The translations under genes and the position numbers were made by a program. 45,122 bases of DNA from a virus. The first letter of the stretch is position 1. Every line of letters starts with the position of its first letter. Positions 1 through 45,122 of this stretch are shown here, piece by piece. The notes under the pieces were generated by a model that saw only the letters and a program-made list of their open reading frames with translations, did not search any database and had not been told where the DNA came from. Location: positions 1 to 45,122 of the IMG/VR virus record IMGVR_UViG_3300008113_000092; one strand, 5' to 3'.

Positions 1-221
1 GTAAATCTTTCAAAAATCTGTGAATCTGTTATGATGTATGGTGGATTTTCTATAACTTCTAGTTTATGAAGTTTAGTAGTTAAGAATGGATCTAATGCAA
101 CTTTTAAAAGATATTCTAATTCTTTCGAATAATTATCCTTGATTAAATCCTGTTTTATTTTTTGAGAGCCATTTCCATTGGCAGATTCTACTTGTAATAG
201 AATTTGGAGTTCTTTATTCAT
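1..221 (-). CDS. Probable ATP-dependent DNA ligase, N-terminal fragment (cut by window edge)
   Basis: Only the first 73 or so codons lie in the window; the gene continues past position 1. The translation begins MNKELQILLQVESANGNGSQ and contains a helical stretch ending in a segment like DPFLTTKLHKLE. This fits the N-terminal helical domain of T4 gp30-type ligases, where a run of the type DNELLKRV...YNPFxTYGIKK precedes the adenylation domain. The catalytic lysine motif would lie outside the window, so the call rests on general resemblance only. The gene follows the first portal gene on the same strand after a 93-bp gap that holds an inverted repeat. It could also be another helical phage protein. 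Confidence 0.5.
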   Translation of the reverse strand, partial: MNKELQILLQVESANGNGSQKIKQDLIKDNYSKELEYLLKVALDPFLTTKLHKLEVIENPPYIITDSQIFERF

Positions 222-229
222 ATTTAAGT

Positions 230-300
230 TTTAGCTAATATAGTAATCGTTATCGAATAACAAAAATAATTCCTCAGATTATATTATTATATTAGCTAAA
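230..300. repeat. Inverted repeat in the ligase-portal gap
   Basis: The 13-nt arm TTTAGCTAATATA at 230-242 is repeated in inverted form at 288-300. The pairing extends imperfectly inward (GTAATC against GATTAT). The arms are separated by about 45 nt. There is no T-run typical of a terminator. It occupies most of the 93 bp between the portal stop and the ligase start, so it may be an operator-like site or a long RNA hairpin. Confidence 0.45.
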
Positions 301-314
301 TCCTATAAGTTTTC

Positions 315-1949
315 TTATGCTCCAGTTGCTGCTGCTTCCGGTTCGGTTGTTTCTGCTGCTGCAGGAGCTTCCTCTGCTGGAGCATCACCTGTACCACCAG
401 CTTCTTTACCTTGATCTTCCGCTTTTTTGACGTAAGATTTATTCATTCTAATATCTTCATAAGGAAGATCTAGCCATCTCTCTATCATAAAATCTTGGTC
501 AAAAAACTGTACCTCCTCCTCATTTATAGTTTCTTTGATTTCTGCTAGACCTGTTATGAAATCTATTTTCTTTATTAGTTGTTCAATTTCTCTAGATTCA
601 CCAAAAAGATTATCACTCTCGAATTTTACTCCTATTTGACTTCTAAATTCTGGATCATTTTTTAGGTCTGGAAAATCTAGACACATTTGTATCCACAGAG
701 GTTTTACAATAATCTCTTGGAATATAGATCGAAGTCTTGTTATGAATTTAGCAAATCTTACCTCGTCTCTCTCTGCACCATCAGCAGCTGTTTTGAAAAC
801 ATTGTTAGATCCCACACCAAATCTTGATGAGAATCTGTTATATGGTATCTTTGAATCTTGTCTTAGCTTGTTGTAGAAATATACAACAGAATCCATTACA
901 TTAAGATTAGGACCCTGTGCATTTAAAGTCTCTACTTTTACTGATTCTCCTCCCTGCTGAGGAAATAAATAGTTCTTATAGAATTGTAAATCTGGTCTAC
1001 CATTTATAGCTAGTTCACCGGAACTTGTATCAAGTTTTATATCCTCCTTATATGCAGTCATGAGTTCGCCTAAGGTTTCTTTTGCTTTCTGAGGAGCCTT
1101 ACTACCTATGGGAACAGTCATTTTAATCCTATATTGAGCATTCATTACGTTCCATATAATTCTGGAATGCTCCATTATTTTTAGTAAGTTGTATGATCTT
1201 ATTAATCTTTCTGAGTATGATACTCTAGATACTGCATTTGCCTTAGCATATGAAATATAAATTACTTGCGCATCTAGTAGTTTTCTTTGTCTTGTTGTTT
1301 CTCCGTAATATTGCCACCATATGGTTTCTCTTGTTCCGTCTGGTTTTTTTTCAACTGCAGGCGTCAAACTTACAGCATCTAATTCTTTAAATCCTACTAT
1401 ATCCTTTCCATCACTGGAATAAATTATTTCAAAAGCTAAGAATCCTTCAACTAATAATTGTCTAAAGTATTGCCATGCGCTTATTCCATTAGTGAAATTG
1501 TGCAGTACGTATAATTTCCTGAAATTTTTTCTCATAGCTTTTATCACATCATCCTTAAGATCCATATTCATCATGGCTGGATGACAGAAAAAGTTCTTTT
1601 CATCATAAACTATACCCTCGTCACATATTGTATCTAATATGTACTCTATCTCAGCATTTAGAGCAAATGTTCTTAAAAAGTCTCTCTTGAATGGATAGTC
1701 CTTATCAAAGTAAGCAATATATTTCCTATTGGTAGTATCCTGAGCAGCTATACTATAGATGAAATCCTCGTCATTATCTGTAAATCCGAATCTTTCTCTC
1801 ATATTGGCTTCGGATGCTCCTATTGCCATAGAGTCCTGGATAACCATATCCTTGTATTCCATCCCGAAAGATCCTAATCCACTAATAGTTTTTAAGATCC
1901 TAGAAATGTTAGGATTATTCTTGCCTATGTTGTCTAAAAATCCTGCCAT
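315..1949 (-). CDS. Portal vertex protein, gp20 family (copy A)
   Basis: This 544-residue protein matches the T4 gp20 portal family, the dodecameric ring at the capsid vertex through which DNA is packaged and which joins head to tail. Supporting segments are an N-terminal part with YIAYFDKDY and ILDTICDEGIVYDEKNF, a central part with SYSERLIRSYNLLKIMEHSR followed by the IIWNVMNAQYRIKMTVPIG strand and PQKAKETLGEL, and a C-terminal stem and crown part with DSKIPYNRF, EVRFAKFITRLRSIFQ and KPLWIQMCLDFPDL. These align with the gp20 regions that read RVxRAPERRVWYVDVG, PxxKAxxHM and DELTFAKFIRELQ. The C-terminus is rich in Ala and Glu and is probably disordered. A close paralogue lies 6 nt upstream on the same strand. 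Confidence 0.9.
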   Translation of the reverse strand: MAGFLDNIGKNNPNISRILKTISGLGSFGMEYKDMVIQDSMAIGASEANMRERFGFTDNDEDFIYSIAAQDTTNRKYIAYFDKDYPFKRDFLRTFALNAEIEYILDTICDEGIVYDEKNFFCHPAMMNMDLKDDVIKAMRKNFRKLYVLHNFTNGISAWQYFRQLLVEGFLAFEIIYSSDGKDIVGFKELDAVSLTPAVEKKPDGTRETIWWQYYGETTRQRKLLDAQVIYISYAKANAVSRVSYSERLIRSYNLLKIMEHSRIIWNVMNAQYRIKMTVPIGSKAPQKAKETLGELMTAYKEDIKLDTSSGELAINGRPDLQFYKNYLFPQQGGESVKVETLNAQGPNLNVMDSVVYFYNKLRQDSKIPYNRFSSRFGVGSNNVFKTAADGAERDEVRFAKFITRLRSIFQEIIVKPLWIQMCLDFPDLKNDPEFRSQIGVKFESDNLFGESREIEQLIKKIDFITGLAEIKETINEEEVQFFDQDFMIERWLDLPYEDIRMNKSYVKKAEDQGKEAGGTGDAPAEEAPAAAETTEPEAAATGA

Positions 1950-1955
1950 TATATT

Positions 1956-3566
1956 TTATAGTTTAAATTCTCCGCTGTCTCCAGATTCAGTAGATCCTCC
2001 TTCTTCACCTTCTGTTCCTGCTTCTTCTTCAGCTTTCTTTTTTTCTTCAGCGGCTTTTTTCTTAGCCTTAACATTATCTAATAAGTCCTGTCCTTTAACT
2101 CCTAGCCATCTATCAACTAGGAAATCCATATTGAAGTATTTTTTACCCTCTGAATTCATAAGTCCAGAGATCTTAATTATTTGATCTTTTCTAGCTAATA
2201 AAACTTCCATTTCTTTAGCTTCTCTGAATATATTTTCCTTTACGTAATCTAAACCGAACTCTGATTTAATTAAATAGTCTTTTTTCAGATGCGGAAAATC
2301 TAAACAAAATTGGACCCATAGGGGTTTCATTAATATGTCCTGGTATATTGACCTTAATCTGTTTATGAATTTAGCAAACCTTATTTCTTCCTGATCTAAG
2401 CCCTCTGCTGTAAATGTGATAGTACCCTCAGATCCTGATTCTTCCCTACCAAATCTAGTAGCAGGTATTTTGGAATCCATTCTTAGTTTGTTGGCAAAAT
2501 ATTTAAGAACTGTCGTATCGGAGAATGCTGTAGCATCTCCACCACCAGGCAAAGGCTGTATATCTGGAGTCCCGTTAGGTGATGAAGGCATTAGATAGTT
2601 TTTAAAGAATTGTATCTTTGGTCTACCATCAACTGTTAATTCCCCACTATCTGTATTCAATCTTATATCTTCTTTATATATAGACATAAGTTCTCCTAGG
2701 GTTTGTTTAGCTTTTTGTGGAGATCTAGTACCTATAGGAACTGTCATTGCCATCCTGTATGATGAGTTCATCACGTTCCATATAATACGTGTGTGTTCCA
2801 TGATTCTTAGCAAGTTGAATGATCTGATCATTCTCTCACAGTAGCTAACTCTGGATGATGTTCCACCTCCCTTTGCGTAACTTATATAGATTATTTGTGA
2901 ATCGTATAGTTTTCTTGTTAATGTAGGGTTATCTGGATATTGCATCCATATATCTACAAATGAACCGTCAGGCTGTGCTTCTACCGTCGGAACTAAAGAA
3001 GCAGGATCTAACTCCTTAAATCCTACAATATTTTTACCTTTCTTGTCAAATACAATCTCAAATGCTATTATACCATCAACTAAGAATTTTCTAAAAAGAT
3101 GCCAAGCTGATATGTCTTGATTGAATCCAAATAGGTTGTATATTTCCTTATATCTTTTCTGAACTTTCTCGTATGTCTCTTCGTCCACATCCTCGTGATT
3201 CATGAAAGAAAAATACGACCAGAAGTTCTTTTCGTCATAGACTATGGACTCGTCGCATATAGTATCTAAAATAAATTCTATCTCTGGGTTTTGTGCAAAA
3301 CCTTGTAAATAGTGTCTTTTGTTTTTATAATCCTTATCAAAATAAGCAATATATTGTTTTGTAGTAGTATCCGCTCTTCTTAAACCAAATAGAAAAGATT
3401 CATCCTTAATTCCACCTTTTTGTAAAAACTGAGCTTCTGTTATACCTACAGCTTGCGAATTTTTAACAACAAGATCCTCGTAGGCCATACCAAAGCTACT
3501 TACCTTCTTGATATTTTCTATTATGGAATTGAAAAAAGATTTTTTATCGTCAGTAAACCCTGCCAT
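1956..3566 (-). CDS. Portal vertex protein, gp20 family (copy B)
   Basis: This 536-residue protein is a full-length paralogue of the next gene downstream and keeps the same blocks: YIAYFDKDY, ILDTICDESIVYDEKNF, SYCERMIRSFNLLRIMEHTR, PQKAKQTLGELMSIYKEDIR, DSKIPATRF, EEIRFAKFINRLRSIYQDI and KPLWVQFCLDFPHL. Neither copy shows truncation or an internal stop. The C-terminal tail is Lys/Glu-rich and then Gly/Ser-rich. The two portal genes are 6 nt apart and must be co-transcribed. A GATATATA element lies 19 nt before this start. T4 has a single portal gene, so one copy may be structural and the other may form a mixed ring or have another role. The sequence does not say which. Confidence 0.88.
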   Translation of the reverse strand: MAGFTDDKKSFFNSIIENIKKVSSFGMAYEDLVVKNSQAVGITEAQFLQKGGIKDESFLFGLRRADTTTKQYIAYFDKDYKNKRHYLQGFAQNPEIEFILDTICDESIVYDEKNFWSYFSFMNHEDVDEETYEKVQKRYKEIYNLFGFNQDISAWHLFRKFLVDGIIAFEIVFDKKGKNIVGFKELDPASLVPTVEAQPDGSFVDIWMQYPDNPTLTRKLYDSQIIYISYAKGGGTSSRVSYCERMIRSFNLLRIMEHTRIIWNVMNSSYRMAMTVPIGTRSPQKAKQTLGELMSIYKEDIRLNTDSGELTVDGRPKIQFFKNYLMPSSPNGTPDIQPLPGGGDATAFSDTTVLKYFANKLRMDSKIPATRFGREESGSEGTITFTAEGLDQEEIRFAKFINRLRSIYQDILMKPLWVQFCLDFPHLKKDYLIKSEFGLDYVKENIFREAKEMEVLLARKDQIIKISGLMNSEGKKYFNMDFLVDRWLGVKGQDLLDNVKAKKKAAEEKKKAEEEAGTEGEEGGSTESGDSGEFKL

Positions 3567-4159
3567 TAAACTTGTGAATTTTTATTATATATCTCATTTA
3601 ACTGGGTCCCTTCAATTGACCTAGTATCCAGATATACTATCTTAGTCCAATCATGGAAAGGAATTTCAATAACGTCCCTTACTTTTTTTAAATCCCATGA
3701 TCTATATGAATGCTTAAATGGTATTCCTTTAAGAATTGTATCAAGAATCTGGTACTCAGTCCTTAGAGGTATTTGGCCTCTTTGTTCCCCATTATCTGAC
3801 ATTTTGATGTTTTTTTCTATCTGGTCATGGAAAACACTCTGTATTCTAGTAAAGAATGCAAGCCTAAATATGGGTGGAATTAATATCAGATCCATACCCA
3901 TAAATAGATTTTTATTTTCGTAATTTTGATATCCTGTAAAAAATATTACAGGTCTTTTATTAATATAACTTTTGCCTTTATCAAGTTTATCATTATATTC
4001 GAATGAGTATACTTTACCTGGTAAAAAATTTAATGGACTAAATTGATCTTTTTGATTTATATAATTTTTTGTCCAATGTAGAAATGATGCCTCCGTTAAA
4101 GATGATAAACCAGATACAGATAACTTATAATCTTCGAATGATTTTTTAAACTGTTCCAT
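3566..4159 (-). CDS. Conserved phage protein, possibly gp2-like DNA-end or neck protein
   Basis: A 197-residue protein between gp4 and the portal pair. Its stop overlaps the portal B start and its start overlaps the gp4 stop, so the four genes are translationally packed. Visible blocks are LPGKVYSFEYNDK, RPVIFFTGYQ and FMGMDLILIPPIFRLAFF. A layout of the type PGKxYxFxY...P(L/V)I...GLxLxxLPP recurs in small structural proteins of T4-like phages. In T4 the DNA-end protector gene 2 neighbours gene 4, which makes gp2 a candidate by position. I cannot assign it by sequence. No membrane segment or catalytic motif is seen. Confidence 0.4.
   Translation of the reverse strand: MEQFKKSFEDYKLSVSGLSSLTEASFLHWTKNYINQKDQFSPLNFLPGKVYSFEYNDKLDKGKSYINKRPVIFFTGYQNYENKNLFMGMDLILIPPIFRLAFFTRIQSVFHDQIEKNIKMSDNGEQRGQIPLRTEYQILDTILKGIPFKHSYRSWDLKKVRDVIEIPFHDWTKIVYLDTRSIEGTQLNEIYNKNSQV
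3586..3593 (-). promoter_or_regulatory. GATATATA promoter-like element before portal copy B
   Basis: GATATATA on the minus strand with 19 nt between it and the ATG at 3566, followed by ATAAAAATTC. It lies inside the end of the preceding gene. The spacing matches that before four other genes. Confidence 0.5.
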
Positions 4160-4644
4160 TATCTAAGTATAAAGCTCTCGTTAATGGCACCGAATTTATA
4201 TCCTCTATCCTTTGCAAATCTAGTAGCTGCTTCAAATTTGGCTCTATTCGTTATCCAGGTCTTTAATTTCTCGTTATACGATCTTATTTTTTTCTCCGTT
4301 AAGTTTCCTACTGGTTCTTTTGGTCTTTTGTGTAGTGCGTACTGATCTTCCGGTTTTATTTCGATTAACCAGTTTTCTATAGAATCCCCTTTTTGTACTT
4401 GTATATAATAATCAACAAAATATTTATGTTCTTTCTTGTCGATTGGCGACCAATAAGGAATGCAAGTGGGTTCCGAACTCCATTTAACTATATTGGGATT
4501 GATATCACAATACTGACAGAATTTCCTTTCCCAAGAACTTCTATAGATGATGCTGTGTATATCACCAATATACTTCAATGGATTTACTGGAAAATACTTT
4601 CCAGATTTCCACTTTCCATTAGGCTTTAACTTCTTTATATCCAC
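4159..4644 (-). CDS. Head completion protein, gp4 (gp50) family
   Basis: A 161-residue protein close in length to T4 gp4. It carries the diagnostic order NPLKYIGDIHSIIYRSSWE, FCQYCDINPNIVKWSSEP, PYWSPIDKKEHKYFVDYY, WLIEIKPEDQ, YNEKLKTWITNRAKFEAA and FAKDRGYKFGAINE. T4 gp4 has the parallel blocks YHGDPTNIIYRSSWE, IPYxSPVDxxxHRYFVDF, KYLVEIKP and TWxVNxAKWxAA. The D-x(n)-EIK arrangement is the nuclease-like core of this family, which acts on the filled head before tail joining. The family identity is firm. The biochemical role is less well understood. Confidence 0.9.
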   Translation of the reverse strand: MDIKKLKPNGKWKSGKYFPVNPLKYIGDIHSIIYRSSWERKFCQYCDINPNIVKWSSEPTCIPYWSPIDKKEHKYFVDYYIQVQKGDSIENWLIEIKPEDQYALHKRPKEPVGNLTEKKIRSYNEKLKTWITNRAKFEAATRFAKDRGYKFGAINESFILR

Positions 4645-4646
4645 AA

Positions 4647-5003
4647 TTATACATTGTAATTGGAATTCTCTTCTCTAACTATTCTTGAGAAAGGTATAGT
4701 TTTAGGAGCTTTTGGTGGATGTATTTTTTTCCAACCTTTTTTCATTCCGTTATGTGCTATTTGTGATATGAAAGCGAAAGGATTATCAGATTTCTCTGGA
4801 TCGTATCTATTCCAATATTTTATTAGATCTTCTAATCCTGAGGATATACAGTCTTCACGGTCTTCGTTATCTCTATAGGAATGTGTCTTAGACATACCGT
4901 TTACTATAAGGGTAAACATTTTTACGGTTTCGTCTGTTAATTGACCTTTCTCTTTACTTTCTTGAAGAGCTCTTTTTAGTTCTTTGTTTTTTACGTAGAT
5001 CAT
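4647..5003 (-). CDS. Late sigma factor, gp55 family (short form)
   Basis: A 118-residue protein with the gp55 pattern. The N-terminus YVKNKELKRALQESK corresponds to T4 YVNNKELLQAI. A middle helix DREDCISSGLEDLIKYWNRY and the block DNPFAFISQIAHNGMKKGWK correspond to T4 KNPHAYITQACFNAFVQRI, the sigma region-2-like part that binds RNA polymerase and melts late promoters. T4 gp55 is 185 residues and ends in a hydrophobic/acidic sliding-clamp-binding tail. This protein stops at SRIVREENSNYNV with no such tail. Its ATG overlaps the preceding stop (TAATG), so it is probably translationally coupled to the upstream frame. It lies amid head genes. Confidence 0.75.
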   Translation of the reverse strand: MIYVKNKELKRALQESKEKGQLTDETVKMFTLIVNGMSKTHSYRDNEDREDCISSGLEDLIKYWNRYDPEKSDNPFAFISQIAHNGMKKGWKKIHPPKAPKTIPFSRIVREENSNYNV

Positions 5004-5251
5004 TATTTTTCTGGGATATTATTTTGGAGTTTTTCTATCTGTTGTTCTAAATTTACCCTTAATTCATCCAAATTTTTCCTAGAATTTCTAATTGTCTCTA
5101 TACCTATTTTACCATTTTCTTCGCTAGAAGTTTCCAATTCTTTTATTTTTTCCAGACAATCTTTTAAATCGTCCAAAACAAAAATGAGTCTGTTTCCAAT
5201 TCCTTCTTCGGGATTTTCAACAGACTCAGATATTTTTTTTGATGTATTTAC
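5003..5251 (-). CDS. Coiled-coil frame without ATG; likely frameshift extension of the 774-residue protein
   Basis: An 82-codon frame ends in TAA overlapping the gp55 ATG. It reads as ordinary protein (NPEEGIGNRLIFVLDDLKDC, then ELETSSEENGK and LRVNLEQQIEKLQ), rich in heptad-like Leu/Ile with Glu and Lys. It contains no ATG. The only in-frame alternatives are ATA, ATT or a TTG at 5176. It lies in the -1 frame relative to the 774-residue gene, directly after the heptamer A_AAA_AAG. I therefore read it as a C-terminal extension made by -1 frameshifting or by slippage on the A9 run. Independent start at a rare ATA or TTG is the alternative. Confidence 0.55.
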   Translation of the reverse strand, partial: VNTSKKISESVENPEEGIGNRLIFVLDDLKDCLEKIKELETSSEENGKIGIETIRNSRKNLDELRVNLEQQIEKLQNNIPEK

Positions 5252-7572
5252 TTTTTTTTTCTTTTCGCTCCTGGAGCAGATGAAAGGTTTGCTACCTTAT
5301 CATCCTCTGCAAATCTACTTCCGTTCTTTTTGCTATGTCCTTGTGGATCTGCGAAATTGAAATCGTCCTCATCCTCCATAAACTTCTTAGGTTTTGCAGT
5401 TTTTGGATTAGGAGCTTTTTCTATGTGAGAATTTTTTTGGTTCTCCTTAAGAGTTGCCAAATTCATATTTTTATTATCTTCGATAAATTTAGCTGATCCT
5501 TTAACTGAAGCACTTGGTGCTTTAGCAAGATCTAAATTAGAAAGATCATCTATAAATTTTTTACCTCCTTTACCTGATTTCTTATTAGGAAGATCTGCTA
5601 AGTTTGCAGTTTTAGATTTAACACCTCTTCCAGTTATAGGAGCTTTTCTTCCAGATCTAGGAGTATCTGCCATAGTTCCTTTTTGGTCGTCTATAAACTT
5701 AGCTGATGATCCTGTCTTTCTATCTGGAGCTGATGCCATATATTTTTTAGATAAGCTTTCGATTCTCGAATCTCTATGTTTACCCCCATTAGTACCAGGT
5801 GCTTCCGCAAAATTTTGGCTAGACTCGTTTGTGTATTCAAGATCCATATCTGGTGTCTTGATATCATATCGATTAACCTCGTCATCTAAGTCCTCAACGT
5901 CAGAGAAGAAATATTCTCCAGTCTTTCCTTCTTGAAATAGTATAGTGTAAGTTTTTGAATTTCCATCAACTCCTATTACTCTACCTTTATTTCCATTTCT
6001 TTTGATTCTAACTTCAGTATCAATAGGATATCCAAGATCTTCATTTACTGAAGGAATCTCCTTAGCATATTTTTCAAATCTCGAAATCTCAACATTGATT
6101 TGGTTCCAACGATCCTTAAGATTGTCTAATTCTTCTTCAATACCTTCCTCTAATGCAATAAATTCTGAAGATCTGTTAAGTAATGGATTAGCTTCTTTAG
6201 CGTTAGCTAATTTATTTAATTCATTTTCTAATATTTCGATATTTTTAACTATTTCGTTCTTATCGTTCTTCATCACGCTTAGGAAAGCTTTTTCACCTTC
6301 TAAAAATTCTGTTAAAGATTCCGATATATCATATTTAATAAAATCTTGAACTATATTAATTGCCTGTGTTGCATTAGCTTCATATATTCTGTTTAATTTC
6401 ATTGCTGGATTAACAGTTTGTACATATATTTTAGATGATGTCTTAAATATGTTAGCTTCAACACCTTCATAAACCTTAGATCTAATTTTCTTTCCAAAAT
6501 CTAGATCTACGATTTCGTCAGAATTATTTACTATATAGACAGCTTTATTAATTCTATTATTAGAGCTTTCCAGTAAATTGTTTGTAGAAATACTAACAGC
6601 TACAGGAACGTCCTCTTCTCTTATCTTTTTACCATCAAAATAGATTTCTTTAGATTCGTTAGCAAATACGATCTCTACCTTATTATTTCCTAGGTTTAAT
6701 GAGATTTTATTATTGTCAATTTTAACGTCTCTGTCATCTATAATATTAGATTGATTAGCTAAAATTTCGGGAACTTCTTCCATTTGGCATTCCTCGATAG
6801 TTCCCTCATTCTCGTTAATTTTTAAGAATTTTCCAGACGAATAAAATAATGTTTCGTTCTCGTTTACGTAAATAGGAGAATATAAATTCTTAACCTCGCA
6901 TACATTATTATCAAATCCTACATTAAATTTACCAGAATTTTCATTCTCGTAGATTGATAAGAAACTAACTAGGTTTCTAACCATAGGATTGAATCCGAAT
7001 CTTTTAATTCCATGAATAAGAGAATCTGTAGTTCTATTCTCAGAAACTAACCAATTTTTCATTTGATCTGTAGCGTCAGAGAAAAGTTCTCTACCTGGAG
7101 CATTTTTCATAGACTCGTAAGTTTTAAGAACCTCGATCTCTCTTCTTCTAGAATCGTATGTATTAGTTAAGTTTTCTAAAACCGGAGTAACTGAAGTTTC
7201 CCATGAAAAAGATCTAAGATCATTAAGAAAATCACCAAAAACGAAAGCTTCTGATATACCTTTTGATACTAATATATGATCATACTTATTTAAAAACATT
7301 TTACCTGCCGGAAGATCATTTAGTGATGAATTCTTCAAAGCTGCAACTGTATTAATAAGACCAAAAGTAAATTCTGTTCTTGGTTTAGACTTAGCAGAGA
7401 TATCAGTAATCTGCGATTCGTTAAGCATTTGAGCAGTAGCTCCGTTAAGGAAAGAAGAAGCAACAGGTGCTTTTTGTGCTTCTAATCCTGCCCATTCTCT
7501 TAAAGAATCTGCGGCCTTTTTAGAAGTCTCCATGTTTAGTCTGTTGATTTCTGGATTAATATTGTTTTCCAT
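5248..7572 (-). CDS. Large repeat-tailed protein, probable virion component, function unknown
   Basis: A 774-residue protein with no recognised family. Residues 1-420 look globular and mixed. Residues 420-520 are strongly helical (NEIVKNIEILENELNKL, EEGIEEELDNLKDRW). Residues 530-580 form a small beta-rich, KOW/SH3-like patch (DTEVRIKRNGNKGRVIGVDG). From residue 587 to the end is a basic, disordered-looking tail with five motifs of the type (K/R)F(I/M/A)(D/E)D, each followed by an LA-x-x-P-like motif. It lies in the head-gene block upstream of gp55 and gp4. A GATATATA element precedes it by 19 nt, which suggests late expression. A scaffold, internal head protein or linker protein would fit. 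Its stop directly follows a slippery A-run. Confidence 0.7.
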   Translation of the reverse strand: MENNINPEINRLNMETSKKAADSLREWAGLEAQKAPVASSFLNGATAQMLNESQITDISAKSKPRTEFTFGLINTVAALKNSSLNDLPAGKMFLNKYDHILVSKGISEAFVFGDFLNDLRSFSWETSVTPVLENLTNTYDSRRREIEVLKTYESMKNAPGRELFSDATDQMKNWLVSENRTTDSLIHGIKRFGFNPMVRNLVSFLSIYENENSGKFNVGFDNNVCEVKNLYSPIYVNENETLFYSSGKFLKINENEGTIEECQMEEVPEILANQSNIIDDRDVKIDNNKISLNLGNNKVEIVFANESKEIYFDGKKIREEDVPVAVSISTNNLLESSNNRINKAVYIVNNSDEIVDLDFGKKIRSKVYEGVEANIFKTSSKIYVQTVNPAMKLNRIYEANATQAINIVQDFIKYDISESLTEFLEGEKAFLSVMKNDKNEIVKNIEILENELNKLANAKEANPLLNRSSEFIALEEGIEEELDNLKDRWNQINVEISRFEKYAKEIPSVNEDLGYPIDTEVRIKRNGNKGRVIGVDGNSKTYTILFQEGKTGEYFFSDVEDLDDEVNRYDIKTPDMDLEYTNESSQNFAEAPGTNGGKHRDSRIESLSKKYMASAPDRKTGSSAKFIDDQKGTMADTPRSGRKAPITGRGVKSKTANLADLPNKKSGKGGKKFIDDLSNLDLAKAPSASVKGSAKFIEDNKNMNLATLKENQKNSHIEKAPNPKTAKPKKFMEDEDDFNFADPQGHSKKNGSRFAEDDKVANLSSAPGAKRKKK
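5251..5260 (-). promoter_or_regulatory. Candidate -1 slippery site A_AAA_AAG
   Basis: On the minus strand nine A residues are followed by G, directly before the TAA stop of the 774-residue gene. In the zero frame the last two codons are AAA AAG preceded by A, the same heptamer used in E. coli dnaX. Slipping by -1 leads into the open 82-codon frame. A run of nine A residues also permits transcriptional slippage. Confidence 0.5.
5251..5814 (-). repeat. C-terminal motif repeats in the 774-residue protein
   Basis: The region codes for residues 587-774. F-(I/M/A)-(D/E)-D motifs occur at about residues 626, 673, 696, 731 and 754. Each is followed 7-12 residues later by an LA/FA/MA motif, often ending in AP (NFAEAP, MASAP, MADTP, NLADLP, DLAKAP, NLSSAP). 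Basic Ser/Gly/Lys linkers separate the units. Spacing varies from 23 to 47 residues, so these are linear motif repeats and not a rigid fold. Confidence 0.65.
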
Positions 7573-7591
7573 TTGTTTATTGCTTTTTTAG

Positions 7592-7599
7592 TATATATC
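7592..7599 (-). promoter_or_regulatory. GATATATA promoter-like element before the 774-residue gene
   Basis: GATATATAC on the minus strand with 19 nt to the ATG at 7572, in a 91-bp intergenic gap that holds no other visible feature. Confidence 0.55.
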
Positions 7600-7663
7600 T
7601 ATTCTTTTTTAGATTTCTTTTATATATTCTATTGATGTCGTTTATTGGTTTATGATAGGATTT

Positions 7664-8152
7664 TTATAAAGCACCGCCTAATATGACTTCAATGTTAACC
7701 CTAACTGAATGTGGATTGTAAAGTATCATGCCTCCCTGATCGAAGAATGGAGATTCTATATCACTTCCATTTGGATCCAAATCCCACCCTCTATTATAAA
7801 AATATGGGGATAAATTAGAAGGATTTCCAGTTAATATGGTCAGGTTTGCCATAGGTAAGTATCCTCCATCATAGATTATGTTAATAAATCTATTTGATAC
7901 TGGTAATGTTGGAGGATATGTTGCTTTAATCATTATGAAAGAAAGCTCTCCAAGTCCTTCAGAATTTAAGACCAGACTTGAATTTCCATATACACATCCA
8001 CTAAAACTAGAATAATTATTCAGGACTATATCTGTGTCACAGAGACTGATTTCTCTTAATACTGTTGTTCCTCTTACTACTTGAAGGTTACATCTTTGAA
8101 ATATAGCTCCTTCAAATTGTATTGTGTTACATACTATCGGTGGTGTAGCCAT
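7664..8152 (-). CDS. Beta-rich structural-type protein, paralogue of the next gene upstream
   Basis: A 162-residue protein of unknown function, predicted mostly beta. It shares blocks with the 194-residue protein encoded just upstream on the same strand: GAIFQRCNLQVVRG, LREISLCDTDI, a GGYLPMANLTILTG segment followed by an RGWDLD segment, and a C-terminal GGMILYNPHSVRVNIEVIL strand. The genes overlap by one base (stop and start share position 8152). No signal peptide or catalytic motif is visible. The setting between the repeat protein and a membrane protein suggests a virion surface or baseplate role, but this is only context. Confidence 0.6.
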   Translation of the reverse strand: MATPPIVCNTIQFEGAIFQRCNLQVVRGTTVLREISLCDTDIVLNNYSSFSGCVYGNSSLVLNSEGLGELSFIMIKATYPPTLPVSNRFINIIYDGGYLPMANLTILTGNPSNLSPYFYNRGWDLDPNGSDIESPFFDQGGMILYNPHSVRVNIEVILGGAL

Positions 8153-8736
8153 TAGTTAAAAACGAATATTTCTAGTTCAGTCTTATAGGTATCGCTGGGA
8201 TTACTGAACAAGATCCCGCCAAAATTTAGATTTGGTGAAGTTATTGGTGGATAAGGTTGTGGACTGAAATTTGGAGTTGGTGGATTGCTAGAGTACGAGC
8301 TAAGATCCCATCCCTGCCAATTTGTATCAGGTTCGGTCCTACCTGTTAACACCATTAATGTGTGTATAGGATAAACACCTCCTTTATATTCCCAATTCAT
8401 ATATCTTTCCTCCGATGGATGATTTTTTTCATACTTTACCTTTACCACAATCATCTGAACTTCCCCCTGTGCTTGTCCAATCTCAGGTGTGGTTAACGTA
8501 TATGTTCCGGATGGGGATACCATTACATTTTTTTTAAGCGATCCTCCACATCCACCTAATTCTGAACTTCCTAGTGACTCCAATTTAAAATCACATAATG
8601 ATATAGTAGATAGGATATTCGATCCCTCTTTTATATCCAGATTGCATGATTGAAAATATGCTCTCCTATAAACACCAGGATTGCAATCCAGATATTTTAT
8701 ATTTTTAGGATCTGTTGTGTAAACTTTTTTAATCAT
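8152..8736 (-). CDS. Beta-rich structural-type protein with Pro-rich loop, paralogue of its neighbour
   Basis: A 194-residue protein. It shares RAYFQSCNLDIKEG, LSTISLCDFKL, GGVYPIHTLMVLTG, QGWDLSS and GGILFSNPSDTYKTELEIFV with the 162-residue neighbour. It differs by a Gly/Cys segment (ELGGCGGS) and a Pro-rich loop (NPPTPNFSPQPYPPITSPN) before the last strands. Conserved Cys residues occur in both (SCNL/RCNL and SLCD). It overlaps the stop of the upstream membrane-protein gene by 4 nt. The family is not recognised. Tandem duplication followed by divergence is the simplest history. Confidence 0.6.
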   Translation of the reverse strand: MIKKVYTTDPKNIKYLDCNPGVYRRAYFQSCNLDIKEGSNILSTISLCDFKLESLGSSELGGCGGSLKKNVMVSPSGTYTLTTPEIGQAQGEVQMIVVKVKYEKNHPSEERYMNWEYKGGVYPIHTLMVLTGRTEPDTNWQGWDLSSYSSNPPTPNFSPQPYPPITSPNLNFGGILFSNPSDTYKTELEIFVFN

Positions 8737-10025
8737 CTTAAATTAGTTGGATCGATCTGGCCATTTCTGTTTGCTCTAAGTATATCTGAGGCTCCAGCTC
8801 CTGGATTTTCTCTAAATCTATCTCTTAGAACTTTTTGGTTTTCTAATTGGATATGGTCAATATATTTATCCTTATTTTCTTCCGCATCATTATGAACATC
8901 CTCTGGTTCATTTATTTCTATTTCAGCATCTTGTTCTTTAAAATCTACATGGATCTCATCAGATTCTATATTATTTACCTCCACTTCAATAGATTCTTCA
9001 TACACTAATTGATTATCCTCTGATTCATTCTTTATTGAATCTTCATGATGAACAATTATTGGTTCTTCCTCCTTTTGTAGATCGATTTTAGGCTCGTCTA
9101 TTATTGTTTCAACAATAGCCTTTTTCTCTTTTTTAGTGAATAATTTTTTCCACATTTTTTTAAAAAACTCCATTTTTTCTTTATTATTTTTATTTTTCTT
9201 CTGTTTTACCTCCTCCACATCGTTTTTAGACATCTCGAAAGCAAAATTTGCTGCTATAACAAGAGAAATAGCTAATGGATCAAATACCAACATAAGAATT
9301 ATTATGTACCAGTTCACCACAGAATCTATGCTACTACCTGTTAATTTTGCAATATATTTTAATGGTCCTACCTCCTTAGCTATATCTGCATTGGACGATA
9401 TTCCCATTTTATCTTTTTCTATAATGGATATTCTTGAATTTTTTGACGATATTGAATCATTCAATACTGATATTTCTTGATCCATTCTTTTTATTTCCGA
9501 ATCTACATCTTTTATCTGATTTCTTACACTATTTGTAGATTTAGATTTTCCTATTAAAACATCCTGTGTAGATTGTAAATTTGTTCTTATTGATGTAAGT
9601 TGGGATAGTCTATTTGATTTTTGCTGTATTTGATTCTCGTAATTTTTTATCTCGGTATTAACTATAGATATTTCCTTGTCCAATATCTCTATGTTCTTGT
9701 CCTGATTTTGAACCTTAAAGGATGTTTCTTGATAAGCTGAAGATAAGAAACCGTAGATACCTGCGGATGTTATTAGAATAAGAATAAGAGTTGCAATAGA
9801 TAAATAAGCTTTTAGTCCTATATTTAGTTTGTTCCAATATTGATATAGCAAAGATGCTGTTACGAGTTTAGCAAATTCCAAACTACCTGCTAAAACCATA
9901 ACTTGAACAGAAGCTCCTGCAAACATCTTTCCTAGACCTGATACGGAATAGAAAGCAGCGGAAACTGAAACTGATAGTGCGGATAGGGTTATTATCCAGG
10001 GTAATAATTTATTTTTCATACTCAT
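8733..10025 (-). CDS. Polytopic membrane protein with long coiled coil and acidic tail
   Basis: About 430 residues. Three hydrophobic segments lie near the N-terminus (about residues 12-33, 43-66 and 79-99, including SAAFYSVSGLGKMFAGA and ILILITSAGIYGFLSSAYQ). A coiled coil of about 110 residues follows (DKEISIVNTEIKNYENQIQQ), then a fourth membrane segment (NWYIIILMLVFDPLAISLVI), a basic patch and a long acidic tail ending NPGAGASDILRANRNGQ. Proteins with this N-terminal layout recur in marine and T4-like phages, and I know of no established function. The frame also opens at GTG 10037, but that lies against a terminator, so ATG 10025 or 10019 is the likelier start. A GATATATA element at 10027-10034 abuts ATG 10025. 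It may be an envelope or superinfection protein. Confidence 0.65.
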   Translation of the reverse strand: MSMKNKLLPWIITLSALSVSVSAAFYSVSGLGKMFAGASVQVMVLAGSLEFAKLVTASLLYQYWNKLNIGLKAYLSIATLILILITSAGIYGFLSSAYQETSFKVQNQDKNIEILDKEISIVNTEIKNYENQIQQKSNRLSQLTSIRTNLQSTQDVLIGKSKSTNSVRNQIKDVDSEIKRMDQEISVLNDSISSKNSRISIIEKDKMGISSNADIAKEVGPLKYIAKLTGSSIDSVVNWYIIILMLVFDPLAISLVIAANFAFEMSKNDVEEVKQKKNKNNKEKMEFFKKMWKKLFTKKEKKAIVETIIDEPKIDLQKEEEPIIVHHEDSIKNESEDNQLVYEESIEVEVNNIESDEIHVDFKEQDAEIEINEPEDVHNDAEENKDKYIDHIQLENQKVLRDRFRENPGAGASDILRANRNGQIDPTNLR

Positions 10026-10037
10026 GTATATATCCAC

Positions 10038-10068
10038 AAAAAAGACTAGAATAAATCTAGTCTTTTTT
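10038..10068 (-). terminator. Rho-independent terminator
   Basis: A perfect 13-bp stem (AAAAAAGACTAGA with its complement) and a five-base loop are followed on the minus strand by T6 and then GTGG. It ends transcription of the gene at 10087-10575. Confidence 0.85.
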
Positions 10069-10086
10069 ATTTTTTATTTTTAGGGT

Positions 10087-10575
10087 TTACTCTAATTCTA
10101 TACCCTGTTCAGCAGCTGCAAGTTGTTGCTCAAGATCTTTAATTACTAAATTATCTTGCTGAATCAATGCTAAAGTTTCCTCGAAAGTTTTCCAAAGAGA
10201 AACAAAAGAATTAATCTCTTTAATTCCTTGACCCTCCATCTTTAGAACAAAATAATGAGAAGCTTCAACCTCTAGGTTAGTGAAATAAACTACACCATCT
10301 TTGATTCCTTCTCTTTTTACCTCGTCTATTCTTCTTACAATCTCTTTAACACCAAGTGCCTCTTTAGATCTCCATTGAACCTCCTCCTTCATATAAGTTT
10401 CAAATCTTTCTAAGATCTCAGAGTTCATTGATACAGCATACTCCTTATTTCTTAAACTATCTTTATAGTTTTGTAAATCATTCTTAATAGATTCAACTTT
10501 TTGTGTATCTACATTAGAGATAAATTTCTCTAATACCTCCTCGTTTTGAGATTCTAATTTTGGATTTTTTGCCAT
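10087..10575 (-). CDS. Small helical protein, function unknown
   Basis: A 162-residue soluble protein predicted almost wholly helical, with heptad-like stretches at both ends (NEEVLEKFISNVDTQKVESI and IKDLEQQLAAAEQGIELE). No catalytic motif or membrane segment is seen. An A-rich leader with no GGAGG precedes the ATG. A strong terminator follows the stop by about 20 nt, so the gene ends a transcription unit that includes the nuclease 18 nt upstream. I do not recognise the family. Confidence 0.65.
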   Translation of the reverse strand: MAKNPKLESQNEEVLEKFISNVDTQKVESIKNDLQNYKDSLRNKEYAVSMNSEILERFETYMKEEVQWRSKEALGVKEIVRRIDEVKREGIKDGVVYFTNLEVEASHYFVLKMEGQGIKEINSFVSLWKTFEETLALIQQDNLVIKDLEQQLAAAEQGIELE

Positions 10576-10593
10576 TTTATTTACTTTTTATAA

Positions 10594-11379
10594 TTATACA
10601 TTAGGATTTATATAAGTTTCCGATATTCCGTTTATTTCCCTGAATTTTTTAGCAAGATCTATGAATTTTCCCAAGTAGTATTTTAATTCATAATCATAAA
10701 CGGTAAATGTTTGTATGGTTGAGGTTTGTTCGTTAGCTATTCTTATTCTTCCCTCCTTAGGTACCTCCTTATATTTTTCCGCACACATGAACATATATGC
10801 TGATATTTGTAGTTTATATCCTAGGATATCCTCCTCGTCTTTAGGGGATGTTGACGATTTAAAATCCTCAACTATTAGATTTTGTTGTTTATCCTTATAA
10901 ACAAAGTCACAAGCTCCTGCCCATCCTCCTTTAAATGTAGTATATAGAAAAGCTTCGTTGTCTACCACTTCCTCTATATTTTCCCAGAACATATCATGGT
11001 AGAAATTCCAGAAAAGATCTCTTCCCTTATTTACATATCCCAGATATTTCCCGTCATCTCTTCTAGATTCCTCTATGGCATATATTTGTGCTTTTTTTAA
11101 TGACCTGTCTACGTCCTTCTCCTTAGCCCATTCCAGAAGAAATAATTCTAGCATTCTGTGCATTACTGTTCCTCTTTCTGCAGCATCATACATTATTTTA
11201 TCCCATCTCTCATAACCAAATTCTTCCCTTAGCTTTTCGTATTTTTCGTTTTTTACTAGTTTGAGAATGGTTGTAACTGATGGCAAAATTAAAGGAGCGT
11301 TTCCCGCTCCTTCTACTACGTAAGCTCTTCCCCAAGGAAATGCCTGACGCGTTATTTGTATATTATTAGAAGATAGCAT
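10594..11379 (-). CDS. PD-(D/E)XK nuclease, RecB/Cas4-like exonuclease fold
   Basis: A 261-residue protein with the full RecB-family nuclease signature. His74 lies in RGTVMHRMLELF, Asp158 in GGWAGACDFVY, Asp172 and Lys174 in IVEDFKSS, and Gln191/Tyr195 in KLQISAYMFM. These would bind the metal ions and DNA. The family includes phage exonucleases that trim or recombine DNA ends and degrade host DNA. There is no helicase domain or Cys cluster of the Cas4 type, so this is a stand-alone nuclease. It overlaps the upstream membrane-protein gene by 14 nt. The fold is firm and the substrate unknown. Confidence 0.8.
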   Translation of the reverse strand: MLSSNNIQITRQAFPWGRAYVVEGAGNAPLILPSVTTILKLVKNEKYEKLREEFGYERWDKIMYDAAERGTVMHRMLELFLLEWAKEKDVDRSLKKAQIYAIEESRRDDGKYLGYVNKGRDLFWNFYHDMFWENIEEVVDNEAFLYTTFKGGWAGACDFVYKDKQQNLIVEDFKSSTSPKDEEDILGYKLQISAYMFMCAEKYKEVPKEGRIRIANEQTSTIQTFTVYDYELKYYLGKFIDLAKKFREINGISETYINPNV

Positions 11380-11827
11380 CTATAATATATTTTAATGATC
11401 TAATTATCCAAGAGATAAAACCGAATTTATATTGTGTCCACCATAGGACTAATAACAATATTAATCGGTAGATTATCCATTTTAGAGATAACTTCTGAAA
11501 ATATGGTGAATAAACTATAAGATAAGATACAGAGTTAGGTATTGGTGTTATTGACGGAGCAATAACTTCTTGTAGATTTAGACCAGTAAGATACTCATTT
11601 AGCGGTCTGGACTCTTCAAGAACGTATGCAGGTCTAATCTCTTCTGGGGAATCTGGAGAGTAGATTACTTCAGGCGGTAGATTAACAACAGTGTATATTC
11701 TTCCTAGCCAATCTACTCTCAATTTATATCTTTCCCATTCAATAGAATTCATATTTTTCTTTATAGTTCTTCTTATAAAGAAATAGTTTCTAATGTCGTT
11801 TATAACTGTTTTAAAAGGATATTTCAT
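11366..11827 (-). CDS. Small membrane-anchored protein, function unknown
   Basis: A 153-residue protein with a basic N-terminus (FIRRTIKKNMNSIEWERYK), a soluble middle with a Pro-rich part (NLPPEVIYSPDSPEEIRP) and a hydrophobic C-terminus (WIIYRLILLLVLWWTQYKFG followed by WIIRSLKYIIDAIF), which looks like a tail anchor or two short membrane helices. It overlaps the nuclease gene by 14 nt and shares its operon. No family is recognised. A GATATAAT-like sequence lies upstream. Confidence 0.55.
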   Translation of the reverse strand: MKYPFKTVINDIRNYFFIRRTIKKNMNSIEWERYKLRVDWLGRIYTVVNLPPEVIYSPDSPEEIRPAYVLEESRPLNEYLTGLNLQEVIAPSITPIPNSVSYLIVYSPYFQKLSLKWIIYRLILLLVLWWTQYKFGFISWIIRSLKYIIDAIF

Positions 11828-11861
11828 ACCAATTATATCTAACTATAATGAAAAGTTACAA

Positions 11862-12530
11862 TCAATCGTTAAAAGTTAAATTAACACCAGGAAACATCTC
11901 TCTTACCTTTATCCTGGCTCTTCTAATCCTTGTTGCTATAGCTCTTTTTTTCATACCGTACTTATCAGCGATTTCTTGGTATTTCATTCTTAATATCTCT
12001 CTGTCTATTAAAATGTCCTTGTATATCTCTGGTAATTCCTGCATTTTTTCAACAACATTTTCGTATAGATCTTCCATATCGTCACTATCAACAGGAATGT
12101 AATCATAATCTGAATCTAATGTTATTGTTGATGTTTGTGGTGAAAAATGAGAATCGTCAGAGTTTTCTTCATTGTTTCTGACAATTTCGTGTATCATTGG
12201 CATATATCTGTCCTCATTTTTCTTAATAACTAGAGACTCATTCCTTGCTATATTGTATACCCAAGTGGAAAAATTACCTCTAGATGGATCATATTGAGAT
12301 ATTTTTGTCCATATTTTAGCCATTGTATTTGATACCGCGTCTTCCGCAGCCTCCTGCTCAACCAATATTGATTTACAATGGTTTAATAATCCTGGTTTAA
12401 TTCTCTTATACAATTCTACAAAGTCCTTCTCTGAAGAGCTTCTCATGAAACTCTCCGCCAATTCCTGAATGTTTTTTACTGCCATAAATTCTAGTTTTTG
12501 GGTTAATGTTAGTTTATTATTAAATTTCAA
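11862..12530 (-). CDS. ECF-type (sigma-70 family) sigma factor
   Basis: A 222-residue protein with both ECF domains. Region 2 is at about residues 40-105 (KRIKPGLLNHCKSILVEQEA, SNTMAKIWTKISQYDP and NFSTWVYNIARNE). Region 4 is at about residues 165-215 (MQELPEIYKDILIDREILRM, YQEIADKYGMKKRAIATRIR and RARIKVREMFPG), containing the helix-turn-helix that reads the -35 element. The two are joined by an acidic linker. There is no anti-sigma gene next to it. Its start overlaps the dCMP deaminase stop by 11 nt. A phage ECF factor alongside gp55 suggests a middle or alternative promoter class. Host anti-sigma interplay is also possible. Confidence 0.85.
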   Translation of the reverse strand: MKFNNKLTLTQKLEFMAVKNIQELAESFMRSSSEKDFVELYKRIKPGLLNHCKSILVEQEAAEDAVSNTMAKIWTKISQYDPSRGNFSTWVYNIARNESLVIKKNEDRYMPMIHEIVRNNEENSDDSHFSPQTSTITLDSDYDYIPVDSDDMEDLYENVVEKMQELPEIYKDILIDREILRMKYQEIADKYGMKKRAIATRIRRARIKVREMFPGVNLTFND

Positions 12531-12960
12531 TTCTTTTTATTTCTATCCCAGCTTCTTCCAAAAGTTTAAAAGAATCAGTTTTTCTATAAACTTCCGAATA
12601 TACAACTCTTTTAATTCCTGCCTGAATTATAAGTTTTGCACAATCAAAACATGGGGATAAAGTCACATACAATGTAGCATCCTCTGAGCTATTTGTACTC
12701 TTTGCTATTTTAGTAATGGCATTAGCCTCTGCGTGAAGTACAGTTGGTAAAGTATTATCATTGCAATCTTCACAATCATTAGAAAATCCTGAGGGAGTTC
12801 CGTTATATCCATCGGATATAATTCTTCCATCCCTAACTATTAGGCATCCTACTTGATTTCTTTTACAGTATGAGTTTTCTGCCCATACTTTAGCCATTCT
12901 TAAATATAAAAGATCTATCTTATCCTGCTTGTGTTGTAGTGGGCTCAGATGTTTCTGCAT
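12520..12960 (-). CDS. Deoxycytidylate (dCMP) deaminase
   Basis: About 146 residues with the zinc deaminase signature. His-Ala-Glu (LHAEANAI) supplies the zinc ligand and catalytic Glu, and PCFDC supplies the two Cys ligands. Around these are YLRMAKVWAENSYCKRNQVG and the C-terminal GIKRVVYSE typical of the dCMP/ComE deaminase family. It turns dCMP into dUMP, feeding thymidylate synthesis. The frame opens at TTG 12963, but the adjacent ATG at 12960 is the likelier start. It overlaps the gene upstream by 41 nt. It fits with the thymidylate-synthase-fold gene at 38.3-39.1 kb. Confidence 0.88.
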   Translation of the reverse strand: MQKHLSPLQHKQDKIDLLYLRMAKVWAENSYCKRNQVGCLIVRDGRIISDGYNGTPSGFSNDCEDCNDNTLPTVLHAEANAITKIAKSTNSSEDATLYVTLSPCFDCAKLIIQAGIKRVVYSEVYRKTDSFKLLEEAGIEIKRIEI

Positions 12961-13195
12961 CAACCGAATCTTTTAAAGGTGTAACTTCAATTTTAAAACG
13001 TTCAACAATATGGAATGTATCCATAAGTCTAAAAGTACCTAAAAGATTCAAGATTTTGTTAATTTCATCCTCACTAAATTCTAATTTTTCTTCGTTCTCG
13101 ATAAGATTTAAGCATTCCTTATAGCTTCCATAGCTATTTAGAAACTCTGATAAAGTAGCTTTAAGCTCCTTTGTAATTTCGAAATTGTTACTCAT
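12920..13195 (-). CDS. Small helical protein, function unknown
   Basis: A 91-residue protein starting MSNNFEITKELKATLSEFLN. The frame extends upstream to 13288, but the ATG at 13195 has an A-rich Bacteroidota-like leader (AAAAATAAATAAT), and the longer form would overlap the upstream gene's stop. The composition is helical and acidic, with FRLMDTFHIVERFKIEV in the middle and a Thr-rich tail. No motif of known function is seen. It overlaps the deaminase start and probably supports its translation. Confidence 0.6.
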   Translation of the reverse strand: MSNNFEITKELKATLSEFLNSYGSYKECLNLIENEEKLEFSEDEINKILNLLGTFRLMDTFHIVERFKIEVTPLKDSVDAETSEPTTTQAG

Positions 13196-13256
13196 ATTAT
13201 TTATTTTTGGTTTATTTTTTACAAATATACTAAAACTTCTGGAAAAAGTAAATCCC

Positions 13257-15188
13257 TTAGACGAATTTTTTTTCGTTAGGGATAACAATCAGAGGATTTT
13301 GTAATGTAGTATTTAGCTGATTTAATATTGTTACCATTCTTTTTATATTTTCTTGCATTTCTTTTTCAGCTTTTTCTTTTTCTTTCTTTTCTTCTATTTC
13401 CTCCGTTCCTTTTACAGGAGTAGTCTCATTTTCATTTTTTGTTATCTCAGATTTTTCTTCTGATATATTTTGTTTTTGGTTTATATCCTGTGTAGGTTTC
13501 TGTTCAGTAGGATTTTCTTTCTCAGTTTCCTCTTTTTTATCTGAACTAGGAATCACACTAGATAGATTTTGTGTTATTGTTTCTTTTATAGGATTAAAAG
13601 CTGCAGAAGTTTCACTAGATCCTGTAATTTTTGATATTTCGCTATCCATCTTAGGAGAAAGATCTGCTATCGGATTCACACCCTTCGATTCAGAAATTTT
13701 ATCCACCGCTGATTCTATCTTACCTCCTATATTACCTTTTTCACTACCCCCTATCGATGATGTATATTTTTTACCAAATAGGGATTCAAATAATCCTAGT
13801 TTAGAGTCTTTATTTTCTGATTCACTCTTATTACCCTCAGAAGTATTACTTGAACTATCGGTAATAGTATCCGACGAAGAAACAGCCAATGGTTTATCAG
13901 ATGTCCCTGTATTAGTTATTTCTTGTGCAGATTTACTTTCTATAGATCCTTCAGCAGGGGAGATATTATCTTTAGATGTTTCTTTTTTGCTTTCTAAGGA
14001 CTGATCTTTTTTTTCTGCCTCTGGAGATATTATTTTAGTTTCAGTGTTTATGTTTGTCTCAGTGATTTTAGAATTCTCGATTGATTTAATTTCTTCCTTT
14101 GAAGTTGATACTTCGCTTTTAATTTGTTCGTTAATTCCCTGAGAATTATTAGGTTCTGTGCTAGTGGATGATGTAACAATAGATGGTGTATTTGACTCCA
14201 TAGACGATACTGATGCACTTTCTCCCTTTCCTGATGATACATTTTCTTCTACTTTTGCTTTATCTATTGATTCTGCGGTAGACCCACTATTCGGAGATCC
14301 TCCCGGAGCTCCTGATGGTGATTCCTTCTTGGATTCAACCTCCGTTATTTTTTCTATATTTTTTGTAGAAGTAGGTTCCTCCTGATTTTTTTTCGCTTCA
14401 GATTCTACTTTGGATCCTTCTATTGTTTTTACATCGCCAGATTTTGATGAAGATGCTGATAGTCTAGTAACATTTTCTTCATATTTAGCAGCCATTGCTG
14501 TTACGCTATCATTCTTAAACCCTTCTCCTTCTAATATCTTTGCTAATGCTGATATCAATGCATTATCTTCTGCACTATATTTTACGGGGGTAACATTTTC
14601 TGGATTGTTAATAGCATCAAACTTTGACCAAAGATTATTAATTATTTTCTCAAATTCTAATTTTTCATTATTTGTTTTCTTATTAAAATCTTCTGCTATT
14701 TCCTGGTAATTCCCAGATTCCTCAATTCTTTTCCATCCTAAAGTTTCAGCTATTTGTGTTACTGTACCATTCTTTAGTTGATTCGCTTTAGCAATCTTAT
14801 TTGATGCTGAATTAGCGGCCATATCTATAATTTCCTTGCCGTCCACAGCTTTACCGCTCTCGATATTATTCTTTATCGATTTCTTGTGTCTTGCTGAATT
14901 AGATTCAGCTTCAGTATAAAATACTGAAGATCTATCAATTCCTGGATCAATTTTTTTTAATTCCTCGTCATATTTTTCGTCGTAGAATTTTATAGCTTCT
15001 TTTTCTATTCCTTCTACGCTAGCCTTCTTTTTCTTTAAATCATCATCTATTTCACTGCCGGTAAGTCTTCCGTCAGGAGTAATCATAGCTTGCTCCTGAG
15101 CTTTATATTTAGCTCTGTCAAATCCTCCATCGAATTTGAATACTGGGATTTCTGATCCTCCCCCTGGTTTTTTTTCTTCCTCTGCCAA
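13257..15188 (-). CDS. Long low-complexity Ser/Glu/Lys-rich protein, possible tail or baseplate component
   Basis: A 643-residue protein starting at TTG (TTG GCA GAG GAA), with an A-rich leader and no nearby in-frame ATG. Residues 1-250 are helical and charged. Residues 250-570 are dominated by Ser, Thr, Glu, Lys and Asn and look disordered (for example SSTSTEPNNSQGINEQ). The last 50 residues form a helix and a conserved-looking end (ENIKRMVTILNQLNTTLQNP, then LIVIPNEKKFV). It lies directly after the gp26-type baseplate gene and its terminator, which suggests a tail part. A tape-measure role cannot be excluded. No membrane segment is seen. Function unknown. Confidence 0.6.
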   Translation of the reverse strand: MAEEEKKPGGGSEIPVFKFDGGFDRAKYKAQEQAMITPDGRLTGSEIDDDLKKKKASVEGIEKEAIKFYDEKYDEELKKIDPGIDRSSVFYTEAESNSARHKKSIKNNIESGKAVDGKEIIDMAANSASNKIAKANQLKNGTVTQIAETLGWKRIEESGNYQEIAEDFNKKTNNEKLEFEKIINNLWSKFDAINNPENVTPVKYSAEDNALISALAKILEGEGFKNDSVTAMAAKYEENVTRLSASSSKSGDVKTIEGSKVESEAKKNQEEPTSTKNIEKITEVESKKESPSGAPGGSPNSGSTAESIDKAKVEENVSSGKGESASVSSMESNTPSIVTSSTSTEPNNSQGINEQIKSEVSTSKEEIKSIENSKITETNINTETKIISPEAEKKDQSLESKKETSKDNISPAEGSIESKSAQEITNTGTSDKPLAVSSSDTITDSSSNTSEGNKSESENKDSKLGLFESLFGKKYTSSIGGSEKGNIGGKIESAVDKISESKGVNPIADLSPKMDSEISKITGSSETSAAFNPIKETITQNLSSVIPSSDKKEETEKENPTEQKPTQDINQKQNISEEKSEITKNENETTPVKGTEEIEEKKEKEKAEKEMQENIKRMVTILNQLNTTLQNPLIVIPNEKKFV

Positions 15189-15210
15189 AATATTTTTTAT
15201 TTATATACCT

Positions 15211-15243
15211 AAAAACCCAAAAAGTCTATCTTTTTGGGTTTTT
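15211..15243 (-). terminator. Rho-independent terminator containing a stop codon in its loop
   Basis: On the minus strand, AAACCCAAAAAG pairs with CTTTTTGGGTTT around the loop ATAGA, followed by T-rich sequence. The TAG stop of the 15226-15531 frame lies in the loop. Confidence 0.8.
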
Positions 15244-15531
15244 AAATGAAAATGCCTCGACCATATTTCCTTTCTCGGCTATACTATTTTCTTTTTCTAT
15301 TTTTTCGTTTAACTTGTCAATAAATAATTGGTATTCATAGAATGGTAAATTCTCTATATTATCTATATTTAATTTGAACTCATCCCATAATCTGAACTTT
15401 ATATCAAAGTAGTTGTCCAAGGATATCTGAAATAATGAAAAGAGATCTGTACCCTCCGGGAAAGGTAATATCTGCTGTGACCTCCCCCTCACAGCTTTCA
15501 CATTTGGTATAGATTCTAGCTTTTGTAGCAA
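15226..15531 (-). CDS. Tail/baseplate assembly-type small protein or +1 frameshift extension of the gp26-type gene
   Basis: A 101-codon frame that opens only at TTG 15531. It has no useful ATG, since the sole Met lies near the end. It overlaps the preceding gene by 128 nt in the +1 frame. The non-overlapping part (LDNYFDIKFRLWDEFKLNID, then NLPFYEYQLFIDKLNEKIEK) resembles the helical second products of tail-assembly chaperones and gp51-like proteins. After a +1 shift near the Cys-x-x-Cys of the upstream frame, the join would read like a continuous protein (GEVTADI, then PFPEGTDLFSLF). GGG GAG and CCC GGA are candidate shift sites. Independent start at TTG or GTG is the alternative. Confidence 0.55.
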   Translation of the reverse strand: MLQKLESIPNVKAVRGRSQQILPFPEGTDLFSLFQISLDNYFDIKFRLWDEFKLNIDNIENLPFYEYQLFIDKLNEKIEKENSIAEKGNMVEAFSFKNPKR

Positions 15532-16441
15532 AATTTATCTTTTCTGTTATTTGATCAGCAATAGAGAATTGTAATGGCGTCCAATCTATAGATGATCTTT
15601 CGTATTCGTCGTATAGTCTTTCGTCAAGATTTCTCCAATCTGGTATTATAAAGGTAGCAACTTTTGCGAAACTTTCGTCGAATTTTTTTCCTTTTTTCCT
15701 TTTTTCATTGATAATTTTTCTACATATTGTAGTAACTCCTACAGTAGGAATATAAAGATCCATCTCCTGACTTCCGTCTTTAGGTATAAATTTAAAGGAG
15801 TATGATTCTTTATTATATCTTCTTAATATCTCATTATCAATAACGAAACTATCTAACAAATTAGACTTAAGTTCAATTCTGTCTGGGACATTACAATCTT
15901 CTTTTGTACAGTTTTTAGATACTGGCAGGAGTATTCTGTTTTCTCCCTTTAAAAAAGTCATGTCTCTAATAGACATAATAACAAAGAAACGATCCTCGTA
16001 CCATAGATCATATGATTCTAAAAACCCTCCGCTCCATCTTATTTTCATACATTTAGATAAGATAGTGTTTAGTTTCTCGTCTAGATCTATTCTGTCATTA
16101 TCATCTACCGTTGAGAATTGTCTAATCTCTCTAACTCCCGCAGATTTTATTGCTATTTCAAATCCTTCAGGATATCCGAATCCTTTGGATGGTAATACCT
16201 CAGGAGGTAAATTTTTCCATTCCGATTCCATTCCTAGTGGATTTCTTGCAACATTTACCCTTCCTAAATTATTTGGACCATTTTCTGGCATATTAAATTG
16301 GGGTTCAGTCTTTTTTTCTATCCATTCAGGAATATCAAAATTCTCAACGTCCTTATCTTCTTCCTGATCGTATTGAAATTTAGATTGGGATTCCATCGAA
16401 TTAAGGCGGTTGAATAATTCCTCGTCAATTCTATCGTTCAT
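15404..16441 (-). CDS. Baseplate protein, gp26/T4_baseplate family
   Basis: A 345-residue protein. After a disordered N-terminus of about 80 residues come LPPEVLPSKGFGYPEGFEIA, VREIRQFSTVDDNDRIDLDE, LNTILSKCMKIRW, LWYEDRFFVIMSIRDMTF and two Cys pairs (NCTKEDCN and KCESCEGE at residues 314 and 317) that look like a split zinc ribbon. This order is that of T4-like baseplate hub assembly proteins such as gp26. In that family the Cys pair is usually followed by a short beta end. Here the frame instead drifts to a tail ending ISDILGQLL, while the overlapping +1 frame continues sensibly. It leads the 3' end of the tail operon. Confidence 0.75.
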   Translation of the reverse strand: MNDRIDEELFNRLNSMESQSKFQYDQEEDKDVENFDIPEWIEKKTEPQFNMPENGPNNLGRVNVARNPLGMESEWKNLPPEVLPSKGFGYPEGFEIAIKSAGVREIRQFSTVDDNDRIDLDEKLNTILSKCMKIRWSGGFLESYDLWYEDRFFVIMSIRDMTFLKGENRILLPVSKNCTKEDCNVPDRIELKSNLLDSFVIDNEILRRYNKESYSFKFIPKDGSQEMDLYIPTVGVTTICRKIINEKRKKGKKFDESFAKVATFIIPDWRNLDERLYDEYERSSIDWTPLQFSIADQITEKINFATKARIYTKCESCEGEVTADITFPGGYRSLFIISDILGQLL

Positions 16442-16463
16442 ATATTAGATTACTTTATTACTT

Positions 16464-16679
16464 TTACTCGTCTTTTTCCTTTTGTTTCTTATCTGATGAT
16501 AAAAAGAAATAAAAACCAAAGAAAACAGCCGACAGGAAATAAAAAATCGCTACTGTATGCCAGTAAGAATTTGTCAATCTCATTAGAGCTGCGAAAAGGA
16601 TATCGAACCCGAAGGGATTGAAGAATGTTGCTAATATTAAACAAACTGAAGCTATTCTTTTTCTTCTTTTCTGATTCAC
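16464..16679 (-). CDS. Small two-helix membrane protein
   Basis: A 71-residue protein beginning GTG AAT CAG, with a basic start (KRRKRIAS), two membrane helices (VCLILATFFNPFGFDILFAA, then VAIFYFLSAVFFGFYFFLSS) and a charged tail. Similar small membrane proteins with a CLILATFFNPFGFD-like core occur in T4-like phages without known function. The frame extends upstream to an ATG at 16763, but that ATG lies inside a terminator stem. A well-placed ATG at 16692 (leader AAAATAAC) is out of frame by one base. The true start is therefore unclear. Confidence 0.55.
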   Translation of the reverse strand: MNQKRRKRIASVCLILATFFNPFGFDILFAALMRLTNSYWHTVAIFYFLSAVFFGFYFFLSSDKKQKEKDE

Positions 16680-16734
16680 TATCTTCGTCCATGTTATTTT
16701 AATGTTCTCATTCTTTGTTGATATAATTATAAAC

Positions 16735-16764
16735 AAAAAATGGAGACTTTGTTGAGCCTCCATT
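16735..16764 (-). terminator. Rho-independent terminator after the tail tube gene
   Basis: The arms AATGGAGGCT and AGTCTCCATT pair around the loop CAACAA and are followed on the minus strand by T6 and then GTTT. It lies about 20 nt after the tail tube stop. Confidence 0.8.
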
Positions 16765-16786
16765 TATATATTAATATTTTCTGTTT

Positions 16787-17365
16787 TTAGTTAAAAACGT
16801 CTTCGAAATAATCTGCTCTAAAGGATAATGCTATCTTATGTGGTGTAGTACCGTTTGTATAATCAAGATCCATAGATTTAATTTGATCTACCGGAAAACA
16901 GTTAAGTAATTTAATTCTTCTGAAAACGTCTCCTTGTTTATTAAATACAGATATCAGAATATAAGTACCTCCAGCATATACAGATTTAATACCCATAGCA
17001 CCAGTTAATGGATTATATACAAGATCTGACCATTGACGTAATGTTTTGAATACGTAGTTGCTGTTTTGATCATCCAAGTTAGTTTCGAATTCTATTCTAA
17101 CTTTAACCCCAGTATCATCAATTGCTCCACCTGCATATCTTCTTTTAGAAAACTTGTATCTCTGCTCCATTGGTTGAGGGTTTTTATCTACCGTTATACC
17201 AGATACAGATAAAACATTCTCAACTAAAAGAGTTCTACCAGGGTTACCTACCGGATTGGAAACACCTACCGGTGGTTGTATAATAACCTCGAATTGGTTA
17301 AGGTATACTGGCTCGTATAATTGTACTGCCGCTTTTGCTGAGTTAAAATGTGGTAATCCTGCCAT
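16787..17365 (-). CDS. Tail tube protein, gp19 family (copy 1)
   Basis: A 192-residue protein of the T4 gp19 tail-tube family, which stacks as hexamers to form the inner tube for DNA ejection. Visible blocks are MAGLPHFNSAKAAV, EPVYLNQFEVIIQPP, YKFSKRRYAGG, VKVRIEFETNLDD, FKTLRQWSDLVYNPLTGAMG, FNKQGDVFRRIKLLNCFP and the C-terminal ALSFRADYFEDVF. The F-KTLRQWxDLxYNPxTG core is typical of the family. A close paralogue lies 19 nt upstream. A strong terminator follows. Which copy forms the main tube is not evident. Confidence 0.9.
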   Translation of the reverse strand: MAGLPHFNSAKAAVQLYEPVYLNQFEVIIQPPVGVSNPVGNPGRTLLVENVLSVSGITVDKNPQPMEQRYKFSKRRYAGGAIDDTGVKVRIEFETNLDDQNSNYVFKTLRQWSDLVYNPLTGAMGIKSVYAGGTYILISVFNKQGDVFRRIKLLNCFPVDQIKSMDLDYTNGTTPHKIALSFRADYFEDVFN

Positions 17366-17384
17366 TTCTAATTATTATTTTTTT

Positions 17385-17957
17385 TTAGATGAATACATCA
17401 TCAAAATAGTCAACTGCCCATTGCATAGTCAATTTATAGATTGACGTCTGTGTGTAGTTTAATTGCATTTCACTAATAGGAGACATAGGGAAGCAATCTT
17501 TAAGATTTATTTTTCTGAAAATATCTCCTTGCTTATTAAATACGTTTATTAGTATATTACCTGTATAGTTAGTTTTAAGACCCATAGCTCCAGTTAATGG
17601 ATTGTATATTAGATCCGACCACTGACGTAAAGTCTTAAAAGCATACATAGATTTGTCATCGTTAAGGTTGACCTCGAATTCTATCTCAACATCAAGACCA
17701 GTTCTCTGTGGAGCAGCTCCAGAATAATATCTTTTAGCAAATTTATATTGCTGAGTAATCTCACCAGGGTTTTGGTCTACTTGTAGACCAGATATCCTAG
17801 TTACCTGCTCTAGTAATATATTTGCACTCCCTGGATTCCCGGCAGGAGCCGTGATTCCATTGGGAGGCGTAATACTTACTTCAAACTGGTTTAGGAAAAC
17901 AGGTTCGAATTTATTAACCGAAGCCTTTGAACTTGTATAATGTGGTAATCCTGCCAT
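17385..17957 (-). CDS. Tail tube protein, gp19 family (copy 2)
   Basis: A 190-residue paralogue of the next gene, with the same blocks: MAGLPHYTSSKASV, EPVFLNQFEVSITPP, YKFAKRYYSGA, VEIEFEVNLNDD, FKTLRQWSDLIYNPLTGAMG, FNKQGDIFRKINLKDCFP and MQWAVDYFDDVF. Both are intact and near T4 gp19 length. It sits directly after the sheath gene, the position of gene 19 in T4. One copy may form the tube and the other a specialised ring near the baseplate or neck, or both may mix in the tube. Confidence 0.9.
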   Translation of the reverse strand: MAGLPHYTSSKASVNKFEPVFLNQFEVSITPPNGITAPAGNPGSANILLEQVTRISGLQVDQNPGEITQQYKFAKRYYSGAAPQRTGLDVEIEFEVNLNDDKSMYAFKTLRQWSDLIYNPLTGAMGLKTNYTGNILINVFNKQGDIFRKINLKDCFPMSPISEMQLNYTQTSIYKLTMQWAVDYFDDVFI

Positions 17958-18003
17958 TTTTTTTATTTTATATATTTACTTCCAAAATTTATATTCAAAT
18001 TTA

Positions 18004-21000
18004 TTAGCTAAATTGTATAAATCCTCCAGAAGCTATTCCACCAGTTCTAGTAACTGTCATTCTATTTATGAATTTATGTATACCTCTTGCAGGCTCGATT
18101 ATTACATCGATAATACCGATGTTCTGATCTATTATTGCAGGTGTATTGTTAGAAGAATCCATAATAGTCAAGAAGTTGTAAATACCCCCAACAGATCTTA
18201 CACCTGTTAGATAATTATCAACCAATGTCTTAATTTCAAGTCTTACATTATCCTCGTTGAAATCGAATACGTAGTTTGATAATATTTCTTCAATAGCAGA
18301 TTCTACAGTAATTAATAAATCTCTTACGTGTAAGTTGTTGAATGCAGAGTTTGTTCTTTGGTAGCTTGTTTGATTACCATAGATAACGATTCCAACTCCT
18401 CTCTTACGAATAATAGGGTTGATACCGAATGGCTCTAAATATTCTCTATCTTGTATATCGAAATCATACTCAAGACCTACTAAGTTACTAGCAGATATAA
18501 TACCTCTCTTAAGACCTGCCACGATCGAATAAGGTTCACCTGTAATGAATTTACGGATGAAGTTGTTCGAAACGTAAGGTGAAGGAGGAACGTTTAAGTT
18601 CTTGTTGTTTTCTCTGATCGTTAAGAACGGTGCAAAGAATCCAGAGAATTTAGCTCCTAAATCTTCATCAGGTAAAGAAAAAGTAAATGAAGGGTTTAAA
18701 CTTAAGTTACCTCCGTCTGCAATGTATCTAGCTTGTAAAAGCGGTGCAGGATTTTTAGAATCAGGCGCAGATGTAAATCTAGGATCCTCTGAATTCGCAA
18801 ACTTCTTCATTGATGGTAAGTTACAAATAGCTAAACATTTTTGTCTGTTTTTAGCTAATTTTGTAAGCTGATATTTACAGTTTGGTTGAATTCCCCCATC
18901 AAAAGTATCTACAATATATCTGAAAGTGATAACATCAGTATCCGCTAATGTTCTAGCTAAGTTAGTGTTGTAAAGAACATCTAAAATTTCGTTCATTCTA
19001 GTGTCCTCTCCATTAGGCATAGAAGCTGCCTTGATATCAGCACCAGGAAGATATGTGAAGTTAAAATTCTTAACAAACTCTTGGATATTTTTAAATTTCC
19101 AAACTCTGGTAGTTAATCCAGGGTAAAGTTTGATAGGTCTCTCAGTTTTAACCTGTACAGTATATGTTGCAGGAGAGGCAGCAGATTTTACGGTCTTAAC
19201 CTCAAGTACTCTAGTTAATCTTGATTGAAGATTCTCTGTAAGAGGATTATCGTAAGTCTGAATATCAGTAGATACTAGTAGATCACCAACTTTTATCTTA
19301 GAAGAATTTGCAACCGCTGTTGTTAATTCTATGATATTAGGTTGTAACTGAGTAATAATATCAACATAGTCGCTTATATTACCATTTGTTGAAATGATAT
19401 TAAAGCTTGTTCCTGAAGCTTGATTAGCACCAGTAGGAAGTGAACTTATATAAGTAGTATCCCAAGTTGCAACTGGTTCAGGAGTTGTAAATGAACTCTC
19501 AGCATATGCTCTACAAGCTAAGATAGCAAATCCATCTCTATCAACATTTTTTTCAAATTTTAGGTGTTGCATTAAAGAACCTGTGTCGTCTTTCCAATCT
19601 ATATCTCCATCACCGATATTACCTTTAACCCAGTCTCTGTACATAGAAGAGTTTTCATAAGCTAAATATGAATCTGTTCCTGCAGGAATATCCGGAGAGA
19701 AATAAACATCATCATTATCAAAGTAATCTGGAGTACCTATTTGATAAGCACTTGCAGTACTTTTATTTGTTATATCGTAAGGTTCAACATAAGTGGTAGA
19801 AGCTGAAGAGCTAGCTAGAGGATGGCTTAATCTTAATCTAATTTGTTGTCTAACGCTAGATGCTAGTGTTGAGTTAGTGATATATTTGTTCTCTACGATT
19901 TTTAATTTAACTAAATCTCCTTCATAGAATCCTAAATATCCAGGTGTAGGTAAATTGGAAGTTACTTTTCCTAATACCCATCTTTCAGCAGGTGCATTAT
20001 TAGAAACTGTAACAAAAGATTTTAGAGTAGCTACTTGATCGTCGTGATCTAACGCAGAAGTAAATTTAGTATCTATATAGATTAATCCTCCGTCTCTTAA
20101 AGAAGCACTGTAATTATCAAATAAAGAAGTAGGAATACCAGATTCTCCTGATAAATTATACAATGTATCCTCTAATAAGGTACCAGTCTCAGGAAGTATA
20201 TCCATACTTCCACCAGGAGAAAGATTATCCTCTATTTCTGTACCACTTGTAGATCCACCTACGTTTTTATAGTAGGTATAATCTGCAAATAAATTCTGAT
20301 TATATGATAGGAAGTTTAAGTTCTTAGGCGTAACTGTAATATCAGCATCCGAACCCATCTCGTCAACCAAATGGTGACCAACTAGGTCAAAAACAGAAGA
20401 ATTACTTTCTAAATCATCCAGAGCCTCTTCGTTAACTGCACAAAATATACCCGTTGTAGGAGTCTGGTTATTTATAAGCGTCTGAATATATCTTAAAACA
20501 CCGTTCTGATCAGTAAAGTTAGGTATAATAGTACCTGTAACTGTCATAACTAGATTTACAGCATCAAGAGATAAGAATTCATCAATTTTAGATTTTATGA
20601 ATCCTTTAGATGTAAAATATGGGCTATAGATAGGATCGTTAGACAAAGCTTGATAATCTGTCCAGTTACCACTAATAGCTATAACATCTATAAACCAATC
20701 TGAAAGATAGTCATAAGGGTTCATATACGATGGAACATTATTAGCTCCAAAATATTCTCTTGCCGTTATATCAAATCCTCTTAGAGGGAATCTAGAATCT
20801 AAAGATTTTCTAACTATGATACTAACGTGTCTATCTCCAAGATTTACAAGACTGAATAGTTTTCTAGAATCAGGTTGTGTACCAGAATTGTCTTGTGTAG
20901 CTAATAAGTAATTAGCATCAGGGAACCAGAATTTCTCCTTATTGTAATAAGAAGATAATAGCTTATCCTGTTTTGTTAAAGGATATGAATATCCTCCCGT

Positions 21001-21402
21001 TGCATTTGCTCCGTTTTGTTCCTCTGAATCTACTGAGAAAGCTCTATATCTAGCTACGTCTGCTCCTGCAGCAAAATCAGGATCATCATTTTCATCGACA
21101 GAATTGTTTAAAATTCTAAGATTTATAGCAAATATAGGTCCGCTTTGTAAACACACAAGCGAAGATCTGTGAAAGAATGATCCCTTTTTTTCTAAAGCCT
21201 TATCTATACCTCCAAATACTTCTTGAAAAGTAGTAATGTCTGGACAATAAACTGGTGTATTGAAAGGACCAACATTAGAATATCCAACAACTAATCTAAT
21301 AGTTGATGGGTTTATAATAATATTCTCACTAGCATCAAATTCCAAAGTATAAACCCCAGATGCCTTAAATTGGGATAAATCAAGTTTAACTTGTTTTGCC
21401 AT
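18004..21402 (-). CDS. Contractile tail sheath protein, gp18 family (enlarged)
   Basis: 1132 residues, against about 659 for T4 gp18. The N-terminus has the sheath start (ASGVYTLEFDASENIIINPS, VGYSNVGPFNTPVYCPD, TTFQEVFGGID). The C-terminal part carries the conserved sheath domain (KKFANSEDPRF, YGNQTSYQRTNSAFNNLHVR, DLLITVESAIEEIL, then VIIEPARGIHKFINRMTVTR). The extra length sits mainly in the middle, in Ser/Thr-rich beta-type sequence, and would be surface-exposed insert domains. It lies between terminase and the tail tube genes, the T4 gene order. Sheath contraction drives the tube into the host envelope. Confidence 0.9.
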   Translation of the reverse strand: MAKQVKLDLSQFKASGVYTLEFDASENIIINPSTIRLVVGYSNVGPFNTPVYCPDITTFQEVFGGIDKALEKKGSFFHRSSLVCLQSGPIFAINLRILNNSVDENDDPDFAAGADVARYRAFSVDSEEQNGANATGGYSYPLTKQDKLLSSYYNKEKFWFPDANYLLATQDNSGTQPDSRKLFSLVNLGDRHVSIIVRKSLDSRFPLRGFDITAREYFGANNVPSYMNPYDYLSDWFIDVIAISGNWTDYQALSNDPIYSPYFTSKGFIKSKIDEFLSLDAVNLVMTVTGTIIPNFTDQNGVLRYIQTLINNQTPTTGIFCAVNEEALDDLESNSSVFDLVGHHLVDEMGSDADITVTPKNLNFLSYNQNLFADYTYYKNVGGSTSGTEIEDNLSPGGSMDILPETGTLLEDTLYNLSGESGIPTSLFDNYSASLRDGGLIYIDTKFTSALDHDDQVATLKSFVTVSNNAPAERWVLGKVTSNLPTPGYLGFYEGDLVKLKIVENKYITNSTLASSVRQQIRLRLSHPLASSSASTTYVEPYDITNKSTASAYQIGTPDYFDNDDVYFSPDIPAGTDSYLAYENSSMYRDWVKGNIGDGDIDWKDDTGSLMQHLKFEKNVDRDGFAILACRAYAESSFTTPEPVATWDTTYISSLPTGANQASGTSFNIISTNGNISDYVDIITQLQPNIIELTTAVANSSKIKVGDLLVSTDIQTYDNPLTENLQSRLTRVLEVKTVKSAASPATYTVQVKTERPIKLYPGLTTRVWKFKNIQEFVKNFNFTYLPGADIKAASMPNGEDTRMNEILDVLYNTNLARTLADTDVITFRYIVDTFDGGIQPNCKYQLTKLAKNRQKCLAICNLPSMKKFANSEDPRFTSAPDSKNPAPLLQARYIADGGNLSLNPSFTFSLPDEDLGAKFSGFFAPFLTIRENNKNLNVPPSPYVSNNFIRKFITGEPYSIVAGLKRGIISASNLVGLEYDFDIQDREYLEPFGINPIIRKRGVGIVIYGNQTSYQRTNSAFNNLHVRDLLITVESAIEEILSNYVFDFNEDNVRLEIKTLVDNYLTGVRSVGGIYNFLTIMDSSNNTPAIIDQNIGIIDVIIEPARGIHKFINRMTVTRTGGIASGGFIQFS

Positions 21403-21454
21403 TTTTAATTGTTATTTATATTCTAAGAAGTTCTTCTGGACTTCTTTTTCTATG

Positions 21455-21462
21455 TATATATC
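21455..21462 (-). promoter_or_regulatory. GATATATA promoter-like element before the sheath gene
   Basis: GATATATAC on the minus strand, 52 nt before the sheath ATG and just after the terminase stop. The spacing is longer than the 17-19 nt seen elsewhere. A 7-bp hairpin (AAGAAGT / ACTTCTT) lies between it and the start. Confidence 0.4.
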
Positions 21463-21471
21463 ATTCTTCCG

Positions 21472-23277
21472 TCAAGAATCAAGGAGTCCGTTAAGGAAAG
21501 AATAGTTTGAAATGTCATTTGTGCGTGTTTCTGGTGAATCTTTATTCTCATTTAATCTTTCTTCTATTAATTTTCTGAATTTTTCTGGAATAATATCATA
21601 AAGATCCATCACCGTATCTTGAAAATCACCATTATCAAAAACACAATTGATATTAACAAGTGTCATAGCCTCATCATCTTTTCCTATTTGACTAGAAAAA
21701 CTTCCGTTAGGATTTATTCCAAAATTTGCTAATTCGTGTATTCCATTTTTGTTTGATGGTATAATTTTGTATCCTCTTGTATTTATTTTTAGATCGTAGC
21801 AGAATTTCTCTTTATTTTTAACAGTTAATTTTACACCAGGTTTTAATTTAGATGATGCTTCAGAATGTTTAGTATAAACAAACATTTCCTCGAAGAAATC
21901 ATCTATATCTAATAGTTTATCCATAAGCATTTCCCCCTTATGATCCAGCTCTAATACTATTCTTACATTATCTACACCAAGAATATGTAATATTAATATC
22001 TCTAAGAAAGCTTTGAATTCGTCTATTTCTATGATGTTAGATCTAAATATCCCTACCTGTAATAAGCAGAAAAAATCGCTTTCGTCTTCAAAGAATCTTT
22101 TATTTTTTATTACATTGCTGGGCATAGGTGTAACTTTAAATATATTTGCAACTGAGTAATCTCCACCTCCACCTCCAGCAGTATCTATTGATATGTAAAA
22201 TTTTTGTCCTTCCTTTTCAAAAACTGAAGTGGGATCAAACTTAGGATGCCAAATTAAATTAGAATAATCTATTGGGCTATTTTCAAATGGAGATAGCTCG
22301 TGGAATTTAAACTGCTCCTCAGAATTTTTAAGTCTCTTAAGTGTATTAGAATCTAATAACAATCTAGATGATGATAAGAACTGACAACCATATTCCTGAT
22401 TAAAATCCTCTTCCGATCCAAGGGCTGCTATTTCTTTTCTTTTCCATTCCTCGTCTCTACCTGGAACTTGCCACCATTCGACTCTAATTGGATTAAACTC
22501 ATTTTCACCTTCTACAGCTCCCTTATAGATCTCCCAGAATTTATTCATTCCGTTAGGGGTAGATGTTATAATAACCCGGGCAATTTGAGAAGATGATATA
22601 GTAGGATAAACAGATTTAAAGAATTGATTGATAAAGTTAGGGTTAATGTGAGCAAACTCATCCATGTATAACATGTGTATCGTATAACCGATTGAGGATG
22701 TCTTGGTTGTTGTTTTAGCCATTATTCTACATCCATTATCAAACTTCATAGTCATAACGTTGTAAACAACTAAACCAGGCTTTAGAAAGAAAGGAAGCCC
22801 TTTCATAATAACTTTTATCTTATCCATTAACTCCGCAGCAGTATCTCCAATGTTAGCCATAATCATGGCATTTTTTTCGAAATTGAATAATAAATACCAT
22901 AACAAGAATATAGATGAAGTAATAGTTTTACCTGACTGTCTAGGAGATACAAACACGTTTTTTCTGTGATGCTGATATTGGTTTAGAATTTGTATCTGGT
23001 AATCCCTTAATAAAATCTGCCTTATCCCCTCATCGGTCATTACATGACAATAGGTGTTTGCAAAATACACAACATCCTCCGCACATTTTTTGATCTCCTC
23101 TAATTCCCATTCCGTGTACTCGAATAATATATTTCCTTTTCTCAGCTCTGGATCATTCTCATGGAAAGGATTATCAACATCCTTATAATCTATACCATTT
23201 TCCTCAGCATTGTATATTAATTTGTCTACCCTTGCTGTGGACCAAAAATTGCTTGAATTGTTTTCTTCTTTAGCCAT
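21472..23277 (-). CDS. Terminase large subunit, gp17 family
   Basis: A 601-residue packaging motor. The ATPase domain has Walker A SPRQSGKT at residues 111-118, Walker B MLYMDEF with Asp206-Glu207 and the coupling motif IITSTPNG near residue 240. The C-terminal nuclease domain begins with SIDTAGGGGGDYSVANIF (Asp365), followed by LELDHKGE and later acidic residues, as in gp17. It docks on the portal, pumps DNA into the prohead and cuts the concatemer. The gene follows the probable small subunit by 2 nt and precedes the sheath, the T4 order 16-17-18. Confidence 0.95.
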   Translation of the reverse strand: MAKEENNSSNFWSTARVDKLIYNAEENGIDYKDVDNPFHENDPELRKGNILFEYTEWELEEIKKCAEDVVYFANTYCHVMTDEGIRQILLRDYQIQILNQYQHHRKNVFVSPRQSGKTITSSIFLLWYLLFNFEKNAMIMANIGDTAAELMDKIKVIMKGLPFFLKPGLVVYNVMTMKFDNGCRIMAKTTTKTSSIGYTIHMLYMDEFAHINPNFINQFFKSVYPTISSSQIARVIITSTPNGMNKFWEIYKGAVEGENEFNPIRVEWWQVPGRDEEWKRKEIAALGSEEDFNQEYGCQFLSSSRLLLDSNTLKRLKNSEEQFKFHELSPFENSPIDYSNLIWHPKFDPTSVFEKEGQKFYISIDTAGGGGGDYSVANIFKVTPMPSNVIKNKRFFEDESDFFCLLQVGIFRSNIIEIDEFKAFLEILILHILGVDNVRIVLELDHKGEMLMDKLLDIDDFFEEMFVYTKHSEASSKLKPGVKLTVKNKEKFCYDLKINTRGYKIIPSNKNGIHELANFGINPNGSFSSQIGKDDEAMTLVNINCVFDNGDFQDTVMDLYDIIPEKFRKLIEERLNENKDSPETRTNDISNYSFLNGLLDS

Positions 23278-23279
23278 AA

Positions 23280-24050
23280 TTAATCAAATAATTCATCTTC
23301 TATTTCAAAATCTGATTCGTCATCACCTCCTGAAAGGTCTAAAGTTCCTCCGAATTTAGTTCTTGGGTTTATCAAGCTGTCGTCAGGATTTTCTTTAACG
23401 ATCTCTGCGTCTTTTATTACATTCCCCCCTCTCATAACATTTTGAAGATTTTCCATAAGTGATCTTGTTCCTCTTGCTTTAAGAAGATCCGTATTTTCTT
23501 GACTTTGTATGATGTTTCCATTTTCATCAAATTGTAACTCTACTCCTTTATTAATCTCCTCGGATTCTACTTTAAGCTGTTTGTAATTTTTCTCCATTTG
23601 TGTCATATAAGAAGAGAAATTTTTAGGCATCTGCATTATTTGATTTTGTAACTGTGCTAACACTTCAAATAATCTTGGTTCAACCCTACCCGAATCAATT
23701 TCTTCTATCAATTTAGATATAGCATGCTGTGCTGTCCTTATCTGAAAAGCCATGGTAGATATACTCATGGCATCTATCTTTTGCTTGTGTTTAATGTAAG
23801 AATCCTCAGACACACTTTCCATATCGTTATAAAACTTAGAAAGTGAATCTAATATAGCTCTAGCTTCTACTTCTACCTCGGTTTTAACCGCATCTATTTT
23901 TAACTCTCTGTGAGGTTTTATGGGAGGTATATCGGGAGTACTTAAATCCGAAAGCATCTCATCAGCCAAAACTATGCTATCTAGTTTATTCTTTAAATTA
24001 ATTTCCTGTTCTTTTGACAGGTTATTGGTTTTTGGTTTTCTTCTTGGCAT
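23280..24050 (-). CDS. Probable terminase small subunit, gp16-like
   Basis: A 256-residue protein ending 2 nt before the large terminase start. The centre is long and helical (IRTAQHAISKLIEEIDSGRV, FEVLAQLQNQIMQMPKNFSS, MTQMEKNYKQLKVESEEI), the N-terminus is basic (MPRRKPKTNNLSKEQE) and the C-terminus acidic (DDESDFEIEDELFD). T4 gp16 likewise has a helical oligomerisation core with flanking tails, and it recognises DNA for packaging. The assignment rests on position and architecture, since the sequence itself is not diagnostic. Confidence 0.65.
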   Translation of the reverse strand: MPRRKPKTNNLSKEQEINLKNKLDSIVLADEMLSDLSTPDIPPIKPHRELKIDAVKTEVEVEARAILDSLSKFYNDMESVSEDSYIKHKQKIDAMSISTMAFQIRTAQHAISKLIEEIDSGRVEPRLFEVLAQLQNQIMQMPKNFSSYMTQMEKNYKQLKVESEEINKGVELQFDENGNIIQSQENTDLLKARGTRSLMENLQNVMRGGNVIKDAEIVKENPDDSLINPRTKFGGTLDLSGGDDESDFEIEDELFD

Positions 24051-24055
24051 AATCG

Positions 24056-26245
24056 TTATCTGTTTCTTGCAACCTTAGGAAGCTTCAATATAGGTTTAGC
24101 ATTATCTATTATTGTTGCTAATTGTGCATCCCCTACTATGTTTTGGTTTAATATTGTGGACTGTTTCTCTTCCTCTACCATCTGTTTAAAAAATCTAAAA
24201 TTTGTTACCCATAGAGGAGATGACTTAGTCTTGTATGAATAATTGTTAGTTCCATAGAAAGGACTATCATAATCTTCTTCTATAACTGGAGGAATATTAA
24301 AGGTATAGGATTGATTAGTTATACCATCTAATGAATGTACTAGACTAAGATCAGATGTTTGAGTAGAAGGATTATCAGGATCGTATGTTAATCTCCATAC
24401 TTTTAATGAATATTGTCTAAATATGTTAGAGAAATTAAATACAAAACCATACCAATCATCATTGGACGGGATAAAATCACCTATGGTACTAGATATTCCA
24501 GCACCGAATGGAGATACTATTTCTAAGTTATTTATTTTAACTCTAAAACTTCCAGTTTGTAAATAATTATTATCTGTTGGACTAGTTACCGCATTAGATC
24601 CGCTCCATATAAAGTCTATTAGCAATCCTTGTCCATTATAATATCCATCAAAAAGAGTTCTTGATTGTGCCTTTTGCATTTTCCATCCTGAAGTTGAAGC
24701 TGGCGAGGGTGCACCATAATCTTTAATTTTAAATCTGTAAGGATCTACTATCTCTATTATTTCAAATCCACCAGATCTTACACCATCTGCTAATATGGAA
24801 ACGTATCCGTTAGGATTATCTCCTATGGATAATTTATGTACAATCGGATATGTCGTATATGTTATTTCTCCATTTCCTATAGAATCTATACTTATTGGTA
24901 CTTTGGAAGCTGGTTTAGGAACTAACTTAGATCTATCTAAATAATTTCTAACTCTAAACCAACACATAAATGATCTCTCATCATTATCTAATAATACAGG
25001 ATCTGCTTTCCATCTAACAGCATCTCTTTCTATTTCTAATAGAGCTGGTGATGATGGGTCTACCTGATTTTGTGGATCGTTAAATATTTTATCCAGATCG
25101 TAATAATTATTAAAAACTATGGTCCAATTGTTATTAAGATCATATTCCATTATAGGTAGATCCTTATTTATATAAGACCTTATCGGATCCTCAAACCTTC
25201 TTTGTGAAGTAATAGCATATTGTTGTGGTTTAGTTATTTCTATTTCTTCCTCTTTGATTTTTTCTCCAAATAGATCTTGTGTATTAACTGTATAATCTAT
25301 CAAAGCAGATTGAGCAGCTGGATCATTCCATGATGTATTTTTTTGAACCTCATATTTAACTAGCTGTATCTTAAAATATACTGGGTAATTGTTAATATCT
25401 CTAAAAACATACATAGAATCTATTCTGTATATCCTATTTGTTATTGGAAAGTATATTATATCACGTTTTCTTGGTTGAGATCCCTTTCCAAAAATACTCT
25501 CAAAATATTTACGATCTATGTGTATTTCAAATGGCTGATTAAAGTTTAATCCCCAAGAATCAAAAGTTAAAGCAGCATCCGGAAATTGGTTATTTGGTAC
25601 CATTACCTTTACACATTTCTCATCAACTACATCAAAAACCGTATATTCTTTTAGAACAACATCCTTCCCTCTTCCCTGAGGTTGGACTGAATAATAAATA
25701 ACTTCATGCCCGAATATGTTATTGACAATTTTACTCAAATCCTGATATAAATTTATAGCTCTGTTTACATCGTATGGTTTAAATGTAAAATCACAATCGG
25801 AAAAAACTATTGGATAATTTGTCAATTCCTTACTACATAATGGTGAGGGAGGAGCTGACATAAGATCCCTAGGATCAACTACCTGGTAATTTAAATTCAA
25901 ATCGAAATCTAATAATATTATAGATGGACTTAATGGAGTTCCCGGAGGATAATAAGGGCTAGAATTCTCGTCGGATGATGCAGTTAATCTGATCTCAACC
26001 CAAAAATCATTATTGGGTGATAATTGTAAAGAATCTATGGAATTCTGTGTTAATTGGGTCCATAGAGACCAATTAGATCCATTTATGCTCCATCTATATT
26101 CTAGATATAAAAAAATGTGTGGCGAGTCCTCACCACTGGTATCTATAGTCCATCCACTAAAGCTCTCTACCTTCTTGAATGGTTCCGACCATGAAATTAT
26201 TCTATAATTTCCTATCGAAGAAAATTCTATTGCTGTTTCTGCCAT
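24056..26245 (-). CDS. Large beta-rich structural protein of the neck/tail block, function unknown
   Basis: A 729-residue protein predicted mostly beta. The first 110 residues resemble a fibronectin-like strand pattern (YLEYRWSINGSNWSLWTQLT). The middle has FNQPFEIHIDRKYFESIFG and IIYFPITNRIYRIDSMYVF, typical of phage virion proteins that interact with connector parts. The second half has a lectin/LamG-like feel (SFMCWFRVRNYLDRSK, WYGFVFNFSN, NYSYKTKSSPLWVTNFRFF). It lies between gp15 and gp16, where T4 has no such large gene. A GATATATA element is 18 nt before the ATG. It may be a neck appendage, whisker or baseplate protein. Confidence 0.6.
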   Translation of the reverse strand: MAETAIEFSSIGNYRIISWSEPFKKVESFSGWTIDTSGEDSPHIFLYLEYRWSINGSNWSLWTQLTQNSIDSLQLSPNNDFWVEIRLTASSDENSSPYYPPGTPLSPSIILLDFDLNLNYQVVDPRDLMSAPPSPLCSKELTNYPIVFSDCDFTFKPYDVNRAINLYQDLSKIVNNIFGHEVIYYSVQPQGRGKDVVLKEYTVFDVVDEKCVKVMVPNNQFPDAALTFDSWGLNFNQPFEIHIDRKYFESIFGKGSQPRKRDIIYFPITNRIYRIDSMYVFRDINNYPVYFKIQLVKYEVQKNTSWNDPAAQSALIDYTVNTQDLFGEKIKEEEIEITKPQQYAITSQRRFEDPIRSYINKDLPIMEYDLNNNWTIVFNNYYDLDKIFNDPQNQVDPSSPALLEIERDAVRWKADPVLLDNDERSFMCWFRVRNYLDRSKLVPKPASKVPISIDSIGNGEITYTTYPIVHKLSIGDNPNGYVSILADGVRSGGFEIIEIVDPYRFKIKDYGAPSPASTSGWKMQKAQSRTLFDGYYNGQGLLIDFIWSGSNAVTSPTDNNYLQTGSFRVKINNLEIVSPFGAGISSTIGDFIPSNDDWYGFVFNFSNIFRQYSLKVWRLTYDPDNPSTQTSDLSLVHSLDGITNQSYTFNIPPVIEEDYDSPFYGTNNYSYKTKSSPLWVTNFRFFKQMVEEEKQSTILNQNIVGDAQLATIIDNAKPILKLPKVARNR

Positions 26246-26263
26246 TTTGGCTAATCTTTATAA

Positions 26264-26271
26264 TATATATC
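26264..26271 (-). promoter_or_regulatory. GATATATA promoter-like element in a divergent intergenic region
   Basis: GATATATA on the minus strand, 18 nt before the ATG at 26245, in a 38-bp gap shared with the divergent plus-strand gene at 26284. The core is nearly palindromic (TAATATATATC), so it may serve both directions. Confidence 0.5.
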
Positions 26272-26283
26272 AGAAAAAGATAT

Positions 26284-26670
26284 ATGAAAAGATTAAGAGC
26301 AAACATTGAAAAATTTAGTTTCGGACAATTAACTTCAAATTCGGATGGAAAAACATCAGGAAGTGGTACTGCTGGATTGTATATAGTATTTGTTGGAGGG
26401 ATATGCTTTCTTCTAGGATGCTTAAATATGATGCTTTCTACTGATGGACCGGATATACTAGTACAATCTATTTTATTTGCTGGTATAGGTGTTACTCTAT
26501 TGGGATATAGAAAATCTAAGGATTCTTCTATACCACCACTGGATGATTCGATTGAAAAAAAATTGGAATCTATTAATGATCAGATAACTGATTCAGTTAC
26601 AGCTTCTGCTGATTCGTCTGATAATGCGGATAAAAAGGATATTGATAATTACGATCAAATAAATTCTTAA
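26284..26670 (+). CDS. Small membrane protein on the opposite strand
   Basis: A 128-residue protein starting MKRLRANIEKFSFGQLTSN, followed by SDGKTSGSGTAGLYIVFVGG and two membrane helices (ending CFLLGCLNMML, then ILVQSILFAGIGVTLLGYRK), with an acidic Ser/Asp-rich tail. Small phage membrane proteins with an FSFGxLxSNSDGKxSGSGT-like segment recur in marine T4-like phages, and I know of no function. The frame is open back to 26179, but that part overlaps the divergent gene, so ATG 26284 is preferred. Its stop overlaps the stop of the convergent gp15 gene (TTAA). Confidence 0.6.
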   Translation: MKRLRANIEKFSFGQLTSNSDGKTSGSGTAGLYIVFVGGICFLLGCLNMMLSTDGPDILVQSILFAGIGVTLLGYRKSKDSSIPPLDDSIEKKLESINDQITDSVTASADSSDNADKKDIDNYDQINS

Positions 26671-27503
26671 GGATTGGACGGTGCAGCTCCGGTTGCACCT
26701 GTTTCTCCTTTTACGTCTTTTTTGATGTCATAAATTCCTAGTCCTTGAATTATACTACTATTATCCTTAGGTGCTACACCAAATTCTACATTTGTTCTTA
26801 TACCTCCCTGCATTAAATTTCCTCTGAATTTTTCTGTAGTTTGGTCTATATCTGGTAGGTATGTTTCTAATTCCATAGAAAAACTTAGTGTTACACCCTC
26901 TCCCCTTTGTGATCCATAGGACATCTGAAAATTGTTTGGTTGTTTATCCGGAACAGCATCACCTAAACTTACCTGTACAGGAATTCTAAAGCCCTTATAA
27001 TAGAAATAATATACGAATCTTTTATAAATTATCTCTAATACACTCTGTTGTATTTTAAAAGCATCCAATACAGTATCAGCCTTTATCTTAGCATTTACTG
27101 ATACTCCAAGAGGAATTGGATAGAAATATGATGAGTAGGTTACCATCTCACTTCCTGTATCTTTTTCTACCTCTTTAGTGTATGATCCACGTACGAATTT
27201 TGTAGTTGCTGATCCCGTATCTATTCTAGTAGCTCCTATTTCTAATACACCTCTAGGTATAACATCATAATTACCTTCTGCAAATGCTGGCTTTCCGTCG
27301 CAATTTTCGTAAGAAAGATAAAAATCTTGGAGAAATGGTTCATCACCAACCATAGAATAGAAAAAAGGTATGTATATCTTTGTTACGTTTTGATCCTTAT
27401 CGACCTGATCGTATGTTATAATTTCGTTTAATTTTGTTAGAAGACCTAAAATTATACCTCTAAAAAATACATCATCTGTATTATATTTTTCCAAAAAATT
27501 CAT
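26667..27503 (-). CDS. Tail terminator / proximal sheath stabiliser, gp15 family
   Basis: A 278-residue protein matching the T4 gp15 pattern: YIPFFYSMVGDEPFLQDFYL, then VIPRGVLEIGATRIDTGSAT, YSSYFYPIPLGVSVNAKIKA, DAFKIQQSVLEIIYKRFVYY, YKGFRIPVQVSLGDA and LSFSMELETYLPDI. T4 gp15 has VPIxYAS, LPRINLHLVD, YNPSPIKMIYELSIFTR and MFQIVEQILPYF in the same order. The hexamer caps the tail and joins it to the neck. The C-terminal tail is GETGATGAAPSNP. The gene lies upstream of the packaging genes, consistent with T4 order 15-16-17. Confidence 0.8.
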   Translation of the reverse strand: MNFLEKYNTDDVFFRGIILGLLTKLNEIITYDQVDKDQNVTKIYIPFFYSMVGDEPFLQDFYLSYENCDGKPAFAEGNYDVIPRGVLEIGATRIDTGSATTKFVRGSYTKEVEKDTGSEMVTYSSYFYPIPLGVSVNAKIKADTVLDAFKIQQSVLEIIYKRFVYYFYYKGFRIPVQVSLGDAVPDKQPNNFQMSYGSQRGEGVTLSFSMELETYLPDIDQTTEKFRGNLMQGGIRTNVEFGVAPKDNSSIIQGLGIYDIKKDVKGETGATGAAPSNP

Positions 27504-27506
27504 ATC

Positions 27507-27995
27507 TTAATCTATTATTTTTCTTCCATCTACTCCAGATATTGAATCACTGTCTAATATTGGAAATGATACTGATTCTGAATTATATTTACCTGATTCT
27601 ATAAATATAGGTTTACTTCCATACTGGTACTTATCAGTATTAAAATCTATAACCCTTATTTTATTTTGTATATAAATCGGTATCTCCCTCATTTTAATTT
27701 TTAGAGGACTTCTAGAATCGTTTTTATATGATGGATGTAGAAAGTTTCCTACTGCGTATTCGTTATACTGAACCTCCCTACATTCATATATTTTTGTGGA
27801 GTTAGTCTTAGAATAATATTCTCTCAATTGTTTTATACCATCCTTGGCAGAAACAGGAACTATAAACCTGTATATGAAGTATTCTACCTGCGGAATATCA
27901 TTTATTATTGAATCTTCTCTAACTGTAAGGAAATAGATGAATGTATCTTTTAGATTCCTTATGGATTGTGTGCCTGGAGGATAATTTTTTCTCAT
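27507..27995 (-). CDS. Unassigned neck/tail-block protein
   Basis: A 162-residue protein, 3 nt upstream of gp15 and 12 nt downstream of gp46. Predicted mixed alpha/beta, with DTFIYFLTVREDSI, QVEYFIYRFIVPVSAKDGIK, YECREVQYNEYAVGNFLHPS and MREIPIYIQNKIRVIDFNTD. There are no Cys pairs, membrane segments or catalytic motifs. The position next to gp15 suggests a neck or tail completion protein (T4 gp14, gp13 and gp3 are the nearby options), but I see no sequence support for any of them. A GATATATA sequence lies 4 nt before the ATG. Confidence 0.5.
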   Translation of the reverse strand: MRKNYPPGTQSIRNLKDTFIYFLTVREDSIINDIPQVEYFIYRFIVPVSAKDGIKQLREYYSKTNSTKIYECREVQYNEYAVGNFLHPSYKNDSRSPLKIKMREIPIYIQNKIRVIDFNTDKYQYGSKPIFIESGKYNSESVSFPILDSDSISGVDGRKIID

Positions 27996-28007
27996 GATTT
28001 ATATATC

Positions 28008-29675
28008 TTAAGATATCTTATCGAATGAAAGATCTGAAAAATTATTCTTTTTTGAGATCTCTATCTTATAATCGAATATCTCTGTAGGCATTGGTGCATG
28101 GTTTATAACAAATATGTTCATTCCCAAATCATCAGAAAGTTTCCTTAGGGTATTTAAGATACTATGTACACCATCAGGATCCACTGAGCTAAATATTTCA
28201 TCTAAGAACAGTATATTAACAGAAGAGAATCTTATCTTCATTAGCTTTATTACTGCTATTAGAACTGCAAAATCCACCTTCTTCATTTCCCCTGTTGATA
28301 GTGTCTGCGGAGCTATTTCTTCTCCTAGATGGAATATCTGAGCGTTAAATTCTTCGTTAAATACTACTTTGTATGGTAAATGTAATGATAATAGTGTATT
28401 CAATATTTCGTTATTTAAAGAAGGTAAAATTGATCTTATTGCTAATTGTTTAACACCCTTCTCGCTGAGAACATCGTCAAGTGTCTTTATCCATCCTTGC
28501 TTGTCCTCGTATATAGTTTTTTCTTGATTAAAATCTGAAAGATCCTCGTTTGCTTGATTTAAAAGTCTTCTGATAGAATTAGCTTCATCGCTATTTTTAG
28601 CGGTTTTTAAGTTTTTAAGTTTCTCTTTTAGATTCTTTATACCTGTTTCTATTTTACTTCCTTTGGTTAATAGATCGCTTTTTGAATCCTCTACTAACTT
28701 CTGTGCCTTCTTACAATCCTCGTAATTTTTCTTTAATTCTTTTAGATCCTCGGTGTATTGGATCCTTGTATTAGATAAATCGTCAAAAATTGACTTATGG
28801 AAATCTGTAGATAAATCGGATGTGCATGTCGGGCATTTATCCTCGTTGTAAAGATTCATTCTTGAATCTAATGATTTTATTTTTGATGATAAATCACTAT
28901 ATTTTTCATAAGAATTTCTAACTTCCCTAGATACTTGATTCTCCTTAGATCTAAAATCTTTTATTTTGTCCGTATGGATTCTTAGTAATTCCTGATAATC
29001 CTCAAGCTGTTTCTCAGTTTTATCTATTTCTGATCCCGAATTCTCAACTATCTTTCTCTGTAATTCTTCTAATTCTTTTTGTGAAGCAGAAATTGATCTT
29101 GCAGTGGCAAAAATTTCTCCTGTTAATCTATCAATATTTGATTTTATATTTTTACTCTCTTCCTTAAGAATATCTCTCATTTCGTTGAGAATGTAAAACC
29201 CGAATATTTTATCTATAATAAGCTTCTTATCCGCACTACTCATCTTCAAAAAACTCTTAAAATCGTTAATGGATAATGATATAGTGTTATTAAATACGTA
29301 ATAAGGTATTTTTAATATCTCGTCACTTAAATAATCCTGTACATTACTCTTACCTGCTTGATCGTATATCTTACCATCAATACTTAATTGAAAAATCTGT
29401 GGCTCTAATCCTCTTTCTACCTCATATAAACGTCCGTCTTGCTCGAATGTTATTTTCATCCAAGAATTCTTATTTGATCTATTTGGTATATCTTTAAGTT
29501 TTTTTCCCTCCAATTTTCCATATAATCCGAAAGTAATTACATCTGATATTGTAGATTTTCCGACACCATTTTCACCAAAAACTTGTATTAAACCAGCTTC
29601 ATCAGGAAGCTCTAATTTTTGAATCTTATTTCCATAAGAAGCAACATTTCTCCATTCAATCTTCTTGATCTTCAT
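28008..29675 (-). CDS. Recombination nuclease ATPase subunit, gp46 (SbcC/Rad50 family)
   Basis: A 555-residue SMC-like ATPase. It has Walker A FGENGVGKST at residues 33-42, a central coiled coil with the zinc-hook motif CPTC, the signature LSTGEMKKVDFAVLIAVIKL near residue 460 and Walker B NILFLDEIFSSVDPDG. Its length matches T4 gp46 (560), with a short coiled coil. With gp47 it resects DNA ends to create 3' single strands for UvsX-driven recombination-dependent replication. Its start overlaps the gp47 stop by 20 nt, as expected for a coupled pair. Confidence 0.95.
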   Translation of the reverse strand: MKIKKIEWRNVASYGNKIQKLELPDEAGLIQVFGENGVGKSTISDVITFGLYGKLEGKKLKDIPNRSNKNSWMKITFEQDGRLYEVERGLEPQIFQLSIDGKIYDQAGKSNVQDYLSDEILKIPYYVFNNTISLSINDFKSFLKMSSADKKLIIDKIFGFYILNEMRDILKEESKNIKSNIDRLTGEIFATARSISASQKELEELQRKIVENSGSEIDKTEKQLEDYQELLRIHTDKIKDFRSKENQVSREVRNSYEKYSDLSSKIKSLDSRMNLYNEDKCPTCTSDLSTDFHKSIFDDLSNTRIQYTEDLKELKKNYEDCKKAQKLVEDSKSDLLTKGSKIETGIKNLKEKLKNLKTAKNSDEANSIRRLLNQANEDLSDFNQEKTIYEDKQGWIKTLDDVLSEKGVKQLAIRSILPSLNNEILNTLLSLHLPYKVVFNEEFNAQIFHLGEEIAPQTLSTGEMKKVDFAVLIAVIKLMKIRFSSVNILFLDEIFSSVDPDGVHSILNTLRKLSDDLGMNIFVINHAPMPTEIFDYKIEISKKNNFSDLSFDKIS

Positions 29676-30768
29676 CTTCTTTAACTTGTACAGAAACTTT
29701 GTGCAATAATTTTTCTATTGCCTTGTATATTTTTGTTTTTTTGTCTTCCTCATAATTGCATTTATCCAGATACATTTTAGTAAGATCTAATATTGAAAAA
29801 CTTTTACCTTCAAGATCGTGGAATCCTTCATCAACTATGTCCTCACCTGATCCAGTGATAGGAGTGAATGATATTTTCAAAGGACTATCAATATATTCAG
29901 TTAACAATCCTAGTGGGACTTTTACTGCTAACTCCGGATCTACTAATATATCTATAAAGTTGTTATTGAATATAGGATTAAGATCCTCAGGTGTGGAGTT
30001 TAAAACGTGATCGAAAGTCATTCTCATAAACTTTGGAGAATGTGTATTTTCATAAAATTCCTCGTATCCTGTCTCCAGATCTAATACCGTTATTCCTTTA
30101 AGATTCTCTGAATCTGATCTAGTTAATTGATAAGGAGATCCTAGCATTCTCATCTTACCAAATGTTTGAGAATAATGGATATGTCCAGAGTATACCCTAT
30201 CAAATTTATCTATATCTGAATATTCTAGACCCTCGTCAATTCTTACAAATTTATTAAACATTAATCCCTTAAGATCCGTATGGCAAAACATATAATCATG
30301 CTTTCCTTTAACTGATGATAACGTCTCCCTTTCAGCTGTATGATCTTTTCTCCATGGCATTAGAAATATTCTTCTATTGCCCATCATGATACTCTCAGGC
30401 TCCTCATATATTTTTACCCTTGGTATCCATTTCAGAGACTTTAAGGAATTTACTTCATTGGTGTTCTTACTGTAAATATCATGATTCCCACATATTATAT
30501 AGATCCCATCTTTAAATATACTGGATAATTCCTCGAATATATCTATACCTAGATTTAAAACTCTAAGATTTAATGATTGTCTAGAATCATATACATCTCC
30601 GAGATGAACTAGACAGTCTCCTGGTTGATATATTTTCTTACACAGTGGTATAAACCAATTTTTAAAATAGTCCTCGTGTATTTCTATCCAATCGTTAGAA
30701 TTGTTTCTAACTCCCAGATGCGTATCCGTGATAAATATAATTCTTTTTATATTTGGAAATTTTTCCAT
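29656..30768 (-). CDS. Recombination nuclease subunit, gp47 (SbcD/Mre11 family)
   Basis: A 370-residue metallophosphoesterase with the five Mre11 motifs: DTHLGVRN near residue 15, HLGDVYDSR, CGNHDIY, FCHTDLKG and YSGHIHYSQ. It is the nuclease partner of gp46. T4 gp47 is 339 residues. The start overlaps the preceding small gene by one base and the stop overlaps the gp46 start, so the pair is translationally coupled. The C-terminal part (about residues 240-370) is the gp46-binding and capping region by analogy and ends in an acidic tail. Confidence 0.95.
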   Translation of the reverse strand: MEKFPNIKRIIFITDTHLGVRNNSNDWIEIHEDYFKNWFIPLCKKIYQPGDCLVHLGDVYDSRQSLNLRVLNLGIDIFEELSSIFKDGIYIICGNHDIYSKNTNEVNSLKSLKWIPRVKIYEEPESIMMGNRRIFLMPWRKDHTAERETLSSVKGKHDYMFCHTDLKGLMFNKFVRIDEGLEYSDIDKFDRVYSGHIHYSQTFGKMRMLGSPYQLTRSDSENLKGITVLDLETGYEEFYENTHSPKFMRMTFDHVLNSTPEDLNPIFNNNFIDILVDPELAVKVPLGLLTEYIDSPLKISFTPITGSGEDIVDEGFHDLEGKSFSILDLTKMYLDKCNYEEDKKTKIYKAIEKLLHKVSVQVKEDEDQED

Positions 30769-31238
30769 CAGAATATTTTTTTAATGCCTTTCTTTCCTAA
30801 AATACCAAATTTTTTATCCATTTCTTGGACTATAATCTCCTTATATTTCATATGGATAGATTCATATGCTTTTTGATAATTTATTGCTGTATAGTCACAT
30901 ATAGCAACAAATTTTTCAACCATACTAAATTCAGTGTCCTCTAATTCTTTTAGAATATCCTGAAAAATTAGAGGGATCAGATCCTTTGGAATTTTTTTGC
31001 TAGGATTTATAACGGTCCATCGGGAGGATTGGAATATTTCGTCTATCTTATCATTAAGACTACATGCGTATATGTAATCCTCATCCTCATATGTAACTAT
31101 AGACTGTAAACTCCTGTAATCTAAACTTGGATCTATCTCAAATTCCTCGTCAGTAGAATCATTATTATTTTCCTCAAATTCGTTATTTAATTCTAGGTCA
31201 TCCTTCTCGTCATCAATAAGTTTTTTCTGTTTTTTCAT
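30768..31238 (-). CDS. Acidic protein, possible late-transcription coactivator gp33-like
   Basis: A 156-residue protein with a very acidic, Asn-rich first third (LELNNEFEENNNDSTDEEFE) and a helical rest: MVEKFVAICDYTAINYQKAY followed by a basic end (KKFGILGKKGIKKIF). A helix-rich segment with ICD-YxxxxIxYxxxxxLI-like spacing and a hydrophobic C-terminus is seen in gp33-like late coactivators of some T4-like phages, which bridge RNA polymerase and the sliding clamp. The resemblance is weak and the assignment tentative. It overlaps gp47 and gp41 by single bases in a tight operon. Confidence 0.4.
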   Translation of the reverse strand: MKKQKKLIDDEKDDLELNNEFEENNNDSTDEEFEIDPSLDYRSLQSIVTYEDEDYIYACSLNDKIDEIFQSSRWTVINPSKKIPKDLIPLIFQDILKELEDTEFSMVEKFVAICDYTAINYQKAYESIHMKYKEIIVQEMDKKFGILGKKGIKKIF

Positions 31239-32539
31239 TATTCGTTAGTTATTTCAGAATTAGGATCCTCCGTAATTCTCATATAGCTATAGTCAACTAA
31301 GAATTTTTTATAGGAATTTTTGTATCCCTCATCGCGGTTTGCTAATAGCTTCAATTTATATTCTTGATTAGAGTACATGAGAGGATCTTGAATAATACCG
31401 AACATACCGTCAACAGTAGCTACTAATCCTGATGATTCTGATGCTGAATTCATACTTAAATCTGTAGCATCGAATTCACTTTGTTTTGTTTGTGTTGCAG
31501 TAACAATAGCCCAATGGTTTCTTTGAGCAGCAGCTCTAAGATCTTCCGCTATTTGTTTGATCTTCATGTATGTGTTCTCTGAGTTTGGATTTCTCCAGTT
31601 TTTCATGATATTAATGTAATCTATAATTACTATCTTGAATTTTATACCCAATATCTGTTCAACTTTAGTTAGCCAATTTTCAACGTCTATGGCAGAAGCT
31701 TGTGAGGTCGGAAATTCTTTAACTACTAATTCACCGGGTGTTCTTAAATTTTCGAATGCAAGATTGGTAACTTTTTTCTTAATTAGTTCATCGTTCTCTG
31801 CGCTATCCTTATATTCTGCCATTCTTATACCTAATAAGTTAGATCCTAACCTTTTCATGTATTTTCTGTCATTTAGCTCTAGTGTTATGATTGCAACGTT
31901 GTTAGATGCCCTAATAGCTTGTGTTGCTATATTGCCTAGCCATAATGTTTTTCCAACTTTAGGCTGTCCTAAGAAAACGTATAGTCCTTTTGCAGAAAAT
32001 CCACCGCCCAAACAGTAGTCGATATATTCGTATCCGCTAGAGAATGTTAAGTGGCTAGGTTGTTTATGTGACTCAGGATCTCTAAAATTTAATCCCATAT
32101 CAAAAGAGAAGTCAACCTTATTTCTTTCTACAACAATAGATTTGTAAGTGTTTATTACATCCTTTATATTATCTGGGGTTACCTCCGTACTTTTTATATA
32201 ATTAATGGAGTCTACTGCACTTTTTTCTAGTGTCTTCCATTCTATCCATGATTCAACATTTTGTTGCATCCATTCGGAATCATAGTCTTCCAGTGATATA
32301 GACCACATGGAGTCTAATAGAGAATCTGTTAGTATATCTTGGATTTTAAGTAATTTAGCAGATTCTCTCACCTGATTTTTACTTGGAATCTGCTGATACT
32401 TTTTCCAAAATGATTTAACTACCTTAAATGTTTCTTGGAAATCTGTATTCTTAAAATAAGATGCCTCTGTGGCATCTATATAAGCTGGGTTTTCTACAAC
32501 AGCTCTAAACCAAATATTCTCTAAATGTTGATTTTGCAT
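31238..32539 (-). CDS. Replicative DNA helicase, gp41 (DnaB-like)
   Basis: A 433-residue RecA-fold helicase. Walker A is GQPKVGKT at residues 191-198 after GGGFSAKGLYVFL. VAIITLELNDRKYMKRLGSN is the switch-arginine and catalytic Glu region. KIVIIDYINIMKNWRN is Walker B, and IVTATQTKQSEF follows as motif H3/4. An N-terminal helical domain precedes them. T4 gp41 is 475 residues. It unwinds DNA on the lagging strand at the fork. No primase gene appears next to it. The gene lies 2 nt after a small unknown gene and close to UvsX. Confidence 0.92.
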   Translation of the reverse strand: MQNQHLENIWFRAVVENPAYIDATEASYFKNTDFQETFKVVKSFWKKYQQIPSKNQVRESAKLLKIQDILTDSLLDSMWSISLEDYDSEWMQQNVESWIEWKTLEKSAVDSINYIKSTEVTPDNIKDVINTYKSIVVERNKVDFSFDMGLNFRDPESHKQPSHLTFSSGYEYIDYCLGGGFSAKGLYVFLGQPKVGKTLWLGNIATQAIRASNNVAIITLELNDRKYMKRLGSNLLGIRMAEYKDSAENDELIKKKVTNLAFENLRTPGELVVKEFPTSQASAIDVENWLTKVEQILGIKFKIVIIDYINIMKNWRNPNSENTYMKIKQIAEDLRAAAQRNHWAIVTATQTKQSEFDATDLSMNSASESSGLVATVDGMFGIIQDPLMYSNQEYKLKLLANRDEGYKNSYKKFLVDYSYMRITEDPNSEITNE

Positions 32540-32541
32540 GA

Positions 32542-32835
32542 TTAATAATGTGGATTATCTTTTATTTTATACCAATCTTTATTCCCTATACTTTTCTCAG
32601 TTCTTTCAAAAATTCCTTGCTCTATTAATTCTTCTATTATTTTTCCATGAGAAGATTTCTCCCAACCTGGATTTAAAAAAGAATTAAATGTTTGTTTGGA
32701 AAAATCCCCATCAGGTCTTCCATCACGGATTAAATATGAATTTAATTCGTAAATTAGATCTTCCCTAGTAGGATATTCTGGGAGATCTTTCCAAACTCCC
32801 AATAAATATTTTAGCTTAATCTTGTTCTTCTCCAT
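32542..32835 (-). CDS. Small protein between uvsX and helicase, function unknown
   Basis: A 97-residue protein with a compact helical pattern (IKLKYLLGVWKDLPEYPTRE, LNSYLIRDGRPDG) and a C-terminal winged-helix-like segment (HGKIIEELIEQGIFERTEKS, then DWYKIKDNP). It overlaps the end of uvsX by 20 nt and ends 2 nt before gp41. The placement suggests a replication accessory, such as a DNA-binding or helicase-loading factor. T4's loader gp59 is 217 residues and not visibly similar. Confidence 0.5.
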   Translation of the reverse strand: MEKNKIKLKYLLGVWKDLPEYPTREDLIYELNSYLIRDGRPDGDFSKQTFNSFLNPGWEKSSHGKIIEELIEQGIFERTEKSIGNKDWYKIKDNPHY

Positions 32836-33997
32836 CGATTTCTGTTACTTCTTCGTCTTCGCTTTCTCCGTCAACTAGTGCCTCAAATTCTTTCTCGTCG
32901 AATAAATCCGGGAGTTTAAAATATGGCTGAATAACTTTCTCGTCAAGAGTTTTTAGAACCTCATCGGTAAAAACCTCTGAAGTGAATATTTGTGTGGAAG
33001 GAACGGTTTTACCTAAATGTCTTACTGCCCATCTTGGTGATGATTCGTTACCTTGGAATACCATTTCTCCAGTTTTCTTATCAACTTCTAATTTTCCCCT
33101 TTGTATTCCACACGTTTCCCAAGAAACGAAATCTTGTAATCCAACATAAGCATTCATACCGTTCATAAAAGAGATATGGAATTTAACAGCATAAGGTCTA
33201 GTGAATCTTGCCTTCTTAGGTGTAGATGTAACTATTATACCAGTTTTTGTGTTGCTACCGTCTTTTAATTGTGCTTTAGAAAGCATGATAACATTACTCA
33301 TCGAGAAGATAGGACCATCACCACCTGCTGCCTCCTTAGTAGGCATAAATCCTCCAATATTTCCTGTAGTTGTATGGTTTGTACAAATTAAAGGAATTTT
33401 AACCCCGGTAAGATCTAGTGTGATTACACGGAATAAAGATCTTAATTCCTTGGATCTAATACCCATATCCATCGCACTTTTACCTTTAAGAGCGTCACCA
33501 GATTCTTTATCTGTCGTTAACATTCCTAGAGAGTCTAATACCAGTAATATCTTAGGATCTGCACCATCTTTTCTGAATCCTTTGACTTTGTCTATAAGAT
33601 TTGCAGTAAATACCTTAAAATCTGTAATAGTTTTAATAGGTTGATAACGAACCATATTAGTATCAATACCGAATTTTTTAGCACCTGATTTATCAATAGC
33701 ACCCTCAGTATCGCAATAGATAACATTATATCCTATTTTTTGTGCCTCTCTCACTATGTTCATACAAAGGAAAGATTTCCCTGTTTGTGGGTCACCTGCA
33801 ATACCCATAGATCTATTGTTTGCTATACCCCCAAACAAAGTTCCTGATAGTTGTGCATTTAATAGATAGTTTCCTGTTGGAATCCATTCAGTAACCTCTG
33901 AAAATTCATTGGTTTCTAATAAAGATCCCATTTCAAATCCATCAATCTTGGATAGTTGCTTGTCTAATTCCAGGAATGAAAATTCTTTCTTAGCCAT
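32816..33997 (-). CDS. uvsX: RecA-like recombinase UvsX
   Basis: A 393-residue strand-exchange ATPase. Walker A is GDPQTGKS at residues 68-75, followed by FLCMNIVREAQKIGYNVIYC and DTEGAID. Walker B is LLVLDSLGML, and the L1/L2 and NHT region is ICTNHTTTGNIGGFMPTKEA. C-terminal acidic residues resemble those of T4 UvsX (391 residues). It coats single-stranded DNA and drives recombination-dependent replication with gp46/47 and gp41, all nearby. The gene lies 8 nt after a small conserved gene and overlaps the next gene by 20 nt. Confidence 0.95.
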   Translation of the reverse strand: MAKKEFSFLELDKQLSKIDGFEMGSLLETNEFSEVTEWIPTGNYLLNAQLSGTLFGGIANNRSMGIAGDPQTGKSFLCMNIVREAQKIGYNVIYCDTEGAIDKSGAKKFGIDTNMVRYQPIKTITDFKVFTANLIDKVKGFRKDGADPKILLVLDSLGMLTTDKESGDALKGKSAMDMGIRSKELRSLFRVITLDLTGVKIPLICTNHTTTGNIGGFMPTKEAAGGDGPIFSMSNVIMLSKAQLKDGSNTKTGIIVTSTPKKARFTRPYAVKFHISFMNGMNAYVGLQDFVSWETCGIQRGKLEVDKKTGEMVFQGNESSPRWAVRHLGKTVPSTQIFTSEVFTDEVLKTLDEKVIQPYFKLPDLFDEKEFEALVDGESEDEEVTEIDGEEQD

Positions 33998-34005
33998 ATT
34001 ATAAA

Positions 34006-34311
34006 TTATTTACTTATTTTTCTTACACTTCTTCTAATGATTTCCGAATCATCTAGATCTTCATTTTCAAATCTTCCGTCCATTTCCCTCAATATAAATA
34101 GATCTTTTCCCATATACATAGCTATAGATTCAAGTTTTTCTATATCATTTGTTACATCAAGATCTCCGTACCATATTTTTCCCTCACCTAAAACAAAAAT
34201 GTTAGCATTAAAATATACCTCATTTCCTGGGAACGAATCCATGTAAGATGATTTTGAACTAGCTATTAATCTACCCTCATATAAACCCAATTCATTAAAT
34301 TTTTTTTCCAT
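34006..34311 (-). CDS. Small conserved phage protein, function unknown
   Basis: A 101-residue protein with the blocks GLYEGRLIASSKSSYMDSFP, GNEVYFNANIFVLGEG, KIWYGDLDVTNDIEKLESIA and LFILREMDGRFENED. This composite pattern (a GDLD motif followed by LREMDGRFxNE) is familiar from uncharacterised proteins of T4-like phages and their relatives. It looks like a compact beta-alpha fold. It directly precedes uvsX (8 nt), so it belongs to the early replication operon. A TATAATATCTATATAAAATA stretch lies upstream. No function is claimed. Confidence 0.6.
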   Translation of the reverse strand: MEKKFNELGLYEGRLIASSKSSYMDSFPGNEVYFNANIFVLGEGKIWYGDLDVTNDIEKLESIAMYMGKDLFILREMDGRFENEDLDDSEIIRRSVRKISK

Positions 34312-34361
34312 TTTTCTTTATTTTATATAGATATTATACTTGTTTTTTTATTTTTGGTCCA

Positions 34362-34390
34362 CAAAAAAAGCTATTTATTCAAAAATAGCT
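34362..34390 (-). terminator. Rho-independent terminator
   Basis: AGCTATTT pairs with AAATAGCT around a six-base loop and is followed on the minus strand by T7 and then GTGG. It directly follows the stop of the 34392-34646 gene. Confidence 0.8.
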
Positions 34391-34391
34391 A

Positions 34392-34646
34392 TCATATTTT
34401 TTTACGATATTCTAATAATATGGAACAGTTTTCAAAATTTTCTTGTGATTCGTTCCACGATATTAGGTAATTCAGGGTATTTATTGTTTCATCCTTATTT
34501 TCTTTTAAAGATTCGTTGAACAGATAATCCGAGCTGATCCATAGTTTTGTTTTGTTTTCCGGGTTTATTTGATATTCCGGTTTCTCTACAAATAAAAAAA
34601 ATCTGCCATCAGCAGATTTTTTAATATATTTTTTTGACTTTCCCAT
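34392..34646 (-). CDS. Small protein, function unknown
   Basis: An 84-residue protein: a basic N-terminus MGKSKKYIKKSADGRFFLFV, then WISSDYLFNESLKEN, and a C-terminal helix ESQENFENCSILLEYRKK. The final helix resembles that of the 93-residue neighbour (SKEEYERCAYLLKIQKEV), a type of short motif seen in several small phage proteins. A TGTATAAATAAAAT stretch, containing the T4 late-promoter core TATAAATA, lies about 10-20 nt upstream. A terminator follows at once, so this is a short unit. Confidence 0.55.
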   Translation of the reverse strand: MGKSKKYIKKSADGRFFLFVEKPEYQINPENKTKLWISSDYLFNESLKENKDETINTLNYLISWNESQENFENCSILLEYRKKI

Positions 34647-34695
34647 ATCCTATATTTTATTTATACAGGATAATATAGATAAGTTTCTTTTTTTT

Positions 34696-34977
34696 CTATA
34701 ATATATTATATGTAGAATTTGGATAGTAAAGTTCTTTTACCTCTTTCTGTATCTTTAGAAGATATGCACATCTCTCGTACTCCTCTTTACTTTCGAAATG
34801 CTCTATAAGTTTTTCAAAAAGATCACTTTTTACGAAATTTCTAAGTTTACCCTCTTCCTTAAAAGCTTCTATACCTTTAGCTCTTATAAAATCGTAAAGT
34901 CTCCTAGAATCCTGATCGTAAGCTCGATCAATTTCTTCTTCAAATTCGTTTATTCTTTTTATTTCTTCTGGCTCCAT
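34696..34977 (-). CDS. Small helical protein, function unknown
   Basis: A 93-residue, strongly charged helical protein (PEEIKRINEFEEEIDRAYDQ, then RRLYDFIRAKGIEAFKEEGK and FEKLIEHFESKEEYERCAYL). The C-terminal helix matches the neighbour's ENFENCSILLEYRK segment, so the two may share a small domain. No enzymatic motif is seen. A long A-rich leader precedes the ATG. Confidence 0.55.
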   Translation of the reverse strand: MEPEEIKRINEFEEEIDRAYDQDSRRLYDFIRAKGIEAFKEEGKLRNFVKSDLFEKLIEHFESKEEYERCAYLLKIQKEVKELYYPNSTYNIL

Positions 34978-35042
34978 GACTTTTATTTTTTATGTTATCA
35001 CTTGTTATTATAAATGTAGGTTATTTTTTTATCGAAAAAAAA

Positions 35043-35384
35043 TCATTTCTGATAATTAGTAAATATTTCTTCACCTTTTCTTATCTCAGATGTTGCAAAA
35101 AATATTATTTTATTCTTTGATGTATCAGTTTCCCAGTCTGCATTATATGAATCATCCGAATGATTAAATATACTACCATAACCCAAACATATTGCTAAAT
35201 CTGATCCACCTTTAGGCCAAGAGAAAAAATGCTCGTGGAGTATCTCCGGATGTGTACCGTGTGGAACTTTTATTAAATGACACTCCTCTAATATTTCACC
35301 GCTCTTTATATTATCTGATGCAAATACACCTCTTCCGTGTATATTAGAATCATCTACATAAATTTTATTTGATCTGTATAACAT
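35043..35384 (-). CDS. SET-domain protein, putative protein-lysine methyltransferase
   Basis: A 113-residue minimal SET domain. It has the opening VDDSNIHGRGVFASDNIKSG with the GRG(V/L)FA motif, the cofactor-binding YGSIFNHSDDSYNADWE (the NHS motif) and the closing IIFFATSEIRKGEEIFTNY (the GEE(I/L)xxxY motif with the catalytic Tyr). Family members transfer methyl groups from S-adenosylmethionine to protein lysines. Here the SET core stands alone with no pre-SET or post-SET Cys clusters. The target could be a virion or host protein. It lies among small early-type genes, divergent from the plus-strand gene at 35458. Confidence 0.85.
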   Translation of the reverse strand: MLYRSNKIYVDDSNIHGRGVFASDNIKSGEILEECHLIKVPHGTHPEILHEHFFSWPKGGSDLAICLGYGSIFNHSDDSYNADWETDTSKNKIIFFATSEIRKGEEIFTNYQK

Positions 35385-35436
35385 AACTATTAATATTATT
35401 TTTTATTAGCTATAGTACAAAAGATTTCAATAAAGG

Positions 35437-35444
35437 GATATATA
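35437..35444 (+). promoter_or_regulatory. GATATATA promoter-like element on the plus strand
   Basis: GATATATA followed by AAAATAAAAAATA, 13 nt before the ATG at 35458. This is the same element as before minus-strand late genes, but here it faces the only large plus-strand gene, which supports its being a real promoter. Confidence 0.55.
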
Positions 35445-35457
35445 AAAATAAAAAATA

Positions 35458-36258
35458 ATGAATAATATCTTATCGATTGAGGATTATTTAAACGAGAACC
35501 GATCTTTTTCACAATTTACTAATTCACAGATAAATGAGTGCTTAAGATACCTAGATTCAGAAGATCCAGCAATATTAGAAGCTTGGTATAATACAATACT
35601 AGATTTTGCAGCACTTATACCTGGTGTAGGATCTATAGCGGAGGGAATAAATCTAGTTTCTTATGCTAAACAGGGTGAATATCTTTTAGCAGGTCTTTGT
35701 GCTATTGGATTAATCCCAATTTTTGGGCAATATATTGGAGCAGGAGGTTCTATATTAGTAAAAACATTAGGAAAAGGAGCTACTTTAGGATCTGGAATAT
35801 TAAAGCCTTTTGTTGGTACTGTAGCTAAGTATTTCACAAAGATAGTTCAATTTTTAAAAAGTTCTAAATTTTTGTCGAAATTCTCAGGAATAGCACCTTT
35901 TGTTGGAAACATAATAAAAGCTCTAAGGAACTTTGTTATGCATGGGGGTAAACAATTAGGAGAATTAGCCAAAGATGCTTCAAAAATAAAATCACTTAAG
36001 AGAAATGTTAAAAATCTTAAACTAGGTACTAAGGCAACTGAATGGATTTTTTCTGACAAAGATAAACCAAGATTTTCTACAACTCCAACAACTGTAGGAA
36101 ATCCAGGTACAATAAGCGACTACTCTGGATATCAAATACCTGTTCCTAAGGATGCTTACATGGCATACCAGGGAACACCTCTTAAAAATATAAGACCATA
36201 TACAGACTCTGAATTATCTCAGGCTGAAATGTCACAGAACTGGGATCAATACCTATAA
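35458..36258 (+). CDS. Hydrophobic, pre-toxin-like protein with capsid-targeting-like N-terminus
   Basis: A 266-residue plus-strand gene. The first residues MNNILSIEDYLNEN fit a T4-type capsid-targeting peptide ending in LxE. Residues 45-115 (LDFAALIPGVGSIAEGINLV, then GEYLLAGLCAIGLIPIFGQY and IGAGGSILVKTLGKGA) resemble the hydrophobic pre-toxin segment found in polymorphic toxins and in some phage virion proteins. Basic amphipathic helices follow, and then a hydrophilic tail. The protein may insert into or act at a membrane on ejection. No toxin catalytic domain is seen. A GATATATA element precedes it and a terminator follows. Confidence 0.6.
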   Translation: MNNILSIEDYLNENRSFSQFTNSQINECLRYLDSEDPAILEAWYNTILDFAALIPGVGSIAEGINLVSYAKQGEYLLAGLCAIGLIPIFGQYIGAGGSILVKTLGKGATLGSGILKPFVGTVAKYFTKIVQFLKSSKFLSKFSGIAPFVGNIIKALRNFVMHGGKQLGELAKDASKIKSLKRNVKNLKLGTKATEWIFSDKDKPRFSTTPTTVGNPGTISDYSGYQIPVPKDAYMAYQGTPLKNIRPYTDSELSQAEMSQNWDQYL

Positions 36259-36265
36259 AAACTAC

Positions 36266-36292
36266 AAACCCAGGATTAATCCTGGGTTTTTT
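36266..36292. terminator. Bidirectional terminator between convergent genes
   Basis: A perfect 12-bp palindromic stem (AAACCCAGGATT / AATCCTGGGTTT) is followed by T6 and GTGT on the plus strand, with A-runs on the other side. It lies between the plus gene ending at 36258 and the minus gene ending at 36305. Confidence 0.85.
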
Positions 36293-36304
36293 GTGTAATT
36301 AAAT

Positions 36305-37075
36305 TTAGATCTTACATCCACAGTTGGGACAGAATTTCCATGTCTGTTTTTTCATTCTTGTTCCACAATCTGTACAATAGTTTCTAATAGAATTAGATTC
36401 TATTGGTTTTTGAGATTCCGGTAATATTCTGTATTTACAAGATTTGCTAGGAAAATAATTAAAGGTTCCGTGAGATTGTTTAAAATCCTGATTGCTTGAA
36501 TCCCCCTTCTCGATCCTTCCTGTTTCTAAAGATTTGGATCCTGCTACTGATGTAGTAGTACTGTAAATAAAATTTTCAGTTGTTCCTCCAAAACATGTTG
36601 ATTGCCCAGGTATTCCCGAATTTCCTATTTTAGTACTGTATAATTCTCCTGTAGTATTAGGAGATCCGTAAGTATAAGTACCAATTGTAAAGCTCCGGTT
36701 ATTGTAAAAATCATGTCTTTCCCCGAAGAATTCTACTTCTACTGTTCCGTTATCTCTTATAGCATTGATCGCTTCATCAGATTTATCTATTTCGTAAGTT
36801 TCAAATAGGAACTTATTGTTAGTTTCAATAAATCTTTCCAGATAAACCCTCTCACCTGGTCTTAAGATGATACCCCCGCTGGAGATCTTTATTCCGTTAA
36901 TTTTGATTTCTGCTAAAACTTTAGCGGTGGATGGATTGAATAATTCAATCTCAAATGTTTCTCCATTTTTTAGATAAATGGTGTCTTCATAGATCTTAAA
37001 TCTATTTCTGTTTCTTGTAATGTGGGCAGTGCATCCTTCCAGACCCAACCCTGATGATGTTGTTGAATAATACAT
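36305..37075 (-). CDS. Beta-sandwich protein with C-terminal zinc ribbon, probable virion protein
   Basis: A 256-residue protein. Residues 25-110 form a beta-rich domain (RFKIYEDTIYLKNGETFEIE, KVLAEIKINGIKISSGGIIL, PGERVYLERFIETNNKFLFE). A Ser/Thr/Gly-rich middle follows, and then a four-Cys zinc ribbon (YCTDCGTRMKKQTWKFCPNC). Similar domain pairs occur in uncharacterised proteins of diverse large phages. It may be a head or tail surface protein. It has a 113-bp upstream region of unusual base composition and a 10-codon upstream ORF (MDTKEGAKIK) that ends a few bases before its ATG. Confidence 0.6.
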   Translation of the reverse strand: MYYSTTSSGLGLEGCTAHITRNRNRFKIYEDTIYLKNGETFEIELFNPSTAKVLAEIKINGIKISSGGIILRPGERVYLERFIETNNKFLFETYEIDKSDEAINAIRDNGTVEVEFFGERHDFYNNRSFTIGTYTYGSPNTTGELYSTKIGNSGIPGQSTCFGGTTENFIYSTTTSVAGSKSLETGRIEKGDSSNQDFKQSHGTFNYFPSKSCKYRILPESQKPIESNSIRNYCTDCGTRMKKQTWKFCPNCGCKI

Positions 37076-37188
37076 AAAGATTATTTTATTTTGGCCCCTT
37101 CCTTCGTGTCCATCTCTGAAAACTCTACGGTTTGTTGACCGGGAAGTGACTAGAAACCTCTAGCTGTATTATTATATATAGGAATTAC
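37076..37188. other. Non-coding gap with a GC-richer, hairpin-forming stretch
   Basis: No long gene is present. On the minus strand there are two small hairpins (CTAGA-GGTT-TCTAG and CGGT-CAACAA-ACCG), a CTTCC/GGAAG pair that could close a larger fold, and a 10-codon ORF ending just before the 37075 start. The stretch is clearly richer in G and C than its surroundings. It could be a leader regulatory RNA or a small RNA. No tRNA or known riboswitch was recognised. Confidence 0.4.
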
Positions 37189-37467
37189 TTAAAAGTTCCC
37201 CATTCCATCTAGAGGAATGTATGATTTTACTAAATCTGAGTGTATTATCTGTGGTATTCTTTTATAATCCTTGTACCATTTATTACAAACATATACTTCC
37301 TTACCGTTCGGTGCTTCTATTATTTCAACAACATCGTATGAAGCTTCCTCGAAAGGACCTATTGCTTTTGTAATTACCCTACCGATAACCGGCATTCTTG
37401 TGACATCATCTCCACTATATGATAGATTTTCTTTTACGATAAAATCATTTATTCTTTTTAACATCAT
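37189..37467 (-). CDS. Small protein with capsid-targeting-like N-terminus
   Basis: A 92-residue protein beginning MMLKRINDFIVKENLSYSGD, which fits a capsid-targeting peptide with a VKE cleavage site. The rest is a compact beta-rich domain (VTRMPVIGRVITKAIGPFEE, ASYDVVEIIEAPNGKEVYVC, NKWYKDYKRIPQIIHSDLVK). The start may be 37467 or 37464 (ATGATG). The stop of the upstream transglycosylase gene (TGA) lies within this ATGATGA, so the two are translationally coupled. It is probably packaged with that enzyme. The fold and role of the domain are unknown. Confidence 0.6.
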   Translation of the reverse strand: MMLKRINDFIVKENLSYSGDDVTRMPVIGRVITKAIGPFEEASYDVVEIIEAPNGKEVYVCNKWYKDYKRIPQIIHSDLVKSYIPLDGMGNF

Positions 37468-38303
37468 TTTACTGAATTTATTCCTATAGGGGCAGTGTTT
37501 GGTATTACCTGCTTCCCTCTTTCTGTACTATCTATATCTATCTGTTGAATTCCTTGAGTCATCAGAGGATTTTCAACCAAATCTAATACGCCTCTGTAAT
37601 ATTCTAATGGTTTTTTCTCCCTGTATGATGATGGATCTGCAAAAGCCCCAGTAAAGTTACCTAGTATATAATTATTTTCGTCGTTTTGCTCGTAGTCGTT
37701 GTCTAATATGCTCTCGATATATTTGTAATATTCCTTTTTAGTTTTTTCTTCACCCTCAAATTTCTTAAACATTTCTATATTTTTGTCAATCACATATTCA
37801 GGAAATTTCCATTTCCAATCCTTTCTTATAGTTTCTGGATAAAAAGTTATTGACGCAAAGTCCCCGGGGGATATATCCTCTTTAACATTCATTTCATCGA
37901 ACCAAGATTTATAGAATGTCTTTATAAGATCTAACTGATCAATATTAGACATTTCTAACACCTCATTCGGTGTATAACTTTTTCCTGTTTCGTCATTTAT
38001 GTATTTTTTTAATGTTTCCGGCATAAATGCTAGCAACCCAACAGCTCCTGATATATTATCTTTACATTTAGGATCAAATCTACTCTCGTGAAATATTGTA
38101 TGAAGAAGCCATTCAGGCTTGATGTTAAGGTCCTTGGATATTCGGATTAACTTTTTAAGAAATTTATTTCTATTATCCTTGATGTACCCTGTATAAGGAA
38201 GCTGAGTAACTGTTTCTTTATTATATGAGGATGAGTCAATTTTATCAACTTTGGTACCCTCGAATAAGGTGAAACTTCTGAAGTCTTTTAGATGTTTTAA
38301 CAT
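37464..38303 (-). CDS. Lytic transglycosylase (SLT-like), probable ejected virion enzyme
   Basis: A 279-residue protein. The N-terminus MLKHLKDFRSFTLFEGTKVD fits a capsid-targeting peptide with an LFE site. Residues 45-150 carry the SLT/goose-lysozyme pattern: ISKDLNIKPEWLLHTIFHES with catalytic Glu73, then DNISGAVGLLAFMPETLKKY and an aromatic helix. It would cut peptidoglycan locally during DNA entry, as gp16 does in T7. About 100 less conserved residues follow, ending in a Pro/Thr tail. No signal peptide or holin gene is seen nearby, which argues for a virion enzyme and against an endolysin. A GATATATA element lies 4 nt before the ATG. Confidence 0.75.
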   Translation of the reverse strand: MLKHLKDFRSFTLFEGTKVDKIDSSSYNKETVTQLPYTGYIKDNRNKFLKKLIRISKDLNIKPEWLLHTIFHESRFDPKCKDNISGAVGLLAFMPETLKKYINDETGKSYTPNEVLEMSNIDQLDLIKTFYKSWFDEMNVKEDISPGDFASITFYPETIRKDWKWKFPEYVIDKNIEMFKKFEGEEKTKKEYYKYIESILDNDYEQNDENNYILGNFTGAFADPSSYREKKPLEYYRGVLDLVENPLMTQGIQQIDIDSTERGKQVIPNTAPIGINSVK

Positions 38304-38307
38304 CTAA

Positions 38308-38315
38308 TATATATC
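38308..38315 (-). promoter_or_regulatory. GATATATA element before the transglycosylase gene
   Basis: GGATATATATTAG on the minus strand, 4 nt before the ATG at 38303, in the 14-bp gap after the thymidylate-synthase-fold gene. The spacing is too short for an ordinary leader, so it may be chance. Confidence 0.25.
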
Positions 38316-38317
38316 CA

Positions 38318-39121
38318 TTAGAATAATTTCTTGAGCATTTCTTTTTCTGAAGCCCAAGCATGTAAGGAAGTTATGTGCATAGTAAGCATACCTGGTTTTA
38401 CTCCTTCCCAATTTTCAGGATCTTTCTTTTTGCATTGATCGATAAGCCAGAATACTTTTTTAGCACATAAGTAAATATCATCCCTAAAATGTCTGAAGAA
38501 ATCACACGATCTAATATAGTATACAACATGAACCCAGTCACCCCTTCTTATAAAATGATATCCTATAGTGCAAGGAACTCTTTCCCCGTGAACTGTACCA
38601 GTGTCTTCAGGAAACCATATAGGTAAAAATGCTTGTCTAGTAAAAGGTTCTCTAATCATTAAATCTACCACATCACCAAAATCCCCATATTGATATCTGA
38701 ATCCAGAATTTTTTATTTTAGAAAGAACCATTCCATCCTTAGCTAAATTTATATACTTTGGCCAAATTCTTTCTGGGTATGTATGTGAGAATCTAGAGTT
38801 ACCACCAAATTCAGAGTTATTCTTTTGTGCATAAGGCCATCTCTCATGTGATGGCGGGGGATTTAATGGTAATCCACTAACCCTTTCTTCAAAATGCTCA
38901 TCAGCCCAATCAAAATTTGGTTTTATCTGTTCCCCTATTACTTTAATATCCTCGTCCATCTGACAAGAAAATGAAAGATTTAATGTTTCAATCATCGCAT
39001 ATTTAGAATCGTGCTTAATTTCTTTTCCCTGCCATTTTTCTGTATGAACGATATAGGAGTAATCATACATTTGCTGTGCGGTCCATTTAATCACATCATT
39101 AAATCTTCCAAATTTTTTCAT
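38318..39121 (-). CDS. Thymidylate-synthase-fold enzyme, predicted dCMP hydroxymethylase
   Basis: A 267-residue protein. It has catalytic Cys184 in RVPCTIGYHF, Arg204-Ser205-Cys-Asp207 and His254 in SLHAW, plus FGDVVDLMIREPFTRQAFLP upstream. Spacing matches E. coli thymidylate synthase exactly: Cys to Arg is 20 residues and Arg to the substrate-selecting residue is 11. That last residue is Asn177 in thymidylate synthases (uracil binding). Here it is Asp215 (RDDIY), as in T4 gp42, where Asp179 selects dCMP. I therefore predict hydroxymethylation of dCMP and probably 5-hydroxymethylcytosine DNA. Plain thymidylate synthase is the alternative. It lies near a GMP-reductase-like gene. Confidence 0.7.
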   Translation of the reverse strand: MKKFGRFNDVIKWTAQQMYDYSYIVHTEKWQGKEIKHDSKYAMIETLNLSFSCQMDEDIKVIGEQIKPNFDWADEHFEERVSGLPLNPPPSHERWPYAQKNNSEFGGNSRFSHTYPERIWPKYINLAKDGMVLSKIKNSGFRYQYGDFGDVVDLMIREPFTRQAFLPIWFPEDTGTVHGERVPCTIGYHFIRRGDWVHVVYYIRSCDFFRHFRDDIYLCAKKVFWLIDQCKKKDPENWEGVKPGMLTMHITSLHAWASEKEMLKKLF

Positions 39122-39165
39122 CGGATATTTTTTTGCTATTATACGTATTTTATTTCAATTGTTTC

Positions 39166-40233
39166 CTATTTATTGAATCTATCTAGTGAATTTTTAGATA
39201 TATGATTAAATCTAACCTTACCTACAAATTCTCCTATAGTTAAACAGTCAGTATAGCTCATCGCGGATCTTAGATAATCTCTAAAATTTTCTGTCCATCC
39301 ACCTATAGTGTATTCTACAGGTTGCATTTTAGAAATTCCCTCGGATGTTTTTAGATCAGTTTTTCCTAAGCTTTTTTGTACCTCCTTTGTTGACATTCCT
39401 CTAAATTTTTTAAAAAATTTTCTTCCTGCTTCAAATTGTAAAAGAACATCTATAGAATACTGATCAACTTTTCCTCCCGGTTCTGTCCAAGAATCATATT
39501 TTTTGTTTCCCTCGTACGTTTCTCCGCAGCTTTCTAAAGCTTTATTAAACATACTTCCAAGCATAACATAGTCAGCTCCGAGTGCAAGTGCCTTTATAAC
39601 ATCCGAATATTTTTTAAACCCTCCATCAGCAACTATTTTAGTTGAGATATTCCTTTCCTTTTGTATTTTTGCAGTTTCGTGAATCAAAGAAGCCATGGGA
39701 TATCCAACTCCGGTTTGAACTGTGGTTAAACATCCAGCTCCATTACCGATACCCATTCTGACAAAATCAGCTCCTGCTTGTGCAAGAGAAAGAAATGTTA
39801 AGGGATTAGCACAATTACCTACCATAATAACGATAGATCTTCCATATTTATCTTTTGCGCTAACTAGCATCTCCCTAACTATATCCATATGACCGTTAGC
39901 TATATCAATTAAGGCGTACGATTTTTCACCTGGCTTAAGGTTTATATGGTTATCTAAAAATATCTCTTTAAAATCGTCTAAACCATAAGAATACCAAGTC
40001 TTGTAGTCTGTAGAATAATAGTCTTTGTGGTATCCTGAAGACATTCTAGGAATAATCCCGTATATTTTATTTTCTTGAAAAACTTTATAGTTGGAATGAT
40101 CTATAACAGTATCCATCGGGGCAGTAAATAATGGGAACATTTGTTTCTCGTCGAAAACATCAACGCTTTTTCTAGATCTTATACTAGTGTGTAATTCAGG
40201 TTCTATTAGAATATCATCAAAGTCAAATAACAT
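39166..40233 (-). CDS. GMP reductase-like enzyme (IMPDH/GMPR family)
   Basis: A 355-residue TIM-barrel enzyme without CBS domains. Blocks are FDDILIEPELHTSIRSRKSV at the start, TAPMDTV, DIANGHMDIVREM, MVGNCANP, GADFVRMGIGNGAGC with catalytic Cys168, QTGVGYPMASLI, IVADGGFKKYSDVIKALALG, ADYVMLGSMF and RGMSTKEVQ followed by SEG. The segment between RGM and SEG is short and lacks the Arg-Tyr flap of IMP dehydrogenase, which favours GMP reductase (GMP to IMP). The gene lies after a terminator with its own AT-rich leader (GATATAAAAAATAAAA). It would rebalance purine pools from degraded host nucleic acid. Confidence 0.75.
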   Translation of the reverse strand: MLFDFDDILIEPELHTSIRSRKSVDVFDEKQMFPLFTAPMDTVIDHSNYKVFQENKIYGIIPRMSSGYHKDYYSTDYKTWYSYGLDDFKEIFLDNHINLKPGEKSYALIDIANGHMDIVREMLVSAKDKYGRSIVIMVGNCANPLTFLSLAQAGADFVRMGIGNGAGCLTTVQTGVGYPMASLIHETAKIQKERNISTKIVADGGFKKYSDVIKALALGADYVMLGSMFNKALESCGETYEGNKKYDSWTEPGGKVDQYSIDVLLQFEAGRKFFKKFRGMSTKEVQKSLGKTDLKTSEGISKMQPVEYTIGGWTENFRDYLRSAMSYTDCLTIGEFVGKVRFNHISKNSLDRFNK

Positions 40234-40300
40234 ATGTTTTATTTTTTATATCAATAGAATTAACAAAAATTCCGGAATACATTAAAAAAAATAATATCAC

Positions 40301-40328
40301 AAAAAAAGCCTGGAGATCCAGGCTTTTT
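40301..40328 (-). terminator. Rho-independent terminator
   Basis: GCCTGGA pairs with TCCAGGC, extended by A/T pairs, around a two-base centre. On the minus strand it is followed by T7 and then GTGA. It ends the unit containing the 40347-41768 gene. Confidence 0.85.
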
Positions 40329-40346
40329 ATAAATGGTTAATTATTA

Positions 40347-41768
40347 TTAATTTAATCCAAATGCGTCAAATCCAGGCATTGAAGAATCTCCTCCTTTATT
40401 TCCGTCTGGGTTTTTAGGTTTACCATATTTTTTAATATAGTCCTGATATTCCTTTTCAGCATCCATATCATCTAGAGTTTGATTAATGATAGGATCGATT
40501 TTAGACCTATCCTGTATTCTCATAAGTTGTTCCCTAGATTTTAATCTTTTAGTTTCTGGATCTATAGATTGCTCTAATATAGAATGAAAAAATTCTAAAC
40601 ATTCTCTAGCAGGTTTGATTGTTGCTAGTTTTCCATAAACTAAGAAATGTAATTGTTCTATAAAGTAAGCAGAATTGTTAACAGCGTTGTCTTCAGCTGC
40701 TGCCCTTTGTTCTGGTGTTAAACTTCTATCATCTGCAGCTGAGTTTATATTAAAAAGTATTTCTCCAACTCTAGCATTTGAATTGATTATTATACCTAGA
40801 ATCTTTTGTAACGTTTTACCGATAGCTTGTTCTTCAATTTCATCAACGAAGGTCTCAGTATTATCCTTAACTATATCAGCAGCCTCCATACCTAGGTCAT
40901 CACCTACACCCATAAGTAAAACCTGTGTTATTAGCTTATAGATACCTTTTACTGATTCGTGGATCAATAAACCAAAATCAGTAGCTCTAGCTACAACTGT
41001 AGATTCAACTCCATCCATAGCTTCATCTATCTCATCATCGATTTTTCCTTGTTCTAGGTCATTTAGAATCTCCTTGACATCAAAGTCATCTTTAGATTCT
41101 GGCTTATATTTAGTGATTTGTATATCGCACGCTCCTGGAGGTGCTTGTCTAAACATAGATTTTTTTTGATCAGGAGTTAAAGTTAAGTCGAAAAAATGAG
41201 CACCCGTGGCGATTTTGTTAGCAAGTATTCTGTATTCCTCACCTTTTCCATCACCTAATATTTGTTTAAGTCTCTTAGCTACTTTTGGTAAGTTGATAAT
41301 TTCCTTTACGTTTAATCCTTTACCTTGTTGTATTGTTCTAAAAATCTTTCTCTTGTTAATCTCGTCAATTATCTTTTGATCTTCAAGCTTTGCCTTTGGG
41401 TCACATTCTTGACACTCTTTCATTTTTTCCTTCATATCCTGCTGAGGCCTTGTAGTTATTTTAAGGTCAAGAACAACGTCGTCTATGAAAGATCCATATA
41501 CCTCGGATATTACCTCTACAGCAAGATCAGAAAGTTCTTTTTCCTTTCCTGATTGAATCATCATCGCTTGCCTAACATTTCCCATTAAATTGAAAACGTC
41601 TTCTCCCTGCTCTCTTCTTATTCTGTCAGCCTCTTCTCTGTTAGCAGAAATAACTGCATCAATAAAAGAATCCGATGGTTTTCCTTGATCCTCTCCAGGT
41701 AAACCTGTATTTCCTCTTAGAGTTGCCTCATTAACAGAAAATGTGTTAAAGTTGTTTATATTTCTCAT
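40347..41768 (-). CDS. Helical protein with capsid-targeting-like N-terminus
   Basis: A 473-residue protein. The start MRNINNFNTFSVNEATLRGN closely fits a capsid-targeting peptide cut after VNE, leaving Ala, the best match in the window to the T4 protease rule. The rest is helical and charged: a Cys pair (KECQECDPK), helices rich in Glu and Lys, ATDFGLLIHESVKGIYKLIT and a Gly/Ser-rich end. No catalytic motif is seen. It lies 14 nt after a small Pro-rich gene and before a terminator. It is probably an internal head protein or an ejected protein. I do not recognise the main domain. Confidence 0.6.
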   Translation of the reverse strand: MRNINNFNTFSVNEATLRGNTGLPGEDQGKPSDSFIDAVISANREEADRIRREQGEDVFNLMGNVRQAMMIQSGKEKELSDLAVEVISEVYGSFIDDVVLDLKITTRPQQDMKEKMKECQECDPKAKLEDQKIIDEINKRKIFRTIQQGKGLNVKEIINLPKVAKRLKQILGDGKGEEYRILANKIATGAHFFDLTLTPDQKKSMFRQAPPGACDIQITKYKPESKDDFDVKEILNDLEQGKIDDEIDEAMDGVESTVVARATDFGLLIHESVKGIYKLITQVLLMGVGDDLGMEAADIVKDNTETFVDEIEEQAIGKTLQKILGIIINSNARVGEILFNINSAADDRSLTPEQRAAAEDNAVNNSAYFIEQLHFLVYGKLATIKPARECLEFFHSILEQSIDPETKRLKSREQLMRIQDRSKIDPIINQTLDDMDAEKEYQDYIKKYGKPKNPDGNKGGDSSMPGFDAFGLN

Positions 41769-41782
41769 TCTCTATTATTTTT

Positions 41783-42079
41783 TTAAGCTAAGCTGGTTAC
41801 TCCCTCGCTAGCTAAAACCTTTAATTTTGCAACTAAGCTCTTCGCTAATTCAGATCCTTTTTCTTTCATTAAAGATCCTTTGATATTTTTCATGATACCA
41901 GCCATTGGTCTTTCGTGTTCTTCTGGTCTAGGATCTCTTTCTGGAATAAAAGGTCTTCCCGGTCTTTGTGGTGCAGGAGGTGCTGTAGGAGTACCAGGTA
42001 CAGTCTCTGTTTCTCTTGGTTTAATAACTGGCTGAGTCATTACAAACTCATTCAGTGATGTTATTATTTTCTTTCCCAT
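41783..42079 (-). CDS. Small Pro-rich protein, possibly an internal head protein
   Basis: A 98-residue protein. MGKKIITSLNEFVMTQ has an LNE motif at residue 9-11 but a less typical spacing than its neighbours. It is followed by a Pro-rich stretch (PGTPTAPPAPQRPGRPFIPE) and a basic amphipathic helix (MKEKGSELAKSLVAKLKVLA). It resembles small DNA-bound head peptides in composition only. A GATATATA element with 17-nt spacing precedes it. It is followed by the 473-residue gene. Confidence 0.5.
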   Translation of the reverse strand: MGKKIITSLNEFVMTQPVIKPRETETVPGTPTAPPAPQRPGRPFIPERDPRPEEHERPMAGIMKNIKGSLMKEKGSELAKSLVAKLKVLASEGVTSLA

Positions 42080-42096
42080 TTTATTATTTTATTTTA

Positions 42097-42104
42097 TATA
42101 TATC
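42097..42104 (-). promoter_or_regulatory. GATATATA promoter-like element before the Pro-rich gene
   Basis: GATATATATAAAATAAAATA on the minus strand, with 17 nt between the GATATATA and the ATG at 42079, at the end of the preceding gene. Confidence 0.5.
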
Positions 42105-42106
42105 TT

Positions 42107-43744
42107 TTATTGTAACATATTTTTTTCTACATATTCTTTTATAGATGGATGAATATTTATAATCTGATTTATTAAATTTCTAGATGATTCTGTCTGTCTT
42201 GCATCATCTAGATAACTAGGTAAAACACTAACTCCGCTTTCAGTTAAATCCAATATTTTCCTAACATCTTCTTTTTTATATGAATTTTCAGTTATCTCTT
42301 GGAATAATTCAACATCAGCCATTGTAAAAAAACCACCTAAATCAGGATCATTAAAATGCCTTATAATCGTATCGTATCCTATACTGTGATCTTTCTTAAT
42401 AATTGCTATGATTAGATTTTTATACATTTCCAGCTCTGCATCACTAAATATCCCTTTAGATACGGATTTTTTTAATTCCAGTCCACCTAGAGCGAACAGC
42501 ATTTTACCTGGATTTCCTACAGCACCCCTCTCTATCTTTTCCAATATATTTTTTATTGTTAGTTCAGAAGAAAAATGATCCTCTATAGCTTTAACATATT
42601 CCTCCTCATATATTCCATAATCCTTTAGTACCGCTATGTAATTTCTATCTCGAGAATTATAATGGATTGGGCTGTTTCCTCTATTAGCAGAGTCAGTAAC
42701 CGTCCCACTAGGATCTATAGTCATCGAAGTAAGATATTTTGGATCTGTTTTTGGTAATCCCAGCATATTTATGCTGATTTGTAATCTTCCACCGGTCTTA
42801 GACCAGAATGTAGATTGACTTTGTATACAATAGGTTGCATTAGATATTTTACAAACAGATATGATTCCTTTATATGATCTAGCAGATGTAACTACTATCT
42901 TAGATTTGGGGTTATAATATAGTATTTTTATTGATGGAGATATAGATTCAAGCTCTGTTATGAACATATCATCCGTAGTTCCCCATCCTTCAACCTTGTA
43001 TTCACAATCATCAACAAATGATTTAAAAGCAACATATGTGTCCCTGAATTCAGGATATACCCTTGTGTCTTTATATTTACTTGCATTTTTTACTAGCTGT
43101 TCCTCCGCGATCTCTAATTTACCAGTTTGTTCGTTAGTATATGGTTTTAGATTATTCTTAATATCGTTTACCGCATGATATAATCTATCCAGTAATTTCT
43201 CTCTCTCTGGATTTGTATTTTTTTCTTTTAGTGATTTTGCATATTCTCTTCTTACGGGACCTACAAATCGGTCAACAAATTCTTTTACTATCTTTTGAGA
43301 TAATATATCATCTATATCGTCACCAAGAATCTCGTATGCTGGTCTTCTATCCTCATCAGGATTAGCTATCTTATATTTAACATAAGCATCTATATTTCCC
43401 ATAGGTAATGGAAAAGTTTGAAGCATTGGAGAAACATCATTTATTTTATCATTCATCTGCTTTAATCTGTCCATGGAAAGACCTTCAACGAATGTAAAAT
43501 ATGTGTATGGATAAACTAGACCAGGCTTTTTAATTTCATTTAAACAATAGTCCCTGACCTCAATATATTTAGGATCGTTTAATATGTTTTTTTCTTCCTC
43601 TGGGGTAAGTTGTATTTTTTCCTCCGGGGAAAATTTCATTTTTCTTCTCTTTGAATCTGATGCTAATTTCAACAACAATGACTTAGCGGCTTGTACATTC
43701 TCGTCTAGAGGTTTAAATCCAGAGAAAGCTAATATTCTACTCAT
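42107..43744 (-). CDS. Large protein with capsid-targeting-like N-terminus, function unknown
   Basis: A 545-residue protein. MSRILAFSGFKPLDENVQAA fits a capsid-targeting peptide with an LDE site. The middle contains EGWGTTDDMFITELESISPS, YNPKSKIVVTSARSYKGIIS, NATYCIQSQSTFWSKTGGRL and GTVTDSANRGNSP. This resembles, in general layout, proteins of large phages with a conserved (W/Y)C-I/T-x-S...F motif but no established function. The C-terminal third is helical. No signal peptide, membrane span or catalytic triad is seen. It belongs to the late unit and may be an ejected protein. A GATATATA element and a terminator lie upstream. Confidence 0.55.
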   Translation of the reverse strand: MSRILAFSGFKPLDENVQAAKSLLLKLASDSKRRKMKFSPEEKIQLTPEEEKNILNDPKYIEVRDYCLNEIKKPGLVYPYTYFTFVEGLSMDRLKQMNDKINDVSPMLQTFPLPMGNIDAYVKYKIANPDEDRRPAYEILGDDIDDILSQKIVKEFVDRFVGPVRREYAKSLKEKNTNPEREKLLDRLYHAVNDIKNNLKPYTNEQTGKLEIAEEQLVKNASKYKDTRVYPEFRDTYVAFKSFVDDCEYKVEGWGTTDDMFITELESISPSIKILYYNPKSKIVVTSARSYKGIISVCKISNATYCIQSQSTFWSKTGGRLQISINMLGLPKTDPKYLTSMTIDPSGTVTDSANRGNSPIHYNSRDRNYIAVLKDYGIYEEEYVKAIEDHFSSELTIKNILEKIERGAVGNPGKMLFALGGLELKKSVSKGIFSDAELEMYKNLIIAIIKKDHSIGYDTIIRHFNDPDLGGFFTMADVELFQEITENSYKKEDVRKILDLTESGVSVLPSYLDDARQTESSRNLINQIINIHPSIKEYVEKNMLQ

Positions 43745-43768
43745 TTTCTATTTATTTTTTAGATAAGT

Positions 43769-43776
43769 TATATATC
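43769..43776 (-). promoter_or_regulatory. GATATATA promoter-like element before the 545-residue gene
   Basis: GATATATAAC on the minus strand, 24 nt before the ATG at 43744 and just after a terminator. This placement is typical of a promoter starting a new unit. Confidence 0.5.
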
Positions 43777-43793
43777 TATAAAATAAAACAAAA

Positions 43794-43818
43794 AAAAATC
43801 TGCCTATGTAGACAGATT
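43794..43818 (-). terminator. Rho-independent terminator after the HNH gene
   Basis: The stem AAAATCTG/CAGATTTT, extended with one mismatch, is followed on the minus strand by T9 and then GTTT. It directly follows the HNH stop. Confidence 0.8.
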
Positions 43819-43819
43819 T

Positions 43820-44308
43820 TTAATTCTTTAAATATATGTTCCATTCCTTCTGTGGATCCGATATATTTTTTATAAAATATAGATATCCTGGTTTAAATGG
43901 ATTATGCCGCATCTTCATTCCAGCTTCTTCAGGTGTTTTAGAATCCTTGGTAACGTTACATTTCATACAACATGTAACTAAATTCTCCCATGTATTTTTA
44001 CCACCTCTGGATTTTGGAATAACATGATCTAGTGTTAGTGTTTTTTCCTTGTTACAATATATGCACCTCATTCCGTCCCTTCTGAATATATTTTCTCTAG
44101 TTGGTTTAATTTTTACGAAAGGTAAAACAATATATTTAAGTAGTCTTATTACACTTGGTCTTTTATAAACTTTTTGTTCTGTAATAATTGGGTTACTCTC
44201 TATATGTTCTATAATCTCAGCCTTTCCTTTGTAAACAAGTTTAAATCCTCTGGAAAAATCAGTGATTGTTATTGGCGTAAAATCATTATTTAATACTAGT
44301 ACCTTCAT
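43820..44308 (-). CDS. HNH endonuclease family protein
   Basis: A 162-residue protein. The HNH core is RDGMRCIYCNKEKTLTLDHV, IPKSRGGKNTWENLVTCCMK and CNVTKDSKTPEEAGMK, with two CxxC zinc pairs (CIYC and CMKC) and the His of LDHV. The N-terminal part (MKVLVLNNDFTPITITDFSR, then RPSVIRLLKYIVLPF) matches the layout common in Bacteroidota and other bacterial HNH proteins, which suggests transfer from a host or sharing of a family. In phages such proteins can be packaging accessory nucleases or free-standing homing-type nucleases. A terminator follows at once. Confidence 0.8.
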   Translation of the reverse strand: MKVLVLNNDFTPITITDFSRGFKLVYKGKAEIIEHIESNPIITEQKVYKRPSVIRLLKYIVLPFVKIKPTRENIFRRDGMRCIYCNKEKTLTLDHVIPKSRGGKNTWENLVTCCMKCNVTKDSKTPEEAGMKMRHNPFKPGYLYFIKNISDPQKEWNIYLKN

Positions 44309-44377
44309 AAATTAATTTTTTAAAAACACACCAACATTTTTGTATAAGTGTGGAGTTCCAGTACTTATTAATTAGTT

Positions 44378-45094
44378 TTACTTCACATCATTCACACTAA
44401 AAGGTATATTTTTCAATAAGTGTTTGTTTTTAAATTCTCTTAATACATTCTGAAAATCGTCAACTAAAGAATTAGGTATTCTTAAACAAACTCTTTTTTC
44501 TTCATCAACAATTTTTATATCACCTTCTTTAAACCTTTTGAAACCTGTATCTACAGCCGTATTATCTACCTCGTTTCCTGTTTTTATAATTCCTTCTCCA
44601 GGTAAACTAATACTTACCATTACGAACTGCTCTTTTAAAGATTCTGGTGAATTATATTTAACAGATTTACCAACCTTACCTGATGTTTTAAAAGTAACCT
44701 TAGATTCTATCCCTGGTATATCCTTTATAAGCTGGTCTCTCAGTTTTTCAGCTCTTCTTTCAGCAAGTCTTTGGTTGTTATATCCTTCAGCAGTACCAAC
44801 GTTAGAAGCACCACCTACTATAGAGATATCAGCTTTTTTACCACCCATGGATGATAATATCTGTGACAATTTACTTTTTAAATCTAAATAAGGTTTCGAT
44901 TTAACAAGAACTTCATCACTTCCAGTTTTTAATTCTGCGGAACTAAATGTAAAGTAGATAGGCTTATCGTAAGTAACAGTATCCTTATAATAACCAGTAC
45001 CTCTACCCGTAGCATCATGACCTCCTCCTCCAAAATTATCCTCGTTCATTGTTTTAGAGGTTAAGAATTCGTCATAGAATTTAATATTATTCAT
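44378..45094 (-). CDS. OmpA-like peptidoglycan-binding protein with capsid-targeting-like N-terminus
   Basis: A 238-residue protein. MNNIKFYDEFLTSKTMNEDN fits a capsid-targeting peptide with an MNE site. Residues 40-165 form an OmpA C-terminal domain: IYFTFSSAELKTGSDEVLVK, ADISIVGGASNVGTAEGYNN, QRLAERRAEKLRDQLI and EQFVMVSISL. The NxxLAxxRA helix is the hallmark that binds diaminopimelate in peptidoglycan. No signal peptide or lipobox is present, so export by the host is unlikely and delivery from the virion is plausible. It may guide a lytic enzyme to the wall. A GATATATA element precedes it by 17 nt. Confidence 0.75.
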   Translation of the reverse strand: MNNIKFYDEFLTSKTMNEDNFGGGGHDATGRGTGYYKDTVTYDKPIYFTFSSAELKTGSDEVLVKSKPYLDLKSKLSQILSSMGGKKADISIVGGASNVGTAEGYNNQRLAERRAEKLRDQLIKDIPGIESKVTFKTSGKVGKSVKYNSPESLKEQFVMVSISLPGEGIIKTGNEVDNTAVDTGFKRFKEGDIKIVDEEKRVCLRIPNSLVDDFQNVLREFKNKHLLKNIPFSVNDVK

Positions 45095-45111
45095 GATTAT
45101 ATTTTTATTTA

Positions 45112-45119
45112 TATATATC
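45112..45119 (-). promoter_or_regulatory. GATATATA promoter-like element before the OmpA-like gene
   Basis: GTGGATATATATAAATAAA on the minus strand, with 17 nt to the ATG at 45094. It also contains TATAAATA, the core of T4 late promoters. Confidence 0.55.
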
Positions 45120-45122
45120 CAC

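Follow-up and report, generated by a model that had tools for sequence, protein, structure and literature searches.

The window analysed here is a stretch of 45,122 nucleotides, a 45-kb IMG/VR record of a T4-like phage with a gp17-like terminase, SbcCD, a DnaB-like helicase, a RecA-like protein, a gp55-like sigma factor and a tail sheath. One of its genes resembles thymidylate synthase (TS) and encodes Asp at the position of TS Asn177, which raises the questions of which nucleotide the enzyme uses and which group it places on C5.

The gene family and its active-site residues

The gene, predicted to encode a TS-superfamily dCMP C5-modifying enzyme of 267 amino acids, occupies 38318..39121, as the initial annotation had it, with the ORF itself running along the minus strand from an ATG at 39121 to a stop codon whose last base is 38318; a reading-frame check found stops throughout the plus strand across 38318-39121. 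It is a real member of the TS superfamily. Its product matches the phrog_160 'thymidylate synthase' profile (E 5.9e-25), and its AlphaFold models (pLDDT 78 and 82, pTM 0.79 and 0.82) returned only TS-fold enzymes (MilA, AfhB and TS) as top structural matches in the PDB, with E-values down to 4e-13; the lowest E-value was obtained for the CMP hydroxymethylase MilA and the top target-normalised TM-score, 0.76, for 9iqu (AfhB). Of the features of canonical TS (PF00303), the window protein lacks Asn177 and the C-terminal tail, and, searched alone, it scores under the curated cut-off (E 0.053; 13.1 bits vs 24.3).

Homologues were collected from IMG/VR by sequence (30 loci) and by profile (466 matching stretches, of which the best 80 were used), together with 106 annotated phage records and seven genome contigs, the latter probably being misbinned phage DNA. 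The genome bins in which the gene occurs (L176-L182) are labelled Lokiarchaeota, Acidobacteria, Pacearchaeota and others, and probably contain phage contigs binned with cells. All conservation counts refer to 81 distinct homologues, with 24 representatives less than 70% alike. In the window protein, Cys184, Arg204 (+20), Ser205, Asp207 (+23) and Asp215 (+31) repeat the spacing of Cys146, Arg166, Ser167, Asp169 and Asn177 of E. coli TS; both the Asp-for-Asn exchange and the TS-like spacing described in the initial annotation are thus borne out. The catalytic Cys184 (codon 38570..38572, minus strand) and Asp215 (38477..38479, minus strand; T4 gp42 Asp179) are found in all 81 homologues, as are Arg204, Ser205, Arg162, Arg181 (38579..38581, minus strand; three residues before Cys184) and His254 (38360..38362, minus strand; TS His207). 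Since Asp215, Cys184, Arg204 and Ser205 are invariant in 81 distinct homologues, a chance motif is excluded. Asp207 (38501..38503, minus strand), the counterpart of the pterin contact Asp169, is retained in 80/81. The protein ends 13 residues after His254 (median about 14 in the homologues), the position of TS Tyr209 is taken by Phe (62/81) or Trp (19/81), and TS Gly173 is replaced by His (His211). For the catalytic glutamate (Glu58 in TS, Glu60 in T4), the candidates are Asp74 (Asp or Glu in 76/81) and Glu79 (Glu in 80/81), both within residues 56-145, where the alignment to TS is uncertain; Glu45 was also considered and dropped, because its partners in the alignment are first-strand residues, T4 Glu35 and RB69 Glu44.

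In the tree, the window family forms its own clade (SH-aLRT 99), on long branches that make its place among gp42, AfhB and TS unsafe. By profile it stands equally distant from gp42 and AfhB and farther from ThyA (hhalign scores of 66.2, 66.7 and 28.0, respectively, ThyA being represented by four sequences only). The phrog_160 proteins of actinobacterial, Serratia, Yersinia, Pseudomonas and Brevundimonas phages are true homologues, about 38-49% identical and with the same invariant residues, but they adjoin a partner gene and DNA polymerase I; in the window lineage, which is T4-like, no partner was found. The gene represents a separate and widespread branch whose members mostly bear the plain label of thymidylate synthase, also in isolates such as Serbin, FF47/Muddy, Azira, Zuko and Huwbert.

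Substrate of the enzyme

We consider it very probable that the substrate is dCMP, and the initial annotation, which had proposed this, finds support in several comparisons. Asp occupies TS position 177 in all 56 homologues of the gp42 family and all 15 of the AfhB/RB69 type, and likewise in MilA and BcmA (PMC5175136); every superfamily enzyme known to use a cytosine nucleotide has Asp there. In contrast, Asn is kept in all four canonical ThyA sequences that were aligned, three of which come from T4-like relatives and the fourth from Huwbert; known dUMP enzymes keep it too (PMC5175136). Moreover, TS N229D/N177D mutants are described as methylating dCMP in a passage of PMC8670742 that cites Liu & Santi and Hardy & Nalivaika, and the top PDB sequence match of the window protein is the engineered N229D mutant of L. 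casei TS, crystallised with dCMP (1njc/1njd). MetaGPA, comparing environmental phage contigs with and without modified cytosine, gave Asn177->Asp as one of its two strongest residue differences (PMC8670742). Asp177 has already been published as a marker of cytosine-specific TS relatives in phages (PMC8670742); what our comparison appears to add is a separate, widespread branch with invariant substitutions at the catalytic positions that distinguish the two known reactions, and an uncharacterised partner in small phages.

The sugar can be predicted from the same active site. At the sugar-contact positions, MilA has Ala and Lys for ribose, where Ser and Arg go with deoxyribose (PMC5175136). MilA (5jnh) shares Asp at position 177 and is the nearest structure by E-value, but it differs from the window protein in Ala176 and Lys133 and in having Asp three residues before the catalytic Cys, the counterparts here being Ser205 and Arg162 (81/81 each) and Arg181. 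Ser205 and Arg162 hence predict a deoxyribonucleotide, not CMP.

A separate full-length ThyA is encoded in many relatives (5/11 relatives' records and 13/15 larger records), and in Microbacterium phage Huwbert the two genes, an Asn-bearing ThyA and an Asp-bearing homologue, are adjacent. The same pattern of two TS-fold genes is formed by td and gene 42 of T4. Since the relatives usually have both enzymes, the window enzyme is probably not their dTMP source, and the dedicated nucleotide-modifying role implied by the initial annotation gains support.

The group added to C5

The Asp at TS position 177 is informative about the substrate and not about the product. Since it is common to gp42, MilA and AfhB, the designation 'predicted dCMP hydroxymethylase' of the initial annotation is well supported as regards dCMP, whereas the hydroxymethyl part does not follow: the RB69/AfhB hydroxylase has the same Asp, and the counterpart of gp42 Asp145 is Arg in all 81 homologues. 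TS-superfamily enzymes that make 5-hydroxymethyl-dCMP and 5-hydroxy-dCMP have both been published (PMC13390438). To us, 5-hydroxymethyl-dCMP appears the most likely product and its synthesis the best explanation as a whole, a reading that we hold with somewhat less than even confidence.

T4 gp42 (1b49, 6a9a) shares with the window protein the TS fold, the catalytic Cys with the Arg166/Ser167/Asp169 spacing, Asp at position 177, the Arg and Ser residues for phosphate and sugar, Tyr94, Thr after the Cys (56/56 in the gp42 family, 72/81 in the window family) and, presumably, free dCMP as a substrate. The water from which the hydroxyl derives is activated in gp42 by Asp145, the third residue ahead of the Cys, and D145N abolishes activity; Ser94-x-Tyr96 completes the hydroxymethylation signature (PMC6400193). 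The window family departs from both features. Where all 56 gp42 homologues have Asp, AfhB/RB69 Glu and TS Leu, it has Arg181, and the Ser(Thr)-x-Tyr motif reads His113-x-Tyr115 (His in 80/81) in the hhalign alignment on which this pairing depends; the neighbouring Thr114 could substitute. Further differences from gp42 are His for Gly173, Phe or Trp for Tyr209, a shorter C-terminus and an insertion of some 50-60 residues ahead of the Tyr-Gly-Asp motif; with 14% identity by hhalign and separate clades, the two families are not orthologous. Among the sequences compared, Arg181, His113 and His211 are unique to the window family.

The cofactor would be a folate, to which the retained Asp207 points, all folate-using members having Asp at this position. 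We propose that the enzyme acts on free dCMP prior to DNA synthesis, with Arg162, Arg204, Ser205 and His254 holding the phosphate and deoxyribose, Asp215 recognising and protonating the cytosine, and Cys184 attacking C6, upon which the one-carbon unit of methylene-tetrahydrofolate would be passed to C5. In TS, the C-terminal tail shields the intermediate and is needed for cofactor closure and hydride transfer. Given that this tail is absent here, water, not hydride, would end the reaction and give 5-hydroxymethyl-dCMP. A nucleotide kinase, possibly the guanylate-kinase-like one among the core genes, may then provide the modified triphosphate, whose incorporation would shield the phage DNA from restriction.

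Less probable, but the next most likely reading, would be a 5-hydroxylase of dCMP that resembles RB69 ORF048c and the AfhB of phage HY126, with flavin in place of folate and 5-hydroxy-dCMP as a product that is later glycosylated in DNA. RB69 ORF048c is nearly identical to the protein of PDB entries 9iqc/9iqu ('AfhB'), which the depositors describe as a dCMP hydroxylase dependent on riboflavin/FAD, and the product of the RB69-type enzyme is 5-hydroxy-dCMP, the base carrying attached arabinose (PMC13390438). The window family resembles these enzymes in Asp at position 177, Thr after the Cys, an aromatic residue other than Tyr (Phe-type in AfhB/RB69) at position 209, the short tail and a similar helix spacing, and a helix motif, A-[DE]-x-x-[FW]-x4-S/G-G together with D-x-Y-L, is common to it and RB69; the AfhB profile score and TM-score given above, and the GT2-family genes of several relatives, point the same way. 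Against this, AfhB/RB69 have Glu three residues before the Cys and Asn in place of Asp169 (15/15 each) and Val at Gly173, where the window family has Arg, Asp and His, and the gene adjoins no arabinose or other sugar pathway in the window lineage.

The replacement in step of the Asp145/Ser94 pair by an invariant Arg and a near-invariant His could also betray a further, third type of dCMP C5 enzyme with the TS fold, accompanied in small phages by the uncharacterised TS-spaced partner, in which the intermediate or a flavin adduct may resolve in a new way and give an undescribed cytosine modification; this we consider unlikely. More doubtful still is a dCMP methylase forming 5-methyl-dCMP, a reaction for which phage Xp12 and TS Asn-to-Asp mutants are the described examples, since the missing tail and the replacement of TS Leu143, Gly173 and Tyr209 alike stand against the analogy with the N229D mutant, even though that mutant methylates dCMP and is the closest PDB sequence. 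An ordinary fast-diverging thymidylate synthase or a dUMP hydroxymethylase, with Asp no substrate indicator, would agree with the label in most records and with a genome that has a dCMP deaminase to supply dUMP, but is very improbable given the invariant Asp215, the Asn kept by known dUMP enzymes and the canonical ThyA beside the homologue in Huwbert and elsewhere in many relatives. The likelihoods given for these five readings are separate judgements that overlap slightly.

Returning to the substrate, the invariant active-site Asp makes dCMP the likely one, and the phage hence probably builds its DNA from modified cytosine. If so, the carriers of the gene, among them hundreds of environmental contigs, would be modified in cytosine and thereby protected against many restriction and CRISPR systems. 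Because cultured phages carry the gene, the product is testable at once, and the case names the residues and the phages by which it can be settled.

Genomic setting in T4-like and smaller phages

The dCMP deaminase mentioned in the initial annotation is indeed encoded in the window (12520..12963, minus strand; phrog_174, E 4.2e-58; HAE and PCxxC motifs); alone, it is no argument for modified cytosine. The core genes of the T4-like relatives include the TS-like gene, the dCMP deaminase, an IMP dehydrogenase-like gene and a guanylate-kinase-like kinase. The IMP dehydrogenase/GMP reductase-like gene lies directly upstream of the TS-like gene (39166..40233, minus strand) and is adjacent to it in 22 T4-like relatives; it is homologous to Lak megaphage genes, and its link to modification is only putative. 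The guanylate-kinase-like protein (L041:13162-13629, record G001) is conserved in T4-like relatives, where its gene lies close to one for a clamp-loader-like ATPase, and is a candidate modified-dCMP kinase.

Other parts of a T4-type pathway, for which the initial annotation suggested a search, fared less well. Neither a gp1-type dNMP kinase (PF21448) nor a gp56-type dCTPase/dUTPase (PF08761) was found in the T4-like relatives searched, which have the guanylate-kinase-like core gene instead; PF08761 matches were confined to two records of siphophage type, G011 and Yersinia P744, and a weak one in G006. A search of the T4-like relatives for MazG and PF00692 (dUTPase family) likewise gave no match, and DNA polymerases of families A and B were almost lacking among relatives, whose records are linear and probably incomplete. 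With phage records as fragmentary as these, a missing pathway gene counts for little. Glycosyltransferases are present, but they are scattered and surface-glycan-like, and none stands beside the enzyme in the window's group. Avoidance of four-letter palindromes, assessed without a control, gave no informative signal. Proteins of many relatives carry 'FSQ'-type signal peptides, an indication that the host may belong to the Bacteroidetes.

Cultured phages whose genomes measure about 42-82 kb have the gene in a compact cassette of a dNMP kinase, a dUTPase/MazG-like NTPase, the partner gene, the TS-like gene, dCMP deaminase and DNA polymerase I. This cassette has what would be needed to convert dCTP into modified dCTP by way of dCMP and its modified form, and serves dTMP supply equally. 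The uncharacterised partner gene lies directly or nearly upstream of the TS-like gene (L001:2909-3679, L002:7196-8029, L003:7147-7986, L089:6069-6962, L090:5500-6528, L091:5880-6941, L092:5123-5932, L093:4718-5536 and L095:5138-5926), matches phrog_34294 weakly and is called 'pyrimidine hmase synthase' in two records. The spacing of Cys, Arg and Asp in its protein resembles that of TS, but profile comparison with the TS fold gave no significant similarity. A search of the T4-like records for the partner gene of the siphophage cassettes found none.

Several further features were noticed. Methylglyoxal-synthase-like genes lie near the TS-like gene in many large-phage records (flanks of L131, L140-L142, L147, L148, L150, L151, L157 and L159-L162). 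In the window, two adjacent minus-strand ORFs (315-1949 and 1956-3566) both match the portal family phrog_213 and are both conserved in relatives; two similar tail-tube-like genes (16787-17365 and 17385-17957, minus strand; both phrog_32623) stand in tandem; and a small SET-domain protein (PF00856, E 1.9e-13) is encoded at 35043-35384 on the minus strand.
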